A DNA stretch of 64,000 nt from Paludibacteraceae bacterium. GTDB lineage: Bacteria; Bacteroidota; Bacteroidia; Bacteroidales; Paludibacteraceae. How positions within the stretch are numbered: the first letter of the stretch is position 1; the number at the start of each line of letters is the position of its first letter. The notes under the pieces are model-generated. The model did not search any database and had not been told where the DNA came from. It saw only the letters and a program-made list of their open reading frames with translations. The DNA is taken from contig JAGCWA010000059.1 of NCBI GenBank assembly GCA_017962085.1, positions 1-64,000 on the forward strand, read 5' to 3'. This document shows, one piece after another, positions 1 to 64,000 of this stretch. A program made the position numbers and the translations under genes.

Positions 1-1908
1 GAGATTCGTAATTGTTACTCCATGCCGCTCAAAGGTGCGGACACGGAGCTGAAGGAGCGGTTCCTCACGGGTGAGATCGCGTATCTCCTGCAACAAGGGC
101 AGACGGAGCATGTCTGGGGCCAGAAAATCGGTGTGGACAAGCATCCAGTCTTCGATGGTGATACGGTCTATGGGTCGACTCCATGCCCGCAATCTTTCTC
201 AAATACGCAGAGTGACGAGGTGATAGCTCATGATTTAGACCATTGCGTCTGCAAGGCCTGTGGTTTCCGTGACACCACCTGTGTCTGCGAGCATGTCTAT
301 GATCATTGCTTCTGCATCTATTGTGGGGAGGCGAATCATGAGTTCGACAACTGCTATTGTGTCAACTGCAAGGTTAGGGATATTACTTGCACCAACCATG
401 AACACCGTTTCGAGAATTGTTATTGCGTCTGTGGAGAACATGACACAATTTCTGATTGTTGGTTCAACATATATACGGTGGAAGACTTTTTCGAGTTCGC
501 CCGGATAGTGAATGAGGTAAACCCGAGTCAGAATGCTCGGTTGATGAACGATATCGTGTTGAATGAGGAACACCAACTTACGGTTACTCCGGAATACGTG
601 TGGAATCCATCTGATCGTTGCCTAGCCACTTGGCCTGGTGCGGACTCATTGGCGTGGATTCATGGAAGCTTCATCTACAATACATATTCCGGCGTTTTTG
701 ATGGACAGAATCATGTGATAAGGGGTTTGTGCGGTATCCTTGAGTGGGGTGGCATTATAGAGTATATGGATGGTGGCGAAATAAGGAATGTCGGATTTGA
801 GGATGCGTTCCTTTCTGGTTGTGGATATTCCGCTATTGTGGCGGAAGCGTCGAACACAAAATTCACCAATTGTTATGTCACGGGGAATCTGTTTGCGTAT
901 TATGGAGATAATGGCGTTGCCTCTTTGGCGGCTCATTCAAAAGCTTGCTCGTTTGAAGGGTGTTATAATTTGGCGAAGATTATTTGTCCAGGCAGTTGTG
1001 CAGGTATTACTTGCGCCCAGGATGGGGCTGGTGACGTTTCAATAAATAGATGCTGGAATGCGGGTGATGTTATTTCGCAGTATGGTTGTCCTTCTGGATT
1101 GGTTTCGTTTAATCTTGGATTTGGAAGGGAGAGGGAAAGGCCTCGGAAAGCCACTTGTTCTATCTCAAATAGCTATAATTTGGGGGAAATCAAAGGATCT
1201 CCAAATATGACCTTTGGATCTGGTATCGTTTCATTCGACGCAAAGGATGTGGCTTATGATGACATCTATCTGGAAAATTGCTACAATGCAGGAATCGTTA
1301 GTGGCGAGGAGCACGATCCTTTTTGTGCTTCTCTTGAATTTGGAAATGTGGCTGATCATCTTCATTTCAGCAACTGTTATTATCTGGACAGTTGTGTGGC
1401 GGAGGGAAACATTTCACATGCCTATCCGGACTCTTTGGATGTGCATGCCATGTCCGCCGAGCAATTCGCCAATGGTGAAGTGTGCTATCGGTTGAACAAG
1501 GGTGTGACGGATGGCACGCAACCGTTCTACCAGAATCTGAACGAGGTGCGTGTGCGCCCTGTTCCGATGCGTCCTGCCCCTGTCACGGTGGATCCATACC
1601 CGGTGTTGGATAACTCCCACCTCACCGTCTACACTGACGGAGAGATCTATTACAATTACAAGACGGATATGGGCGTCGAGCGAACCTTCGATGACCCTGC
1701 TGGTCCATTGGTTTATGTGGTGGACCGCACCATATATGTCTGCAATGTGGAGGGACGTGTGCTCCTTTCCGACATGAACGGGCGGATCCTCTTCTCCCAG
1801 AAGGTGCAGAAGGAGGGAACCTCCTCGTGTGCGGAGATTCCGGTTCGTGACGCAGGCGCCTATCTGCTGGTGGTGAATGGTGCACCATGCAAGGTGGTGG
1901 CGAGGTGA
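1..1908 (+). CDS. Cysteine-rich GLUG-repeat surface protein with T9SS sorting domain (5' end outside window)
   Basis: The reading frame is open to base 1, so the ATG at 22 is internal and the gene is cut by the window edge; about 635 C-terminal residues are visible. Four parts follow. A KERFLTGEIAYLL segment, echoed later by AEQFANGEVCYRL, ends a GLUG-type block. A cysteine/histidine-rich stretch (bases 229-459) has repeats of the form H-x3-[DEN]-x-C-x-C, for example HDLDHCVC, HVYDHCFC, HEFDNCYC, HRFENCYC. A long run of NCY-type repeats (FTNCYVTG, FEGCYNLA, ISNSYNLG, LENCYNAG, FSNCYYLD) fits a GLUG beta-helix. The last ~70 residues (VEGRVLLSDMNGRILFS ... DAGAYLLVVNG ... KVVAR) have the pattern of a type A T9SS C-terminal domain. 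It is therefore probably exported by the Por system and anchored on or released from the surface. The ligand is unknown; the cysteine repeats could bind metal, which is inference. Confidence 0.8.
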   Translation, partial: EIRNCYSMPLKGADTELKERFLTGEIAYLLQQGQTEHVWGQKIGVDKHPVFDGDTVYGSTPCPQSFSNTQSDEVIAHDLDHCVCKACGFRDTTCVCEHVYDHCFCIYCGEANHEFDNCYCVNCKVRDITCTNHEHRFENCYCVCGEHDTISDCWFNIYTVEDFFEFARIVNEVNPSQNARLMNDIVLNEEHQLTVTPEYVWNPSDRCLATWPGADSLAWIHGSFIYNTYSGVFDGQNHVIRGLCGILEWGGIIEYMDGGEIRNVGFEDAFLSGCGYSAIVAEASNTKFTNCYVTGNLFAYYGDNGVASLAAHSKACSFEGCYNLAKIICPGSCAGITCAQDGAGDVSINRCWNAGDVISQYGCPSGLVSFNLGFGRERERPRKATCSISNSYNLGEIKGSPNMTFGSGIVSFDAKDVAYDDIYLENCYNAGIVSGEEHDPFCASLEFGNVADHLHFSNCYYLDSCVAEGNISHAYPDSLDVHAMSAEQFANGEVCYRLNKGVTDGTQPFYQNLNEVRVRPVPMRPAPVTVDPYPVLDNSHLTVYTDGEIYYNYKTDMGVERTFDDPAGPLVYVVDRTIYVCNVEGRVLLSDMNGRILFSQKVQKEGTSSCAEIPVRDAGAYLLVVNGAPCKVVAR

Positions 1909-1936
1909 TGAGCCGGCACATTTGACCGAACATATG

Positions 1937-1978
1937 TCACTCCGCAGGAAGAGACTTCCTCTTCTTGCGGGGTGATTT
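1937..1978 (+). terminator. Rho-independent terminator after the GLUG-repeat gene
   Basis: CCGCAGGAAGAG and CTCTTCTTGCGG form a long GC-rich hairpin with flanking TCAC/GTGA pairs, followed by TTTGTCTTTT. It begins 28 bases after the stop codon. Confidence 0.75.
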
Positions 1979-1983
1979 GTCTT

Positions 1984-2126
1984 TTATTGGGCTGTACTGT
2001 AGGGGTTGCCTGATTTTTGGCAACGGTTGAATTTACTTTCTATTATACCTTTTGTTTCGACCCATGTTTCATGGGAACGCTTGACTTTGTTGTCTATCAA
2101 TGCTTTTTTTCTTCGCTTGTTAGCAT
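1984..2126 (-). pseudogene. Frameshifted, truncated HEPN-domain gene (remnant)
   Basis: On the minus strand an ATG at 2126-2124 overlaps the stop of the nucleotidyltransferase gene (ATGCTAA) and reads MLTSEEKK. It runs into a stop after a run of seven A. One extra A in that run would continue into ALIDNKVKRSHETW and then VETKGIIESKFN, the usual N-terminal helix pattern of HEPN partners of MNT proteins (SEERKALI..R..RA..TL.EA). A second shift near 2030 would restore VAKNQATP..YSTA, which resembles the V.NR.YYA.FHA helix, and then the frame ends. The R-x4-6-H catalytic region is absent. I read this as a decayed HEPN gene once coupled to the MNT gene. Only about 45 codons remain, so the family call rests on a short stretch plus the conserved gene order. 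Confidence 0.6.
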
Positions 2127-2443
2127 AATACGACTCCTTCCCTTGCAATGTTTTCGTAAAATGGTGTGCCCCTCCGTCGAGACCATTCCGAGCGTGTGTA
2201 AATTTTAGGGCTGAAATAGGTGCCATATTCCCACCCCAATTCAACAAATGGGTAGGCGTATGTGCTAAATGCGTCTTGGTTTGTCTGATCATCGTTGAGC
2301 AAAATGAGCAAATCCCAGTCAGACTCCTCATGTGCGTCGTTGCGTGCTTGGGACCCAAACAGAATGAGTCGGGTGCCACTAGGCAGCACCTTCAATCCGA
2401 GGGATTGTATCGATCTGAATATGAGGTCTCTTCTCGTTTCCAT
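2120..2443 (-). CDS. MntA-like minimal nucleotidyltransferase
   Basis: This 107-residue protein carries the polymerase-beta-fold signature GS-x10-D-x-D: G30-S31, ten residues, then D42-W-D44, within LILFGSQARNDAHEESDWDL. Length and motif match MNT proteins of the HEPN/MNT pairs, in which MNT acts as antitoxin by AMPylating the HEPN RNase (family knowledge). The next gene on the same strand overlaps its stop codon and is a broken HEPN remnant, so this copy may be an orphan antitoxin. The ATG at 2443 gives a complete domain. The catalytic motif is intact, so activity may be retained even though the partner is lost. Confidence 0.8.
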   Translation of the reverse strand: METRRDLIFRSIQSLGLKVLPSGTRLILFGSQARNDAHEESDWDLLILLNDDQTNQDAFSTYAYPFVELGWEYGTYFSPKIYTRSEWSRRRGTPFYENIAREGVVLC

Positions 2444-2481
2444 AATTTGGTGATATTCATCTGTTTGTGGAATATCAAGGA

Positions 2482-2489
2482 CAAATATA
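2482..2489 (-). promoter_or_regulatory. Possible -7 box for the MNT gene
   Basis: On the minus strand TATATTTG matches the Bacteroidetes TAnnTTTG element, 39 bases before the ATG at 2443. No good -33 TTG is seen at the right distance, so support is weak. Confidence 0.35.
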
Positions 2490-2555
2490 TGAATTTTTAT
2501 TGTTCGGAGATGCTAAAAAAGATTTTTGTGCCGTTTTTTCGGTATTGTACCATAT

Positions 2556-2592
2556 GTGAAAAAGGAGACTCTGAGAACTCAGAATCTCCTTT
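2556..2592 (-). terminator. Terminator downstream of tyrS
   Basis: AAAGGAGA-TCTGAG pairs with CTCAGA-TCTCCTTT around a TT loop. On the minus strand the hairpin is followed by a T run, on the plus strand it is not, so it fits the 3' end of tyrS about 60 bases away. Confidence 0.65.
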
Positions 2593-2652
2593 GATTTGGT
2601 GTCACTTCACAATAACGAGTTCCTAATGAACCTCAATTAATTGTGTCGCTTG

Positions 2653-3948
2653 TTATTTGCAGATCAGCAAGAAATAATTCTTCTTGCCTTTTTGAACCAA
2701 TATGTACTTGTCGTTCAGAAGGGATGCGCTGTCGATGGTGGTGTCGAAATCCGCCAACTTCTCTTTGTTCACGGAGACGCCGCCGCCTTGAACTAGTTTC
2801 CTCAACTCACCTTTGGAAGGGAAGATGGCCGCCTTCTCGGTGAAGAGCTCGGCTACTTTCACGCCTTGCTTGATCTCTTCCAGCGACACCTCGAATTGCG
2901 GAACGCCCTCGAATACGGAGAGGAGCGTCTCCTCGTCCAATTTCTTCAGCGCGTCGGAAGTTGCGTTGCCGAACAGAATGTTGGAGGCCTCTACCGCAGC
3001 GTTGTAGTCCTCCTCGGAGTGCACCATGATGGTGATCTCCTTGGCCAATCTCTTCTGGAGCGGACGCAGGTGCGGAGCCTCTTTCTGCTCTTGGATGAGC
3101 GCGTCGATCTCCTCGTGAGGGAGGCTGGTGAAGATCTTGATGTATTTCTCGGCGTCCTCGTCAGACACGTTCAGCCAGAATTGGTAGAACTTGTAAGGCG
3201 AGGTGTATCGCTTGTCCAACCATACGTTGCCGGACTCCGTCTTTCCGAACTTCTTACCGTCTGCCTTCGTGATGAGCGGGCAGGTGAGGGCGAACGCCTC
3301 GTTGCCTGTCACTTTGCGGATCATCTCGGTTCCGGTGGTGATGTTGCCCCATTGATCCGCGCCACCCAATTGGAGTTTGCAGTTCTTGTGGCTGTTCAGG
3401 TATACGAAGTCATATCCTTGGAGCAATTGGTAGGAGAATTCGGTGAAGGACATTCCGTCCGCACCGTTCTCGCCCGTGAAACGTCTCTTCACGGAGTCTT
3501 TCGACATCATGTAGTTTACCGTGATGAGCTTACCCACGTTCCTGATAAAATCGAGGAAGGTGAAGTCCTTCATCCAGTCGTAGTTGTTCACCAGTTCGGC
3601 CGCGTTCTCCGCCTTGCTGTTGAAGTCGAGGAATTTCTCCAACTGTTTCTTGATGCACTCTTGGTTGTGGCGCAGCCTAGGCTCGTCGATGAGGACACGC
3701 TCCTGCGACTTTCCGGAAGGGTCTCCGATCATACCCGTGGCACCTCCGATGAGGGCGATTGGCTTGTGACCGCTGCGTTGGAAGTGACGAAGCATCATCA
3801 CTCCGACCAGGTGACCGATGTGCAGGGAATCTGCCGTAGGGTCGATGCCCAAGTAAGCGGTTGTCATCTCTTTCTTCAGTTGTTCTTCAGTGCCTGGGGT
3901 CATGTCCTGAATCATCCCACGCCATTTAAGTTCTTCGACAAAATTCAT
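2653..3948 (-). CDS. tyrS: Tyrosyl-tRNA synthetase
   Basis: Class I aminoacyl-tRNA synthetase that charges tRNA-Tyr in the cytoplasm. The start [16 protein letters not shown] (ATG at 3948) is the usual family N-terminus; a further in-frame ATG at 3978 would add ten residues ([10 protein letters not shown]) not typical of TyrRS. HIGH appears as SLHIGHLVG at residues ~41-49, followed by the [13 protein letters not shown] substrate-binding segment. The KMSKS equivalent is [10 protein letters not shown]. The C-terminal ~70 residues ([18 protein letters not shown]) form the S4-like RNA-binding domain. At 431 residues it is full length for the bacterial TyrRS family. It is monocistronic, divergent from efp, with its own terminator. 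Confidence 0.97.
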
Positions 3949-3991
3949 TTTATATGATTCTAATAGTTTTTGATACAATTGTTATGGGGGT

Positions 3992-3999
3992 GCAAAGTT
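3992..3999 (-). promoter_or_regulatory. -7 box of the tyrS promoter
   Basis: TAACTTTG on the minus strand, 43 bases before the tyrS ATG, fits TAnnTTTG. The -33 region (GTT) is weak. Confidence 0.45.
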
Positions 4000-4050
4000 A
4001 GCAATTCTTTTCCCAACGAAAACCACTTTGTCTCTTTTTGTGAACTTTTA

Positions 4051-4082
4051 TTGTGTGTTTTTCAGATTTTAAACTAAATTCG
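4051..4082 (+). promoter_or_regulatory. efp promoter
   Basis: TTG at 4051, 21 bases, then TAAATTCG at 4075-4082 fits the Bacteroidetes -33/-7 pattern. It lies 38 bases before the efp start, in the divergent tyrS/efp intergenic region. Confidence 0.6.
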
Positions 4083-4120
4083 CGGTGATTTATAAGTCGT
4101 AATCAAAATTTTGTATCAGT

Positions 4121-4687
4121 ATGATAAATGCACAAGACATCAAGAACGGAACTTGCATCCGCATGGATGGAAAACTCTATTTCTGTATCGAGTTCCTGCA
4201 TGTAAAGCCAGGTAAGGGAAACACCTTTATGCGTACCAAGTTGAAAAACGTTGTCAACGGACTCGTTGTGGAGAAACGTTTCAACATCGGTGAGAAATTG
4301 GAGGACGTTCGTGTAGAGCGCCGCGAGCACCAATATTTGTATCAGGAGGGTGAGGATTACATCTTCATGAACCAGGAGACTTTCGAGCAGGTGCCTATCG
4401 CGCATGACTTGATCACAGGTGTTGAGTTCATGAAGGAAGGCGATATTGTACAGGTAGTGTTCGACGCCTCCACGGAATCCGTTCTTTTCGCCGAGATGCC
4501 GGTGAAGACTCCGTTGAAGATTACATACACGGAGCCAGGTTTGAAGGGCGACACCGCCACAAACACCTTGAAGCCAGCTACGGTCGAGACGGGTGCCACG
4601 GTACGTGTGCCTCTTTTCATCAACGAGGGCGAGACCATCTTGGTGGATACGCGCGACGGTTCTTACATCGAGCGTGTGAAAGCGTAG
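4121..4687 (+). CDS. efp: Translation elongation factor P
   Basis: At 188 residues this matches the usual EF-P length. It binds between the P and E sites of the ribosome and relieves stalling at polyproline stretches (family knowledge). The N-terminal KOW-like domain carries the tip loop KPGKGN with lysine at residue 32, the position that is modified in many bacteria. The C-terminal OB domains end in [12 protein letters not shown], the classical EF-P signature. It has its own promoter and is followed within 24 bases by a hairpin terminator, so it is likely monocistronic. No EpmA or EpmB gene is seen nearby, so the modification state of K32 cannot be read from this window. Confidence 0.97.
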
Positions 4688-4710
4688 TCTCTAAGTAACC
4701 TTAATACATG

Positions 4711-4743
4711 AGGTGGGGACTCTCGGGTCTCCACCTCTTTTAT
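4711..4743 (+). terminator. efp terminator
   Basis: GGTGGGGAC and TCTCCACC arms around a short CTCGGG-type loop are followed by TCTTTTATTT. The hairpin overlaps a GTG codon at 4713 that would otherwise extend the methyltransferase, which argues for the later ATG as its start. Confidence 0.65.
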
Positions 4744-4748
4744 TTGAC

Positions 4749-5525
4749 ATGACGATCCATTATCTCAAAAATTACGTAAGGTATCTATTCTGTTCCCGTC
4801 ATTGGCGGGGATACGGCATCCATTCGCCCTTTGTCTTCGAGTTGTTCACCAAGGTGATTGAGGAGAAGCTGCCCTATTATAAGTATGGGTTGGTGGAGAA
4901 GGTGCGGAAGATATACCAGACATCCTCCAAGAGCCTAATCTTGGACGGAGAGGAGGTGAAGGTTCCCCGTCTTGCCAAGCGGCTCTCCATGGATCCCTCC
5001 CATGCCCAGGTGATGTTTCGGCTGGTCAACAAGTTCAAGCCGAAGAATGTGGTGGAGACAGGGATGGGGATGGGCATCACCTCGATGTATTTGGCCGCGC
5101 CCGATAGTCGGATTAATATGGTCACGATAGCGCAAGACCAATCGTTGGCGGAATTCGCCACCTCTTATATAAGGAAGGCCGGGTTCCAGAATGTGAAGGT
5201 GGAGGTCGGCGATACGGTGGAGCGATTGCCGGAAGTATTAGGAGCGATGGAGAGTCTGGATTTCCTCTATATGGGAGATTGTCAGGATGCGGAGGATGTC
5301 GAGAAACGACTGAACCTATGCCTGCCGAAGATGGGGGAGCAATCGGTGCTCGTCGTGTGCGGGATATACGAAAACGAGTCGATGACGGAGGCCTGGAGAC
5401 GCATTCAGGCGATGGAGAAGGTGCGGGTGACGTTGGACCTCTTCAAATACGGCATCGTCATCTTCGACGGCAAGCTGCAGAAGGAAGATTATTACCTTCG
5501 CTATTTCCCTGATTTCCATATCTAA
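4749..5525 (+). CDS. Class I SAM-dependent methyltransferase
   Basis: This 258-residue protein begins MTIHYLKNYVRYLF. The segment RGYGIHSPFVFEL near residue 25 is the conserved N-terminus of a Bacteroidetes O-methyltransferase-like family. The SAM-binding glycine motif is VVETGMGMGITSMYLA, followed by acidic VTIAQDQSLAEFA and LDFLYMGDC, in place of the usual LDLVFIDG. The substrate is not recognisable. I chose the ATG at 4749 because the upstream in-frame GTG at 4713 lies inside the efp terminator. It stands alone between efp and the DUF2795 gene. Confidence 0.8.
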   Translation: MTIHYLKNYVRYLFCSRHWRGYGIHSPFVFELFTKVIEEKLPYYKYGLVEKVRKIYQTSSKSLILDGEEVKVPRLAKRLSMDPSHAQVMFRLVNKFKPKNVVETGMGMGITSMYLAAPDSRINMVTIAQDQSLAEFATSYIRKAGFQNVKVEVGDTVERLPEVLGAMESLDFLYMGDCQDAEDVEKRLNLCLPKMGEQSVLVVCGIYENESMTEAWRRIQAMEKVRVTLDLFKYGIVIFDGKLQKEDYYLRYFPDFHI

Positions 5526-5580
5526 CGGGGCGGACGGAAAAAATAAATTCAATTTTCCACATAATTTTTCGCTCAATTTG

Positions 5581-5610
5581 TTGTTAGTACTGAAAAAAGG
5601 TATATTTTTG
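5581..5610 (+). promoter_or_regulatory. Promoter of the DUF2795 gene
   Basis: TTG at 5581-5583, 19 bases, then TATTTTTG at 5603-5610 fits the Bacteroidetes consensus, 40 bases before the ATG at 5651. Confidence 0.6.
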
Positions 5611-5650
5611 CAGACCTCAATATGAGGATAAGTTTTAATTCTTTTTCGTT

Positions 5651-5872
5651 ATGTATTGGACATTAGAGTTAGCTTCAAAATTGGAAGATGCGCCGTGGCC
5701 AGCCACGAAGGATGAGCTTGTGGACTATGCGGTGCGTTCGGGAGCCCCTCTTGAGGTTTTGGAGAACTTGCAGGAAATGGAGGACGAGGGGGAGATATAT
5801 GAGAGCATCGAGGACATATGGCCCGATTATCCCAGCAAGGAAGATTTCCTCTTCAACGAGGAAGAGTATTAA
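5651..5872 (+). CDS. DUF2795-family small acidic protein
   Basis: This 73-residue protein (MYWTLELASKLEDAPWPATKDEL ...) matches the layout of the DUF2795 family. The family is short, widespread in Bacteroidetes, and features a WPATKDEL-type helix start and a very acidic C-terminus (SIEDIWPDYPSKEDFLFNEEEY). It has no signal peptide, so it should be cytoplasmic. The function is not established. It has its own promoter. The 156 bases after it, before porP, contain only A/T-rich sequence with no further gene that I can see. Confidence 0.85.
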   Translation: MYWTLELASKLEDAPWPATKDELVDYAVRSGAPLEVLENLQEMEDEGEIYESIEDIWPDYPSKEDFLFNEEEY

Positions 5873-6028
5873 AAATTATTAAAAAAAATATTATACTAAT
5901 TCATTGAAATTAAACGACATGAGTTTTAAATATCGGGAAAAGCCGAAAAAAATGAGGTCGATAATTTGTGAATTAATGTAAAAACTAGTAATATTGTTGT
6001 CGATTTTCTTGAGACTGGCAGTTGAAAT

Positions 6029-7009
6029 ATGAGGGAAAGGCAGTACATATTAGTCGTTTTTTTTCTGTGTATTTCAATTTTGAGTTCGAAGGCTCAGATG
6101 AGTCCACAATTCAGTCAGTATATGGAAGTCCCAACGACCACGAACCCGGCCGCAGTAGCGGAGGAGGAGATGATAAGTGTGTTTGGCGTCTATAGGAGAC
6201 AGTGGGCAGGGTTTAGTGGTGGACCGCAGGATGTTTATTTCTCGTTGACCGCACCATTTAAGGTCGGGGAAACTAAACATGGTGCTGGATTAGTCTTTTC
6301 AAGTGATGAGATAGGTTTATTTAAAAACCAGAGCGTTCTTTTACAATATTCGTATAAAACGAAACTTTGGGGTGGAAGGTTGAGTCTTGGATTAGGAGTA
6401 GGTTTTTTGAACCATACTTTTGACAAGGAGAGTGTTGATATGACAGGCGGTGGTGAGAAAGTGTTGAGCGGTGATGATTTCCACAAGGAGAGTGATCCAT
6501 TTGTTTCGAGTTTCACGGCAGAAGGGAGTAGCGATGTGCTATTTGATGCCTCGTTTGGTGTTTTATATGCGCAGGATCAGTATTACATTGGGCTATCCGC
6601 CTTGCATTTGAACTCAGGAACCATTGATTTAGGAAACGAGTTGTACGGAATGTATGTTCCCCGGACAATTTATTTGACGGGGGGATACAATTTTTCGACC
6701 TCTAATCCGTTGATTACTTTGACGCCGTCTTCGCTGATAAAAACAGATTTCTGTTCTTGGCAAGCGGAGGTTTCGGGAATATTAGAATATTCTAAAAGAG
6801 TGAGAGGAGGAATTTCATATCGTTTTGGGGATGCTTTCGTATTCATTTTTGGAATGGATGTGATAAGTGGACTCCAAGTAGGTTATTCTTATGATTTGCC
6901 CACATCGAAATTGATTAGGTCGGGGGGAAGTCATGAAGTCTATTTGCGTTATAGTTTCAAGCCTCAGTTCACTAAAAAGAACAAATATAAGAGTGATCGA
7001 ATATTGTAG
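6029..7009 (+). CDS. porP: PorP/SprF-family T9SS outer-membrane protein
   Basis: This 326-residue protein has a signal peptide (LVVFFLCISILSSKAQ) and the family opening Q-x-SPQFSQYMEVPTTTNPA. After that come VYRRQWAGFSGGPQ and repeated amphipathic strands (GAGLVFSSDEIGLFKNQS, YSYKTKLWGGRLSLGLGVGF) typical of the PorP/SprF beta-barrel. The family links the T9SS periplasmic ring to the outer membrane or to particular cargo. It sits 51 bases upstream of porK, in the same order as the Porphyromonas gingivalis por cluster, so co-transcription is likely. PorP paralogues exist outside the core, but the location favours the core component. Confidence 0.92.
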   Translation: MRERQYILVVFFLCISILSSKAQMSPQFSQYMEVPTTTNPAAVAEEEMISVFGVYRRQWAGFSGGPQDVYFSLTAPFKVGETKHGAGLVFSSDEIGLFKNQSVLLQYSYKTKLWGGRLSLGLGVGFLNHTFDKESVDMTGGGEKVLSGDDFHKESDPFVSSFTAEGSSDVLFDASFGVLYAQDQYYIGLSALHLNSGTIDLGNELYGMYVPRTIYLTGGYNFSTSNPLITLTPSSLIKTDFCSWQAEVSGILEYSKRVRGGISYRFGDAFVFIFGMDVISGLQVGYSYDLPTSKLIRSGGSHEVYLRYSFKPQFTKKNKYKSDRIL

Positions 7010-7059
7010 TAAAGTAGTAAATAATAACAAATGACAAAGACAATAAAGTAGTTTATATC

Positions 7060-8463
7060 ATGAAAAAGCTGTTTATTATTTCATTAGTCGCCGTCCTTCT
7101 CGCTGCTTGCAGTGGAGAAAATGGAGAATTGGTGGGAGTTTACAACAAATCTTGGAAGGAGCCGGTGCCTTACGGTATGCTGTACATCAGACGTGGTTCT
7201 TTCACGATGGGTCAGAACGACCAGGATGCGAACTGGGCGATGTCGTCCCAATCCCGTACGGTTTCTCTGGATGCGTTCTGGATGGATGAGACGGAGATCA
7301 CGAACGGTGAGTACCGTCAGTTCGTGTATTGGGTGCGTGACTCAATCGCAAGGGAGAAATTGGCTGATGTCGACGAGTCCTACAAGATTTACCAAGACAA
7401 GAATGGTAATGAATTGGAGACTCCAAGATTGAATTACAAGAAGAAAATTCCTTGGAGCAAGCAAACAGAGGACCAGAAAGCCACCTTGGATAGTATGTAC
7501 TATCAAGGAGAGGACAAGATCGACTTCGCTCCTGAGGTAAATGCGGCTATCTATATGTACAAATACGCATGGGTGGATTACATCCAGGCAGCCAAGAAGG
7601 AGAACAAGTTTGATCCGTTGTTGGGCCGTTACAACCGTAGCATCGCTGGCCTTGGCAAGACGAAGGATAGTGCTGATGTGATGGTGAAGAAGGATACGAC
7701 GATTTACAATGAAAAGGGCGAGATTCAAAACATCACGGTATACCGCGAGTTGAAGCACCGTTCCGACTTCATCTCTGTGAAGCGTGTGAACATCTATCCT
7801 GATACGTTGTGCTGGATCCGTGACTATACGTATGCATACAACGAGCCATACATGAAGATGTATTTCGCTCACCCAGGTTATGGAGAGTATCCTGTTGTGG
7901 GTGTTTCTTGGGAGCAAGCTCAGGCATTCTGCCATTGGAGAACTTATTTGTTCAATTCATATCAAGTTGCCAACAAGGGCGTGAGGGTTCAGGATTACCG
8001 ACTCCCGACCGAGGCTGAGTGGGAATATGCAGCTCGTGGTGGCAAGGATTTGTCTATGTACCCTTGGGGAGGTAACTATATCCGTACTGCGAAAGGTTGT
8101 TTCTTGGCTAACTTCAAGCCACAGAGAGGTAACTATACGGACGATGGATATTTGATCGCTTCTAAGGTAGCTTCTTACCCACCGAATGAGTACGGTTTGT
8201 ACGACATGGCCGGTAACGTCGCGGAGTGGACTTCTTCCGCTTATCATGAGTCTAACTACTCTTTCGTACATGACTTGAACCCAAGTTATGATTACAACGC
8301 GAAGAGCTCTGACCCGGATGTGATGAGACGTAAGGTAATCCGTGGTGGTTCATGGAAGGATGTTGGTATCTTCTTGCAGTGTGGTGTCCGCACGTACGAG
8401 TACCAAAACGAGAACCGCTCTTTCTTAGGTTTCAGATGTGTTCGTAGTTATATCGGCGAGTAA
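7060..8463 (+). CDS. porK: T9SS ring lipoprotein PorK/GldK
   Basis: At 467 residues this has a lipoprotein signal (LISLVAVLLAAC context, lipobox LLAAC) and the formylglycine-generating-enzyme-like fold typical of GldK/PorK. Visible parts are MLYIRRGSFTMGQND, WMDETEITNGEYRQFV, PVVGVSWEQAQAFCHWR, YRLPTEAEWEYAARGG, GLYDMAGNVAEW and the C-terminal FLGFRCVRS. PorK forms the periplasmic ring with PorN under the outer membrane (family knowledge). It is not a sulfatase activator: position directly before porL-porM-porN settles the assignment. Spacing to porL is 46 bases. Confidence 0.96.
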   Translation: MKKLFIISLVAVLLAACSGENGELVGVYNKSWKEPVPYGMLYIRRGSFTMGQNDQDANWAMSSQSRTVSLDAFWMDETEITNGEYRQFVYWVRDSIAREKLADVDESYKIYQDKNGNELETPRLNYKKKIPWSKQTEDQKATLDSMYYQGEDKIDFAPEVNAAIYMYKYAWVDYIQAAKKENKFDPLLGRYNRSIAGLGKTKDSADVMVKKDTTIYNEKGEIQNITVYRELKHRSDFISVKRVNIYPDTLCWIRDYTYAYNEPYMKMYFAHPGYGEYPVVGVSWEQAQAFCHWRTYLFNSYQVANKGVRVQDYRLPTEAEWEYAARGGKDLSMYPWGGNYIRTAKGCFLANFKPQRGNYTDDGYLIASKVASYPPNEYGLYDMAGNVAEWTSSAYHESNYSFVHDLNPSYDYNAKSSDPDVMRRKVIRGGSWKDVGIFLQCGVRTYEYQNENRSFLGFRCVRSYIGE

Positions 8464-8509
8464 TTTTTTGATGAGATAACATATTATTAACCTTAAAATA
8501 TTTATTAAA

Positions 8510-9349
8510 ATGAGTTTTTCAGAATTGCGTGATACCGCAGGTTATCAGAAATTCACTGCCCTTGCGTATGGTTTGGGTGCGAGTGTCGTTATTATTGGAG
8601 CGTTGTTCAAGATCATGCACTGGCCAGGTGCAGGTATCGTGTTGACAATCGGTATGTGTACGGAGGCTTTCTTGTTTGCATTGTCCGCATTCGATAAACC
8701 TCACATAGAGTACAAGTGGGATAGAGTATATCCTCAATTGCATGAAGACGAGGAAGGTGCTGTTGGTACAGGTGTGATGAACACTAACGCAGCTAATGCT
8801 GCTGAGGAGAAGAGACTTGAGCTTCAGAAGATCCGTGAAATGGTTGACGGTGAGATGCAAAACTTGAAGGATGGCATCCACAGCTTGAACGTAACTGCAG
8901 GTCAATTGACTGACTTGTCAAGTGCAGCCGCTGTTTCTGGCGAGTATACTAACACTTTGAGACAAGCAACTAGCGCAGCTAGCGCATTCGCTTCTTCTCA
9001 ACAGAGCTTGAAAGAGGCTTCCGAGTCTTTGGATTCTTCTTACAAGAGCATCGCTTCTAGCATCAGCTCTGCTTCTCAAGGTTCTCAGAACTTCGCCGCT
9101 CAAATCGATGGCATCAACAAGAATATTTCGACTATCAACTCTGTATTCGAGCTTCAAGTTAAGTCTGTAAACGAGCAGAACGAGGCTATGAAGACTTTGG
9201 CTTCTGCAGTTAAGACAATCGAAACTTCTTTGAACGGTTCTGCAGCTGAGGCTGAGGAGTACAAGAAACAAGTTGCTTTGTTGGCTTCCCAGATGAAGAG
9301 CTTGAACTCTATCTATGGCGGTATGCTTAGCGCTATGACTATTAAATAA
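8510..9349 (+). CDS. porL: T9SS inner-membrane motor protein PorL/GldL
   Basis: This 279-residue protein has two N-terminal membrane segments (residues ~17-35 and ~40-60) separated by KIMHWPGAG, the conserved GldL turn. A long cytoplasmic coiled-coil-like tail rich in S/A/Q follows (repeated SAASAFASSQQSLKEASESL-type helices). With PorM it forms the proton-driven rotary motor that powers T9SS (known for the family). It lies between porK and porM with short gaps, consistent with a single operon. Confidence 0.96.
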   Translation: MSFSELRDTAGYQKFTALAYGLGASVVIIGALFKIMHWPGAGIVLTIGMCTEAFLFALSAFDKPHIEYKWDRVYPQLHEDEEGAVGTGVMNTNAANAAEEKRLELQKIREMVDGEMQNLKDGIHSLNVTAGQLTDLSSAAAVSGEYTNTLRQATSAASAFASSQQSLKEASESLDSSYKSIASSISSASQGSQNFAAQIDGINKNISTINSVFELQVKSVNEQNEAMKTLASAVKTIETSLNGSAAEAEEYKKQVALLASQMKSLNSIYGGMLSAMTIK

Positions 9350-9387
9350 TAATTTTGGTTTTTTGAATTAACTAAAGAAGTATAATT

Positions 9388-10971
9388 ATGGGTGGCGCTA
9401 AAAATTGTCCGGAAACCCCGAGACAGAAGATGATATCCATGATGTATTTGGTGTTGACCGCAATGCTTGCATTGAACGTGTCTGCCCAGATCTTGAATGG
9501 ATATGCTTTGGTGAACGATTCAATGAAGAAGAACATCACTATCAGTGATGGTAAACTCGAAAACTTGAGCAACGAGTTCGACGGTTTGCTGCATTCAGAC
9601 TCCATCAAAGCTAATAAGGTGAAGCCAAGAGTTGATAGCGTGATCGCTCAGTCTGATGAATTCTGTAAATATATCTCAGAGTTGGAGAAGAAGATCATCA
9701 CGACTATCATGGGTGATCCTAATGCTACAGAGTTGGACGAGTCAATGAATGGTGACTTGAACGTTGCGAGCCAAATCGGTTTGGTTGATAAAGTTGATGG
9801 TAAGACTAACGCTGCGATCTTGAAGGAGAAAATGGAGTCTTATCGTGAGTTTATGGCTACTATCGATACTGCTAAGGCTCAGTCTATTCGTAGTACTTTC
9901 TCTACGGATCCGCTCAGCTCAACTGAGAAGGGTGGTAAGCCAAGAGCATGGGAGTCTGGTGTGTTCGAGGACATGCCTGCTATCGCAACTTTGACAGTGC
10001 TTAACAAGATCAAGAACGATGTGAAGATCACTGAGTCTGAGGCTCTCGCATACTTGATCGGATCTATGGATGCCGGTGACTTCCGTGTGAACAAGATCCA
10101 AGCTCTCGCAATTCCTAATTCAAGCTATATCATGCGTGGTGGTAAGTATTCAGCTCAAATCATCTTGGCTGCTACTGACTCTACTAAGAAGCCAGTTATC
10201 ACTATCAATGGTACTCCATTGGAGAAGGATCGTTATGAGTTCGTTTGTACTTCCGTTGGTACGAAGAAGTATTCAGGTAACATGGTTCTTACTAAGAAGA
10301 ACGGTGAGACTCAAACTTACAACTTCGAGAGCGAGTATACTGTAGGCGAGCCTACTGCTACTGTATCTGCAGACTTGATGAACGTGCTCTATGCCGGTTT
10401 CAAGAACCCAATCAGTGTGTCTGTTCCAGGTGTCGCTGCTAACAGTATCGAGATCAGTCCTTCTAACATCAAGTCTTCTTCTAGAACTGCAACAGGATGG
10501 TTGGTTGTTCCTGCTAAGGTGGGTACTCCTTGTAACATCTCTGTCAGCGCAAAGGTTGATGGTAAGACTCAACACATCGCTACGAAGACATTCCGTGTAA
10601 AGAAGTTGCCAGATCCATTGGCAATGATCGAGTACACGAATGCTCAAGGTATCAAGAGCAGATATAGAGGTAATAGCTTCGATAAGGCTATCGCTAAGCC
10701 TCTCTTGATCACTGCACGTCGTATCGTTGCTGAGTTGAATGATTCAGACTTGGATGTAAAATACAAGGTGCTGGAGTTCTCTTTGAACTATTTCGACTCA
10801 ATGGGTAACACCTTGATCGAGAAAGCATCAGGAGATCAATTGAACGAGAAGCAATTGAAGATCTTTAGAGAGATGACGAACAGAAAGACCGTTTATATCT
10901 CTAACACGAAGGCTCTTGGTCAGGATGGTCTCACTCGTACTTTGCCTCCTGTGGAAGTGAAAATTAAATAA
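9388..10971 (+). CDS. porM: T9SS motor/stalk protein PorM/GldM
   Basis: At 527 residues it begins MGGAKNCPETPRQKMISMMYLVLTAMLALNVS, the conserved GldM N-terminus with one transmembrane helix inserting into the PorL bundle. A large periplasmic region follows (D1-D4 domains in the family) that spans the periplasm to the PorK/PorN ring. KPRAWESGVFEDMPAIA and NKIKNDVKITESEALAYL are recognisable conserved stretches. It sits 38 bases after porL and 22 before porN. Confidence 0.96.
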   Translation: MGGAKNCPETPRQKMISMMYLVLTAMLALNVSAQILNGYALVNDSMKKNITISDGKLENLSNEFDGLLHSDSIKANKVKPRVDSVIAQSDEFCKYISELEKKIITTIMGDPNATELDESMNGDLNVASQIGLVDKVDGKTNAAILKEKMESYREFMATIDTAKAQSIRSTFSTDPLSSTEKGGKPRAWESGVFEDMPAIATLTVLNKIKNDVKITESEALAYLIGSMDAGDFRVNKIQALAIPNSSYIMRGGKYSAQIILAATDSTKKPVITINGTPLEKDRYEFVCTSVGTKKYSGNMVLTKKNGETQTYNFESEYTVGEPTATVSADLMNVLYAGFKNPISVSVPGVAANSIEISPSNIKSSSRTATGWLVVPAKVGTPCNISVSAKVDGKTQHIATKTFRVKKLPDPLAMIEYTNAQGIKSRYRGNSFDKAIAKPLLITARRIVAELNDSDLDVKYKVLEFSLNYFDSMGNTLIEKASGDQLNEKQLKIFREMTNRKTVYISNTKALGQDGLTRTLPPVEVKIK

Positions 10972-10993
10972 GATTGTATAAAAGTTTAACGTT

Positions 10994-11881
10994 ATGAGTA
11001 ATCTAGTTAAATTATTGTGTGTTGGTTTTGCGGCATTCTCCACTTCTGCCGTTTTCGCTCAGTTCGAGGAGAATTCTTTCTTCGATGAGTCGGGTGACGT
11101 ATCTGTGGAAGTTGCTTCTAACATGCCAACAAGTGGTCCTAAGGAAAATCTTGAACCAATCGAGTTAATCAATCCTCGTGCGGACGATATTTTCTGGCAG
11201 AAGGTTGTTTATAGGACTATTGACTTGCGTGAGAAGATGAATTATCCTTTGTATTATCCTGAAGAGGCTGTAGACAACAGACAAAGTTTCTTTACTCTGA
11301 TGTTTAGACTTATTCAAGAAGATAAGATTAAGGCTTACGAGTATCTTGATACGCGTGAGATCTTCACAAAGGAGCATGAACTTCCGTTTAGCGAGATCGT
11401 TAACAAGTTCGAAATCTTCGCAACTAAGAAGGCTGATTCTTTGACTAACGATTCTATCATCGTCGTTGAGGAGTCTGACGTTCCTAACCGTGATGTCGTT
11501 AAGTTCTACGTGAAAGAGGTTTGGTATTTCGACAAAATCACTTCCACGTTCAACGCTCGCATCATCGCGTTCTGTCCTATCATGGTAAGGGATGGTGAAC
11601 TCGGTGTTCAAAAGTACCCTCTTTTCTGGGTGCCTTTCGAGACTCTGCGTCCATTCTTGGCTCAACAGGAAATCCTTATTACTGATAAGAACAATGGCGC
11701 GAGACCATCTCTCGATGATATCTTTATCAAGAGACGTTTCTCCAGCTATATCTATAAGGAGTCTAACATCTACAACAGAAACTTGTTGGAGTACAACGTT
11801 TCTTCAGAGGATGTTAGAAAGGAACAGCAGAAGGTTAAGACTTTGTTGCTCAACTTCGAGAACGATTTGTGGGAGTATTAA
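10994..11881 (+). CDS. porN: T9SS ring protein PorN/GldN
   Basis: This 295-residue protein has a signal peptide (LLCVGFAAFSTSAVFAQ) and family features: DDIFWQKVVYRTIDLREKMNYPLYYP near residue 70, then VVKFYVKEVWYFDKITSTF and the C-terminal FIKRRFSSYIYKESNIYNR. PorN pairs with PorK in the periplasmic ring (family knowledge). It is the last gene of the por operon and is followed directly by a strong terminator. Confidence 0.95.
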   Translation: MSNLVKLLCVGFAAFSTSAVFAQFEENSFFDESGDVSVEVASNMPTSGPKENLEPIELINPRADDIFWQKVVYRTIDLREKMNYPLYYPEEAVDNRQSFFTLMFRLIQEDKIKAYEYLDTREIFTKEHELPFSEIVNKFEIFATKKADSLTNDSIIVVEESDVPNRDVVKFYVKEVWYFDKITSTFNARIIAFCPIMVRDGELGVQKYPLFWVPFETLRPFLAQQEILITDKNNGARPSLDDIFIKRRFSSYIYKESNIYNRNLLEYNVSSEDVRKEQQKVKTLLLNFENDLWEY

Positions 11882-11894
11882 TCTTACAACTAAT

Positions 11895-11930
11895 CTAAAA
11901 AAAGGGTGGCGGTTTCGTCACCCTTTTTTT
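11895..11930 (+). terminator. por operon terminator
   Basis: AAAAAAAGGGTG and CACCCTTTTTTT form a perfect 12-base-pair hairpin with a 10-base loop, 16 bases after the porN stop. Confidence 0.9.
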
Positions 11931-11945
11931 GTGCTTCTCTTTTCT

Positions 11946-11977
11946 TTTGTGTGGTTTTTTTATTTTATGTAACTTCG
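11946..11977 (+). promoter_or_regulatory. leuS promoter
   Basis: TTTG at 11946-11949, 20 bases, then TAACTTCG at 11970-11977: a good match to the Bacteroidetes consensus, placed just after the por terminator and 18 bases before the leuS start. Confidence 0.65.
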
Positions 11978-11994
11978 CGGAAAAATTCGTCGAT

Positions 11995-14751
11995 ATGGAT
12001 TATAATTTCAGAGAAATAGAAAGGAAATGGCAGAGTTATTGGAAGGATAATTCCACCTATAAGGTTGACATCGATAAGTCTAAGCCTAAGTGCTACGTGT
12101 TGGATATGTTCCCGTATCCTTCTGGCGCCGGCCTTCATGTCGGACATCCCCTCGGTTACATCGCTTCGGACATATATAGCAGGTACAAACGTCTTTGCGG
12201 CTTCAATGTGTTGCACCCTATGGGTTATGACTCCTATGGATTGCCGGCTGAACAGTATGCGATTCAGACAGGACAACATCCTGCCGTCACGACGACGAAG
12301 AACATCAACCGTTACCGTGAACAACTCGATAAGATAGGTTTCTGTTACGACTGGTCTCGTGAGGTCCGTACTTGCGATCCTACGTATTACAAGTGGACGC
12401 AGTGGGCTTTCGTGCAGATGTTCAATTCATATTACGATAATGATTGTGACAAGGCTAAGCCTATTTCCGAACTGATCGCGAAGTTTGCGAAGGAGGGTAG
12501 TGCGTCTGTTCATGCCGCTTGTTCGGAGGAACTGAATTTCTCTGCGGCTGAGTGGGCTGCCATGGATGAGAAGAAACAGCAGTCTGTGTTGATGAATTAT
12601 CGAATCGCTTATCTGGCCGACACGAAGGTGAACTTCTGCCCTAAATTGGGTTGTGTCTTGGCGAATGACGAGATCAGCGAAGGCCTTTCCATCCGTGGTG
12701 GTTATCCTGTTGAGCAACGTGTGATGCGTCAGTGGAGCCTTCGTGTATCCGCCTATGCGCAACGCTTGTTGGATGGTCTCGACCGCTTGGATTGGACGGA
12801 CTCCCTGAAGGAGACGCAACGTAACTGGATCGGCAGGAGCGAGGGTACGGAGATGCGCTTTAAGATTAAGGACAAAGATATTGATTTCGAAATATTCACC
12901 ACTCGCGCGGATACCATCTTCGGAGTTACCTTTATGGTCTTGGCGCCGGAGTCCGCTTATGTGGATATGGTGACTACTCCGGAGCAACGCGCGGCTGTTG
13001 ACGAGTATCTCGCTGCTGTGAAGCGTAGGACGGAGCGTGAGCGTCTGGCTGACCGTCGTGTGACGGGTGTATTCAGTGGCGCTTATGCGATTAATCCGCT
13101 GACGGGTAAGGAGATACCTGTCTGGATCAGCGATTATGTTCTTTCTGGCTATGGCACAGGTGCGATTATGGCTGTGCCGGCGCACGATTCGCGCGATTAC
13201 GCTTTCGCCAAGCATTTCAACCTGCCTATTATCCCTGTGATAGAGGGCTGTGATGTGAGCGAGCAGAGCTTTGACGCGAAGGATGGTATCATGACTAACT
13301 CCGGCTTCTTGAACGGTATGACGGTGAAGGAGGCTATCGCCGCTACGAAGGTATATGTGAAAGAACACAATTTGGGGCGTGTGAAGGTGAACTATCGTCT
13401 GCGTGACGCGATATTCAGTCGCCAGCGTTATTGGGGCGAACCGTTCCCTGTGTACTACAAGGATGGTATCCCTCATGTTTTAGATGAGAAGTCATTGCCT
13501 TTGGAACTCCCTGAAATCGAGAACTTCCTTCCGACTGCTTCGGGAGAGCCTCCGTTGGGACATGCGAAGAACTGGTGCACCAAGGAGGGTTATCCATTTG
13601 AATTGAACACGATGCCTGGTTTCGCAGGTTCGTCAGCATATTTCCTCCGTTATATGGATCCGCACAACGACAACGCTTTGGTTAGTCGTGAGGCGAACGA
13701 TTACTGGCAGAATGTAGACCTCTACTTGGGTGGTACGGAACATGCCACGGGTCACTTGATCTACAGCCGTTTCTGGAATAAGTTCTTGTATGATTTGGGC
13801 CTGATTTGCCAGGATGAACCGTTCAAGAAACTGATCAATCAGGGTATGATTCAGGGCCGTTCGAACTTTGTCTATCGTATCAAGGACACCAACACTTTCG
13901 TGTCGTTGAATTTGAAGGATCAGTACGAGGTGACTCCTATCCATGTAGACGTGAATATTGTTAGCAATGATGTCCTCGACATCGAGGCTTTCAAGAATTG
14001 GATGCCTGATTTCAAGAACGCAGAGTTCATTTTGGAGGATGGTAAATATATTTGCGGCTGGGCAGTCGAGAAGATGTCCAAGTCCATGTTCAATGTCGTG
14101 AATCCGGACGTGATTGTCGAGAAGTATGGTGCGGACACGCTGCGTCTTTATGAGATGTTCCTTGGCCCGTTGGAGGCTTCGAAGCCATGGGATACCAATG
14201 GCATTGATGGTGTGCACCGTTTCTTGAAGAAGTTCTGGGCCATGTTCTATGACAAGGACCAGTTGAATGTGTCAGACGCTCCGTTGACTGCGGAGGAGCT
14301 GAAGTCTGTCCATAAGCTGATCAAGAAGGTGACTGCGGATGTGGAGAGCTTCTCCTTCAACACCTCTGTGGCCGCGTTCATGATTTGTTTGAACGAGTTG
14401 TCCGCATTGAAGTGCAACAAAAAGGCTGCGTTGGAAACTTTGTGCATCCTGTTGGCGCCATTCGCTCCGCATATTTCCGAAGAGTTGTACCACGAGCTTG
14501 GCCACAACACGACGATTTGTGACGCGCAATGGCCGAAGTATGACGAGCAATACCTCAAGGAGTCGAATTGCAAGTATGCCATCTCGTTCAACGGCAAGGT
14601 GAAGAACACCATGGAATTGCCGATAGACATGAGCAAGGAAGATGTCGAGAAGACGGTTGTCTCTTCGGAGACGGTGACCAAGATTTTGGCGGGGAAACCG
14701 ATCAAGAAAGTGATTGTGGTGCCTGGTAAGATCGTCAATATCGTCTTTTAA
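11995..14751 (+). CDS. leuS: Leucyl-tRNA synthetase
   Basis: Charges tRNA-Leu in the cytoplasm. I start it at the ATG at 11995 ([16 protein letters not shown], the standard LeuRS N-terminus). The in-frame ATG at 11929 lies in the por terminator and would add a hydrophobic stretch not seen in the family. The protein has 918 residues. The HIGH motif is HVGHPLGY after [11 protein letters not shown]; the CP1 editing domain is present ([30 protein letters not shown]); KMSKS is [11 protein letters not shown]. The C-terminal anticodon-binding and tail domains end in [15 protein letters not shown]. Transcription is probably from its own promoter. A tRNA-Leu(UAG), one of its substrates, is also encoded in this window. 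Confidence 0.97.
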
Positions 14752-14761
14752 CGTCCAAACT

Positions 14762-14793
14762 TTTGGTCAGTTAAAAATGTTTGATTAATTTTG
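14762..14793 (+). promoter_or_regulatory. rplS promoter
   Basis: TTTG at 14762-14765, 20 bases, then TAATTTTG at 14786-14793 fits the consensus and leaves an ~75-base 5' leader before rplS. Confidence 0.6.
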
Positions 14794-14873
14794 CGAAGTT
14801 TTTGCGCAATCTCTGTCGGGGCGAAGGTATCCGTTACATTGCGTTATGTTTAAAGTAATAATTAAAAACTAAA

Positions 14874-15239
14874 ATGGATTTAATTAAAGTTGCAGAAGGG
14901 GCATTCGCAACGGCGAAGGAGTTCCCTCAGTTCAAGAGCGGTGATACGATCACTGTCGCTTACAAGATCGTGGAAGGAAACAAGGAGCGTATCCAGCAAT
15001 TCCGTGGTGATGTTATCCGCATCTGCGGACATCAAGACAAGAAGCGTTTCACTGTACGCAAGATTTCCGGTGGTGTAGGTGTGGAGAGAATTTTCCCTAT
15101 GGATTCACCATTCATCGAGAGCATCGTTGTGAACAAGGTAGGTAAGGTTCGTAGAGCTAAGTTGTATTACTTGCGTGATCTCACTGGTAAGAAGGCAAGA
15201 ATCAAGGAGAGAAAGATGATAAAAGAAAAAGAAAGTTAA
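14874..15239 (+). CDS. rplS: 50S ribosomal protein L19
   Basis: This 121-residue protein has the L19 hallmarks: [46 protein letters not shown] and SPFIESIVV, ending with [21 protein letters not shown]19 sits at the 30S-50S interface. It has its own promoter and a terminator directly downstream; no trmD or rimM neighbour is present, unlike in Proteobacteria. Confidence 0.97.
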
Positions 15240-15260
15240 ATTTATCTTGATTATAGGGAA

Positions 15261-15296
15261 GGAGAGGCCTTTTGGGGTCTCTCTTTTTTGTTTTTT
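15261..15296 (+). terminator. rplS terminator
   Basis: GAGAGGCC and GGTCTCTC pair around a TTTTGG loop and are followed by a run of T interrupted by one G. Confidence 0.75.
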
Positions 15297-15319
15297 AATG
15301 GATATTTTATGTAAATTTG
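15287..15319 (+). promoter_or_regulatory. Promoter of the PpiC/SurA cluster
   Basis: TTTG at 15287-15290, 21 bases, TAAATTTG at 15312-15319. It starts inside the T run of the rplS terminator and precedes the first isomerase gene by 26 bases. Confidence 0.6.
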
Positions 15320-15345
15320 CCCGTCGTATATAATGTTGAATTAAA

Positions 15346-17298
15346 ATGAGAGACATGAAACGTTGCTTAAGTGTGGTTTTTATGTGGATCGCGATGTCGC
15401 AGTTTTCGATTGCGCAGAGCAGTGATCCTGTGCTTTTTACCATAAAGAGTCTTGGTGATGAGTGTTTTGAGGAGGTGAGGAAGTCTGAATTCGAGTACAT
15501 TTATCACAAGAATAATTCCAACGTTGCTGTGGAGAAGAAGTCGCTGGACGAATATCTGCAGTTGTTCATCGATTTCAAGTTGAAGGTGATGGACGCCAAA
15601 TTGATGTGGATAGACCGTGCGGAGTCGTATAAGAAGGAATTGCTGACATACGAAGCTCAGTTGACGTTGCCGTTCTTGCGTGATACGCTGAAGGAGGAAG
15701 AGTTGGCCCGAGAAGCGTATGACCGAGATGCGTATGATGTTTATGCCTCCCACATATTGGTCTCTTTAGAGGGTAAAAACGAGAATGACACCGCAGAGGC
15801 ATATGCGAAAATCAATACGATTTACGGAGAGTTGCAGAAGGGCGTCCCTTTCTCGGATTTGGCTAAGAAATATTCGGATTGCCCGTCCCGGAGAGATGGT
15901 GGCAGTCTGGGCATAATACGTCCGTTTAGCACGGTGTACCCTTTTGAGTCTGCCGTTTATGCCACGAAGGTGGGTGCGTTCAGCAAGCCGTTCAGGACTA
16001 AGTTCGGGTATCATGTCGTGATGGTGACGGATAAGAAGCCTCACTTGCGTGATGTGCGTTTCTCTCAAATCATGTTGGATGATTCCATTGCGCAGAAGGA
16101 TGGTTTCGCCGATAAATTGTGCGAGCAGTTGAATTCGGGCAAGGTGAAATTTGTCGATATGGTGAAGAAATATTCGGTTGACACAGCTTCCGCAAAAAAC
16201 AATGGAGATGTGGGGTATTTATCTTCTCTTCCCTATATTCCTCCTTTCTTCGCTGATCATTTGAGACAAATAGGTACGACCGGCAAGTATGTTGTCTTGA
16301 AGTCATTCGTCACCACTCATATTGTTGTTCTGACGGAAGTGGTTGGAAATAAGCCATATGACGAAGTGCGAAGCGAGTATGTCGCTAAGGTTGCGAAAAA
16401 CGACCGCGGAGACCTAATGATGGGTGATGTGGTGGAACGAATGAAGCAGAAGTATGGCCTGCGGGTATATGAGTCGGGTGTTGAACCATTCTATAAGCTG
16501 CTTGTTGTGTCAGGCAGTGACGAGTCTCATGCGGAGTACTGGAAATTGACGGAACCATTGTACGAGTTCAATGGCAATGTTTACTCTCAGGAGGCATACC
16601 TGCCTTCGTTTAGGGAAACCCGCTATTATTATCATGCGGGTGACTCGTTGACTCCAAAGCAATTCGTAGACCAACAGTTGGATAAGTATTTTAGGGATCT
16701 GTGTTGGGAAACGCAGAAGAATGAGTTGAAGCAGCGTAATTCAGACTATCGGAATCTGTTGAAGGAGTATAGTGATGGTCTGTTGCTTTTCGAGGCTAGT
16801 TCCCGAAAGGTATGGAATAAGGCTGCGAAGGACAAGGAAGGTCTTGAGACATACTTCAAGGAGAATAAGTCCAAATATAAATGGTCCGCTCCAAAGTACA
16901 AGGGGTGTGTGATCCGCTGTGCGGATAAGCAGACGTTGAACAAGGTAAAGAAAATGTTGCCTGAGTTGGCGACGGATTCTGTTTCAAGAGTGTTGTATCG
17001 TGAATTCAATAAGGATGGTAAAACACTCGTTAAGGTGGAGAAGGGACTTTTCTCGGAGGGCGCGAATGACGTGGTTGACCGTGATGTCTTCAAGAAGCAA
17101 GTTGAGTTGAAGGGAGAGGGATTCCCGTTCGTCACAGTCAAAGGAAAGACGCTTTCTGAACCGGAGTCGTATTTGGATGTGAAGGGTCCGCTTACTGCTG
17201 ATTACCAGAATTATTTGGAGTCGAAGTGGGTGGATGACTTGAGAACCCGTCATGAGGTCAAGATATTTAACAATGTCCTAAAGATGATTCATGAGTAA
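15346..17298 (+). CDS. Periplasmic PpiC-type peptidylprolyl isomerase (650 aa)
   Basis: A signal peptide (CLSVVFMWIAMSQFSIAQ) precedes a helical N-terminus and two parvulin domains. The first starts at YDVYASHILVSLEG near residue 130 and includes FSDLAKKYSDCPS, GGSLGIIRPFSTVYPFE and KTKFGYHVV-type strands (here RTKFGYHVVMV). The second starts VRFSQIMLDD near residue 239, with NNGDVGYLSSLPYIPPFF. About 300 further C-terminal residues have no motif I recognise beyond a KYKWSAPKYKGCVI segment. Such proteins are periplasmic folding factors for outer-membrane or exported proteins. The ATG at 15355 is an alternative start. It is the first gene of a cluster with two more SurA-like proteins, overlapping the next gene by 8 bases. 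Confidence 0.88.
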   Translation: MRDMKRCLSVVFMWIAMSQFSIAQSSDPVLFTIKSLGDECFEEVRKSEFEYIYHKNNSNVAVEKKSLDEYLQLFIDFKLKVMDAKLMWIDRAESYKKELLTYEAQLTLPFLRDTLKEEELAREAYDRDAYDVYASHILVSLEGKNENDTAEAYAKINTIYGELQKGVPFSDLAKKYSDCPSRRDGGSLGIIRPFSTVYPFESAVYATKVGAFSKPFRTKFGYHVVMVTDKKPHLRDVRFSQIMLDDSIAQKDGFADKLCEQLNSGKVKFVDMVKKYSVDTASAKNNGDVGYLSSLPYIPPFFADHLRQIGTTGKYVVLKSFVTTHIVVLTEVVGNKPYDEVRSEYVAKVAKNDRGDLMMGDVVERMKQKYGLRVYESGVEPFYKLLVVSGSDESHAEYWKLTEPLYEFNGNVYSQEAYLPSFRETRYYYHAGDSLTPKQFVDQQLDKYFRDLCWETQKNELKQRNSDYRNLLKEYSDGLLLFEASSRKVWNKAAKDKEGLETYFKENKSKYKWSAPKYKGCVIRCADKQTLNKVKKMLPELATDSVSRVLYREFNKDGKTLVKVEKGLFSEGANDVVDRDVFKKQVELKGEGFPFVTVKGKTLSEPESYLDVKGPLTADYQNYLESKWVDDLRTRHEVKIFNNVLKMIHE

Positions 17299-18187
17299 AT
17301 CGAATGTTCCATATCGGGTGCGAACAGGGCGACTCGGCATCTTGGGTAATGTCAGGGTGTGGGCTCTTGTGCTTGTGTTTGTGTTCCCTTCCTGTGATTT
17401 TGTCTCTTCCTTGGTGAATCGGGACAAGGTGGTCGCTGAGGTCTTGGGGAAACGTCTGACGGAGGCGGATCTTTACAGGAATTTGGATTTGACGGGTTTG
17501 AGCCCGTCCGACAGCGCGGATGCCATTGATTTGTATGTGAAGGATTGGGCGTCGAGCAATCTGATGTATGAGTTGGCGCGTGACGAGTTCTCCGGGAACA
17601 AGGAGATTGATTCTTTGGTGGAGAGCTATAGGCAATCGTTGTACGTCTATGAATATGAGCTTCGTCTGATCAAGGAGCATTTGTCGACTCAGATAACGGA
17701 CGATCAGGTTTTCTCGTACTATAAGGAGAACACGTCATTGTTTTATTTGCAAGAGCCTTTGCTGAAGGGTGTTGTCATGACGGTCCTTAACAAGTCGCCT
17801 GATTATGAAGTGATTAAATTGTTGATGGAATCTCCTAGTGATGGTAATATGGATATGATCGAGTCGTATAGTGTAAAGAATGCGGCGAAGTTCGATTATT
17901 TCAACAATACATGGACGCTATTTTCCGAGGTTCAGAAACGTTGCCCGTTGCCGTTCCATGAGGTGGATTTCAAGAATAAAACCCTCTATAAGGAGACAGA
18001 TTCAGTTCGTACGGTCTTCCTGTATGTCACGGAATGTGTTTCGGCGGGGGATATGCAACCTTTTGATTTCGCGAAGAGTAGAATCCGCTCTATATTGACG
18101 GAACAGAGAAAGACCGGTTATTTGCGCTCCTATCGGAACGAGTTGTATGAGCGAGGGGTGTCGAATGGTTCGGTGAAACGATATTAA
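17291..18187 (+). CDS. SurA-N-like periplasmic lipoprotein (298 aa)
   Basis: An extended basic N-terminus precedes VWALVLVFVFPSC, a hydrophobic stretch ending in a lipobox-like FPSC, so it is probably a lipoprotein. The following VVAEVLGKRLTEADLY is a typical SurA-N/PpiC pattern for the first helix of the chaperone domain. A complete parvulin domain is not evident, so it may be a chaperone-only paralogue. It overlaps the upstream isomerase gene by 8 bases and the downstream surA-like gene by one base (TAATG), a strong sign of translational coupling. The role in envelope protein folding is inferred from neighbours and the N-terminal pattern. Confidence 0.72.
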   Translation: MSKSNVPYRVRTGRLGILGNVRVWALVLVFVFPSCDFVSSLVNRDKVVAEVLGKRLTEADLYRNLDLTGLSPSDSADAIDLYVKDWASSNLMYELARDEFSGNKEIDSLVESYRQSLYVYEYELRLIKEHLSTQITDDQVFSYYKENTSLFYLQEPLLKGVVMTVLNKSPDYEVIKLLMESPSDGNMDMIESYSVKNAAKFDYFNNTWTLFSEVQKRCPLPFHEVDFKNKTLYKETDSVRTVFLYVTECVSAGDMQPFDFAKSRIRSILTEQRKTGYLRSYRNELYERGVSNGSVKRY

Positions 18188-19542
18188 TGCTTGTTATGAA
18201 TAATAGATTATTTGGCGTTTTTTTGTTCGCTATTTTATCTTTTGCGTCTGTAAGGGGCGCTAGTATTATTGATGAAGTTGCTTGGGTTGTGGGTGACGAG
18301 GCAATTCTGTTGTCTGATGTGGAGGAGTATAGGCAGAGGATGCGATATGAGGGCTCATCGATAGAGGGAGATCCTTATTGTTTTATCCCGGAGCAGTTGG
18401 CTCTCCAGAAGCTCTATTTGGATCAGGCGAAGATTGATAGTGTGTTCGCAGATGAAAAGACGGTCTCCAATCAGGTAGAGATGAGGATTAATTATCTGAT
18501 TGCGCAAATCGGTTCCCGTGAGAAACTGGAGGAGTATTTCAATCAGGACATCGCTTCTTTGCGGGAAGAACTCACGGAGATGGTCTCCAACCAACAGATT
18601 ATCCAGCAGATGCAACGTAAGATCGTGGGCGACGTCAAGGTTACGCCTGCGGAGGTGAAGAAATTTTTCAAGAGTCTGCCGGAAGATAGCATTCCGGAGA
18701 TTCCGACCATGGTGGAGATCCAACTGTTGACCGTCGCTCCTTCCGTTAGCACGAAGGCGATTGAGGAGGTGAAAGCCAAACTGAGGGGCTTCAAGGATCG
18801 TGTGGATGCCAAGGAGACTGAATTCTCCACGCTGGCGATCCTTTATTCGGAAGATAAGGAGTCGGCGAAGCACGGTGGTGAACTAGGTTTTATGGGAAGA
18901 GGACAACTCGTTCCGGAGTTCGCTGATGTGGCTTTCGCGTTGCGTGACCCCTCCAGAGTTTCGAAGGTGGTCGAGACGGAGTTCGGGTATCATATCATCC
19001 AATTGATCGAAAAGAGCGGTGAGAAAGTGAATGTGCGCCATATCCTGATGAAACCGAAGTCTACTTTGGAGGAGAAGAATAGCGCGATGGCGCGTCTTGA
19101 TAGTATCGTCGCTGTTTTGGACAGTAGCGTGATGACGTTCGAGCAGGCTGTCGCTCTCTATTCTGTGGACAAGGGAAGCAAGAATAGTTTGGGTTTGCTG
19201 AACAACCCTAAGACCGGTTCGTCTAAGTTCCAGATGAGCGAGTTGCCTCAGGACATCGCCAAGGCGGTCTATCGTCTGAAACAGGGTGAGGTCACCAAGC
19301 CGTTCATGATGATAGACTCCAAGGGGAATGAGGTGTTCGCCATTGCTAAGGTGAAATCCTTGGTGAATGCGCATAAGGCCAATGTGGAGGATGATTTCAT
19401 GGAAATCAAAGCGGCATATCAAGAACAGAAAAACAGCGAATTGCTGAAAGCTTGGGTGCTTGAGAAGCAGAAAAACATTTATGTGAAAATTGATCCGAAG
19501 TGGAGGAATTGCGATTTCCAATACCCAGGTTGGATCAAGTAA
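18187..19542 (+). CDS. SurA-like periplasmic chaperone/peptidylprolyl isomerase
   Basis: This 451-residue protein has a signal peptide (GVFLFAILSFASVRGA) followed by the SurA core IIDEVAWVVGDEAILLSDVEE. Two parvulin domains follow: the first around residues 175-280 (PTMVEIQLLTVAPS, KHGGELGFMGRGQLVPEF, TEFGYHIIQLIEK), the second from VNVRHILMKPKSTLEE near residue 283 (KNSLGLLNNPKTGSSKF). Overall length and order match SurA, which carries unfolded outer-membrane proteins across the periplasm. The start could also be the ATG at 18196. It is tightly packed with the OstA-like gene, 6 bases downstream. Confidence 0.9.
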   Translation: MLVMNNRLFGVFLFAILSFASVRGASIIDEVAWVVGDEAILLSDVEEYRQRMRYEGSSIEGDPYCFIPEQLALQKLYLDQAKIDSVFADEKTVSNQVEMRINYLIAQIGSREKLEEYFNQDIASLREELTEMVSNQQIIQQMQRKIVGDVKVTPAEVKKFFKSLPEDSIPEIPTMVEIQLLTVAPSVSTKAIEEVKAKLRGFKDRVDAKETEFSTLAILYSEDKESAKHGGELGFMGRGQLVPEFADVAFALRDPSRVSKVVETEFGYHIIQLIEKSGEKVNVRHILMKPKSTLEEKNSAMARLDSIVAVLDSSVMTFEQAVALYSVDKGSKNSLGLLNNPKTGSSKFQMSELPQDIAKAVYRLKQGEVTKPFMMIDSKGNEVFAIAKVKSLVNAHKANVEDDFMEIKAAYQEQKNSELLKAWVLEKQKNIYVKIDPKWRNCDFQYPGWIK

Positions 19543-19548
19543 GCACGT

Positions 19549-21054
19549 ATGGTTATGAAACGGACCCTTATAGCCCTGTTGGCGATTCTTTCCTCTTTGC
19601 CGATTTTTTCGGAAACGAGAAACGTTGTATTGGAGCAATGTGACGTGCTTTCGTTCGATAAATCCACAGGAGCCCAGTATCAGGTGTTGAAGGGGAATGT
19701 GCGTTTCCGCCACGAAAGCGCTTTGATGTTTTGCGATAGCGCCTATTTCTATGACACGAACAATTCGTTTGATGCGTTTGGTCACGTGAAGGTGATCGAT
19801 AAGAATTCTACCATGACCTCCGATAAGATGTTCTACGATGGCAACACAACCTTGATGAAGGTTCGTGGTAACGTGGTCGTGAATAATGAGGGGACCAAGA
19901 TGACCACCAATTCGTTGGACTTTTTCCGCAATAAAAACTATGGCTATTATGTGGGTGGCGGAAAGATTGTGGATCCCGAATATGAACTCGTGTCCCAAAA
20001 AGGGTATTATTATCCTGACACTAAGACCTATTTCTTCAAGACCAATGTGGTGCTTACGAATCCCGACTATGTGGTCACGACCGATTCCATGCAATTCAAT
20101 AACGAGACGGGGCAGATGGTTTTGATCGGACCCTCTTGTGTGCGTGAGAAGGATTACACGATATACACGACGAATGCGCGGATGAACAAGCAGACGAAGA
20201 TAAGCAGGCTGTATGACTATTCCGTCATCGTCTCCAAGGATGGCCAGCGTTTGACGGCGGACTCTATCTTCTATGACATGAACCTAGAGCTTGCGAAGGC
20301 ATATCACAATATTGACGCGCAAGACTCTTCGCAAAAAGTGATAGGTAGAGGAAACTATGCGGAGTTCTGGAAGAAGTCGCCGTCTAGGGGCTTTATTACG
20401 GACCATTCGTATGTGATAGACTATTCCGAGAAGGATTCGCTCTTTTTGGCTGGAGACACAATCTATGGCGTGGAGGTGGATTCCTCCAAGAATGAGGTCC
20501 GCGCATATCACCACGTGAAGTTTTATCGGAATGATATGCAGGGAAAGTGTGATTCCATGGTTTATGCGTCGGACGATTCAATCCTGAGCATGTATGGGTC
20601 GCCGATCCTATGGAGCGAGGAGAGTCAGTTGACGGGTGACCAGATTAACATCCACATGAAGGATCAGAAGGCGGATTACATTCACATCACAAAAAATGCG
20701 ATGATTGTCCAATATGAGGATGAGGATATGTACAATCAGTTGTCCGGGAAAGAGTCTAAGGCCTATCTCAAGAACAACAAGTTGAAACGTGTCGACATGT
20801 TGGGGGATGCGATCTCCATCTACTACTCCAAGGACGATCATGATGGACTTGTCGGTGTGAACAAGGCGAAAGGCAATGCGATGTCCATTTTCATGAAGAG
20901 CAATAAGAAAGTGGATAAGATTCTGATGACCCCTGATTCCGAGGGTGTCTTGTATCCTCCTCTGCGGATACCGGAAGAGGAGAAACGCCTGAGCAAGTTC
21001 AAATGGCTTGAAGATCAACGCCCGAAGAATAAGAATGATATTTTTGTCAAGTAG
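19549..21054 (+). CDS. OstA/LptA-like LPS-transport protein
   Basis: This 501-residue protein has a signal peptide (LIALLAILSSLPIFSE). The following repeated beta-strand pattern is characteristic of OstA/LptA beta-jellyrolls: VLKGNVRFRHESALMFCDSAYFY, FDAFGHVKVIDKNSTMTSDKM, VRGNVVVNNEGTKMTTNSLDFF, ALSO YYYPDTKTYFFKTNVVLTNP. It is longer than E. coli LptA (about 185 residues) and corresponds to the Bacteroidetes OstA-like family. A role in lipopolysaccharide export across the periplasm is inferred from the fold. Its place behind surA-like genes and before a TonB-dependent receptor supports an envelope-biogenesis operon. Confidence 0.85.
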   Translation: MVMKRTLIALLAILSSLPIFSETRNVVLEQCDVLSFDKSTGAQYQVLKGNVRFRHESALMFCDSAYFYDTNNSFDAFGHVKVIDKNSTMTSDKMFYDGNTTLMKVRGNVVVNNEGTKMTTNSLDFFRNKNYGYYVGGGKIVDPEYELVSQKGYYYPDTKTYFFKTNVVLTNPDYVVTTDSMQFNNETGQMVLIGPSCVREKDYTIYTTNARMNKQTKISRLYDYSVIVSKDGQRLTADSIFYDMNLELAKAYHNIDAQDSSQKVIGRGNYAEFWKKSPSRGFITDHSYVIDYSEKDSLFLAGDTIYGVEVDSSKNEVRAYHHVKFYRNDMQGKCDSMVYASDDSILSMYGSPILWSEESQLTGDQINIHMKDQKADYIHITKNAMIVQYEDEDMYNQLSGKESKAYLKNNKLKRVDMLGDAISIYYSKDDHDGLVGVNKAKGNAMSIFMKSNKKVDKILMTPDSEGVLYPPLRIPEEEKRLSKFKWLEDQRPKNKNDIFVK

Positions 21055-21066
21055 GCGATTGTACGT

Positions 21067-23472
21067 ATGTGGCGTTTCCTTTCTATAATAATGCTTTGGT
21101 CATGTCTCCCGTTGGTGTGTTTCTCCGAGGGGCGTGTGGTGGTTGGCGTTGTGCGAAGTGAGAATGGCGAGGCGTTGGGATTCGTCGATGTGGAGGAGAA
21201 ACGGACGGGCTATAGTATGTTTTGTGATGAGGCGGGCCGTTTTTCTATGGATTTCCCTTCCGACACGATCCATACCATCAAGCTGGTTTTCTCTCTTATT
21301 GGCTACCAAACCGATACTATGCATGTCCGCTTGCAGGGCGATACCACGTCGGTGCGTGTGGTCATGAAGGAGCAACTCACCGAAATCAGACAATTTGATG
21401 TTGTGGCGCAGGCGAAACAGGAGACTACCACTGAAAATCTAAGCGTAAAGGTCACCAAGACGATCCCCCATGTGAGTGGGGATGGCATCATTGGGGTGGT
21501 TACCACCCAACCGGGTGTTTCGTCCACCAATGAGTTGAGTTCGCAATATTCGGTGCGTGGCGGCAATTACGATGAGAACTGCGTCTATGTGAACTCCATC
21601 GAGGTCTATCGTCCCCAGCTGATACGCAGCGGAGAGCAGGAGGGCCTCAGCTTTATGAATCCGGACCTTGTGCAGTCCGTCTCCTTCTCCTCAGGCGGTT
21701 TCTCTCCTGAGTACGGGGATAGGATGTCTTCTGTGTTGGATATAAAATACAAGACCCCTTCTTCCTTTGAAGGTTCCGCATCCGTGAGCTTCTTAGGGGC
21801 CTCGGCGTATGTGGGGTCTTCGACCTCCCGTTTCTCCCAGGTGCATGGCTTCCGCTATAAGACCTCTTCCTATCTGTTGAATTCATTGGAAACGAGGGGA
21901 GAGTATGATCCGAAGTTCCTGGATTACCAGACTTACCTGACGTACTCCTTTTCATCGAAGTGGAAACTGTCGTTCTTGGGCAACTTGTCCAGAAACATCT
22001 ATAATTTCATCCCTAGGTCACGAAGCACTAATTTGGGAACGATGACCGAATCGTACAACGTCAAGTTTTATTTTGACGGGCAGGAGAAGGATTTGTTCTC
22101 CACATGCTTCGGCGCCTTTACATTGTCGTACCAGCCTACCTCCTCCTTGACGTTGGATTTTATCGCCTCCTCGTTCCGCTCCATAGAGCACGTGACGTAC
22201 GACATCGCGAGCACGTATGATTTCCATGAGCTCTTTCAGGATGGGACGTTGGGCGCCAAGTTAGGGTCGGGTGATTTCCATGAACATTCGAGAAATGCAT
22301 TTGATGGAACGGTTTCGAATATTTCGCATAAGGGTATGCTGAAATTGAAACGTAATACGGTCAAGTGGGGATTGGCCTTCCAGTTGGAGAGCTTGGGAGA
22401 GGTTGTGGACGAGTGGGAAAAACGAGACTCGGCAGGTTATTCAATTCCATTGAATCCTGAGCGCATGACTCTTTACAGTAATCTGAGCGGAGATTTGCAT
22501 ATGCTTTCTCATCGCGTGTCCGGTTTTGTACAAGACGCCTATACAATCCGATCTGGTTCGAGACGCTTTGTCATCTTGGGAGGTCTGCGCTTTTCGTACT
22601 GGGACTTTGACGAGCAATTGGATGTTAGTCCGAGGCTCTCTTTCGCGTTCTTCCCCGCCAAGAGTCCATGGGTCTTCCGTGTGGCTACCGGCATATACCA
22701 CCAAGCTTTGATGTTCAAGGAGGTGAAGAAGGAGGTGGTGGAAGAGAATGGCAACCATGTGGTGATTCTGAATAGGGATGTCCAGACACCGCGCTCGTCG
22801 CAGATTATCTTGGCGTCTGATTACTATTTCAGGAAGTGGAATCGCCCTTTCAAACTGACAGGCGAGCTCTATTATAAATACATCGATCGTATTATTCCTT
22901 ATCGGGTGGATAATATGAAACTCACCTATATGGGGGAGAATTGTGCGGATGGTTATGCCTTCGGAGGAGATGTGAAGTTGTTTGGCGAATTCGTGCCAGG
23001 TACGGATTCGTGGATTTCCGTATCTTTGATGAACACGAAGGAGAATGTCTATGGCGATGGCTGTGGCTATTTCCCTCGTCCGACGGACCAGCGGTACAAT
23101 TTCTCCATGTTCTTCCAGGACTATGTTCCTGATTTCGAGAAGTTGAAGTTCAACATAAAGTTCGTTTGGGCGGGAGGTTACCCGTTCCGTTCCCCTTATC
23201 CGGGGAGCAATCATGTGTTTAGGATGACCAGCTACAAACGAGTGGATATTGGAGTGGCCTATCAATTCGAAAGAGGGGTGGACGCTATCATGTCGAAGAA
23301 GGCCTTCTCATGGATGAAGACGCTTTCCCTCAACTTGGATGTGTTCAATCTTTTAGGAAACAGTAACGTCAATTCGTATTATTGGATACCTATGGCGAAT
23401 GGCGATCAAAAACCTGTTCCTAATTATTTGACGGGTAGACTTTTTAATTTTAAGTTGGCTGTATATTTTTAA
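21067..23472 (+). CDS. TonB-dependent outer-membrane receptor
   Basis: At 801 residues it has a signal peptide (IIMLWSCLPLVCFSEG) and a carboxypeptidase-regulatory-like domain (GVVRSENGEALGFVDVE ... SLIGYQTDTMHV). The plug has QYSVRGGNYDENCVYVNSIEVYRP and SGGFSPEYGDRMSSVLDIKYK, followed by a 22-strand-type barrel ending in FNFKLAVYF (terminal aromatic F). It has no SusD partner, so it is a stand-alone receptor rather than a polysaccharide-utilisation component. It lies 12 bases after the OstA-like gene. The substrate is unknown; the operon position suggests a housekeeping role. Confidence 0.9.
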   Translation: MWRFLSIIMLWSCLPLVCFSEGRVVVGVVRSENGEALGFVDVEEKRTGYSMFCDEAGRFSMDFPSDTIHTIKLVFSLIGYQTDTMHVRLQGDTTSVRVVMKEQLTEIRQFDVVAQAKQETTTENLSVKVTKTIPHVSGDGIIGVVTTQPGVSSTNELSSQYSVRGGNYDENCVYVNSIEVYRPQLIRSGEQEGLSFMNPDLVQSVSFSSGGFSPEYGDRMSSVLDIKYKTPSSFEGSASVSFLGASAYVGSSTSRFSQVHGFRYKTSSYLLNSLETRGEYDPKFLDYQTYLTYSFSSKWKLSFLGNLSRNIYNFIPRSRSTNLGTMTESYNVKFYFDGQEKDLFSTCFGAFTLSYQPTSSLTLDFIASSFRSIEHVTYDIASTYDFHELFQDGTLGAKLGSGDFHEHSRNAFDGTVSNISHKGMLKLKRNTVKWGLAFQLESLGEVVDEWEKRDSAGYSIPLNPERMTLYSNLSGDLHMLSHRVSGFVQDAYTIRSGSRRFVILGGLRFSYWDFDEQLDVSPRLSFAFFPAKSPWVFRVATGIYHQALMFKEVKKEVVEENGNHVVILNRDVQTPRSSQIILASDYYFRKWNRPFKLTGELYYKYIDRIIPYRVDNMKLTYMGENCADGYAFGGDVKLFGEFVPGTDSWISVSLMNTKENVYGDGCGYFPRPTDQRYNFSMFFQDYVPDFEKLKFNIKFVWAGGYPFRSPYPGSNHVFRMTSYKRVDIGVAYQFERGVDAIMSKKAFSWMKTLSLNLDVFNLLGNSNVNSYYWIPMANGDQKPVPNYLTGRLFNFKLAVYF

Positions 23473-23512
23473 TGTGTTAATGTTTGGGGGCATTTGCTCC
23501 ATAAAATAGTTT

Positions 23513-24934
23513 ATGATGGAAGAGACAAGTTTAAAGAAGTATTCGTTTTCATTGGTCGCGTTGACCACGTTGTTTTTCATGTGGGGTTTCATCACTTGCT
23601 TGAATGATATCCTCATTCCTTACTTGAAAGGTGTGTTTGATTTGTCGCAGTTTGAGGCCACGTTGGTGCAGTTGGCTTTTTTCTTTGCCTACTTTGTGGT
23701 CTCGCTGATCTATTTCATAGTCTCCGCCACATTCGGGGACCCCATCCTGAAGATAGGGTATAAGAATACGATTGTGCTAGGTCTCTTCATCTCGGCGGTG
23801 GCCTGCTTCCTGTTTTATTGTGAGGCGAATTCCGAGACGCCAGTCTTTGTGGTCTTCCTGCTGGCGCTCTTCCTATTAGGTGCCGGATTCACGTTCCTGC
23901 AGATCGCGGCCAATCCGTTGGTGGCTATTTTGGGGTCGCCGGAGACCTCTTCCAGTAGGTTGAACCTCTCCCAGGCCTTCAATTCATTGGGTACCACGTT
24001 GGCTCCAATCATCGGAGGTGTGCTTATCTTCGACTATTTCCTGGTAGACGGACAGGGAGCCTCTTCCGTTCGTATTCCCTATCTGGTGTTGGCCAGTCTG
24101 TTGTTGATATTGTGCGGTTTCATCTTCTTTTCGGAGATTCCGACCGTTGAGTTGAATGATGACAAGAAGGGCTTGGACCGGTTGGGCGCTTTGCGTCACC
24201 CTCATCTGCGCTATGGTATGATCGGTATTTTCTGCTATGTGGGTGCCGAGGTGGCGATAGGCAGTAACTTGGTCGAGTATATGAAGAACTTCCACGCTAT
24301 GAACGAACTGAACGCGAGTAAGTTGCTCACGTTCTATTGGGGTGGTGCGATGATCGGCAGATTCATGGGATCCATTTCCATGAGTAAGTTGCGTTTCCAG
24401 ACGAAATGCGTTTTGATGATTTTGTCGGCGGTAGCCTCTTTAGCCCTTATCTTCTGGGTGATCGGGTTGTCTGCGGAGATGTCGTTTAAGCAGTTTGTCG
24501 AATTCTTCTTCGAGATGAAGGTATATTACTTCTTGATATTCTTAGTGCTGAACTTCTTTGTCTTCATATGGGCTAAGTCGATACCTTCCCGCACGTTGGG
24601 TCTCTTCGCCGTCATGAACATGGCTTTGATAGCATTGATGCTGGCGATGGACAACGAACTCTCCCTCTGGGCGATTCTGGCGGTTGGTTTGTTCAACTCC
24701 ATTATGTTCCCGAACCTGATCACGTTGGCGATCGACGGTTTAGGGAAGTATACCTCACAAGGCTCTTCGTTGTTGGTGATGATGATTTTGGGTGGTGCGG
24801 TAGTGCCACCGTTGCAGGGCTTGCTCTCCGATTGCATCGACGCTCATGCGGCTTTCGCTCTTCCGTTGTTGTGCTACGCTTATCTGGTGTGGTATGGCTA
24901 TGTCGGTTGTAAGAAGCGCAATGAGAAAGAGTAA
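23513..24934 (+). CDS. Sugar:proton MFS permease (FucP/GluP family)
   Basis: This 473-residue protein has about 12 hydrophobic segments. The start pattern ALTTLFFMWGFITCLNDILIPYLK is diagnostic of the FucP/glucose-galactose permease branch. GAGFTFLQIAANPLVAILG and RLNLSQAFNSLGTTLAPIIGG are further conserved stretches of this branch. The next gene is a ROK sugar kinase, which makes glucose or galactose a likelier substrate than fucose; this is inference. The ATG at 23516 (MEETS) is an alternative start. The gap to the preceding receptor gene is only 40 bases, without a terminator I can see. Confidence 0.9.
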   Translation: MMEETSLKKYSFSLVALTTLFFMWGFITCLNDILIPYLKGVFDLSQFEATLVQLAFFFAYFVVSLIYFIVSATFGDPILKIGYKNTIVLGLFISAVACFLFYCEANSETPVFVVFLLALFLLGAGFTFLQIAANPLVAILGSPETSSSRLNLSQAFNSLGTTLAPIIGGVLIFDYFLVDGQGASSVRIPYLVLASLLLILCGFIFFSEIPTVELNDDKKGLDRLGALRHPHLRYGMIGIFCYVGAEVAIGSNLVEYMKNFHAMNELNASKLLTFYWGGAMIGRFMGSISMSKLRFQTKCVLMILSAVASLALIFWVIGLSAEMSFKQFVEFFFEMKVYYFLIFLVLNFFVFIWAKSIPSRTLGLFAVMNMALIALMLAMDNELSLWAILAVGLFNSIMFPNLITLAIDGLGKYTSQGSSLLVMMILGGAVVPPLQGLLSDCIDAHAAFALPLLCYAYLVWYGYVGCKKRNEKE

Positions 24935-24982
24935 TTCTCTATTGTTTTGAAATTTAATATATTAACTAATAAACAAAAAGAT

Positions 24983-25945
24983 ATGAAGTCTGAATTGAAA
25001 CCTAATGTGGTTGGAATCGACATTGGCGGTACCAACACAGTGTTCGGAATCGTTGACGCGAATGGTAATGTCTTGGCATCTAATTCGATTAAGACGCAGG
25101 CGTATCCTGAGTTGGAGGATTACATCGAAGCTTTGGGAAATGGTTTGCTGGAACTGATTTCTAAGAATGGTGGTGCGGAGAAGATCAATGGTATCGGAGT
25201 GGGTGCGCCTAATGCGAACTATTACACCGGCAACATCGAGCATGCCGCTAACTTGCCTTGGAAGGGCATTGTTCCTTTTGCAAAGATGCTTTCCGACAAG
25301 GTGGGCCTTCCTGTTTCCTTGACCAACGACGCCAATGCGGCCGCCATCGGTGAGATGAAGTACGGAGCCGCTCGTGGTATGCGTGATTTCATCATGATCA
25401 CGTTGGGTACGGGTGTTGGTAGCGGTGTGGTTGCCAACGGACAGTTGATTTATGGACATGATGGCAATGCGGGCGAGTTGGGCCACGTGATCGTGCGCCG
25501 TGACGGACGTCCTTGCGGATGCGGCAACAAGGGTTGCTTGGAGACTTACACTTCCGCTACGGGTGTGGCCCGTACCGCTAAGGAGTTCTTGCTCAACCGT
25601 AAGGAGGATTCCCTCCTCCGCAAGATCGATTTGGATAAGATCACTTCCAAAGATGTTTTCGACGCCGCTATGGCGGGCGACCAGATCGCGAAGGATATCT
25701 TCGCTTTCACGGGACAGATCTTGGGCGAGGCGTTGGCCGACTTCGTTAAGTTCAGCAGCCCTGAGGCGTTCGTTCTTTTCGGTGGTCTGGCAAAGGCTGG
25801 TGACTTGCTGTTCAACCCAGTGAAGAAAGCAATGGACGATAACTTGATGCCTGTCTTCAAGGGCAAGGTGAAGGTTTTGTTCTCCCAAATGAAGGATGCT
25901 GACGCCGCTGTGTTGGGCGCTTCCGCTTTGGCTTGGGATATTTAA
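24983..25945 (+). CDS. ROK-family sugar kinase (probable glucokinase)
   Basis: I start at the ATG at 24983 (MKSELKPNVVGIDIGGTNT), since the ATG at 24947 only adds an A/T-rich, lysine/asparagine-rich extension. It has 320 residues. The phosphate-binding DIGGTNTVFGIV is at the N-terminus; LTNDANAAAIGE holds the catalytic Asp; TLGTGVGSGVV is the second phosphate motif; and GHVIVRRDGRPCGCGNKGCLET is the ROK zinc site (His plus three Cys). FGGLAKAGDLL closes the C-terminal lobe. No DNA-binding helix-turn-helix precedes the kinase, so it is an enzyme rather than a NagC-type repressor. Coupling to the permease suggests cytoplasmic glucose phosphorylation. Confidence 0.9.
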   Translation: MKSELKPNVVGIDIGGTNTVFGIVDANGNVLASNSIKTQAYPELEDYIEALGNGLLELISKNGGAEKINGIGVGAPNANYYTGNIEHAANLPWKGIVPFAKMLSDKVGLPVSLTNDANAAAIGEMKYGAARGMRDFIMITLGTGVGSGVVANGQLIYGHDGNAGELGHVIVRRDGRPCGCGNKGCLETYTSATGVARTAKEFLLNRKEDSLLRKIDLDKITSKDVFDAAMAGDQIAKDIFAFTGQILGEALADFVKFSSPEAFVLFGGLAKAGDLLFNPVKKAMDDNLMPVFKGKVKVLFSQMKDADAAVLGASALAWDI

Positions 25946-25973
25946 TCGAGACATAAAAATCTCTTACGTTATG

Positions 25974-26006
25974 GAAAGGGGATCCTTGTGGGTTCCCTTT
26001 CTTATT
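25974..26006 (+). terminator. Terminator after the sugar kinase gene
   Basis: GAAAGGGGATCC and GGGTTCCCTTTC pair around TTGT and are followed by TTATTTG. The rest of the gap to 26163 is A/T-rich and contains TACTTTCG (26103-26110), a possible -7 element for the CoA-transferase gene. Confidence 0.7.
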
Positions 26007-26163
26007 TGCATATATATTGCATAATTATTCTATCTGTATTCTTTAGTTTGATATTTATGCAATTTTTTAGTAGAAAAGCATAGAGGTTTGGATTATTTGT
26101 TGTACTTTCGCGCTGTTTTTCAGAAACAAGAGTTAATAACCGAATAACAAATAGTAAGGTATA

Positions 26164-27651
26164 ATGGCATTTAACTTTATCACTGCCGAGGAGGCAGCGT
26201 CTTACATTAAGAACAATGATGTGATTGGCATCGGTGGTTTCTCATCGGTGGGTACGGTCAAGGCTGTGACTACCGCTCTCGCGGAGAAGGCGGAGGCGGA
26301 GCATGCGAAGGGAAATGAGTTCAAGGTTGGTATGATCACTGGTGGTTCTACGGGTGATCAGATTGATGGAGCCCTCTCCCGCGCGAAGGCAGTGAAGTTC
26401 CGTACTCCTTTCCAGTCAAGCAAGTATATGCGTGATGCGATCAATAAGTGCGAGGTGCAGTATTTCGATATGCACTTGTCCCACGTGGCACAGGATCTCC
26501 GTTATGGATTCCTCGGTCCAGTTGATTATGCGTTGATTGAGGCGGCTGACATCACGGACAAGGGCGAAATCGTCTTGACGACTTCCGTAGGTATCACCCC
26601 TACGTTGGTGGAGAAGGCTAAGAAGGTCATCATTGAGTTGAATGCGCATCATCCTGCGAAGATTAATGGTATGCACGACTTATATGAGCCGGTTAATCCG
26701 CCTCACCGTCGTGAGATCCCTATCTATACTCCATCAGACCGTATCGGTACCGCTACGTTGAAGGTGGATCCTTCCAAGGTGATCGGTGTCGTTAAGACGG
26801 ACATGAAGGATGGTATCGCTCAGTTCACACCTGTGGATGCGGTGACCGCTAAGATCGGTGAGAACGTGGCCAACTTCTTGTTGAGCGAGCTCCGCAAGGG
26901 AATCATCCCGAAAGAGTTCTTGCCGTTGCAGTCTGGTGTCGGAAACATCGCCAACGCAGTGTTGAGCTCCCTTGGTAACTGCGACGATATCCCTTCGTTC
27001 ACTATGTTCACCGAGGTGATCCAAAACTCCGTGATCGATTTGATGAAGCGTGGACGTATCACGTTCGCCAGCGGTAGTTCCCTGACCTTGTCGGACGACG
27101 TGCTGATGGATGTCTATGCGGACTATGATTTCTTCAAGGATAAATTGATGCTCCGTCCTCAGGAGCTTACCAACAACCCAGAGTTGGTTCGCCGTATGGG
27201 TGTCATCGCCATCAACACGGCGCTTGAGTTGGATATCTTCGGAAACGTGAACAGTACGAACGTGTTGGGCCAGAAGATGATGAACGGTTTGGGTGGTTCG
27301 GCGGATTTCGCCCGCAACGCATTCCTCTCCATCTTCACTTGTCCATCCGTCGCTAAGGGTGGTGTGATTTCCGCTATCGTGCCGATGGCGAGCCACATCG
27401 ATAGCTCCGAGCACTCCGTGAAGGTGATCGTCACTGAGCAGGGTGTCGCTGACTTGCGCGCGAAGTCTCCGTTGCAGAAGGCTGAGACGATCATCGAGAA
27501 TTGTGTTCACCCAGACTATAAAGAGTTGTTGTGGGATTACCTCAAATTGGCAGCCGGCAAGTGCCACACGCCAATGACGCTTTCCAAGGCGTTGAGGATG
27601 CATATCGCCTTCGAGGAGACGGGTGATATGCGTAATACCAAGTGGGATTGA
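26164..27651 (+). CDS. Acetyl-CoA hydrolase/transferase family protein (probable succinate/acetate CoA-transferase)
   Basis: This 495-residue protein starts MAFNFITAEEAASYIKNNDVIGIGGFSSVG. The class I CoA-transferase features are there: LQSGVGNIANAV (residues ~255-266) and a catalytic glutamate at E284 in MFTEVIQNS. GSADFARNAFLSIFTCPS, VIVTEQGVADLRAKSP and CVHPDYKELL are conserved in the succinyl-CoA:acetate CoA-transferase branch. In fermenting Bacteroidales it would interconvert succinyl-CoA/acetate or acetyl-CoA/succinate. The exact donor cannot be decided from sequence. It is apparently monocistronic. Confidence 0.92.
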   Translation: MAFNFITAEEAASYIKNNDVIGIGGFSSVGTVKAVTTALAEKAEAEHAKGNEFKVGMITGGSTGDQIDGALSRAKAVKFRTPFQSSKYMRDAINKCEVQYFDMHLSHVAQDLRYGFLGPVDYALIEAADITDKGEIVLTTSVGITPTLVEKAKKVIIELNAHHPAKINGMHDLYEPVNPPHRREIPIYTPSDRIGTATLKVDPSKVIGVVKTDMKDGIAQFTPVDAVTAKIGENVANFLLSELRKGIIPKEFLPLQSGVGNIANAVLSSLGNCDDIPSFTMFTEVIQNSVIDLMKRGRITFASGSSLTLSDDVLMDVYADYDFFKDKLMLRPQELTNNPELVRRMGVIAINTALELDIFGNVNSTNVLGQKMMNGLGGSADFARNAFLSIFTCPSVAKGGVISAIVPMASHIDSSEHSVKVIVTEQGVADLRAKSPLQKAETIIENCVHPDYKELLWDYLKLAAGKCHTPMTLSKALRMHIAFEETGDMRNTKWD

Positions 27652-27683
27652 TAGTTGTTGTCTTTTTTGTTGAAATATTTTTG

Positions 27684-27691
27684 TAACTTCG
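27684..27691 (+). promoter_or_regulatory. Possible -7 box for the repeat-rich T9SS cargo gene
   Basis: TAACTTCG matches TAnnTTCG about 100 bases before the cargo start at 27791. TTG triplets occur upstream (27655-27660), but the 23-base spacing is longer than usual. Confidence 0.4.
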
Positions 27692-27790
27692 CGACATCGT
27701 AGTGTCTCGAAGCACAAACGAAAGGGATGCTATGGTGACATGGCGTCTCTTTTGTTTTTTATAACGTATTACTTGATAAGATTGAAATAC

Positions 27791-30700
27791 ATGAGGAAAT
27801 TATTTTTTCTATTCGCTTTTTTCTCCCTTTTCGTGCATGCGTATTTGCCTGCGCAGGTGCGGGTCCCCTTTACGATGGACTCGGACATCTTTTATGGCGC
27901 GTACGTGAACACGTATGGTAAGTATGATTATGCCTGGGAGGATAATCAAATCAGGATGTCTTCGGACGGATTGTTGAACGAGGGGTGCGGCTTCTGTTGG
28001 GATGACCGTTACTTCACCGTCGAGATCGAGGGCGTGCCGGATGTCGTCAGTTTCTCCACCTCGACATCATTCGCGGCCACTGCTTTGGGTGGCACGGATT
28101 GGGTGCTGGAGGAAAGCTCGAATGGTTCCTCGTGGAATGTGTTATGGAAAAGTTCGAGCCAGAAGAATCAGGTCTCAAAGGAATTGAGTAAGAACACGAA
28201 GTACGTTAGGGTACATTACGGATTTAACTATTCGGGTTATGTGAAGGATTTCGCCATCACGGCTTGCCATTATGTGAGGTTCCGTTCCCAAGGGGAGGTG
28301 ATTTCCGTCCAAGGACCATTCCGCTCGGGAGAGTCCCTCTCCACGATGCAGGTGCCGACCCCAACGATGGATTGCCATGATTTTGTGGGCTGGGATAAGG
28401 CATTGCCTACGGAGATGGGCGGCGCGGATATTGTTTTGAACGCACAGTTCGAACGGAAAACATACAATGCGACCCTGCGTTTGGCGGGCGATTCATACGA
28501 GGTTCCCCTCCCAGATACCGTGCTCTCTTTGACGTGTGGCTCCACATTCTCTTGTGCTGCTCCGACAGCGGAAGGATTTACCTTCGGAGGTTGGTCTCCT
28601 GAACTCCCGGCTGTCGTTTCCGAGGAGATGGATGGAAAGACCTATTCCGCGCTTTGGTCACGGAATCTTTATGCACTGAACTATGTGGACGGAACGGACA
28701 CGACGGTTGTGAGTGTCGCATACGATGGGGTAGTGCCTGAGATGGCGGTGCCGACGAAGGAGGGTTATACCTTCACTCAGTGGATCCCTGCCGTGCCGGA
28801 GAGGATGCCTTCCCATGACGTGACCGTCTCTGCGACATGGAGCTTAAACAAGCATTTGCTAACTATGCATTTGATGGAGGATAGCGTGTTGACGGATTCG
28901 GTGGACTATGGGGCTGCGCTCGTTCTGCCTATTCCTTCCCGTCGTGGCTACACGTTCGATGGGTGGGGAGAGTTGCCTGCGGTCATGCCAGACCATGAAG
29001 TGGAGGTGTGGGCGCAATGGATTCAGAACGAATACCTCTTTTCCGCCCTTGTGGCAGGCGATACGCTCTTTACTGCAAGTTATCACATGGGTGATACCCT
29101 CCAACTCTCCGATACGTTTAGTGTCTACGGATATTCCATCATTGGATGGGAGCCTTCCCTGCCGGCGGTCATGCCAGACTCCGATTGGTCGGTCACTGCT
29201 GTCCTGAAGGCCAATAGCCATTGGCTTATGGTCCGTGTGGATTCTGTGGTGACCTACTCCGAGCAGGTTGATTTTGGTGCTCCGATAGAGATGAGTCTCT
29301 TGGTGCCTGCGGATTCCGCCGGGGTGGCCTTCGAGTGGATTTCGGAGCCAATCGTTTCGATGCCGGATAGCGATGTCGTTTTGTTAGGCAAGTATGTCAA
29401 CCAGAAATATCCGTTGAGAATCTATGACGACGAGTTCGTTTGGGTGGATACGCTCTGTCCGTACGATGATTCTTTGGCTCTTCGTGAACCCGTGAAGCGA
29501 GGCTATCATTTGACCAACTGGGAAGATGTGCCTTCCATCATGCCGGCCAGTCCGGTGGAGGTGCGCCTGGTGTGGGAGAAGAACATGTATGAAATCGCCT
29601 TGGAGGTGGACGGTGGCACCCTATGGTCGGATTCGGTGGCTTTTGCCGATACCATCGTTTATCCAATATTCCCTGACAGCATAGGCTATCGTTTGTATTG
29701 GGCGGCTGAGTTGCCGGTTGTGATGCCCGATTCAGACGTGGTGGTCCATGGATACTGGGACGAGTACAAATGGTTGTGTCGCTTGGTGGACCGTGATACC
29801 GTATTGCTTTCGGGCTATTATCGTCCGGGGGATACGATTACAGGCGTGGTGGAACCCGTTAGGGAAGGGTATACCTTCGGTGGATGGTTGCCGGAGATCC
29901 CTGTGTTGATGCCAGACTCGGACTTCAGTGCGGTGGCCCAATGGGAGAAGAACACCTATCCGTTCCGCGTCTACTTGGACGAGGAGACAATAATCGATAC
30001 GGTTTATTATTACGAGGATACGATTGTGGCCCCACATATCCCTGACAGAGTAGGGTACACGTTGGTTCAAGACATCTGTCCGGCCCGTATGCCGGCGCAT
30101 CCGGTGGAACTTAGTTATGCTTGGAGCGTGAACCACCATCGTTTGGTGTTGAAGGATGGTGAAGAGGTGCTGCTCGATTTGTTGTACGGTTATGGAGACC
30201 AGTTGCCAGACAGTACGCTTTCCCGCACGGGGTACACCTTCGCCGGGTGGCAACCCGAACTGCCTGCGGCCATGCCAGACTCGGACATAGTTTCCGTTGC
30301 GATGTGGAACATAAACCATTACAAGTTGTTTATGCTGGTGGATGGGGACACTACGGAGGTTCCGTATGCCTATGACGATGCGGTCATCACATTGGATGTG
30401 CAGGAGAAGACGGGCTATCGTTTCGATTGGTTGGATTCCTTCCCGACCCGTATGCCGGCGAAGGATGTTATGGTCCGTGGACACTATTCTCCACTGAGTT
30501 ATCCGTTCGTCGTGGTGGTGGATGGAGACACGCTGGTGTCGAAGGACTATCTTTTCGGTGAATCGGTTGAAGTTCCGGCATCGCCACAGAAGGAAGGATA
30601 TTCGTTCGTGGGATGGAACGATAGTGTGCCAATGTATATGCCGGCGCAACCGTTGCGTCTGGAGGCTGTATGGGAGGTGAATCGGTACCAATTGCAATTG

Positions 30701-31294
30701 ATGGACAAGGATTCGGTGGTGCTTGACACGTCCATTGCCTTTGCCGGCAGATTGCCACAGCTTCCTGAGCTTGTCAAGGAAGGTTACACGTTTATGGGAT
30801 GGGACGATTCCTTGGAGGTGATGCCTTCTCGGGATGTGGAAATCAATGCGCTGTGGAAGACGAATCGTTATTGCGTCACCCTGATGATTGTATCCGCCTC
30901 GACCCTGAAGATGTTGGAGTTGCCTAGGAAGGTGATGTTCGATTATGGGGCGCCCCTTGTTTTCGATGATATAGAACAAGATACATACAGATTCGTCAAG
31001 TGGAACAACGAGTGTCCGGAGACCATGCCAGCCAAGAATTTCGCTCTGATCGCCTTGGTGGATGAGCTCGAAAATCCGACAGGAATCGCGATGTTCTCTG
31101 AGGGAAAAATATCCTACATTGTGGAGGAAGGTGCGATTCGTTTGTTGAATCATGCCGAAGGAGAAGAGGTCTCTCTCTACGATATGCAAGGCAAGCTAGT
31201 GTCCCAAGGAAAGTCCTCGGTTATTGAGGTTTCCAGTCCTGGCGTCTATCTGTTGGTGAACAATTCCATGAAAACAAAAGTAATTGTAAGATAA
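27791..31294 (+). CDS. Large InlB-B-repeat surface protein with T9SS sorting domain
   Basis: I start at ATG 27791 (MRKLFFLFAFFSLFVHAYLPAQ, a clean signal peptide), giving 1167 residues. After an N-terminal ~150-residue domain with AWEDNQIRMSSDGLLNEG there are 15 repeats of about 65 residues of the InlB-B / Listeria-Bacteroides (Flg_new-like) type. Each has a GYTFxGWxPxLPxxMPDSDVxxxAxW-type core, for example FGGWLPEIPVLMPDSDF and FAGWQPELPAAMPDSDI. The final ~70 residues (GEEVSLYDMQGKLVSQGKS ... SPGVYLLVNNS ... KVIVR) form a type A T9SS sorting domain. It should be secreted through the Por machine and displayed on the surface as a long rod of beta-grasp-like modules; adhesion is a guess. A terminator follows. 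Confidence 0.88.
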   Translation: MRKLFFLFAFFSLFVHAYLPAQVRVPFTMDSDIFYGAYVNTYGKYDYAWEDNQIRMSSDGLLNEGCGFCWDDRYFTVEIEGVPDVVSFSTSTSFAATALGGTDWVLEESSNGSSWNVLWKSSSQKNQVSKELSKNTKYVRVHYGFNYSGYVKDFAITACHYVRFRSQGEVISVQGPFRSGESLSTMQVPTPTMDCHDFVGWDKALPTEMGGADIVLNAQFERKTYNATLRLAGDSYEVPLPDTVLSLTCGSTFSCAAPTAEGFTFGGWSPELPAVVSEEMDGKTYSALWSRNLYALNYVDGTDTTVVSVAYDGVVPEMAVPTKEGYTFTQWIPAVPERMPSHDVTVSATWSLNKHLLTMHLMEDSVLTDSVDYGAALVLPIPSRRGYTFDGWGELPAVMPDHEVEVWAQWIQNEYLFSALVAGDTLFTASYHMGDTLQLSDTFSVYGYSIIGWEPSLPAVMPDSDWSVTAVLKANSHWLMVRVDSVVTYSEQVDFGAPIEMSLLVPADSAGVAFEWISEPIVSMPDSDVVLLGKYVNQKYPLRIYDDEFVWVDTLCPYDDSLALREPVKRGYHLTNWEDVPSIMPASPVEVRLVWEKNMYEIALEVDGGTLWSDSVAFADTIVYPIFPDSIGYRLYWAAELPVVMPDSDVVVHGYWDEYKWLCRLVDRDTVLLSGYYRPGDTITGVVEPVREGYTFGGWLPEIPVLMPDSDFSAVAQWEKNTYPFRVYLDEETIIDTVYYYEDTIVAPHIPDRVGYTLVQDICPARMPAHPVELSYAWSVNHHRLVLKDGEEVLLDLLYGYGDQLPDSTLSRTGYTFAGWQPELPAAMPDSDIVSVAMWNINHYKLFMLVDGDTTEVPYAYDDAVITLDVQEKTGYRFDWLDSFPTRMPAKDVMVRGHYSPLSYPFVVVVDGDTLVSKDYLFGESVEVPASPQKEGYSFVGWNDSVPMYMPAQPLRLEAVWEVNRYQLQLMDKDSVVLDTSIAFAGRLPQLPELVKEGYTFMGWDDSLEVMPSRDVEINALWKTNRYCVTLMIVSASTLKMLELPRKVMFDYGAPLVFDDIEQDTYRFVKWNNECPETMPAKNFALIALVDELENPTGIAMFSEGKISYIVEEGAIRLLNHAEGEEVSLYDMQGKLVSQGKSSVIEVSSPGVYLLVNNSMKTKVIVR

Positions 31295-31308
31295 TAAATT
31301 GAGACAGA

Positions 31309-31351
31309 AAAGGGAAGGACTCGCGATAGGCATTGCGGGTCCTTTTCTTTT
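31309..31351 (+). terminator. Terminator after the InlB-B-repeat gene
   Basis: AAAAGGGAAGGACTCGC and GCGGGTCCTTTTCTTTT form a GC-rich hairpin with an A-rich left and T-rich right flank. Confidence 0.75.
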
Positions 31352-31432
31352 GTTGAAAGAATCAAGGGGTTCGATGAAAAAATCTTTTTAGAGTTTTTTA
31401 CAAAAAAAAGTGGAAAATAACGATATTTAACT

Positions 31433-31440
31433 TATATTTG
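31433..31440 (+). promoter_or_regulatory. -7 box upstream of susC
   Basis: TATATTTG, a full match to TAnnTTTG, ends 71 bases before the susC start. The -33 position has only TGG, so this may need an activator. Confidence 0.45.
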
Positions 31441-31511
31441 CGTTGCTTTTGTTTAATGTGAATGATTCTAAGAATATTTCAATTTGTATTAATTATAGTT
31501 ATTTAAAAAAG

Positions 31512-34500
31512 ATGAGAAAGGTTTTATTGTCTTTGACGTTGCTCTGTGCGGCAGGGGGACTTATGGGACGTGACATCACTGGTGTTGTCATGGACTCAGA
31601 CGGGCCTGTGCCTGGAGCCGACGTCGTAGTTCAGGGATCTACTACTAATTATGAGATCACTGATGAGAACGGAGAATTTACTATTTCCGTAGAGACTGGT
31701 GACGTTTTGGAAATCTCTTTTGAGGGATATCAGACCCAGAAAGTGAAAATTGACTCCAAGAACAAGTATTCGGTTAAGCTGGTTACTGAATCCAAGCAGC
31801 TTGATGAGGTTACGGTGACGGGAGACTATGGAAAGCAAAAGAAGGAGGATTTGACGGGTTCTACCGCTCAAGTCGATGGTTCAAAGTTGACCACTGCGCC
31901 AACACCTTCTGTTGAGAGCGCTTTGACGGGTAAGGTTTCCGGATTGCGTGTGTCCGCAAGTTCTGGTCAGCCAGGTCAGGCTGCATCTGTGCAAATTCGT
32001 GGTGTGGGTTCTTTGACGGGAAGTAACGAGCCTTTGTACGTAGTTGATGGTATGCCTATCAATGGTGGTGGTAGAACGGCTTCTAACGATAACCCATTGG
32101 CTTCAATCAACCAAAACGATATCCTCTCGGTAGAGGTGTTGAAGGATGCTTCCGCAACAGCCATCTATGGTGCGCGTGCTGCGAATGGTGTCGTGATGAT
32201 CACTACCAAGAGAGGAAAGAACACTAAGGAGGAGAACCAAGAGAGTTCCACAATTTCTTATGCAGGTCAATTCTCTGTCGCTTCAGTTACAGACAAGTTG
32301 GATCTGATGGATTTGCAGGAGTTCGCTTCTTACTACACTGATCCATATGTTGCGGCTGCTTACAACCAGACAGTGGACAAGGAGTTGGTTGCGCTTGCAA
32401 GATATGGTGGAAGCGGTACCGACTGGCAAGACGAGATGTTCCGTACGGCAATCAGCCACAGCCATCAGGTATCTTTGACGGGTGGTACTGACAAGACACA
32501 GTACGCTCTTTCTTTGGGTTATATGAATCAAGACGGTATCCTCGTTAATACGGACTTCGAGCGTTTCAACACTCGTTTGAACTTGGAGAACCAAGTGAGA
32601 TCTTGGTTGAGGATTGGTCTTAACATGGCGTACACGCAAATGACCCAGACCAAGCAAAACGGTTTTGATTTCGCCGACGACAACAAGTTGTCAAGTATCG
32701 GTTCAGGTAGTGCGAACGAGGAGGCTGTTTATGTACAGTCTTTGATTTCCAGCCCTGCCACTGCTCCACGCGACTTCAACGGTGATTACACCGAGTTGGG
32801 TGCGGAGGATCAGGAAATCAAGATGAACCCACTTCGTGAGGCATACTATTCTCCAATCAACCTTAAGAAACACAATGTGATGGGTCAGACATTCGTTGCC
32901 TTTAACATCACAAAGAATTTGAACTGGAGAAACTCTTTCGGCATTGATTATGCAAGTTCAGGCGAGAGCCGTTACACTCCTGCTCAAGGTTTGGGAACGA
33001 ACCAACAAGAGTTCATCGATCGTGAGAACATGTACTATCGTTTCTGTTCTACGTTGAACTATGTGTTGCCACAACCTAAGGAGAGCAACCACAAATTGAA
33101 CGCATTGTTGGGTTACGAGGCATGGAAGGCTTCTTGGGAAGGTACTTCTACTCGTAAGAACAACTATTTGGACAACTTGAAATTCATTGACAAGCAATAC
33201 CAAAACACTAACTTGGGTAATGCTGAGGGTCTTATCTCAGGATACAAGGGCGCTCAATCAATGATGTCAACGTTCGCTCGTGTGAACTACACATTCATGA
33301 GACGTTACTTGGTTACTGCTACTGGCCGTTTCGATGGATCATCTACTTTGGCTCCTGAGAACCGTTGGGGATTCTTCCCTTCATTCTCTTTGGCATGGAA
33401 CGCTGACCAAGAGCTCTTCATGAAGAGAATCACTTCTAAGAAGAAAATCACTCAATTGAAGCTTCGTGCTGGTTGGGGTCAAACCGGTAACGCAGGTAAC
33501 AACATGGGTTACATCGGATCTTACAAGTCTGTGAATACACAGAACGGTTCTGGTAAGGTATACGGAACATGGTTGAACCCTGATTTGATCTGGGAGACTA
33601 ACTGGCAGCTCAATGCTGGTCTCGACGCTAGCTTCTTCAAGAACAGACTCAACCTTACATTCGATGCATTCTACAAGAAAAACAACGACTTGATCGTGAA
33701 GGCTGAACCTGGTCCGACTTTGGCAAGTACAGTAAACTCTTACCTCTATACTTCAGTTCCTGATATCAACGCAGGTTCTATCAAGAACGTCGGTTTCGAT
33801 GTTACTCTTACTTCTACTAATATCCAGAAAGAAAATTTGGGTGGACAACCATTCTCTTGGAACTCTGACTTCAACTTCTCTTTCGTACGTAATGAGGTGG
33901 TTAAGTTGCAGAGCGATTCCGCTGTGCTCGAGGGTAAGCAATCATTCAAGACCGCTACTCGTACATACTGTGTCAGCCGTGTAGGAAAGGCTCCTGGTCT
34001 CTTCTGGGGATTCAAGACCGACGGTTTGATCCAAAACACAGAGCAATTGAATCAACTTTCTCGTGCTGATGCAACTGACGTGGGTGACTTCAACTTCGTC
34101 GACATCAACTCTGATGGTAAGATCAACGAGGATGATAAGACTTACATCGGTGATCCTAACCCTGACTTCACGTTCGGTTTCGGTAACACACTCAACTGGG
34201 GCCCTTGGTCTTTGAATGTATTCTTGACTGGATCATACGGAAACGATGTGTATAACCTGCTCCGCTCTAAGTTGGAGGGTATGGACCGTGGTGGAATCAA
34301 CCAATTGAAGACTGTCCTCAATTGCGCACGTGTGGAGACGAACGAAGATGGAACGAAGTACATCTCTAACTCTTCCACAAATATCCCTCGTCCTAACTCA
34401 GTAGCTGAGGGTCGTAACGTTGCGAATGTTGTTTCTGACCGTTATGTTGAGGATGCTTCGTACGTTCGTATCCAATCAATCGGTCTTACATACTCTGTGC

Positions 34501-34694
34501 CTCGCGCTACGGTGAAGAAGATTGGTTTGAACAACATGAGGGTATCTTTCAATGTTCAAAATATTGCTACGTTCACTAGCTATTCAGGTTTGAACCCTGA
34601 GGTTCCTAACATCAGTGCAATCAATCAAGGTGTTGACACAGGTAGCTACCCATTGTCTAGATCCTATGTTATTGGTTTGAATTTTGATTTCTAA
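31512..34694 (+). CDS. SusC/RagA-family TonB-linked outer-membrane protein
   Basis: I start at ATG 31512 (MRKVLLSLTLLCAAGGLMG, signal peptide), giving 1060 residues; the in-frame ATG at 31443 would add a non-hydrophobic extension before the signal. A carboxypeptidase-D-like domain (ITGVVMDSDGPVPGADVVVQGS) is followed by the SusC signature region QLDEVTVTGDYGKQKKEDLTG. The plug follows (QIRGVGSLTGSNEPLYVVDGMP, VLKDASATAIYGARAANGVV), then a long barrel that ends in IGLNFDF. SusC proteins import glycans or peptides captured by SusD (family knowledge). The downstream susD gene is 19 bases away. The substrate is not evident. Confidence 0.95.
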   Translation: MRKVLLSLTLLCAAGGLMGRDITGVVMDSDGPVPGADVVVQGSTTNYEITDENGEFTISVETGDVLEISFEGYQTQKVKIDSKNKYSVKLVTESKQLDEVTVTGDYGKQKKEDLTGSTAQVDGSKLTTAPTPSVESALTGKVSGLRVSASSGQPGQAASVQIRGVGSLTGSNEPLYVVDGMPINGGGRTASNDNPLASINQNDILSVEVLKDASATAIYGARAANGVVMITTKRGKNTKEENQESSTISYAGQFSVASVTDKLDLMDLQEFASYYTDPYVAAAYNQTVDKELVALARYGGSGTDWQDEMFRTAISHSHQVSLTGGTDKTQYALSLGYMNQDGILVNTDFERFNTRLNLENQVRSWLRIGLNMAYTQMTQTKQNGFDFADDNKLSSIGSGSANEEAVYVQSLISSPATAPRDFNGDYTELGAEDQEIKMNPLREAYYSPINLKKHNVMGQTFVAFNITKNLNWRNSFGIDYASSGESRYTPAQGLGTNQQEFIDRENMYYRFCSTLNYVLPQPKESNHKLNALLGYEAWKASWEGTSTRKNNYLDNLKFIDKQYQNTNLGNAEGLISGYKGAQSMMSTFARVNYTFMRRYLVTATGRFDGSSTLAPENRWGFFPSFSLAWNADQELFMKRITSKKKITQLKLRAGWGQTGNAGNNMGYIGSYKSVNTQNGSGKVYGTWLNPDLIWETNWQLNAGLDASFFKNRLNLTFDAFYKKNNDLIVKAEPGPTLASTVNSYLYTSVPDINAGSIKNVGFDVTLTSTNIQKENLGGQPFSWNSDFNFSFVRNEVVKLQSDSAVLEGKQSFKTATRTYCVSRVGKAPGLFWGFKTDGLIQNTEQLNQLSRADATDVGDFNFVDINSDGKINEDDKTYIGDPNPDFTFGFGNTLNWGPWSLNVFLTGSYGNDVYNLLRSKLEGMDRGGINQLKTVLNCARVETNEDGTKYISNSSTNIPRPNSVAEGRNVANVVSDRYVEDASYVRIQSIGLTYSVPRATVKKIGLNNMRVSFNVQNIATFTSYSGLNPEVPNISAINQGVDTGSYPLSRSYVIGLNFDF

Positions 34695-34713
34695 TTAATA
34701 AAGAATTATCAGT

Positions 34714-36657
34714 ATGAATTTAAGTAATTTTAAATATAAATCCTTGCTTTGGGGATTGGGCGCTTTGGCCTTTTGCTCTACTTCATGTAAGGATTTCCTT
34801 GATGTGGATGTTTATGACCAGTACAGTACTGAGTCTGTAAGTTCTTATCAGGATTGTCTTTCCTTGACTAAGCCTTTGTACGGTGGTCGTCTTTGGTCAG
34901 AGTATGAGGGTAAGTTTTCATGGTGTGTGAACGAGGGTGTTCCTGGTGTTCTCTTCAATGTGCATCAGGAAGAGGGAGCCTTGTTCCTGCTTTCCTTCGG
35001 AGAAGATAACCCGATTTTGTTGGAGGGTTATAGGTCTTTGTATTCAGGCGTGATCGCTGCATGTAACCAGATTATCGACAAGGTCGGTTCTTTGGAGACG
35101 AACGCATCCTTGAGCGATGCTGAGAAAAACCAGATTCTCGCTGAGGCTCGTTTGTTCAGAGGTTATGCGCATTTCCTCGCTACAGAGTATTTCGGTGAGG
35201 CTCCTTTGATCATGCACAGCTCAGAGGACATCTCTGGCAACAAGTCAGTTCCTCGCGTTTCTCGTAAGACGTTGTATACCGCTATCGAGAGCGATTTGAA
35301 GTTCGCTGTGGATAATTTGCCGGATAACCCAACTGATAACTGGAGAGCCAGCAAGAAATCAGCTAAGGCTATGTTGGCTAAGTTGTATTTGACCATGGGT
35401 TCTTGCGTGAAAGACCTTCCAGGTTCTGTATATCCTTTCAAGGTGTCTAGCTCCGAGTCTGCTGAATACATGAATAAGGTGGTTGACTTGACCTCTGAAA
35501 TTATCAAGCAGATGGGCGAAGGTGCTTTGGATACTCACGCTAACATCTTCTCTTCCGCAGGCCGTACGGCTCCTTCATCTGAAACCGTATTCGCTTTGTA
35601 TTGGAAGTTAGGTGACTATGGTGAGGGTTCTATGTACCAAGCTCAAATGGGTTCTGAGGAGGTTTGGAGCCCAGGTTCAGGTTGGGGTTCTGGTAAGGGA
35701 ATTTCCTACACTTTGTATAACTCATTCGATAAGAACGACCCTCGTTTGTACGAGTTGTGCTTGGTGGTTGACCACGAGTACACTACGGCTACGGGCCAGA
35801 AGGTTTACTACGGACCTAACCACGGATCTTACGACATTAAGCAAGATCACGTGAAGACTGGTACTGACTTCTTGAACACAGGACAATGTGTCTTGAATAA
35901 CGTTAAGAAGTTCATCTGGGGTGTGGATGGAACCGCTACCCAAGAGAAGGGTATGTCTATCGACCGTCGTACTGATATCATCCGTCTTTCTGATGTGTAC
36001 ATGATGCGCGCAGAGGCTAAGATGGCTCTTGAGGATATGTCTGTGACCGCTAAGTCTTCCGCAGGTCTTGATGATATCAATGCTGTGTTGAGGGCTCATG
36101 GTGCTCCTCTAATCAAGTCTGCCATCGCTTATTTCGATGATATGAGTCAACCTGCCACTTCCTACACTTTCAACGTGAAGGTTGATGAGGGTGCTCCGGT
36201 AGCTATCTCTGTGAAGGAGGATAAGCCAATGTATCACAACTTGATCCGTGAGGACTTCGTTCAACAACGTCGTAAGGAGTTCGCTATGGAGGGTCAAGCA
36301 TGGTTGGATCTGAAGCGTTTCTTCTATCGTGATCCTGAGAGTGCCAAGATGTTCATGGAGCAAATGGACCGTGGTATCCAATTCTCTCAAAACCCTGAGA
36401 TTCAGGATGAGTCTCTCTTCGAGACAGAGTCTGGTTATTCTCGTCGTCAACTCGTTTATGATTTGAACGCTATCTTGATGAAGAAATATCCTGATAACGG
36501 CTATAACACGGGTGAGAAGGAGCCTGAGGTATTCGTTCAGAGCTTTATCGACCACAAATACTGGTTCTTGCCAATTCCGACTTCCGCGAAGGCTTACTTG
36601 GCTCCAGGTGTTCAAGATCTCACATCTCAAGTGTTAGATCAAACTTATCCTTATTAA
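34714..36657 (+). CDS. SusD/RagB-family nutrient-binding lipoprotein
   Basis: At 647 residues it has a lipoprotein signal (LGALAFCSTSC, then KDFLDVDVYDQYS, the usual SusD start). EARLFRGYAHFLATEYFGEAPLI and NWRASKKSAKAMLAKLYL are the conserved SusD tetratricopeptide helices. RRKEFAMEGQAWLDLKRF and WFLPIPTSAKAYLAPG near the end are also typical. It should cap the SusC barrel on the cell surface and bind the ligand. It is somewhat longer than many SusD proteins (about 550 residues). Confidence 0.95.
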   Translation: MNLSNFKYKSLLWGLGALAFCSTSCKDFLDVDVYDQYSTESVSSYQDCLSLTKPLYGGRLWSEYEGKFSWCVNEGVPGVLFNVHQEEGALFLLSFGEDNPILLEGYRSLYSGVIAACNQIIDKVGSLETNASLSDAEKNQILAEARLFRGYAHFLATEYFGEAPLIMHSSEDISGNKSVPRVSRKTLYTAIESDLKFAVDNLPDNPTDNWRASKKSAKAMLAKLYLTMGSCVKDLPGSVYPFKVSSSESAEYMNKVVDLTSEIIKQMGEGALDTHANIFSSAGRTAPSSETVFALYWKLGDYGEGSMYQAQMGSEEVWSPGSGWGSGKGISYTLYNSFDKNDPRLYELCLVVDHEYTTATGQKVYYGPNHGSYDIKQDHVKTGTDFLNTGQCVLNNVKKFIWGVDGTATQEKGMSIDRRTDIIRLSDVYMMRAEAKMALEDMSVTAKSSAGLDDINAVLRAHGAPLIKSAIAYFDDMSQPATSYTFNVKVDEGAPVAISVKEDKPMYHNLIREDFVQQRRKEFAMEGQAWLDLKRFFYRDPESAKMFMEQMDRGIQFSQNPEIQDESLFETESGYSRRQLVYDLNAILMKKYPDNGYNTGEKEPEVFVQSFIDHKYWFLPIPTSAKAYLAPGVQDLTSQVLDQTYPY

Positions 36658-36678
36658 TGTTAAAAAAATAATAGTACA

Positions 36679-38241
36679 ATGAGAAAATATGGTTTCTTCG
36701 CATCGGTTGCTTCTTTAGCGCTCGGAGCCGCAGGTTTTCTTTCTTCCTGCGAGGACAAGTGTGTGGGATGCCAGTGCGATTCATTCATCGTTGATCATGT
36801 TGTCAACGCTGATTCTATGGATGTTGCGTTGACGGAGTTGTCTTCCAACACCACTGTAGTGATCGTGGGTTCTGGACTTTCTTCCGCAAATGCTGTTTAT
36901 TTGGTAGATGCGAAAAACAACAGGTATCCGGTTTATTTGAACCCTACTTTTGTTACTGATAACGCAATTGTCGTTACGTTGGATAGCGATGCCGACAACT
37001 TGCGTACGGAGAGCATCCTCGTGACTTCCAACGGTGGTTGCGAAAGGTATGTGGAATTGGCTAAGCCAGTTCCATCTCCTGCTATCAAGATGTTCTACTC
37101 TGAGTTCGTTCCTGATGGTGACACATTGAGAATCGCAGGTAGCGCGTTCTTGTCTGTTCCTGGTGATTCTTTGGAGGTCTTCTTCTTCGATAAGAACGAC
37201 AAGCCAATCCCTGCTCAGTACAAGAAGGCTCATGGCGATAGCGAGCTTTTGGTAGTTGTTCCTACGGGTGTTGCTGATTCTAAGCCAGTCATGGTAAGGA
37301 ACCAGTTCGGCGAGTGCAAGAGCTCAATGCTCTTCCGCGATACTAGAAACATCTTCTTGGATTTCGACAATGTTGTGGCTTCTAACATGCATGGTGCTCT
37401 TGAGCCATTCACGTATGAGTGGACCAGCTATGTGAAAGAGAACGCTATGTACACTTTGTATCAGGATATGTTGGAGGCTATGGGTGGTATGCCTAAGCCT
37501 TGCAACGAGTACTATGCAGTAATCACTTCTACGGGTGATGGCTTCGGTTTCAAGGAGGATGAGATGATCTATTTCACTCCTAAGGATCAAGGTCTTGACA
37601 AAGTGGATTTGTTGGGTCAGTTCTCTGATTCGGATTTGGAGAACTTGGTTCTGAAGTTCGAGGTTTACGTTCCTACTAAAGTTCCATTGGGAGCATGGTT
37701 CTATACCGTATTCTCCGCTTATGGATCTGAGGGCGACGACTGCCTTGACATCTACGAGTTCGGTAACTGCGGTTACTTCAGCCGTGATATCACTAAGGTT
37801 CAAGGCTTTGATGAGGAGACTTATCAATGTAATCCTCTCTCGGAGGGTGTGCCTGCCGCTTGGTTGAATATGGCTACGTTCTCTGTGGATGATTCTAAGT
37901 CTGATCCTTCTGTGACATTGAGCAAATCGTTCGATACGGGTGACAAGTGGATGACGGTGGCTATTCCTTTGAAGGCAAGCATCTTCAGATATAACCCAAG
38001 TTCTTATGGACTTACTACGAATGACAACTTTGTGTCTTGCGGTAAGTTGGATAAGAAGAGAGACTTCGGAAACTTCTTTATCCACTGCGATGCTAACGGT
38101 TTCCAAAGCTCAGCTGCTCCTCAATTTAATGGTAAGCTCTTCTGTGCATTCGATAACTTCCGTATCGTCCCTGAGGACAATGGTGGTGTTCGTTTCACGA
38201 AGTACTACGGAGCATCTCCATCATCTAAATATCCTTTCTAA
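36679..38241 (+). CDS. Surface glycan-binding-type lipoprotein (SusE/SGBP position)
   Basis: This 520-residue protein has a signal ending GAAGFLSSC, a lipobox followed by acidic residues EDKC that would favour surface display. Two Ig-like/IPT-type modules follow: NTTVVIVGSGLSSANAVYLVD ... NAIVVTLDSD, and GDTLRIAGSAFLSVPGDSLEVFFFD ... ELLVVVPTGVADSKPVMV. The C-terminal ~290 residues (NIFLDFDN onward) with LKFEVYVPTKVPLGAWFY and GKLFCAFDNFRIVPE resemble the carbohydrate-binding domain of Bacteroidetes surface glycan-binding proteins. Position as third gene after susC-susD supports this. No enzyme gene follows; a terminator is reached 20 bases later. The ligand is unknown. Confidence 0.8.
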   Translation: MRKYGFFASVASLALGAAGFLSSCEDKCVGCQCDSFIVDHVVNADSMDVALTELSSNTTVVIVGSGLSSANAVYLVDAKNNRYPVYLNPTFVTDNAIVVTLDSDADNLRTESILVTSNGGCERYVELAKPVPSPAIKMFYSEFVPDGDTLRIAGSAFLSVPGDSLEVFFFDKNDKPIPAQYKKAHGDSELLVVVPTGVADSKPVMVRNQFGECKSSMLFRDTRNIFLDFDNVVASNMHGALEPFTYEWTSYVKENAMYTLYQDMLEAMGGMPKPCNEYYAVITSTGDGFGFKEDEMIYFTPKDQGLDKVDLLGQFSDSDLENLVLKFEVYVPTKVPLGAWFYTVFSAYGSEGDDCLDIYEFGNCGYFSRDITKVQGFDEETYQCNPLSEGVPAAWLNMATFSVDDSKSDPSVTLSKSFDTGDKWMTVAIPLKASIFRYNPSSYGLTTNDNFVSCGKLDKKRDFGNFFIHCDANGFQSSAAPQFNGKLFCAFDNFRIVPEDNGGVRFTKYYGASPSSKYPF

Positions 38242-38259
38242 TGATTATTTAGTGGAATC

Positions 38260-38299
38260 AAAAAAGAGGGGGGAGATTCGGTTCTCTCCCCTTTTTTTG
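38260..38299 (+). terminator. Terminator of the susC-susD-SGBP operon
   Basis: GGGGAGA and TCTCCCC (38270-38276 / 38285-38291) with an A-rich left and T7 right flank. Confidence 0.85.
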
Positions 38300-38331
38300 T
38301 CCCAATGTTTTTTAGTTTCGTTTGTTTTCCC

Positions 38332-38339
38332 TATATTTG
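38332..38339 (+). promoter_or_regulatory. -7 box upstream of tRNA-Leu
   Basis: TATATTTG 16 bases before the mature tRNA 5' end. The -33 region is T-rich without a clear TTG. Confidence 0.45.
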
Positions 38340-38355
38340 CAACCGCTAAGGGAAT

Positions 38356-38437
38356 GCGGATATGGCGAAATTGGCAGACGCGTCAGACTTAGGATCTGAT
38401 ACCGTAAGGCGTATGGGTTCGAGTCCCTTTATCCGCA
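38356..38437 (+). tRNA. tRNA-Leu (anticodon UAG)
   Basis: An 82-base class II tRNA. The acceptor stem is GCGGATA/TATCCGC; the anticodon stem TCAGA/TCTGA encloses loop CTTAGGA with anticodon TAG at 38390-38392. There is a long variable arm and a T arm with GGTTCGAGTCC. The discriminator base is A and the CCA end is not encoded. It reads CUA and, by wobble, other CUN leucine codons. Confidence 0.95.
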
Positions 38438-38476
38438 CAAGGTGGGAGTTGTTTCAACTTCCACCTTTTTCTTTTT
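38438..38476 (+). terminator. Terminator after tRNA-Leu
   Basis: AAGGTGGGAGTTG and AACTTCCACCTTTTT pair around TTTC directly behind the tRNA. Confidence 0.8.
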
Positions 38477-38497
38477 CTGTTTCTCCCAATTATTTTG

Positions 38498-38505
38498 TAA
38501 ATTCG
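38498..38505 (+). promoter_or_regulatory. Possible -7 box for parC
   Basis: TAAATTCG, 25 bases before the parC ATG; the -33 element is poor (TCTG at 18 bases). Confidence 0.4.
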
Positions 38506-38530
38506 TCCCCAAATTCAAAACCATGTTGCT

Positions 38531-41182
38531 ATGTCGGACGAAACAAAAGGCACTAACGAAGATTTGGATAATGTGATGGACGATGGGGTCGCTGAGGCTT
38601 CCTCTACTACGTCTTACGAGGTGCCTGAAGAGTCGAAGGATCAGGATATCTTCCACCATATTCCTGGCATGTACAGGACGTGGTTCTTGGATTATGCCTC
38701 GTACGTCATCTTGGAACGTGCGGTGCCGCACCTTGACGACGGTCTGAAACCTGTTCAGCGTCGTATCCTCCATTCCATGAAACGCTTGGACGATGGCCGC
38801 TACAATAAGGTGGCTAACATCGTCGGTCATACCATGCAGTTCCATCCGCATGGCGACGCCTCCATCGGGGGTGCGTTGGTGACGTTGGGTCAGAAGGACC
38901 TCCTGATCGATTGCCAGGGTAACTGGGGTAATATCCTAACGGGTGATAGCGCGGCCGCTCCTCGTTACATCGAGGCGCGCCTTTCTAAGTTTGCGCTCGA
39001 TGTGGTCTTCAGCCCTAAAGTGACGGAGTGGAAGGCCTCATACGACGGACGTAACAAGGAGCCTATCACCTTGCCTGTGAAGTTCCCGCTCCTGCTTGCG
39101 CAGGGTGTCGAGGGTATTGCGGTCGGCTTGTCCTCAAAGATATTGCCTCATAACTTCAATGAGATACTGGATGCCGCAGTGGCTTACCTGAACGATGAGC
39201 CGTTCGAACTCTATCCGGATTTCCAGACGGGCGGTCTGATCGACGTCTCCCATTACAACGATGGAGAGCGTGGTGGTAGGGTGCGTGTGCGCGCGAAAAT
39301 CAGTAAGATAGATAATAAGACGTTGGTCATCAACGATATCCCTTACGGCAAGACGACGAATGTCTTGATCGACTCGATCCTGAAAGCGAACGAGAAGGGG
39401 AAGATCAATATCCGTAAGGTGGAGGATAACACGTCCGACCATGCGGAGATCATCATCCATTTGGAGAATAAGACCTCTTCCGACAAGACGATCGACGCAC
39501 TTTATGCCTTCACGGATTGCGAGGTGAATATCTCGCCATGCTGCTGCGTCATCCACGACAAGAAACCTGTCTTCACCAATGTCTCGAATATGCTGAAGAT
39601 GTCGGTGGATCGTACGAAGGATTTGCTTCGTCAGGAGTTGCTGATCCAACGTGGTGAGTTGCTCGAACAACTGCATTATTGCTCGTTGGAGAAGATATTC
39701 ATCGAGGAACGCATCTACAAGGATAAGAAGTTCGAGGAGAGCAAGAATGTCGATGCGGCTTTGGATCATATCTCTTTCCGCTTGGAGCCATTCAGCCATC
39801 TCTTTGTCAGGGAAGTGACGAGGGAGGATCTGCAGCGCTTGTTGGAGATAAAGATGGCCCGTATCCTCAAGTTCAATTCGGACAAGTCTGAGGAGCAGAT
39901 CGTTGCGCTGAAGCAACAGATTGAGGGCGTTGACTATAACTTGGAACACCTCGTTCCGTTCACCATCGCTTGGTATAAGTCCCTGAAGAACAAGTACGGG
40001 GAGAAGTATCCTCGTCTGACGGAGATCCGTAACTTCGAGACGATTGAGGCCTCCAAGGTGGTGGAAGCTAATGAGAAACTTTATGTGAACTGGGCGGAAG
40101 GATTCGTCGGAACAGCCTTGAAGAAGGATGACTTCGTATGCAACTGCTCGGATATCGACGATATTATCCTCATCCATAAGGATGGTAAGTACCAGATCAT
40201 CAAGGTGCCTGATAAGAAGTATGTCGGGAAGGATTTGATTCATGTGAACGTCTTCCGGAAGAATGATAAACGGACGGTCTACAATGTGGCTTACCGTGAC
40301 GGAAAGACTGGTTTCAACTATATCAAACGCTTCGCGATAACGGGTGTCTCAAGGGACAAGGACTATGATATCACGCAGGGTACGCCTGGTTCTAAGATAT
40401 TGTATTTCTCCGCTAATTCCAATGCGGAGGCGGAGACTGTGCACGTGGTGCTGAAGCCTCGCTTGCGCCTGAAGGTGTCGGCCTTCGACAGGGATTTCGG
40501 TGATATAGCCATCAAGGGTCGCCAATCCATGGGTAACATCCTGACCAAGAACGAGGTGATGAAGATCACGCTGAAACAACGGGGCTCTTCCACGTTGGGT
40601 GGTCGCTCCGTATGGTTCGATAGGGATGTGCTCCGTCTGAACTATGACGGCAGGGGTGAGCCGCTCGGCGACTTCCAGTCGGAGGATAAGATACTTGTCG
40701 TTTCCTCCAAGGGCGAATATTACCTCTCTGGGTTTGAGGATACCAACCACTTCGATGAGGATGTCAAGATCGTGGAGAAGTTCGATCCGGAGAAGATTTG
40801 GACGGTGGCTCTCTTCGATGCCAACGAAGGCTTCAAGTACTTGAAGCGTTTCCGTTTCGAGGTGACGAGCAAGCGCCAGAACTTTATCGGTGAGAATCCG
40901 AAGTCGGTGTTGCTGTTGATCACGGATACCTATTACCCTCGGTTGAAACTCACCTTTGGCGGACGTGACGCGCACAGGGAGCCGTTGGAGATTGACGCGG
41001 ATGAGTTTATCGGTGTGAAGGGCATGAAGGCGAAAGGCAAACGGTTGCATACGTGGGAAATCCAAAACGTGGAGGAACTGGAGCCGTTGCGTTTCCCTGA
41101 GAAGGTGGAGGAGGAAGCCTCTGAGGCGGATGAGTCGGAGGAGGACGCTTCCCAAAACATGGACCAACCAACTTTGTTCTAA
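38531..41182 (+). CDS. parC: DNA topoisomerase IV subunit A
   Basis: This 883-residue type IIA topoisomerase subunit decatenates daughter chromosomes. After an acidic N-terminus come YASYVILERAVPHLDDGLKPVQRRIL and the quinolone-region motif FHPHGDASIGG. The catalytic tyrosine is Y146 in AAPRYIEARLS. The C-terminal beta-pinwheel repeats (GYGRxxxxI-like elements are weak, as in ParC) include RGSSTLGGRSVWFDRD and end in a Glu/Ser-rich acidic tail. The absence of a clear GyrA box favours ParC over GyrA. parE is not in this window, so the subunits are not neighbours here. Downstream is a TonB-domain gene, 8 bases after the stop. Confidence 0.93.
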   Translation: MSDETKGTNEDLDNVMDDGVAEASSTTSYEVPEESKDQDIFHHIPGMYRTWFLDYASYVILERAVPHLDDGLKPVQRRILHSMKRLDDGRYNKVANIVGHTMQFHPHGDASIGGALVTLGQKDLLIDCQGNWGNILTGDSAAAPRYIEARLSKFALDVVFSPKVTEWKASYDGRNKEPITLPVKFPLLLAQGVEGIAVGLSSKILPHNFNEILDAAVAYLNDEPFELYPDFQTGGLIDVSHYNDGERGGRVRVRAKISKIDNKTLVINDIPYGKTTNVLIDSILKANEKGKINIRKVEDNTSDHAEIIIHLENKTSSDKTIDALYAFTDCEVNISPCCCVIHDKKPVFTNVSNMLKMSVDRTKDLLRQELLIQRGELLEQLHYCSLEKIFIEERIYKDKKFEESKNVDAALDHISFRLEPFSHLFVREVTREDLQRLLEIKMARILKFNSDKSEEQIVALKQQIEGVDYNLEHLVPFTIAWYKSLKNKYGEKYPRLTEIRNFETIEASKVVEANEKLYVNWAEGFVGTALKKDDFVCNCSDIDDIILIHKDGKYQIIKVPDKKYVGKDLIHVNVFRKNDKRTVYNVAYRDGKTGFNYIKRFAITGVSRDKDYDITQGTPGSKILYFSANSNAEAETVHVVLKPRLRLKVSAFDRDFGDIAIKGRQSMGNILTKNEVMKITLKQRGSSTLGGRSVWFDRDVLRLNYDGRGEPLGDFQSEDKILVVSSKGEYYLSGFEDTNHFDEDVKIVEKFDPEKIWTVALFDANEGFKYLKRFRFEVTSKRQNFIGENPKSVLLLITDTYYPRLKLTFGGRDAHREPLEIDADEFIGVKGMKAKGKRLHTWEIQNVEELEPLRFPEKVEEEASEADESEEDASQNMDQPTLF

Positions 41183-41190
41183 CATATATT

Positions 41191-41736
41191 ATGCAGATGA
41201 GACGCCTATTTTTCATATTATCATTTCTGGTGATGGGAATATCCTCTTACGCGGTGAATCTGGAGATGTACGAGAAACTGTACCCGGGTTGTGTGGACAA
41301 TGAGGAGTCGACCATTTACGGTGGCACGTATGGCGCATGGCCCAAAAACCTTATTTTGCCGGAGTTCCCCGATGGTGGGGATGTGGAGTTTACCCGCTTC
41401 ATCTATAACAACCTGACCTATCCTGAGGTGGCGGAGGCATACGATAGTGTGTCGAAGCAACCCATATTGGCGAAGGGAGTAGTGGCCGTGCAGGTCGTCA
41501 TTGACAGGTGCGGAAGGGCTACACGGCAGGAGATAGTCCAGTCCATGAACGATGAGTATGATGAGGAGGCCCTGCGTATCATGAATGGTTTGCCGGTGTT
41601 CAAACCGGGAGAAATGGATGGTATCAGGGTGAAGGTGGCCTTCATCGTCCCTGTGAAGTTCTCGAGGACACATCTTCCTCCTAAGGCGGATCAGATTATT
41701 GAATTTGATGAAAACTATAATTTTGATGATTGGTGA
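41191..41736 (+). CDS. TonB C-terminal-domain protein
   Basis: This 181-residue protein begins with a signal-like hydrophobic stretch (LFFILSFLVMGISSYA). The C-terminal ~110 residues form a TonB/energy-transducer domain: FTRFIYNNLTYPEVA, AKGVVAVQVVIDRCGRATR and EALRIMNGLPVFKPGEMDGIRVKVAFIVPVKF. There is no proline-rich spacer and no ExbB or ExbD gene nearby. If the N-terminus is cleaved, it would be a soluble periplasmic protein and not a classical TonB. It overlaps the shikimate kinase start by one base (TGATG), so the two are probably co-translated. Confidence 0.85.
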   Translation: MQMRRLFFILSFLVMGISSYAVNLEMYEKLYPGCVDNEESTIYGGTYGAWPKNLILPEFPDGGDVEFTRFIYNNLTYPEVAEAYDSVSKQPILAKGVVAVQVVIDRCGRATRQEIVQSMNDEYDEEALRIMNGLPVFKPGEMDGIRVKVAFIVPVKFSRTHLPPKADQIIEFDENYNFDDW

Positions 41737-42242
41737 TGAAACAAACACGTCTATTTTTAGTGGGTTACATGGGGTGCGGGAAAACGCATACCGCTAAGCG
41801 TCTGGCTAAAAAGTATGGCATGGAGTATATCGACTTGGATCAGTACATCGAGCGTCGATTCTTCAAGACGATTCCGCAGATCTTCGCCGAGAGGGGAGAA
41901 GAGGGGTTCCGCAAGATGGAACATAACATGTTGGAGGAGGTCGCCTCGTTCGAGAATGTCATCATCTCCACGGGCGGGGGCGCTGCTTGTTTCTTCGATA
42001 ATATGGAACTGATGAATGCGTCCGGGGAGACGGTCTACCTTCAGGCCACTCCGGAGGATCTTTTCGCCTATCTGCGGAAAGCGAAGGCGGAGCGCCCTTT
42101 GTTGGCGGGCAAGTCCGACGAGGAGATGCTGGCGTTCATCCGCACAAGCCTCGCAACGAGGGAACCCTACTATCTGAAGGCGAAGCATATCATCGATTCC
42201 ATGGATGAGAGCGATGTGCTCTTCGATCAACTGTTGAAATAA
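41736..42242 (+). CDS. aroK: Shikimate kinase
   Basis: 168 residues from ATG 41736 (MKQTRLFLVGYMGCGKT); upstream TTG and GTG codons would overlap the previous gene further. The Walker A is GYMGCGKT; YIDLDQYIERRF supplies the shikimate-binding Asp; EEGFRKMEHNML has the substrate-binding Arg and Glu; and STGGGAACF is the glycine-rich motif. The lid region RPLLAGKSDEE and the adenine-side ATREPYYLKAKHII complete the fold. It phosphorylates shikimate in the chorismate pathway. Fused stop-start with the TonB-domain gene is unusual but only suggests co-expression. Confidence 0.95.
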   Translation: MKQTRLFLVGYMGCGKTHTAKRLAKKYGMEYIDLDQYIERRFFKTIPQIFAERGEEGFRKMEHNMLEEVASFENVIISTGGGAACFFDNMELMNASGETVYLQATPEDLFAYLRKAKAERPLLAGKSDEEMLAFIRTSLATREPYYLKAKHIIDSMDESDVLFDQLLK

Positions 42243-42267
42243 TACTTGGCTAAATAATTACATATTC

Positions 42268-44064
42268 ATGCAAGATAAAATTATCGTATTGGATTTCGGT
42301 GGGCAATATGCTCACCTGATTGCGAATAGAGTTCGTCGTCTGGGTGTCTTCACGGAGATTTGCTCCCCGACGGCTGATGTGAAAGAATTAGCTGGCGCTA
42401 AGGGCATCATCTATAGTGGTGGACCTTCCAGCGTGTATGCGGAAGATGCTCCAGCGTATAATCCTGAAATATTAAACATACCTGTTCCTAAATTGGGTAT
42501 CTGCTACGGACATCAGCTGATGGCCTCCCAATTGGGTGGTACGGTGAAACCTGGCAAGGTGAAGGAGTATGGCATTGCGGATCTCCTGCTGAAGGAGCCT
42601 CAACATCCTTTGCTGAAGGGTATCCCTGCCTCTTCCCCTATGTGGATGAGCCATGGCGATGCGGTGGAGAAACTGCCTGCGGGCTATAAGATCATCGCCT
42701 CCACCAAGGATTGCCCGATCGCGGCTGTCGCATTGGATGATCGCAAGATCTATGGTATACAGTTCCACCCGGAGGTGACGCATAGCAAGTTCGGCATGAA
42801 GATTTTGGATAACTTCATCGACATCTGCGCTTGCGAGCGTACGTGGAATATGAAGAGCTATATGCCTATCATCTCCGAGAAGATCAAGAAGGAGGTGGGC
42901 GACCGTAAGGTCTTCCTGCTGGTTTCCGGTGGTGTGGACAGCACCGTGGCGTTCGTGTTGCTGAACCGTGTGTTGGGCACCGACCGTGTCATGGGCCTGC
43001 ACATCGACAATGGTATGATGCGTATGGACGAGTCCGCTAAGATTATCGATTTCTTGAAGGCAGAGGGCATGCACAACCTGCGGGTGGTGGATGCGACCGA
43101 TACTTTCCTTGGTAAACTGAAGGGCATTACGGCTCCTGAGCAAAAACGTAAGATCATCGGCGCCACCTTCTTGGTGGTGAAGGACGAGGAGATGGCCAAA
43201 CTGAACCTCGACCCTAAGGAGTGGATGATCGCTCAGGGCACCATCTATCCTGATACCATCGAGAGCGGCGGAACGAAGAACGCTGACTTGATCAAGACCC
43301 ACCACAACCGTGTGAAGGAGGTGATGGACCTGATGGCGCAGGGTTTGTTGCTTGAACCATTGGCCGACCTCTACAAGGACGAGGTCCGTATGTTGGGCGA
43401 GGAGTTGGGTATTCCTCATAACCTGGTGTGGAGACATCCGTTCCCAGGACCAGGCCTTGGCGTGCGTCTGCTCTGCACCGACGGCAAGGGCGAGTTCGCG
43501 AAGATGGAGGATGTGCCAGGCTTGGCGGAGTATTTGAAGGAGAACCATATCGAAGGAAAGATCCTTCCGATCAAGAGTGTGGGCGTGCAGGGCGACGGAC
43601 GTACCTATGCGCAACCGTTCCTGTTGACCACGAAGAACCTTACCTGGAAGCAGTGTGAAAAGTTCAGCACCGAGTTGGTGAACCGTTTCAAGGTGATCAA
43701 CCGTGTGATTTGGCAGGTAGGCGCGGTATCCGATGAGATGCCTAAACTGGTGGAACAATATGCCACGAAGCACAACTTCGACGTGTTGCGTAAGTTCGAT
43801 AACATCTGTACGGAATTCTTGCAGGAGAACAACCTCTACGAATCCATCTGGCAGATGCCTGTCGTTTCGGTTCCGTTGACGGTGGCTGACAAGCCATGCA
43901 TCGTGATGCGTCCGGTGAACAGCTCCGAGGCGATGACCGCCAACTTCGCTGAGATTGACCAGAAATTGCTGGAAGGCCTCTGGGGCAGGTTCGTGGCGGA
44001 GGGTGCCGGCTCGTTGTGGTACGACGTGACGCACAAGCCTCCTGGAACAATCGAGTGGGAGTGA
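42268..44064 (+). CDS. guaA: GMP synthase (glutamine-hydrolysing)
   Basis: At 598 residues this is longer than E. coli GuaA (525). The N-terminal class I glutamine amidotransferase domain has DFGGQYAHLIANRVR, the nucleophile Cys in LGICYGHQ, and the His-Glu pair in GIQFHPEVTHS. The ATP pyrophosphatase domain carries the P-loop VSGGVDST. The dimerisation domain ends with SLWYDVTHKPPGTIEWE. The extra length lies mainly between the P-loop domain and the C-terminus (around EGKILPIKSVGVQGDGRTYAQP and following), as in the longer variant found in some Bacteroidetes. It converts XMP to GMP. Confidence 0.95.
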   Translation: MQDKIIVLDFGGQYAHLIANRVRRLGVFTEICSPTADVKELAGAKGIIYSGGPSSVYAEDAPAYNPEILNIPVPKLGICYGHQLMASQLGGTVKPGKVKEYGIADLLLKEPQHPLLKGIPASSPMWMSHGDAVEKLPAGYKIIASTKDCPIAAVALDDRKIYGIQFHPEVTHSKFGMKILDNFIDICACERTWNMKSYMPIISEKIKKEVGDRKVFLLVSGGVDSTVAFVLLNRVLGTDRVMGLHIDNGMMRMDESAKIIDFLKAEGMHNLRVVDATDTFLGKLKGITAPEQKRKIIGATFLVVKDEEMAKLNLDPKEWMIAQGTIYPDTIESGGTKNADLIKTHHNRVKEVMDLMAQGLLLEPLADLYKDEVRMLGEELGIPHNLVWRHPFPGPGLGVRLLCTDGKGEFAKMEDVPGLAEYLKENHIEGKILPIKSVGVQGDGRTYAQPFLLTTKNLTWKQCEKFSTELVNRFKVINRVIWQVGAVSDEMPKLVEQYATKHNFDVLRKFDNICTEFLQENNLYESIWQMPVVSVPLTVADKPCIVMRPVNSSEAMTANFAEIDQKLLEGLWGRFVAEGAGSLWYDVTHKPPGTIEWE

Positions 44065-44086
44065 TTTGATCGCTAGAATAATTAAA

Positions 44087-44132
44087 CATCCCCATTGTCA
44101 GGTTGGCCTGGCGATGGGGATTGTTGTTTTTG
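44087..44132 (+). terminator. guaA terminator
   Basis: ATCCCCAT (44088-44095) and ATGGGGAT (44114-44121) pair with a GC-rich loop and are followed by TGTTGTTTTTG. It lies close to the 3' end of the convergent helicase gene. Confidence 0.75.
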
Positions 44133-44157
44133 CTTTGATTGTATGTTTAGATAGTTG

Positions 44158-45549
44158 TTATTTCATTTCCGATATCCATTCATCTGCAAATTCTTGGTCT
44201 GGATTATCAGTGCGATTTTCATCCTCAGATTCATTGCTAGAGTTGATGATGTCGTTAGGGTCAAGGAAACTTATGTAAGAATCCCAGATGTCGTGGAAAG
44301 CGACAATATATGCAGTCTCTGTTCCTGTTGCGTTCTTGCTTTTTGCATTTTTGCCTCGTAATGCCCGACCAATCATTTGTGCCATTACGGATTTCGAGTT
44401 TGTTGGACGAGTAATGAAAACCGTTTGAATGTCTGGCACATCACTTCCTTCGATTAGCATGTTCACATTGATGAGTACATCGATGTCGTCGTTCTCTTTA
44501 AACCTTTGTATCACATACTGAGAATCTTTCCTTTGGGAAATGGCGTAGTCACATTTGATGCCGTTCTCCCTTAGTTTTTTACATAAATTTTTTGCGTGAG
44601 ATTGATTCAAGGCGAATATCAGTGTTTTCCCAAACTTTTCTTTGTTGTTTAAAAATTCTTCCACTATCGTTGCATTTCGGACTTTGTGCCTCGACATTTT
44701 ATTCAACATGCTAGGGGATAGTTCACCAAATTTATGGAAGAATTTCATCGCTTCATCATCTTTGGAGAATACTTCTATGCCATTGAAGTTGGAAGGAACT
44801 GGTATATAAATGGGGGACGATAGCGTGCCATTTTTTATTAATTTGGATATTTTTACTTCATAGACAAATCCATTGTATAATCCTCCTCTGTATATGTTGT
44901 ACATTCCGTTAAGAGCATTCTGATCATCTTTGCTCATTCTATAGGGAGTTGCTGTTAGCCCGAGTAATATGCAATTGTGACAGAGACAACTCCTGATCCT
45001 TTTAATTACTTCTTGGTAATTATCTGATACTCCATGGTGGGCTTCATCTATTACAATGATCAGCCTTTCTCTTCCTTCTTTGCTTAGCATGTTTTTTATG
45101 TTGTCAATGTTGCTATACATGGAATTTATACAAGCAACATAGATGTCCGCATCGAATGCTTCGTAGGCTGGTATATGGTTGTATTCTTTATTGCTGGAAA
45201 TGGGTATGATTTTGAGAAAATTTTTCCTATTGGGCAAGTCCGACCTTTTTAGGATGGATATGTGGTCCCGTATTTCGTTGAATGCCTGATTTACCAATTC
45301 AACCCTATGAACCAGCCATACTACTTGGTAGCCTTTTGTGATGCAGTCTTTTAGTAACCAATATACGGCGGTGTGCGTTTTCCCACTGCCTGTAGGCATG
45401 ACGAGGAGTCCGTTACGGTCAGGAATGTTCTCTTCTAGTCTGAAATATTTGTTCAGTTCTTTTATTGCCTCTTTTTGGAAATCATAAAGTGATTCATTCT
45501 TGCATTCTGGGGTGTCTGAAATGAAGAATTCATAATCATTGTAGTTCAT
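44158..45549 (-). CDS. Solitary SF2 DEAH-type helicase
   Basis: This 463-residue helicase has a complete core: Q-like LYDFQKEAI, Walker A MPTGSGKTH (51-59), DEAH box (168-171), TAT motif at 199-201 in LGLTATPYR, and motif VI QMIGRALRGK (391-400). LIEGSDVP is motif V. The layout is that of COG1061/SSL2-like helicases found in phage-defence and restriction loci. There are no nuclease, methylase or defence partners beside it, and the extra C-terminal domain is short and acidic. The gene is visibly richer in A/T than its neighbours and lies alone on the opposite strand between guaA and an ion-channel gene, which suggests acquisition. The function is unassigned. Confidence 0.85.
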   Translation of the reverse strand: MNYNDYEFFISDTPECKNESLYDFQKEAIKELNKYFRLEENIPDRNGLLVMPTGSGKTHTAVYWLLKDCITKGYQVVWLVHRVELVNQAFNEIRDHISILKRSDLPNRKNFLKIIPISSNKEYNHIPAYEAFDADIYVACINSMYSNIDNIKNMLSKEGRERLIIVIDEAHHGVSDNYQEVIKRIRSCLCHNCILLGLTATPYRMSKDDQNALNGMYNIYRGGLYNGFVYEVKISKLIKNGTLSSPIYIPVPSNFNGIEVFSKDDEAMKFFHKFGELSPSMLNKMSRHKVRNATIVEEFLNNKEKFGKTLIFALNQSHAKNLCKKLRENGIKCDYAISQRKDSQYVIQRFKENDDIDVLINVNMLIEGSDVPDIQTVFITRPTNSKSVMAQMIGRALRGKNAKSKNATGTETAYIVAFHDIWDSYISFLDPNDIINSSNESEDENRTDNPDQEFADEWISEMK

Positions 45550-45717
45550 TGCCTTATTTTCTATGGATTAGACTCCTTGTTTTATCATTTGTTCTCCAAA
45601 ATTACAATTTTCCGAATACAAACGTTACTATTCTCAAAATGTTTGGGTGCGGTACATTTTAACCTTTCGGAATAAATGATTTACCGCACGAAAATTTTTT
45701 CGCCCCAACGCCTTCCC

Positions 45718-45749
45718 TTGCAACTATTTCGTTTTTATTTGTACATTTG
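45718..45749 (+). promoter_or_regulatory. Promoter of the ion-channel gene
   Basis: TTG at 45718-45720, 21 bases, TACATTTG at 45742-45749, with the start codon 35 bases further on. The rest of 45550-45784 holds no gene that I can see. Confidence 0.6.
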
Positions 45750-45784
45750 CATATTTGATGTATTGAAATGTGTGACAGAATCTC

Positions 45785-46615
45785 ATGACAGATTTGAGAG
45801 ATAAAATAAGGAAGATTTGTTCTAACAAGTGGTTTGAGTTGGTGATCACGATCATCATCATCGTGAATTCAGCCCTTATTGGAGTGGAAACGTATGTGAA
45901 ATCCGATACCATTTCACGGGTGCAGGATATTATCTTAGTCGTTTTCACCATAGAAATCATCATGCGTTTCATTGCGGCGAAGGATGTGCGGAGTTTCTTC
46001 CGTAGCGGTTGGAACCTCTTCGATTTGAGCTTGGTGATAATCGGTTATGTGCCGGATTCGTTGATGCCGAACTCCTCCGCCATGATGGCCCTCCGTGTGT
46101 TGCGTGTGCTCCGTGTGTTGCGCCTGCTTCGGGCCTCCAAGGAGATCAAGCTGATCGTCACGGTCTTGCTGAAATCGATCACATCCATGTTTTGCAATAT
46201 GCTCCTGTATCTAATCTTCATCTACTTATTCGCCATCATCGGTGTCGGCCTTTTCCGTATGCCCGACCCGCAGACGTTGAGCGGCGAGGAGTTGGTGCGG
46301 TATGAGGAGTATAAGCGTATCGCACCTAACAACCCGGATAACTCGTCCGACCCGTACGGGTCCCTGGACGAGGCTATGTTCTCGCTTTTCCGTGTCATGA
46401 CGGGAGAGGATTGGACCGACCTGCGCTATAACTTGGTGACGGCAAGCGAGATGGGTATCATCAAGACGCCAACCGTGGTGGTGACGCTCTTCCATGTCTT
46501 TTGGTTTATCATCGCCGCCTTCCTGTTGCTGAACTTGGTGACGGGCGCCATCCTCAACAATTACCAGAAGGAAAGGAGTCGGCAGGATGTGCATGTGGAC
46601 GAAGAGGATTCGTAG
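45785..46615 (+). CDS. Voltage-gated cation channel of the single-domain BacNav type
   Basis: This 276-residue, six-helix channel subunit should work as a tetramer in the inner membrane. S1 is near residues 17-35 (ITIIIIVNSALIGVE) and S3 holds NLFDLSLVIIG. S4 has the voltage-sensing arginines R104, R107, R110, R113 and R116 in ALRVLRVLRVLRLLR, followed by S5. A ~35-residue acidic turret precedes the pore with filter T206-G207-E208-D209-W210. S6 is WFIIAAFLLLNLVTGAILNNY. Most bacterial sodium channels have TLESW-like filters; TGEDW looks like the filters of animal calcium-channel repeats, so calcium permeation is possible but unproven. A short polar tail follows. Confidence 0.88.
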   Translation: MTDLRDKIRKICSNKWFELVITIIIIVNSALIGVETYVKSDTISRVQDIILVVFTIEIIMRFIAAKDVRSFFRSGWNLFDLSLVIIGYVPDSLMPNSSAMMALRVLRVLRVLRLLRASKEIKLIVTVLLKSITSMFCNMLLYLIFIYLFAIIGVGLFRMPDPQTLSGEELVRYEEYKRIAPNNPDNSSDPYGSLDEAMFSLFRVMTGEDWTDLRYNLVTASEMGIIKTPTVVVTLFHVFWFIIAAFLLLNLVTGAILNNYQKERSRQDVHVDEEDS

Positions 46616-46687
46616 TCATAGGCGTCCCTTTGCCTCGGTAAGTGTGTCGTTTTTGTAAATAAATGAATATTAAATGATTATTGGGTT

Positions 46688-47164
46688 ATGAGACGATTAT
46701 TACTTTGTGTGTCATTGTTTCTTTCTCCAGTTTGTTTCCAAAGTCTACTTGCGAAAGGTTTGGATATGTTGGTTGTCGAACTGAAGTCGGATACATCTTA
46801 CAATTTTTCGTTGAATGTTCCTCCCCGTTTCATGCTGAACGATGGGCGATTGGAGGTGGAGGGAGATCTGAATACCAGCTTTGCTGTGTCGGATGTCCGT
46901 CAAGTCTATTTCGCACCGTCCGCTGAGGTGGGAGTTTCTAAGGTGGATGGACGAGGTGATGTCACCATCTCCTATGTGGATAATAGCCGTTTGCAGGTCA
47001 ATGGAGTTAATCCGGACGCTAAGGTCTGCTTGTATACAGTGGATGGAAAACTGCTCGGAGAGAAATCGGCGAGCGGAGACGTTGTGGAGGTTCAGTTGCC
47101 TAATGTGGCGGGAATCTATATGTTGCAGGTGAATGGTAGAACGTTTAAAGTCAGGAAGAGATGA
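46688..47164 (+). CDS. Small secreted protein with T9SS C-terminal domain
   Basis: This 158-residue protein has a signal peptide (LLLCVSLFLSPVCFQSLLA) and a short module LVVELKSDTSYNFSL ... SDVRQVYF. It ends in a type A T9SS domain: SRLQVNGVNPDAKVCLYTVDGKLLG ... VAGIYMLQVNGRTFKVRKR. There is little room for a separate functional domain, so most of the mature protein is the sorting signal plus a VEL..I..VYF module. It overlaps the next gene by 4 bases (ATGA), so the two are likely co-translated. The same V.L..G....I..V.F module opens the neighbouring protein. Confidence 0.8.
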   Translation: MRRLLLCVSLFLSPVCFQSLLAKGLDMLVVELKSDTSYNFSLNVPPRFMLNDGRLEVEGDLNTSFAVSDVRQVYFAPSAEVGVSKVDGRGDVTISYVDNSRLQVNGVNPDAKVCLYTVDGKLLGEKSASGDVVEVQLPNVAGIYMLQVNGRTFKVRKR

Positions 47165-48702
47165 AAAAAGAGATACTACTTTGTGGAGCATTGATGCTTT
47201 CCTTGACGGGTCAAGCGGAATCATTCATGCGTGTGGAGCTTGCGGATGGAACGTTTGTGGACTATAAGGGAGATAATATCAAGAATGTCACATTTGAGAC
47301 CACCGATAAGTCTGGAACCATTCAAGGCAAAAAATATGTGGATTTGGGCTTGTCCGTGAAGTGGGCGGCCTATGACGTCGGTTCGGACAACGCGAGCGAG
47401 AACGGCAGTCGGTTCGCTTGGGGATTGACCACCCCTACGACGGAGACGCAAGTGCCATGGTCGGCGTACAAATATTTTGACGAGGAGAATAATGATGCAC
47501 CGTTGACGAAATATTGTGAGAATGAACGTTTCGGAAAGGTGGATTCCTTGAATGTCTTGGAGGCTGTCGATGATGCGGCTTCTGTTCATTGGGGCGCTGA
47601 GTGGCGTATGCCGACGAAGGCTGAGGTGGCGGAGCTTATTCGGGAATGTCGTGCCGCGGTCGTCCGTAATAATGGTGTCCTTGCCAACCGGTTCACCTCC
47701 GATGAGGCGGGGTATGAGAATGTCGCATTGACCTTCCCTTATTCCTCCGGATTGTCCAACTATTGGACATCCTCGTTGTATGAGACGAATAGCATCTTGG
47801 CGTATTACTATCAGATGGTCGATTTCACGTCAGGCTATTCGACTATAGAATCAGCGATAGGTCCTAAGGACATGGGAAGGGGAGGAACGGCTTTCGTCAG
47901 GGCCGTGTCCACGTCCGAGAACGTGAAGAAAGATTCTACGGTGGTTATCCACCTGAATAATGGCGAGGCGGTGGAATATCTTTCCGCTCAAGTGAAGGAC
48001 CTCTTTTTCTTTGATTCGGAGGCATCCTCCGCAGAGAAGGAGACAGGCTCTTTGGATGGCTATGGGTATGTCGATTTAGGCTTGAGCGTCTTGTGGGCGA
48101 CCCATAACGTAGGTGCCTCTTCGCCAGCAGGAAGAGGAGGATTGTACGCTTGGGGCGAGACGGAGGAGGAAGTGGGCGATACTTCTGTCTTGTATGCTAC
48201 GGCGTATTCGGCTCTCCAGTATAAGTATTCGTTGGATGATAAGATTGACTCTGTTTCCAAATATTGTGTCGTGGATACTTTCGGTGTCGTGGATAATCTG
48301 GTGCGGCTTGAGGCGTCGGATGATGCCGCCAGTGTGAATTGGTCATCTAAATGGAGAATGCCTACCGTTGAAGAGTTGAGCGAGCTGATGGAGAATTGCT
48401 CAGTTCTTTTCACGGACGATTATGAGGGCACTGGTGTCAGTGGTATATTGTTGACCAGTAAGGTGCCGGGATATACCGACCGATCTATTTTCTTGCCGGG
48501 AAATGGCTATATCCAGTATGAACAAAAACCGACTGACGCAGAGGGTAAAGAATTGGCCGATCCATATTATTGGTCTTCTTCTTTGTGTGAGGCTCGTTGT
48601 TGGCTTGCATGGCAAATGACCTTTTCGCTGAATCGTGGGTGGGAAAAGATAACTTTCCCAAGAACCATCGGTGCATCGATACGTCCCGTGGCAGATAAGT
48701 GA
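47161..48702 (+). CDS. Tandem Fib_succ_major-domain exported protein
   Basis: This 513-residue protein has a signal peptide (ILLCGALMLSLTGQAES) and two copies of the same layout. Each has a short module (VELADGTFVDYKGDNIKNVTF; VIHLNNGEAVEYLSAQVKDLFF) followed by a domain starting YVDLGLSVKWAAYDVG or YVDLGLSVLWATHNVG. The domains share FAWG/YAWGET, DDAASVHWGAEWRMPT / DDAASVNWSSKWRMPT, and YWTSSLYE / YWSSSLCE. This matches the Fibrobacter succinogenes major paralogous domain. No T9SS domain is visible at the C-terminus (it ends in TIGASIRPVADK). It was probably formed by internal duplication. Function unknown; association with the small T9SS protein is seen from the 4-base overlap. Confidence 0.82.
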   Translation: MKKEILLCGALMLSLTGQAESFMRVELADGTFVDYKGDNIKNVTFETTDKSGTIQGKKYVDLGLSVKWAAYDVGSDNASENGSRFAWGLTTPTTETQVPWSAYKYFDEENNDAPLTKYCENERFGKVDSLNVLEAVDDAASVHWGAEWRMPTKAEVAELIRECRAAVVRNNGVLANRFTSDEAGYENVALTFPYSSGLSNYWTSSLYETNSILAYYYQMVDFTSGYSTIESAIGPKDMGRGGTAFVRAVSTSENVKKDSTVVIHLNNGEAVEYLSAQVKDLFFFDSEASSAEKETGSLDGYGYVDLGLSVLWATHNVGASSPAGRGGLYAWGETEEEVGDTSVLYATAYSALQYKYSLDDKIDSVSKYCVVDTFGVVDNLVRLEASDDAASVNWSSKWRMPTVEELSELMENCSVLFTDDYEGTGVSGILLTSKVPGYTDRSIFLPGNGYIQYEQKPTDAEGKELADPYYWSSSLCEARCWLAWQMTFSLNRGWEKITFPRTIGASIRPVADK

Positions 48703-48727
48703 TAATCATCTAAATGTATAGTGTATC

Positions 48728-50614
48728 ATGAAGAAGTATTTAATTCTAAACGTTTTTATGCTCTGTGCGGCTCTTTCGTTCTCACAGGGTGATGTGACTT
48801 TGGGCATGCGTATCGCTGCCTTGCGTTATCCGGAGGTGGGTGTGCCACAAAACGACCTCATGCCAGTGGTGGTGAGCGGTAAAATCGGTTTTGTTAATCG
48901 TGACGGAGAGGTGGCCTTGCCTCCTACCTATGACAAGGAGAGGGAGATCGAGACATATCGTTTCCGTGATGGCCTTATGATCGTGAAGAAGAACGGCAAG
49001 TATGGCTACTTGAACACGAAGCTGGAGGAGGTGATCCCTTGCCAGTTCGAGGAGGTTAGACCGTTCGATGACGGATTGGCCGCTGTGAAGAAAGATAAGA
49101 TGTGGGGATTCATCGATAAGAAGGGCGAGAATGTGATACCTTTCGGCTACAAGAGGGTATGCTCCTTCTCTTTCGGTATGGCTGCCGTGGTAGGTGATGT
49201 GGATTCCATCGGTTTCATCGATAAATTCGGTATCATGACTATCCCTTGCCAATTCGACAACGTGGGTCAGCCTGCTTTCATGGAGGATGGCCGTTGCGCT
49301 GTGAGGAAGAATGGCGTGGGTGTCTTCATCGATAAGAAGGGAAATGTCATCGGTAACATGTCGGAAGGTGACGCTGAACCTCAGCTGACTAAGCCTGTAT
49401 TGAAAAGTGCGAAGGATGAATTCTCCATGGCTTCTTACCAATTGGCGGAGACTCCGTACGACGATGCGTGGCCGTTTGTAGATGGTTACTCCATCGTGAT
49501 GAAGAAGGAGGGCAACGAGAAACGCTTCGGTGTGGTTTCCATCAAGGGCAAAGAGGTGGTTCCTTGCTCGTTCGACCAAATCGCTGGTCCGTTCAGAGGG
49601 CCTGTCTCCTATTTCATCATCAAGAAATCAACGGGTTACGGTGCCTACGACGTGGATGGTAAGGAGATCCTCCCTTGCGAATACCAGTCTATCGGTAAGG
49701 AGGGTAGCCAATTGATCATGATCGAGAAGGACGGCAAGAAGGGTTTTGCGGATGCTTCCGGTAAGGTGGTGATCCCTTGCCAATTCGAGGATGCCCGTCC
49801 GTTCAACGCGGCTAACGTGACCGCTGTGGAGGAGAAGAAGAAGGATAAGATGGTTTGGAACTTCATCGACCGTACCGGTAAGGTGATCGCTTCCCCTGCT
49901 TATGACGACGCACTTGCCTTCGTGAACGGTGTATGCCCTGTGCAAAGGAAAGGCAAATGGGGCTTTGTGAACGAGTCGTTGAAGGAGATCTCTTCGTTGA
50001 AATATGAATATACTTTCTCTGACATCAGGGAGAAATGGTCATACCTCCGCTCTTTGCCGGGCGACCCTATTCCAGTCTCCCGTGCCGGCAAGTACGGCTT
50101 CATCGACATGAAGGGCAAGGAGGTGATCAAGTGCCAATACGACGAGGCGCTCGCCTTCCGCAATGGCTTGGCTAGGGTGAAGATGAACGGTGCTGTGACC
50201 TACATAGACAAGAAAGGTCAGGTGGTGGATAACCAAACCCCTGCCAATCGTAAGAGCATCCGCCAATCCATGGATGAGCAACCTGTCGTCACGAAGGAGA
50301 AGAGCGGCATGAAGGCGCTTGTGTACGAGGACGAGACCTCCGGCAAGGAAACTGTTACGCCTTACATCTTCGATGACTTTGGCGCTAATTATATCGATGG
50401 CTTGGCACCGGTGAAGGTGGTCGGCAAGTGGGGCTTGATCAATGCCAAGGGCGAGATCGTAGTTCCTTGCATCTATGACGGTATCGAGATCAGCGAGCAA
50501 GGCACGGCTATTGTACGTGTAGGCTCGAAGAAGGGTTTCATCAACAAGATGGGCGAATCATTGTTGCCTCTTTCCAATGCGGCTAAGGCACAGTGGATAC
50601 CGATTCGTCGTTAA
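48728..50614 (+). CDS. WG-repeat exported protein
   Basis: This 628-residue protein has a signal peptide (YLILNVFMLCAALSFSQG) and about 14 WG-type repeats of 40-45 residues. Examples are GKYGYLNTKLEEVIPCQFEEV, KMWGFIDKKGENVIPFGYKRV, KYGFIDMKGKEVIKCQYDEA and GKWGLINAKGEIVVPCIYDGI. Such repeats (PF14903 family) form beta-structure and occur in exported proteins of Bacteroidetes with no fixed function. It lies downstream of the tandem Fib_succ_major gene and upstream of priA. No membrane anchor or sorting domain is visible, so it may be periplasmic or secreted. Confidence 0.85.
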   Translation: MKKYLILNVFMLCAALSFSQGDVTLGMRIAALRYPEVGVPQNDLMPVVVSGKIGFVNRDGEVALPPTYDKEREIETYRFRDGLMIVKKNGKYGYLNTKLEEVIPCQFEEVRPFDDGLAAVKKDKMWGFIDKKGENVIPFGYKRVCSFSFGMAAVVGDVDSIGFIDKFGIMTIPCQFDNVGQPAFMEDGRCAVRKNGVGVFIDKKGNVIGNMSEGDAEPQLTKPVLKSAKDEFSMASYQLAETPYDDAWPFVDGYSIVMKKEGNEKRFGVVSIKGKEVVPCSFDQIAGPFRGPVSYFIIKKSTGYGAYDVDGKEILPCEYQSIGKEGSQLIMIEKDGKKGFADASGKVVIPCQFEDARPFNAANVTAVEEKKKDKMVWNFIDRTGKVIASPAYDDALAFVNGVCPVQRKGKWGFVNESLKEISSLKYEYTFSDIREKWSYLRSLPGDPIPVSRAGKYGFIDMKGKEVIKCQYDEALAFRNGLARVKMNGAVTYIDKKGQVVDNQTPANRKSIRQSMDEQPVVTKEKSGMKALVYEDETSGKETVTPYIFDDFGANYIDGLAPVKVVGKWGLINAKGEIVVPCIYDGIEISEQGTAIVRVGSKKGFINKMGESLLPLSNAAKAQWIPIRR

Positions 50615-50649
50615 TGGATAGGGCGTTTATGCCTTTGTGATTTGAGGAG

Positions 50650-53106
50650 ATGACAACGTACATCGAGACTATTTTGCCGTTACCGCTGGGCGGCACGTTC
50701 ACCTATATCCTGCCGGAGGAGATGGCGGGTGAGGTGAAGGTGGGCATGCGTGTGATTGTGCCGTTCGGCCGTTCGAAGTTCTACACGGCGCTGGTCTACG
50801 GTGTGCGTTTCACACCTCCCGAGAACGTGGAACTGAAGGAGGTGATCGGGGTGCTGGACGCTTCCCCGATCGTGCGTCCCCAACAGATCAAGTTCTGGGA
50901 GTGGATAGCCTCGTATTACCAGTGTACGCTGGGCGAGGTCTTTAAGGCGGCTGTGCCTTCGGGTCTGAAACTGGAGAGTGAGACGACGATCTCGCTGGTG
51001 GAGGACTTCGAGGCGGAGGCTCCGCTGAAGGAGCGGGAGCAGTTGCTGCTGGATTGCTTGTCCGCCAAGGAACATACCGTCGCCGAACTGAATAAGCTGA
51101 TGGGCATGAAGAATGTCCTTCCGCTGGTGAAGCGCATGATGGACATGGGGGCGGTCTCCGTGAGCGAGGAGCTGAAGGCGAAGTATAAGCCTAAGATGGA
51201 GACCTATGTCCGACTCTCCCCCGAGTATGTGGAGGAGGCGAAACTATCCGCTTTGTTTGACGCCCTGGAACGGGCGAAGAAGCAGTCCGAACTGCTGATG
51301 ATCTACATCCAACTCTCTTGTTTCATGCAACCGCAACGCCGCAAGGAGGTCTCCAGGAAGGCCTTGCTGGATGCGAAGGTGTCGCCTGCCGCCTTGACGG
51401 CTATGGTCGAGAAGGGCATCTTCGAGCTCTACAAGAAAGATGTGGACCGAATCGAGGAGGCTCCCTACGAGAGCGCTCTGACACACCCCCTCTCCGAGGT
51501 GCAGCAACGTGCCTACGGGGAGATCAGGGATTCATTCACGTCTAAGGACGTCGTGTTGCTGCATGGAGTGACCTCCAGTGGCAAGACGGAGATCTATATA
51601 CACCTGATAGAGGAGACCCTGAAACTGGGCCGTCAGGTCTTGTTCCTCTTGCCTGAAATTGCCTTGACGACGCAGATCACCAACCGGTTGAGGCGCGTGT
51701 TCGGCAATCAGTTGGGCGTTTACCATTCCAAGTTCACCGACAACGAGCGGGTGGAGATTTGGAAGAACCTCTTGGAGGATAAATCATACAAGGTGATCCT
51801 AGGCGTTCGCTCCTCCGTTTTCCTGCCGTTCAAGAACTTAGGGCTGGTTATCGTGGACGAGGAGCATGAGAACACCTACAAGCAATTCGATCCCGCCCCG
51901 CGCTATCATGCGCGCAATGCGGCAATCGTCTTGGCGAAGATGTCGGAGGCTAAGGTCCTGCTAGGGTCCGCGACGCCTTCGCTGGAAAGCTATGAATGTG
52001 CCCGCTCCGGCAAGTTCGGTTTGGTGGAGTTGATGACCCGCTACGAGGGCATCGAGTTGCCGGACGTCATGGTGGCGGATGTCAAGGAGGCGAGGCGTAA
52101 GAAGGAGATGGTGCGAGGGGTATTCTCCCCGTTGCTCATCGAGCAGGTGCGGAAGGCTTTGGAGCGGAAGGAGCAGGTGATCCTGTTCCAGAACAGACGA
52201 GGCTTCTCGCCTTTCATGATGTGCAGGACGTGCGGCTGTGTGCCCCGTTGCCAGAATTGCGACATCAGCCTGACCTACCATAAATCCACCCATCAGTTGG
52301 TTTGCCACTACTGTGGCTACACGATGAACGTGCCTACGTTGTGCCCAGCCTGTGAAACGCCTGAGCTGGAGCCCCGCGGGTTCGGTACGGAAAAGATTGA
52401 GGAGGAGATCGCGGAGATCTTCCCTGGCGTGCGGGTGGTGCGTCTGGACCTGGATGTGGCGAAGTCACGGAAGAGCTACGAAAAGATCATCCATGATTTC
52501 GAGGAGGGGGCGATCGATATCCTTGTCGGCACCCAGATCATATCCAAGGGCTTGGACTTCGAGCGGGTGCGTGTGGTCGGCATCCTGGATGCGGACTCCC
52601 TGCTGAACTACCCAGACTTCCGCGCTTTCGAACGGGCGTACCAGATGATGGCGCAGGTGAGCGGACGGGCGGGCAGGAAGAACAACCGAGGCATCGTGGT
52701 CATCCAGACCTCCGAGCCGGACCATCCCGTAATACGGCAGGTGCGGAACAATGATTACACCTCCATGTTCAACGTGCAGATGAATGACCGGGCGGCCTTC
52801 AAGTATCCGCCTTATTATCGTTTGATATATATTTATATAAAAGGGAAAGAATATGCGCCCGTGAATAGTGCCGCGAACTACCTCGCCACGCTCATGCGGC
52901 AGTCGTTCGGCGACCGTGTCTACGGACCGGACAAGCCTGTCGTGGCAAGGATCCAGAACCTCTACATCCTGAAGGTGATGCTGAAGGTGGAGCTGCGGGC
53001 GTCGGTCGAGAAGGCCAAGGGAATGTTGCGCGAACTGACCAACCTGACGTTAGCCCATCCCGCGCATAAATCTGTTTATATTCAGGTAGATGTGGACCCG
53101 ATGTGA
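50650..53106 (+). CDS. priA: Primosomal protein N' (replication restart helicase PriA)
   Basis: At 818 residues it begins with the DNA-binding domain TTYIETILPLPLGGTFTYILPEE. The helicase core has Walker A HGVTSSGKTE, LLPEIALTTQ, the DEEH box VIVDEEHENTYKQFD and RYHARNAAIVLA. The PriA zinc domain has the expected CxxC pairs in MCRTCGCVPRCQNCD and HYCGYTMNVPTLCPAC. GTQIISKGLDFERV and QVSGRAGRK are motifs V and VI. It restarts collapsed replication forks. The neighbouring DEAD-box helicase has its own -7 box, so they may be separately transcribed. Confidence 0.96.
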   Translation: MTTYIETILPLPLGGTFTYILPEEMAGEVKVGMRVIVPFGRSKFYTALVYGVRFTPPENVELKEVIGVLDASPIVRPQQIKFWEWIASYYQCTLGEVFKAAVPSGLKLESETTISLVEDFEAEAPLKEREQLLLDCLSAKEHTVAELNKLMGMKNVLPLVKRMMDMGAVSVSEELKAKYKPKMETYVRLSPEYVEEAKLSALFDALERAKKQSELLMIYIQLSCFMQPQRRKEVSRKALLDAKVSPAALTAMVEKGIFELYKKDVDRIEEAPYESALTHPLSEVQQRAYGEIRDSFTSKDVVLLHGVTSSGKTEIYIHLIEETLKLGRQVLFLLPEIALTTQITNRLRRVFGNQLGVYHSKFTDNERVEIWKNLLEDKSYKVILGVRSSVFLPFKNLGLVIVDEEHENTYKQFDPAPRYHARNAAIVLAKMSEAKVLLGSATPSLESYECARSGKFGLVELMTRYEGIELPDVMVADVKEARRKKEMVRGVFSPLLIEQVRKALERKEQVILFQNRRGFSPFMMCRTCGCVPRCQNCDISLTYHKSTHQLVCHYCGYTMNVPTLCPACETPELEPRGFGTEKIEEEIAEIFPGVRVVRLDLDVAKSRKSYEKIIHDFEEGAIDILVGTQIISKGLDFERVRVVGILDADSLLNYPDFRAFERAYQMMAQVSGRAGRKNNRGIVVIQTSEPDHPVIRQVRNNDYTSMFNVQMNDRAAFKYPPYYRLIYIYIKGKEYAPVNSAANYLATLMRQSFGDRVYGPDKPVVARIQNLYILKVMLKVELRASVEKAKGMLRELTNLTLAHPAHKSVYIQVDVDPM

Positions 53107-53127
53107 TATCTTTCCCATATTTTTGAT

Positions 53128-53135
53128 TAACTTCG
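53128..53135 (+). promoter_or_regulatory. -7 box of the DEAD-box helicase gene
   Basis: TAACTTCG, 38 bases before the ATG at 53174; no clear -33 TTG at the standard distance. Confidence 0.4.
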
Positions 53136-53173
53136 CGGAAATTTTGGAAGAACAGAGCAGAATATAGTTTATA

Positions 53174-54487
53174 ATGAAGTTTGAAGAATTGAATTTGGAG
53201 CCCGCCTTGATGGACGGTCTGAACGTGATGAATTTCAAGGAGATGACTCCAGTGCAGGAACAAGCGATTCCTGTGATCATGGATGGAAAGGATGTGATTG
53301 CGTGTGCCCAGACGGGTACGGGTAAGACGGCCGCTTTCCTCCTCCCCTTGTTGAATAAGATGTTGAAGGAGAAACATCCTGAGGATGCGGTGAACGCGAT
53401 CATCATGTCGCCTACCCGCGAGCTGGCGCAACAGATCGACCAGCAGTTGGAGGGCTTTTCCTACTTCCTTCCGATCTCCTCCGTGGCGGTCTATGGAGGA
53501 AATGACGCGGGGGCTTGGGACCAGCAGAAGCGTGCCATGCAGTTGGGTGCTGATTTCGTCGTGGCGACGCCTGGACGTCTGATCTCGCACATCAGCCTGG
53601 ACAACGTGGACTTCTCACGGGTCAGCTACTTCGTCCTCGACGAGGCGGACCGTATGCTCGACATGGGCTTCTTCGACGATATCATACAAATTGTGAAAAA
53701 ACTTCCTGCGGATAGGCAAACCATCATGTTCTCTGCCACCATGCCGCCTAAGATCAAGAAGTTGGCGGAATCGATTCTCCGTGACCCAGTCATGGTGAAC
53801 ATCGCCACCTCCAAGCCGGCGGACGGCGTCACGCAGGGTGCGTATGTTTGCTATGAGACGCAAAAGCTCGCTCTGGTTCAATCCCTATTCGCTGATAAGA
53901 AAGACGAGAAGATCATCGTATTCTCTTCCTCCAAACAGAAGGTGAAGGAGGTGGCCCGTAGCCTGCGTAGGATGAAACTGCGCGCGGTGGAGATCCATTC
54001 GGACCTAGAGCAGCCGGAGCGCGACCAAGCTCTGCTCGACTTCAAGAGCGGTAAGGTTAACATCCTGGTGGCGACCGACATCATATCGAGGGGTATCGAC
54101 ATCGAGAACGTCGATGTGGTGCTCAACTACGACGTGCCACATGACGCGGAGGATTATATCCACCGTATCGGTCGTACGGCTCGTGCCCAGAAGGAGGGCG
54201 CCGGTATCACCTTCATCTCCGAGATGGACCAGTTCCGTTTCCAGCGTATCGAGAAGTTCCTCCAGAAGGAGGTCGAGAAATACCCGTTGCCGGAAGGCTT
54301 GGGCGAGGCGCCTGCCTATAACCCGAAGAAGGATGGCGGACGCTCCAGACATGGAGGAGGGGATGGACGCAAGTTCCACCACCGTCCGAAAGGAAATGGC
54401 GCGAAGGGTGCCAATCAGGGTGACGCCCCTAAGAAGAGTGGGGGGGCGCACCACCATAGACGTAAGAATCCTGGTCACAACCAATAA
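53174..54487 (+). CDS. DEAD-box RNA helicase (RhlE-like)
   Basis: At 437 residues it has the Q-motif MNFKEMTPVQEQAIP, Walker A AQTGTGKTAAF, PTRELAQQI, ATPGRLISH, the DEAD box VLDEADRMLDMGF, SAT motif SATMPPKIKK, and motif VI HRIGRTARA. The last ~70 residues are Gly/Lys/Arg/His-rich (HGGGDGRKFHHRPKGN, ending KNPGHNQ), a basic RNA-binding tail. It should remodel ribosomal or messenger RNA; such genes are often cold-induced. It is followed after 10 bases by the phosphatase gene, so co-transcription is likely. Confidence 0.95.
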   Translation: MKFEELNLEPALMDGLNVMNFKEMTPVQEQAIPVIMDGKDVIACAQTGTGKTAAFLLPLLNKMLKEKHPEDAVNAIIMSPTRELAQQIDQQLEGFSYFLPISSVAVYGGNDAGAWDQQKRAMQLGADFVVATPGRLISHISLDNVDFSRVSYFVLDEADRMLDMGFFDDIIQIVKKLPADRQTIMFSATMPPKIKKLAESILRDPVMVNIATSKPADGVTQGAYVCYETQKLALVQSLFADKKDEKIIVFSSSKQKVKEVARSLRRMKLRAVEIHSDLEQPERDQALLDFKSGKVNILVATDIISRGIDIENVDVVLNYDVPHDAEDYIHRIGRTARAQKEGAGITFISEMDQFRFQRIEKFLQKEVEKYPLPEGLGEAPAYNPKKDGGRSRHGGGDGRKFHHRPKGNGAKGANQGDAPKKSGGAHHHRRKNPGHNQ

Positions 54488-54497
54488 TTCATAGAGG

Positions 54498-54968
54498 ATG
54501 GGAAAGAAACGCATTCTTTTTGTCTGCTTGGGCAATATCTGCCGTTCCGCGGCCGCTGAGGCTGTGATGAAGGCGTTGCTGGAGCGCAAGGGCTTGGCGG
54601 GCCGCTACGTGGTGGACTCCGCCGGCATCCTGAACTACCATGCGGGCGAACCTGCCGACCCGCGTATGATCGCCGCCGCGAAGGTGCGGGGCTATGATGT
54701 GACCTCCATCTCGCGACCGGTCCTCTTCAACGACTTCGACGATTTTGATATCATCGTGGGAATGGACGATGACAATGTGGAGTCGCTGATGGACAAGACC
54801 CACACCGACGAGCAACGCAGGAAGATCCACCAAATGACCGAGTTCTGCATCCTGATGCACGACACCTACGTGCCAGACCCCTATTATGGCGGATCGGCTG
54901 GCTTCACCCATGTGATGGACCTGCTGGAGGATGCTTGCGAGGGGCTGCTGAATTACTTGGAGAATTAA
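54498..54968 (+). CDS. Low-molecular-weight protein tyrosine phosphatase
   Basis: This 156-residue protein has the P-loop VCLGNICRS with nucleophile C10 and R16 (C-x5-R) and the general acid in VPDPYYGG (D127). SAGILNYHAGEPADPR is the usual second motif. The fold is cytoplasmic. Targets are not evident; there is no tyrosine kinase or capsule gene in the window, so a role in polysaccharide regulation is not supported by neighbours. Confidence 0.93.
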   Translation: MGKKRILFVCLGNICRSAAAEAVMKALLERKGLAGRYVVDSAGILNYHAGEPADPRMIAAAKVRGYDVTSISRPVLFNDFDDFDIIVGMDDDNVESLMDKTHTDEQRRKIHQMTEFCILMHDTYVPDPYYGGSAGFTHVMDLLEDACEGLLNYLEN

Positions 54969-55019
54969 GAGTTAAGTCTAAAGCCTAAACGTCTAGTGTC
55001 TAAAGTCTAAAGATCTACA
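54969..55019 (+). repeat. Degenerate 7-base tandem repeat
   Basis: Between the phosphatase and the glycosylase gene the sequence is made of near-repeats of AGTCTAA / AGCCTAA / GTGTCTAA (roughly six units). It ends 1 base before the ATG at 55020, so it also forms the ribosome-binding region. Confidence 0.55.
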
Positions 55020-55622
55020 ATGCTGGACATCCAACATATAGAGCGATCGACCGGTTCGGTGGAGTATCATCCGCTGAAACCCTTCCTGCCCTCTTCCGCG
55101 AAGGTGCTTTTCCTAGGCAGTTTTCCTCCGCCGAGAGCCCGTTGGTGCATGGACTTCTTCTATCCTAATTTCATCAATGACCATTGGCGCATTATGGGTT
55201 CCCTCTTTTTCGGGGAGAAGGACTATTTCGTGGAAAGCGGTCGGAAGCGTTTCTGCCTGGAGCACATCGTGGCGTTCCTCCAGCAGACCGGCATCGGCTA
55301 TTATGACACGGCCACGGCGGTCAGGCGCCTGAAGGAGAATGCCTCGGACAAGTTTCTGGAGGTGGTGGAGCTGACCGATGTTGAGGCTCTTTTGAAACGA
55401 ATTTCCTCCTGCAAGGTGGTGGTCACCACGGGCGAGAAAGCCACGCAGAACCTAATGGACTCCTTCTCGTTGCCGGAGATGCCGAAGGTCGGTACCCATG
55501 TCCCGTTGTGCGGTGACACTGTTTTGTTCCGTTTGCCCTCATCCTCGCGCGCCTATCCGCTGAGCCTGGAGAAGAAGGTGGAGGCATATCGTGGGATGTT
55601 CGAATTTGCGGGGATTCTGTGA
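55020..55622 (+). CDS. Uracil-DNA-glycosylase-fold protein (Mug-like)
   Basis: At 200 residues it has VLFLGSFPPPRA near residue 30 (the phosphate-proximal GxxPxP-like loop of the UDG superfamily), GIGYYDTATAVRR, KVVVTTGEKATQ and the C-terminal LPSSSRAYP, matching the SPSS motif that contacts the flipped base. It probably removes uracil or a mismatched base from DNA. The exact family within the superfamily is not certain. The gene is the last before a 505-base A/T-rich gap. Confidence 0.78.
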   Translation: MLDIQHIERSTGSVEYHPLKPFLPSSAKVLFLGSFPPPRARWCMDFFYPNFINDHWRIMGSLFFGEKDYFVESGRKRFCLEHIVAFLQQTGIGYYDTATAVRRLKENASDKFLEVVELTDVEALLKRISSCKVVVTTGEKATQNLMDSFSLPEMPKVGTHVPLCGDTVLFRLPSSSRAYPLSLEKKVEAYRGMFEFAGIL

Positions 55623-55835
55623 AGAATCCGTTTTTTATGTAGATATATATAATAAATATATTCGATGTTTTGATTTGCTCTCTTGTTTACATTGTTAATA
55701 TCGTGTGAAATATTTGTTTATTTAATATTAGTGTGATTGCAAAATAATCTATGCTAAGTGTATGATTTATATGTTTTTAATTATCTATATAGAATATACA
55801 ACGGACAAGAAAATATAAAATAAATATATAAATGC

Positions 55836-55866
55836 TTTGACTTTTCGGTTTTTTAGCATATATTTG
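55836..55866 (+). promoter_or_regulatory. Promoter of the first calpain unit
   Basis: TTTG at 55836-55839, exactly 19 bases, TATATTTG at 55859-55866: the closest match to the Bacteroidetes consensus in this window. Confidence 0.75.
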
Positions 55867-55907
55867 AGTTGATAATAAATAATAAGAGTGTTATTAGTCT
55901 AATATGT

Positions 55908-55959
55908 GTTGATGTGTAATTATTTTAATCGAAAAAACAATTTGATTTGTTGATGTGTA
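55908..55959 (+). repeat. Paired direct repeat GTTGATGTGTA (first leader)
   Basis: Copies at 55908-55918 and 55949-55959. They sit 42 and 83 bases downstream of the -7 box, so within the transcribed leader. Confidence 0.7.
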
Positions 55960-56127
55960 TATGATACTATGTGAGTGTACAGTGTGAATCTTTCCGAGTA
56001 TGGTCTTGAAAAATAGGAGGAATGGTATAGATGTGTCGTTTCTAGGAAGGTTGTCTGCTGGACAGTTCCGGGTTGTTTTTATTATGTAAGTGTAGCACCT
56101 ATTTATTAACTAAATAAATTTAATAAC

Positions 56128-57324
56128 ATGAAACAAGAAATCAAGTTGACCGCCATCAACCCGTTTGCGGTTGCTGAGCAAGTGCTGGGAAAGAAAGTGA
56201 AGTGGGATAGTCTTGAAGATCCGGAGGAGACGTTATCTAGCGTATTTAATGTGCCAAAGAAAGAGTTGTTCGCACATGATTCCATTTTGATAAACCCGAT
56301 GTTGTCCGAGAAGCGTGAGCTTCTGTCTGCGGAGAAAGCACAAGCACGTTTGAAACAATTCCTTGATGGAAAATCTGCTAAAAGATTGTCGTTGAAAAAG
56401 AGTGCGATCTCTGATCGTGTTGCGCTGAAAGAAATATCCAGCAAGACTATGGAGGCGATTTTTGCGAAATCGACACCTGCTGGAACTTCTAATAATACTG
56501 AGTGGAACCCATCCAATGTGGTTTGGTTGGACAAGGGAGATTATTTCGAGGATTTGGCGGAACTGACCGACCCTATACAGGGAGGATTGGCCGATTGTTA
56601 TTTTATCTCCGCCCTTTGTTCTGTGGCATGGTCTAGGCCTTATGCGATCCTCAATTCGACCTCTCCTTACGGAGATGAGGAGTCTCCGTTACACCAAGTC
56701 TTTTTTTATAACGAAAAGGGAGTAAGGGAGTTTGTTGAGGTCGATGAGTTGTGCCCTTGCAATCCAAGCACCCAAAGACTGATCTATGCCTCTTCTTATG
56801 ACGAAGGCGAGATTTGGCCTGCCGTGATGGAGAAAGCCTATGCGAAGTGGAAAACGGGTAACACCACGCAAAAACCTGATTATTCGAAACTCGCATGGGG
56901 CGACCCTGTTGAGGCGTGTCGTCAACTGATTGGCGGAACACCAACATATATGTTTAATAACGAAATGACTGCTAGACAAATCTCCAATGTGGTTAGATAT
57001 AATTCTTTGGATCGTAAAACGATTAATCCGATGGTTGCTTGGACATATTCGACCCAACCGGCAGGATGTGATTATGCGAGCGCGCATATTGTGGCGAGCC
57101 ATGCCTATTCCATTTTGGGTTGGGATAATGATGGCAGCCAATATTATGTTGTCCTCAGGAATCCATGGGGAACGTACCCTGGCGTGTTAGATCGTCTGGG
57201 AGGTAATTATGCTGGCGTGATCAATCGTCTGTGGAATGCGTTCCCATATGGACAGAATGGTGTCTTCGCCATGAAGGTGGAAACATTCAAGAAATATTTC
57301 TATGGTTTTGGTGTAGTGAAATAA
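56128..57324 (+). CDS. Calpain-family (C2) cysteine protease, copy 1
   Basis: This 398-residue protein has an N-terminal ~125-residue domain shared by the three paralogues (LTAINPFAVAEQVLGKKVKWD, VFNVPKKELFAHDS). A calpain catalytic core follows. Q151-GGLAD-C157 is the oxyanion Gln and nucleophile, H325 lies in ASHAYSILGW and N345 in LRNPWG, giving the C-H-N triad in calpain order. There is no signal peptide or membrane segment, unlike the secreted Porphyromonas Tpr protease, so it may act in the cytoplasm or leave by an unknown route. The EF-hand and C2-like domains of animal calpains are absent. It forms a unit with copy 2, only 33 bases downstream. Confidence 0.85.
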   Translation: MKQEIKLTAINPFAVAEQVLGKKVKWDSLEDPEETLSSVFNVPKKELFAHDSILINPMLSEKRELLSAEKAQARLKQFLDGKSAKRLSLKKSAISDRVALKEISSKTMEAIFAKSTPAGTSNNTEWNPSNVVWLDKGDYFEDLAELTDPIQGGLADCYFISALCSVAWSRPYAILNSTSPYGDEESPLHQVFFYNEKGVREFVEVDELCPCNPSTQRLIYASSYDEGEIWPAVMEKAYAKWKTGNTTQKPDYSKLAWGDPVEACRQLIGGTPTYMFNNEMTARQISNVVRYNSLDRKTINPMVAWTYSTQPAGCDYASAHIVASHAYSILGWDNDGSQYYVVLRNPWGTYPGVLDRLGGNYAGVINRLWNAFPYGQNGVFAMKVETFKKYFYGFGVVK

Positions 57325-57357
57325 ACCTTTCTTTATTAACCAAATAAATTTAATAAC

Positions 57358-58551
57358 ATGGAACAAGAACTTAAATTGACCGCTATCAACCCGTTTGCGG
57401 TTGCTGAGCAAGTGTTAGGAAAAAAAGTAAAGTGGGATGAACTTGAAGATCAAGAAGAGTCTCTTGCAGGGGTATTTAATGTGCCGAAGGAAGAGCTGTT
57501 CGCTCACGATTCTGTCATAATTAACCCTATGTTGTCCGCAAAAGGTGAACTTTTGACACGTGAAAAAGCTCAGACTCAGTTGAAAACTTATCTTGAGGCT
57601 AAAACTGTTAAGAAACTGACATTGAAGACTCGATCAATCAAGCAAATCGCATTGAAAGATATCTCTAGTAAAACCATTAATGCAGTCTTCTTGGAATCGG
57701 TTAAATCTGCGAAGAATACGGAGTGGAATCCTGCGAACACTGTATGGTTGGATAAAGGAGACTATTTTGAGGATGTGGCAGAATTGACTGATCCTGTTCA
57801 AGGCTCTTTGGCGGATTGCTATTATATTTCTGCTCTTTGCTCTGTGGCTTGGTCAAGACCGTATGCAATAATCAATGCCACATCTCCGTCTCGTAATGGG
57901 AACGAAGATTCTCCGTTACATCAGGTTCCTTTCTATAACACAAAGGGCACTATAGAAAATGTTGTTGTGGGTGAGGCGGTTCCATGTAGTTCTAGCACGA
58001 AAAACATTCTCTATGCATCATCTGCTGACTCTGGTGAAATATGGCCTGCTGTAATGGAAAAAGCATATGCTAAGTGGAAGACTGGCAACACTACGGATAA
58101 ACCTAATTTCTTGAGTATTGAATATGGTGATTGCGTTGAAGCTTGTCGTCAACTGATCGGTGGCACGAAGACTTACAAGTACACTAGTGATATGACTGCC
58201 AGCCAAATCGCCACATTCGTTAGAAGCAACTCGCTGAGTCGTAGAACATTTAATCCTATGGTCGCTTGGACTCCATCAAGACAACCAAGCGGATGTGATT
58301 ATGCTAAGGCACATATAGTGGCAAACCACGCTTATTCTATATTGGGCTGGGTTTCTAGTAACAATTCCTATTACATTGTCCTCAGAAACCCATGGGGAAC
58401 CTATCATGGAGTATTGGATTGTTTGAGCGGTAGTTATTCGGGTATGCTGAATAATAATTGGCACTGTTTCACATATGGCAGAAATGGTGTTTTTGCCATG
58501 AAAGTGGATACCTTCAAGAAGTATTTCAGTGGCTTAGGCGTAGTGAAATAA
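57358..58551 (+). CDS. Calpain-family (C2) cysteine protease, copy 2
   Basis: At 397 residues it is collinear with copy 1. The catalytic residues are C154 in VQGSLADCYYISA, H324 in ANHAYSILGW and N344 in LRNPWG. The N-terminal domain (LTAINPFAVAEQVLGKKVKWD, KEELFAHDSVIINP) is retained, but the linker (KTRSIKQIALKDISSK) differs most. It has no separate leader: only 33 bases separate it from copy 1, yet these repeat the conserved pre-start segment CTTTATTAACCAAATAAATTTAATAAC-like sequence. It ends 49 bases before a terminator. Substrate unknown; no inhibitor or target gene is visible. Confidence 0.85.
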   Translation: MEQELKLTAINPFAVAEQVLGKKVKWDELEDQEESLAGVFNVPKEELFAHDSVIINPMLSAKGELLTREKAQTQLKTYLEAKTVKKLTLKTRSIKQIALKDISSKTINAVFLESVKSAKNTEWNPANTVWLDKGDYFEDVAELTDPVQGSLADCYYISALCSVAWSRPYAIINATSPSRNGNEDSPLHQVPFYNTKGTIENVVVGEAVPCSSSTKNILYASSADSGEIWPAVMEKAYAKWKTGNTTDKPNFLSIEYGDCVEACRQLIGGTKTYKYTSDMTASQIATFVRSNSLSRRTFNPMVAWTPSRQPSGCDYAKAHIVANHAYSILGWVSSNNSYYIVLRNPWGTYHGVLDCLSGSYSGMLNNNWHCFTYGRNGVFAMKVDTFKKYFSGLGVVK

Positions 58552-58600
58552 AAACATCTTCTTGTTGGTTCGTTCAGTAATTAGCTGACCAATTTTTCAC

Positions 58601-58644
58601 ACGTCCGCAATGTCGAATATATAGGCGTTGCGGACGTTTTTTTG
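58601..58644 (+). terminator. Terminator of the first calpain unit
   Basis: ACGTCCGCAA and TTGCGGACGT form a perfect 10-base-pair stem followed by T7. A related hairpin follows copy 3. Confidence 0.85.
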
Positions 58645-58825
58645 TCTAAGGTTGGATGCGTCCCCTTCCCGATTGTTGGCGTTTCGTTCCCTTCCTTTTG
58701 TGGAATTTAAAAATCCGTTCCGTGGTTTTGTATTGTTATATATCAAAATAATAATTCGTGTATTTGTATTAAATGTTTGTATAATAATCTAATAACAATA
58801 AAATACAGTAAAAATAGATAATAAA

Positions 58826-58857
58826 TTTGTTTGTTAGGATTTTTTATCTTATATTTG
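58826..58857 (+). promoter_or_regulatory. Promoter of the second calpain unit
   Basis: TTTG at 58826-58829, 20 bases, TATATTTG at 58850-58857. The flanking bases (TTTTTTA...TATATTTGA.TTGATA) match those of the first unit. Confidence 0.7.
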
Positions 58858-58898
58858 AATTGATAGAAAATAATAGATATATCATTATTGTAATGTTT

Positions 58899-58950
58899 GT
58901 TGATGTGTAATATTTTTATTTAATAAAATAATTCGTTTTGTTGATGTGTA
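58899..58950 (+). repeat. Paired direct repeat GTTGATGTGTA (second leader)
   Basis: Copies at 58899-58909 and 58940-58950, the same unit and the same 41-base period as in the first leader. Confidence 0.7.
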
Positions 58951-59113
58951 TGCGTCTTAGCATAGGTGTATGATGGATTTTTTCCGTGAGTAAGCGTATG
59001 GAATGGAGAGCGGATGGTGTTATTCTTGCTCTCGGGGCAGAACATGTCTGAACGTTTTTGGATTGTTGATGTAAGTATTGCACCTTTTTTATTAACCAAA
59101 TATATTTAATAAC

Positions 59114-60322
59114 ATGGAACAAGAAGTTAATTTGACGGCCATCAACCCGTATGCGATTGGTGAGCAAGTGTTGGGAAAGAAAGTACAGTGGGATAAGTTA
59201 GAGGATCCTGAAGAGACGTTGGCAAGTATTTTCAACGTGCCAAAAAAAGAGTTGTTTGCGCATGATTCTATTCTGATTAATCCGATGTTGTCAGAAAAAC
59301 GTGAGGTTTTGTCGGTCGATAAAGCCCAGGACCGTCTGAAACAATATCTCGAAGGAAAAACTGTCAAGAGATTGTCGGTGACGAAGGGAACGGTCGCTAA
59401 GCGTATCACGTTGAAGGATATTCCTTTAAGAACACTGGAGGCGATCTTCGATAGGAATAAGCTTGTTCCTATTACCAGTGTGGAGTGGAATCCTGCAAAT
59501 ACCGTTTGGTTGGATAAAGGAGACTATTTTGAGGATGTGGCTGAAATGAACGACCCTATCCAGGGTGGATTGGGTGATTGTTATTTCATCGCGGCTCTTA
59601 GTTCTGTGGCTTGGTCCAGACCTTATGCGATTATCAATGCTACATCACCTTACACCAGTGATGAATCCCCTATGCACCAAGTCTCTTTTTACAACAATAA
59701 TGGTGTAAAGGAGAATGTCGAGGTGAATGAACTCTGCCCTTGTAGCTCAAGCACTCAAAGGTTGCTCTATGCCACTTCCCTCGACGAAGGCGAGATTTGG
59801 CCTGGCGTGATGGAGAAGGCTTATGTGAAGTGGAGAACCGGAAATACTACACAGAAGCCTAATTATCCGGCAATCGCTGGTGGTGATCCTGTTGAGGCTT
59901 GCCGTCAACTGATCGGTGGTAAGAAGACTTATAAGTACACAAGTAGCACGACTGCCGCTGAAATTACTTCGTTTATTAAGAGTAATTCGTTACAGATTAA
60001 TAGTTATCACGGAAGAACAGTCAATCCGATGGTCGCATGGACACCTTCCTCTCAACCGAAAGGATGTGACTATGAGGGGGCGCATATCGTGGCGAGTCAC
60101 GCGTACTCAATCTTGGGTTGGGTTACCAGCAATGGCTCTTCATACGTTGTTCTCAGAAACCCATGGGGAGTGCATCCTGGTGTGATAGATAATTTGGGAG
60201 GTTCTTTCCTTGCACCGTTTAATGGCATGTCCCATGGCTTCTCGTATGGACAAAATGGTGTTTTCGCCATGGGCGTAAGCACCTTTAAGAGGTATTTCTA
60301 CGGTTTAGGTGTATCGAAATAA
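59114..60322 (+). CDS. Calpain-family (C2) cysteine protease, copy 3
   Basis: This 402-residue protein has the canonical calpain spelling GLGDCYF around the nucleophile C156 (copies 1 and 2 have LADC). H329 lies in ASHAYSILGW and N349 in LRNPWG. The N-terminal domain (LTAINPYAIGEQVLGKKVQWD, KKELFAHDSILINPMLSEKRE) is closest to that of copy 1. A six-residue insertion (NSYHGR region) precedes the VNPMVAWTPS segment. It has its own leader and promoter and a terminator 50 bases after the stop. No signal peptide. All three copies keep an intact triad, so none looks like a pseudoenzyme. Confidence 0.85.
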   Translation: MEQEVNLTAINPYAIGEQVLGKKVQWDKLEDPEETLASIFNVPKKELFAHDSILINPMLSEKREVLSVDKAQDRLKQYLEGKTVKRLSVTKGTVAKRITLKDIPLRTLEAIFDRNKLVPITSVEWNPANTVWLDKGDYFEDVAEMNDPIQGGLGDCYFIAALSSVAWSRPYAIINATSPYTSDESPMHQVSFYNNNGVKENVEVNELCPCSSSTQRLLYATSLDEGEIWPGVMEKAYVKWRTGNTTQKPNYPAIAGGDPVEACRQLIGGKKTYKYTSSTTAAEITSFIKSNSLQINSYHGRTVNPMVAWTPSSQPKGCDYEGAHIVASHAYSILGWVTSNGSSYVVLRNPWGVHPGVIDNLGGSFLAPFNGMSHGFSYGQNGVFAMGVSTFKRYFYGLGVSK

Positions 60323-60372
60323 CATCTATTCCTGCTTGTTAGCTTAGTAATATAACTGACAAAATTTTCCAC

Positions 60373-60420
60373 CCGTCCGCGATGCCGAAAAATATATAGG
60401 CGTTGCGGACGGTTCTTTTT
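60373..60420 (+). terminator. Terminator of the second calpain unit
   Basis: CCGTCCGC (60373-60380) and GCGGACGG (60405-60412) pair and are followed by TTCTTTTT. The loop (ATATATAGGCGTT) is shared with the terminator of the first unit. Confidence 0.8.
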
Positions 60421-60467
60421 GATCCGTGATGGATGTGTGGTTGGTGGGAACCCGTTCGGATGGTTCC

Positions 60468-62519
60468 TTACTTCCCTTCCTCCTCCTTCTTGTTCAGCTC
60501 CGGATAGATGATGCGGGTGTGGTAGATGGTCTTGAGCTTCTCCTTGAGGACCGCCTTGATTTCGTTGATTTCCTTGAAGGTGATAGGGGTCTCCTCGAAG
60601 ATGCCATCCCGAATTTGGTCGGAGATGATTTTCTCCACGAGGTCGTTGATGCTCTTGTCCGTATATTCCTGCAGGCTTCTGGAGGCCGCCTCCACGGAGT
60701 CGCACATGACTAGGATGGCCATCTCCTTCGAGGTCGGCAACGGTCCAGGGTAGGTGAATTTGGATTCGTCGATCTCCCTGTCAGGATATTTATTCTTCAT
60801 GGTGTAGTAGAAGTATTTCGTTTTGCTCTTCCCATGGTGTGTCTTGATGAACTCCTGAATCTTCTCAGGCAATCCGTATTTCTTCGCGATCTCCACACCG
60901 TCCGCCACGTGGCGGATGATGATCTGTGCGCTTTTCTCCTCGTCGTTCATCTCGGTGTGCGGGTTCTTGCTCGACTGGTTCTCCGTGAAGAAAGCAGGGT
61001 TCTTCATCTTGCCGATGTCGTGGTAGAGCGCGCCCGTCCTCACTAACATTGGGTTGGCGCCGATGCAGCTGGCCGCGTCGGATGCGAGGTTGGATACCTG
61101 CATGGAGTGCTGGAAACTGCCCGGAGCCTCCTCGGAGAACTTCCTGAGGAGTGAGTTGTTCGTGTTCGCCAGCTCCACCAGCGTGACGTCCGACACATAG
61201 CCGAACAGCTTCTCCACGATGTAGATGAGCGGGTTGGCGAGCAGGAGCAGCAGACCGTTGCCGAGGAAGATCGGGAACATCGTCCACTCGAAATGCTCCA
61301 GTCCGTTCTCGTGCACCAACGTGTTGCCCACATAGATGATGCAGTAGGAGAGGGTGATGAGTATGGCGGCCTGCACAAGCTGTGAGCGCATGAAGATGTT
61401 CTTCAGGGTGCAGATGGAGATCATGCCCGCGATGGATTGCATCAGCAGGAACTCGAAGTCGTTCGGCACGATGAAGGAGGAGAGGAGCACAGCCGTGAGG
61501 TGGGCGAAGAGCGCCGTCCTCGTGTCGAAGAAACAGGTCACCAGGATAGGCAACAGCGCGTACGGCACGATGTTAGGCGTATATTCGTTCTTGACCATGA
61601 TGGAGGTGAGCACGCAGAGGATGGTGATCATGCCTAACATGAACGCCACGTTCTTGAAGTTCACCAGGAATTTCCTCCTGAATAGTAATAGGTAGAGGTA
61701 GAATGCGCATAGAATGATGGTGATGATGATGATTTGTCCGATCATGACCAGCTGTTTGTTCGTCTTGTCGCTGTTCTCCTGCACGGCGGATCTGAGCGAT
61801 TCGAGGATATCGTAGGTTTGGGCCTTGACGATCTCTCCGTGGTCGATGATCTTCTCTCCGCTTTGGATCCTACCCTTGGTGAGGGATATGGACTTCAGCA
61901 GTTCCTTCTTCACCGACTCGTTTTTCTCCTTGTCGTAGGTGAGGTTTTCGTGGATATAGTTGTTGATGTTATAGCCCTGGAGCGTCTCCTTGTCGAGCGA
62001 GGCGGGGATTCCGTTGATGATGTGCTCGTAGGCCGTTTTGGTGGTGTGGAGGGAAGCGACGGAACGGTTCTTCGATCGGTTGCCGGTCAGGACGTTGATT
62101 TCGCTCTTCTTCTCCTCGTTCAGTTTGTCCATGTCGTCGGCGGAGATGATGCCGTTGGCGTAGAGAGATTTCAGCTTGCGGGCGATGTAGTTCTTGTAGT
62201 CGTCCGCCGCGTCGTCCTCCTCCTTGCCGAACTTCTCGTTCAGGAGGTTGATGTACTTGTTGGAGACGCTCTCGTCGTTGATGAAGAACGGGTTGAAGTC
62301 GCTCAGCAGACTATCCTCCTCCCTTTTGACATCCTCCTTGGATTTCATGATCTCGAAGGCGAAGGGCGCGGTGAGCGCATCATACTCCCAAGGCTTTTCG
62401 ACGGCGTAGTTGTATTTGAACTTCCCGAAGTTCGGGTAAGTTTTGAATATGATCAGACCAGCGGCGAAGAACATAGCCGCGATGGTGATGTAGCGCATAT
62501 ACGAGTTTTTGCTTTTCAT
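60468..62519 (-). CDS. 7TM-HD membrane phosphodiesterase (PgpH-like)
   Basis: At 683 residues it has an N-terminal transmembrane helix (YITIAAMFFAAGLIIF) and an extracytoplasmic ~270-residue 7TMR-HDED-type domain. A block of about seven membrane helices follows (QLVMIGQIIIITIILCAFYLYLLLF through PIFLGNGLLLLLANPLIYI), then a cytoplasmic HD domain with SFQHSMQVSNLA, TGALYHDIGKMKNP and the downstream IIRHVADGVEIAKKYG. PgpH-type proteins hydrolyse the second messenger c-di-AMP (family knowledge). It is convergent with the calpain genes and apparently monocistronic. Confidence 0.92.
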   Translation of the reverse strand: MKSKNSYMRYITIAAMFFAAGLIIFKTYPNFGKFKYNYAVEKPWEYDALTAPFAFEIMKSKEDVKREEDSLLSDFNPFFINDESVSNKYINLLNEKFGKEEDDAADDYKNYIARKLKSLYANGIISADDMDKLNEEKKSEINVLTGNRSKNRSVASLHTTKTAYEHIINGIPASLDKETLQGYNINNYIHENLTYDKEKNESVKKELLKSISLTKGRIQSGEKIIDHGEIVKAQTYDILESLRSAVQENSDKTNKQLVMIGQIIIITIILCAFYLYLLLFRRKFLVNFKNVAFMLGMITILCVLTSIMVKNEYTPNIVPYALLPILVTCFFDTRTALFAHLTAVLLSSFIVPNDFEFLLMQSIAGMISICTLKNIFMRSQLVQAAILITLSYCIIYVGNTLVHENGLEHFEWTMFPIFLGNGLLLLLANPLIYIVEKLFGYVSDVTLVELANTNNSLLRKFSEEAPGSFQHSMQVSNLASDAASCIGANPMLVRTGALYHDIGKMKNPAFFTENQSSKNPHTEMNDEEKSAQIIIRHVADGVEIAKKYGLPEKIQEFIKTHHGKSKTKYFYYTMKNKYPDREIDESKFTYPGPLPTSKEMAILVMCDSVEAASRSLQEYTDKSINDLVEKIISDQIRDGIFEETPITFKEINEIKAVLKEKLKTIYHTRIIYPELNKKEEEGK

Positions 62520-62604
62520 GTCAGTCCGAATATAAATTAGACAGGAACCCTTTTATTTTATATAAGGTACAAATATAAGCCATACATGTTGAAGAAACAA
62601 GACG

Positions 62605-62632
62605 AGAATTAAGAATTAAGAATTAAGAATTG
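62605..62632 (+). repeat. AGAATTA heptamer repeat
   Basis: Four consecutive 7-base units AGAATTA, the last ending in G. Confidence 0.85.
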
Positions 62633-62672
62633 ATCGGCAGATGTGCTTTCCTACACGATACGCACGTCCCAC

Positions 62673-62718
62673 GGCCTGTTGGGCCAACTCTTTATTTAGC
62701 CCAGGGCGACACCCTGGG
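62673..62718. repeat. Two adjacent short palindromes
   Basis: GGCC-TGTTG-GGCC at 62673-62685 (with one extra G in the loop) and CCCAGGG-CGACA-CCCTGGG at 62700-62718, the latter a perfect 7-base inverted repeat running into G9. This could be a REP-like extragenic palindrome; neither is followed by a T run, so they are not obvious terminators. Confidence 0.5.
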
Positions 62719-62792
62719 GGGGGGATTTATGCGTGGAAACCTTAGGTTGAGGCGGGCGGAAAACATTTTGCATAAAAAAGAGCAAAAAAAAT

Positions 62793-62823
62793 TGGTGGGA
62801 TGAAATAATCTTCCTAAATTTGC
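62793..62823 (+). promoter_or_regulatory. Promoter of the str operon
   Basis: TTG at 62793-62795, 20 bases, TAAATTTG at 62816-62823, leaving a ~60-base leader before rpsL. Confidence 0.65.
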
Positions 62824-62889
62824 ACCCACTTTTAGTAGAGTGTCTAAAAATATATTTATTAATAACTTAAAAGATTAAAGTTTAACGAA

Positions 62890-63291
62890 ATGCCTACAAT
62901 TCAGCAGTTAGTTAGAAAAGGAAGGGCAAGTCAAGCGGACAAGAGCAAATCTCCGGCTTTGGACTCATGTCCACAGAGAAGAGGTGTCTGCGTGAGGGTT
63001 TACACAACAACCCCTAAGAAGCCTAACTCAGCAATGCGTAAGGTTGCCAGAGTACGTTTGACGAACCAGAAGGAAGTGAATGCTTACATTCCGGGAGAGG
63101 GTCACAACTTGCAGGAGCACTCCATCGTGATGGTGCGTGGTGGTCGTGTTAAGGATCTTCCAGGTGTGCGTTACCACATCGTACGCGGAACATTGGATAC
63201 CGCAGGTGTGAACGGACGTACACAACGTCGTTCTAAGTACGGAGCGAAGAGACCTAAGCCAGGACAAGCAGCTCCAGCAAAGAAAAAGTAA
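62890..63291 (+). CDS. rpsL: 30S ribosomal protein S12
   Basis: At 133 residues it has the S12 core [25 protein letters not shown]-type sequence, [28 protein letters not shown] and the C-terminal [13 protein letters not shown]43 and K44 in TPKKPNS are wild-type lysines of the streptomycin site. It is the first gene of the str operon with rpsG and fusA. Confidence 0.97.
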
Positions 63292-63395
63292 TTCGGTAGG
63301 GCGACCTAGCAGAGTTACACCGGTTGAGTAAATGGCTAAGCGAAGCCGTTGAAGCAACTGCAACCAAAACAAAAACGAAAAATTTTTGAGTAAAA

Positions 63396-63872
63396 ATGAG
63401 AAAAGCAAAACCAAAGAAACGGATCATTTTACCAGATCCGATTTTCAACGAAGTAATGGTTTCAAGATTTGTGAACCATTTGATGTATGACGGTAAGAAG
63501 ACTATCGCATACGATATATTCTATACAGCGTTGGAAAACGTTAAGTCAAAACTTCCTAATGAGGACAAGACCCCATTGGAAATCTGGAAGAAGGCTTTGG
63601 AGAACATTACTCCTCAAGTAGAGGTTAAGTCTCGCCGTGTGGGCGGTGCTACGTTCCAAGTGCCTACGGAAATTCGTCCAGAGAGGAAAGAGTCTATTTC
63701 TATGAAGAACCTAATCATCTTCTCTCGTAAAAGAAGTGGCCATTCGATGGCTGAGAAGCTGGCTGCGGAAATCGCAGACGCTTACAATAACCAAGGCGGT
63801 GCATTCAAGAAAAAAGAGGATATGCACAAGATGGCCGAGGCTAACCGCGCGTTCGCTCACTTCAGATTCTAA
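63396..63872 (+). CDS. rpsG: 30S ribosomal protein S7
   Basis: At 158 residues it starts [57 protein letters not shown] and [27 protein letters not shown] are the S7 landmarks. S7 nucleates assembly of the 30S head. The 104-base gap after rpsL contains a small GGCT/AGCC hairpin but no gene. fusA follows 20 bases later. Confidence 0.97.
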
Positions 63873-63892
63873 TTTAATTCACGAACTACAAA

Positions 63893-64000
63893 ATGGCTAA
63901 AGCTGATTTACATTATACAAGAAACATCGGTATCATGGCGCACATCGATGCCGGTAAGACAACTACGTCAGAGCGTATCTTGTTCTACACTGGTTTGACC
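63893..64000 (+). CDS. fusA: Elongation factor G (3' part outside window)
   Basis: Only the first 36 codons are inside the window. They read [34 protein letters not shown], the EF-G N-terminus with the GTPase P-loop AHIDAGKTT. The usual order rpsL-rpsG-fusA supports it. EF-G drives ribosomal translocation. Confidence 0.95.

Follow-up and report, generated by a model that had tools for sequence, protein, structure and literature searches.

Calpain-family proteases with a shared N-terminal domain at a species-variable site in Paludibacteraceae, and a candidate partner gene beside them in relatives

Three tandem genes in the window, the whole 64,000-nucleotide stretch of Paludibacteraceae DNA analysed here, encode calpain-family (C2) proteases that share an N-terminal domain (NTD) of about 125 residues, an architecture that we found in 19 genomes spanning four phyla. 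A small gene without a known family adjoins the calpain gene in 14 of these genomes, and in a fifteenth (G091) the adjoining gene encodes a chagasin-family I42 inhibitor (E 6.4e-11), which supports the suggestion of an earlier note on this DNA that these are regulated proteases. We tentatively propose, as a reading a little short of probable, that the NTD-calpains are guarded proteases that resemble the protealysin–emfourin pair in their working and are cassette-borne in the window genus. The proteases would be made in the cytosol and kept in check until needed, and the usual form of the family would be a two-gene guarded module of protease and small adjoining candidate inhibitor; in the window genus the protease would be carried as a cassette with its own promoter-leader and terminator at a species-variable site. 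After lysis or release, the likely targets would be proteins of other cells or, if the guard has been lost, those of the producing cell itself.

The earlier reading of the three open reading frames as C2 proteases with a Cys-His-Asn triad is borne out, as Peptidase_C2 is matched far above the Pfam cut-off in all three (Table 1) and all 12 aligned relatives keep Q151 (oxyanion), C157, H325 and N345 (ORF1 numbering) unchanged. Against solved calpains, ORF1 alone gives E-values down to 3.7e-11 and a 9-row profile gives 3.9e-19, both far beyond chance, and the top Foldseek match is the calpain-1 core 1kxr (E 7.4e-8, TM 0.34, from a weak model with a mean pLDDT of 56.5). These comparisons point to a papain-like calpain core fold in the ORF1–ORF3 family. 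The sequence motifs hold as previously described, except that ORF3 has IFNVPKK in place of VFNVPK. Peptidase_C2 is the only Pfam family above cut-off and extends to residue 352–395 of about 400, with CBSW and penta-EF-hand domains absent; in PHROG, the whole proteins have no match under E 0.061. We take the calcium ligands of calpain-1 to be D106 and E185 (site 1) and E302, D309, D331 and E333 (site 2). By alignment only, D148 and E235 coincide with the presumed site 1 acids and are unchanged in all 12 relatives, and the presumed site 2 acids, which follow NPWG, are not conserved.

Table 1. Features of the calpain locus in window coordinates.
Feature	Position	Strand	Evidence or remark
Left-edge gene of the variable site	55020..55622	+	Found on the same side in G027 (L013) and G091 (L016, L123)
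Promoter-leader element 1, before ORF1	55799..55964	+	nhmmer leave-one-out E 7.2e-27
ORF1, NTD-calpain protease, 398 aa	56128..57324	+	Pfam PF00648 (Peptidase_C2) E 1.6e-23
ORF1 parts: NTD; C157, H325, N345	NTD about 56128-56502	+	Alignment
ORF2, NTD-calpain protease, 397 aa	57358..58551	+	Pfam PF00648 E 2.7e-26
Terminator-like hairpin, end of unit 1	58601..58637	+	RNA fold -31.7 kcal/mol, z -5.7
Promoter-leader element 2, before ORF3	58789..58956	+	nhmmer leave-one-out E 1e-26
ORF3, NTD-calpain protease, 402 aa	59114..60322	+	Pfam PF00648 E 5.8e-21
Tract 97-100% identical to G027	59147..60346		100-column identity profile
Terminator-like hairpin, end of unit 2	60373..60412	+	RNA fold -34.7 kcal/mol, z -6.7
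7TMR-HD gene, right edge of the site	60468..62519	-	Pfam 7TM-7TMR_HD E 5.6e-29, HD E 4e-16

The NTD common to the three proteins, which the earlier note could not assign, indeed matches no family scanned, with nothing below E 0.063 in Pfam (12 members) and nothing below E 0.033 in the PDB. An NTD-only search of 306 genomes from one family returned 11 matches, all full-length calpains on reading, and the NTD matches of the full-length searches, a type of search that could miss a free-standing NTD, all lie in calpain ORFs; fusion to other catalytic domains was not seen among them. The NTD is small and, in a weak predicted model, helical; it is followed by a probably flexible linker.

The absence of a signal peptide also stands: there is no hydrophobic N-terminal stretch, an in-frame stop lies only six codons before each start, and the three proteins contain no strongly hydrophobic segment. 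No NCBIfam sorting domain was matched at E up to 1; as judged from sequence, neither a signal peptide nor a T9SS C-terminal domain marks the window calpains for Sec or T9SS export. This absence had been treated as special but is ordinary, since in the available part of a survey of bacterial calpains signal peptides are predicted in 3 of 66 proteins (PMC4631099). Tpr of Porphyromonas gingivalis, which had been cited as a secreted counterpart, is described in the accessible text as an outer-membrane-bound surface protease (PMC5266723), but is not among the three with a predicted signal peptide (PMC4631099). As a Bacteroidales C2 peptidase that is missing in one strain and has variants exchanged between strains, Tpr resembles the window calpains, and it differs in being outer-membrane bound and 503 aa long, in a comparison made by description only from the portions available (PMC5266723, PMC4631099).

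The window calpains form two transcription units, one with ORF1 and ORF2, 33 bp apart, and one with ORF3, and both carry the same promoter-leader of about 165 bp and a hairpin terminator. The promoter-leader combines two GTTGATGTGTA repeats with a promoter-like site, TTTG-N19-TATATTTG, which we compared with what we take to be the Bacteroidales promoter consensus. Two clear copies were found in the 409 kb scanned of the 3.37-Mb window genome (G000, assembly 96.96% complete). Across genomes, the element is common to four calpain units and a unit with a C25-like protein (leave-one-out E 2.1e-20 to 7.2e-27), a sharing that suggests joint activation of these units. For a further copy, on the side of an extracellular contractile injection system (eCIS) operon in the sister species G027, the leave-one-out match is weak (E 0.021). 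The unit 1 hairpin has a 14-bp stem followed by a T run, and a 13-bp terminator core occurs twice in the window against 0.06 expected; among 123 loci, the exact core is confined to this site in G000 and G091 and to a single occurrence in the eCIS operon of G027. The terminator rule of our scan missed both hairpins, and a sigma-70-type promoter scan gave 18 sites against 12.8 in shuffles. The gaps between the window calpains hold no credible small ORF, an Rfam scan of positions 54900–60500 gave two matches that were both far under the gathering score, and the window genome yielded no C2 gene beyond these three.

What the site contains differs by species: calpains only in the window, a calpain with an I42 inhibitor, a papain and a C25-like protein in another, and one calpain beside an eCIS operon in a third. 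The C25-like protein, from G091, is named with reserve because a fragment scores 20.9 bits against a Pfam cut-off of 23 and the whole protein has no match at E 0.001. The left-edge gene, presumably uracil-DNA-glycosylase-like, was labelled by eye, as were the genes we take to be LMW-PTP-like, priA, deaD, rplB and rplC; its dS to G027 is 0.283.

One of the calpains appears to have crossed between species at this site. ORF3 and the single copy of G027 have a dS of 0.039 and 98.8% amino-acid identity, against dS values of 0.20–0.70 for seven other genes in the same species comparison. The near-identical tract ends close to the ends of ORF3; identity is 25–86% in the preceding blocks and 60% in the following one. 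From these sequence comparisons, ORF3 was probably exchanged recently. The three window copies, with pairwise identities of 67–70%, had been described as locally amplified; they are paralogues in one clade, but their divergence is old (dS 1.3–2.6, saturated) and one copy has probably been exchanged. Between them, dN/dS is about 0.08–0.16, given saturated dS, indicating purifying selection.

Elsewhere the family is rare and patchy. The NTD-calpain occurs in 3 of 16 genomes of the window genus and 3 of 200 of its family, and in three other groups (369, 343 and 321 genomes) the one full-length member in each is the centre genome itself. Three of the four relatives outside Bacteroidota are contigs of metagenome-assembled genomes, for which mis-binning is possible. 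In a tree, a single origin is modestly supported for the 21 NTD-calpain rows (90/76), with long branches meeting at G091; 3 of the 15 outgroup loci tried passed the motif filter, the protein of G267 being among those dropped.

The pairing with a partner gene is most regular in a genus that we take to be flavobacterial (g40), where in 11 of 11 genomes the partner lies next to the calpain on the same strand with gaps of 11–14 nt; in three more genomes, from two other phyla, it sits beside the calpain in reversed order. In this genus one flank of the pair is the same gene in all 11 genomes and the other is one of two genes (in eight and three genomes), an arrangement that looks more like vertical retention than like a swapped weapon. 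The partner matches no family in Pfam or NCBIfam, membership of the emfourin family finding no support there, and its predicted fold is nearest to Mago nashi rather than to an inhibitor. Run on 10 of the 19 genomes, a profile built from five partners recovered the very five genes that it was made from and no additional strong copy. Two of the three partners outside the presumed flavobacterial genus are lipoprotein-like by eye, which looks like an awkward location for a cytosolic guard. By analogy with emfourin, which guards protealysin, the partner would most likely inhibit its calpain. Beside the calpains of the window, G027, G202 and G414 we recognised neither a partner nor an inhibitor gene; the best partner-profile matches have E 0.23 in G000 and 0.12 in G027, and G202 and G414 gave no match. 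In the window itself, guarding would then fall to the NTD or to an unlinked factor.

Other readings compete with that of a guarded protease. A somewhat unlikely one is an intracellular regulatory protease that trims a few of the cell's own proteins under stress, like eukaryotic calpains, with the partner as adaptor or regulator. The lack of a signal peptide and of strongly hydrophobic segments, the purifying selection, the invariant acids at the presumed calcium site 1 and the retained neighbours of the pair in g40 would all suit it, but the patchy spread, the three copies in one genome and the near-identical tract between species are unlike a house regulator. We consider it highly improbable that the calpains are anti-phage abortive-infection effectors that destroy their own cell upon infection: a cytosolic protease with patchy spread at a variable site would fit, but there is no sensor-candidate ORF between the edges of the window site, and in PADLOC ORF1 and ORF2 have no match and ORF3 has a probable chance match to an E1-E2 model (residues 63–136, E 0.0084, 13 bits). 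Nor did any phage record match, and 124 pattern matches in viral contigs were all unconfirmed; with a single match among 72,556 plasmid records, to the catalytic domain only at 27% identity (Calothrix), phage or plasmid origin was likewise set aside.

That the calpain is eCIS cargo, with the NTD as a loading tag, we judge quite improbable. The idea draws on G027, in which the calpain adjoins an operon encoding sheath, tube, spike, gp25, AAA ATPase, Pvc16 and two eCIS_core proteins, on G414, which has one eCIS_core gene, though on another contig than its calpain, and on G267, where an eCIS-like locus contains a fusion of a C2 domain to eCIS_core. The G267 fusion links C2 with a contractile injection system in a member of Bacteroidota, but it shows no NTD, and the ORF3 protein is almost identical whether or not an eCIS lies next to it. 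In the 96.96% complete window genome, searches with PF14065 and PF13699 found no eCIS core or Pvc16 gene; Pvc16 and eCIS_core also gave no match in G091, G200, G201, G202 and G203, nor eCIS_core in G511 and G215. With Pvc16 in one of seven genomes (G027) and eCIS_core in 3 of 11 (G027, G414, G267), we rejected eCIS cargo as a general role.

Of the known systems, protealysin and emfourin of Serratia proteamaculans, which share one operon and are proposed, in the part of the report available, to be an effector–immunity pair, are closest in working to the calpain–partner module, as an intracellular protease with an inhibitor alongside (PMC9505478). As far as that text goes, protealysin is a metalloprotease whereas the calpains are cysteine proteases, its guard lies in the same operon whereas the window calpains have no adjoining partner, and the partner described here matches no known inhibitor family (PMC9505478). 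With the surveyed bacterial calpains, the window set shares the catalytic domain, the triad, the oxyanion Gln, the C-terminal placement, the lack of a signal peptide (63 of 66) and the patchy spread; it differs, from what the available part of the survey describes, by the NTD without a Pfam family, the three tandem copies and the partner in relatives, and the EF-hand, discoidin, WXG100 and PPC domains named there were not matched (PMC4631099). In the openly accessible literature we found no description of the NTD, the calpain–partner pairing or tandem bacterial calpains. We regard as unlikely the broader proposal that NTD-calpain and Mago-fold guard make up an undescribed effector–immunity system of at least four phyla, with an exchangeable Bacteroidales arsenal site at which calpain, papain or C25-like, and eCIS units share one promoter-leader. 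A conserved partner beside a defined calpain architecture offers a direct experimental handle. The family would also serve as a bacterial example of calpain control that lacks the regulatory domains of classical calpains, and it brings in a small protein predicted to have a Mago-like fold. In sister species one site, possibly under one switch, is common to units of proteases and of a contractile injection system. Three C2 copies are not unprecedented: two Planctomycetota genomes carry three and at least four C2 ORFs, and the accessible part of the survey names three Herpetosiphon calpain homologues, though it also states one per species (PMC4631099).

The three calpain-family (C2) protease genes of the window, ORF1 to ORF3, are real and not an artefact. 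All three proteins, which share 67–70% pairwise identity, carry the Pfam calpain domain, and an alignment of 12 relatives shows no change in any of them at the catalytic Cys, His and Asn or at the oxyanion Gln, bearing out the earlier note's description of three collinear ORFs with an intact triad. A PF00648 search of the genome (G000, a Paludibacteraceae bacterium) returned no further C2 gene, and each of ten other genomes searched holds one. The proposed lack of a signal peptide also held: an in-frame stop lies seven codons 5′ of each start, and no N terminus has a hydrophobic stretch. The whole proteins gave no match to phage families below E 0.061.

Calpain genes and associated features in the window
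Feature	Position	Strand	Description
Left neighbour	55020-55622		left edge of the variable site
ORF1	56128-57324	+	398 residues; Pfam calpain domain E 1.6e-23
ORF2	57358-58551	+	397 residues; Pfam calpain domain E 2.7e-26
Hairpin with T run, after ORF2	58601-58637		RNA fold z -5.7
ORF3	59114-60322	+	402 residues; Pfam calpain domain E 5.8e-21
Hairpin, after ORF3	60373-60412		RNA fold z -6.7

The shared N-terminal domain (NTD; the first ~125 residues) is, as the earlier note had it, without an assignable family. Searches with 12 relatives gave no Pfam family match (best E 0.063; the sub-threshold matches comprise four families, one relative each), and nothing credible was found in the PDB (best E 0.033). 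The structural model places helices at residues 12–20, 32–40, 44–47 and 68–80 with pLDDT around 60–70, with pLDDT below 50 over residues 83 to 154. The NTD may be a control or targeting part of the protease.

ORF3 differs from the calpain of G027, a sister species, by a dS of 0.039, as against 0.20–0.70 for seven other genes compared between the two genomes: rplB (0.199), rplC (0.206), LMW-PTP-like (0.22), priA (0.237), UDG-like (0.283), deaD (0.383, first 1200 bases) and 7TMR-HD (0.698), names that, 7TMR-HD excepted, we assigned by eye. Between 59147 and 60346, each 100-column block is 97–100% identical to G027, compared with 25–86% in the preceding blocks and 60% in the following one. Near identity of this kind is best explained by a recent exchange that hardly reached beyond the coding sequence, the alternative being unusual constraint on silent sites; the 59147–60346 tract, of coding length and set amid diverged flanks, is probably a natural single-gene exchange. 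A parallel is offered by Porphyromonas gingivalis Tpr, for which mosaic-forming variants, and absence from one strain, are reported in PMC5266723. The window copies themselves are old relative to each other (mutual dS 1.3–2.6, saturated) and fall with the G027 gene into a single clade (99/99). The amplification suggested earlier was therefore local, but not recent.

These genes occupy a variable site, bounded by the left neighbour and, on the right, by the 7TMR-HD gene, the contents of which differ among sister species. In G027, a single calpain is followed by the operon of a contractile injection system (eCIS), with matches to an AAA ATPase, sheath, tube proteins, spike, gp25, Pvc16 and two eCIS_core proteins, and with two large, probable baseplate proteins that have no match. 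With the calpain on one side of it and the 7TMR-HD gene on the other, this operon (L013 17780 to L014 19117) shares the site of the window calpains; G000 gave no eCIS_core or Pvc16 match. In G091, likewise a sister species, the row of genes at the site (L123 2425-7162) comprises a calpain that has diverged to 40% identity, a chagasin-family inhibitor of type I42 (E 6.4e-11) and a papain-family protein (E 5.2e-21), followed by a C25-like protein scoring below the cut-off; by eye, none of the four has an obvious signal peptide. Within the genus, 16 genomes were searched and 3 carry the calpain.

ORF1 and ORF2 are separated by 33 bp and closed by one hairpin with a T run, and ORF3 is a stand-alone unit ending in a similar hairpin. 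The window has two copies of the 13-bp hairpin core against 0.06 expected; among the 123 loci examined, exact copies are confined to this site in G000, its counterpart in G091 and a single position inside the G027 eCIS operon, with none behind the G027 calpain. The same promoter-leader element of ~165 bp, containing two GTTGATGTGTA repeats and a Bacteroidales-type promoter, precedes both ORF1 and ORF3. Further copies lie upstream of the G027 calpain, the G091 calpain and the G091 C25-like gene, the last being the second copy in L123. These five were recovered in leave-one-out models with E values no worse than 2.1e-20. A sixth copy, upstream of one of the G027 eCIS_core genes, is weak (leave-one-out E 0.021; pairwise BLAST E 2e-6). 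Because a scan of 409 kb of G000 (about 12% of the genome, with 4 kb counted double) gave one additional match only, at E 0.96, the element appears to mark units of the site.

Nineteen genomes were found to carry full-length relatives with the NTD; 11 belong to one genus, g40, which looks flavobacterial by eye. The others are G000, G027 (Bacteroidales UBA1181), G091, Saccharophagus K07, G414 and three metagenome-assembled genomes (MAGs): Burkholderiales UBA6064, Clostridia RGIG1529 and a Phycisphaerae MAG. Counting the own or centre genome among the positives, 3 of 200 genomes were positive in the family of G000, 6 of 395 in its phylum (four with an NTD match) and, for the G511 family, 11 of 306. 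Three other groups gave, on the same count, 2 of 369, 8 of 343 and 1 of 321, the one full-length member of each being the centre genome itself. The Burkholderiales gene clusters with the Phycisphaerae one (97/92), suggesting transfer between phyla or a mis-binned contig.

A small partner gene adjoins the calpain in 14 of the 19 genomes. The conserved partner, the cassette layout and the interspecies exchange are the strongest new points; function is putative. The arrangement of a cytosolic protease beside a small protein, whose place is taken in one case by a cysteine protease inhibitor of known class (I42), is that of protealysin and emfourin, a pair with a proposed effector-immunity role (PMC9505478). 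A guarded protease is our favoured reading of the calpain and partner, at slightly less than even odds; in it the partner would keep a cytosolic calpain in check and the NTD may serve in control or targeting. Against this guarded arrangement, no partner was recognised beside the window calpains, and the pair keeps its position in g40, where one flanking gene is shared by all 11 genomes and the other is either of two (8 and 3 genomes), a stability in keeping with a house role. Two members of the partner family (L007 9315-9716, L045 8852-9241) have no Pfam match and a predicted Mago nashi-like fold, here in bacteria.

PMC4631099 describes bacterial calpains as rare and patchy, with a predicted signal peptide in 3 of 66 and calcium site 1 in some only; it states one calpain per species, yet names three homologues of one Herpetosiphon species. 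C2 matches were found here for 3 ORFs of one Planctomycetota genome and at least 4 of another; together with Herpetosiphon, these genomes indicate that several copies are not unheard of. At L031-L043 (genomes G1099, G1156 and others), a single Planctomycetota genome contains several distinct ORFs with a C2 domain and without an NTD match. In the literature searched we found no description of a tandem of three calpains with one NTD. A further tie between a calpain domain and an injection system is seen in G267, where an eCIS_core domain is fused to a C2 domain inside an eCIS-like locus (L047 9350-10993, minus strand). A cysteine protease toxin acting between bacteria is reported (PMC12136450). 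Elsewhere in G000 (contig C36, L012 5235-14294 and 14342-19009), 3′ of ribosomal protein genes, two neighbouring very large proteins of 3019 and 1555 aa closely resemble each other over their N-terminal stretches and are accompanied by the start of a third.
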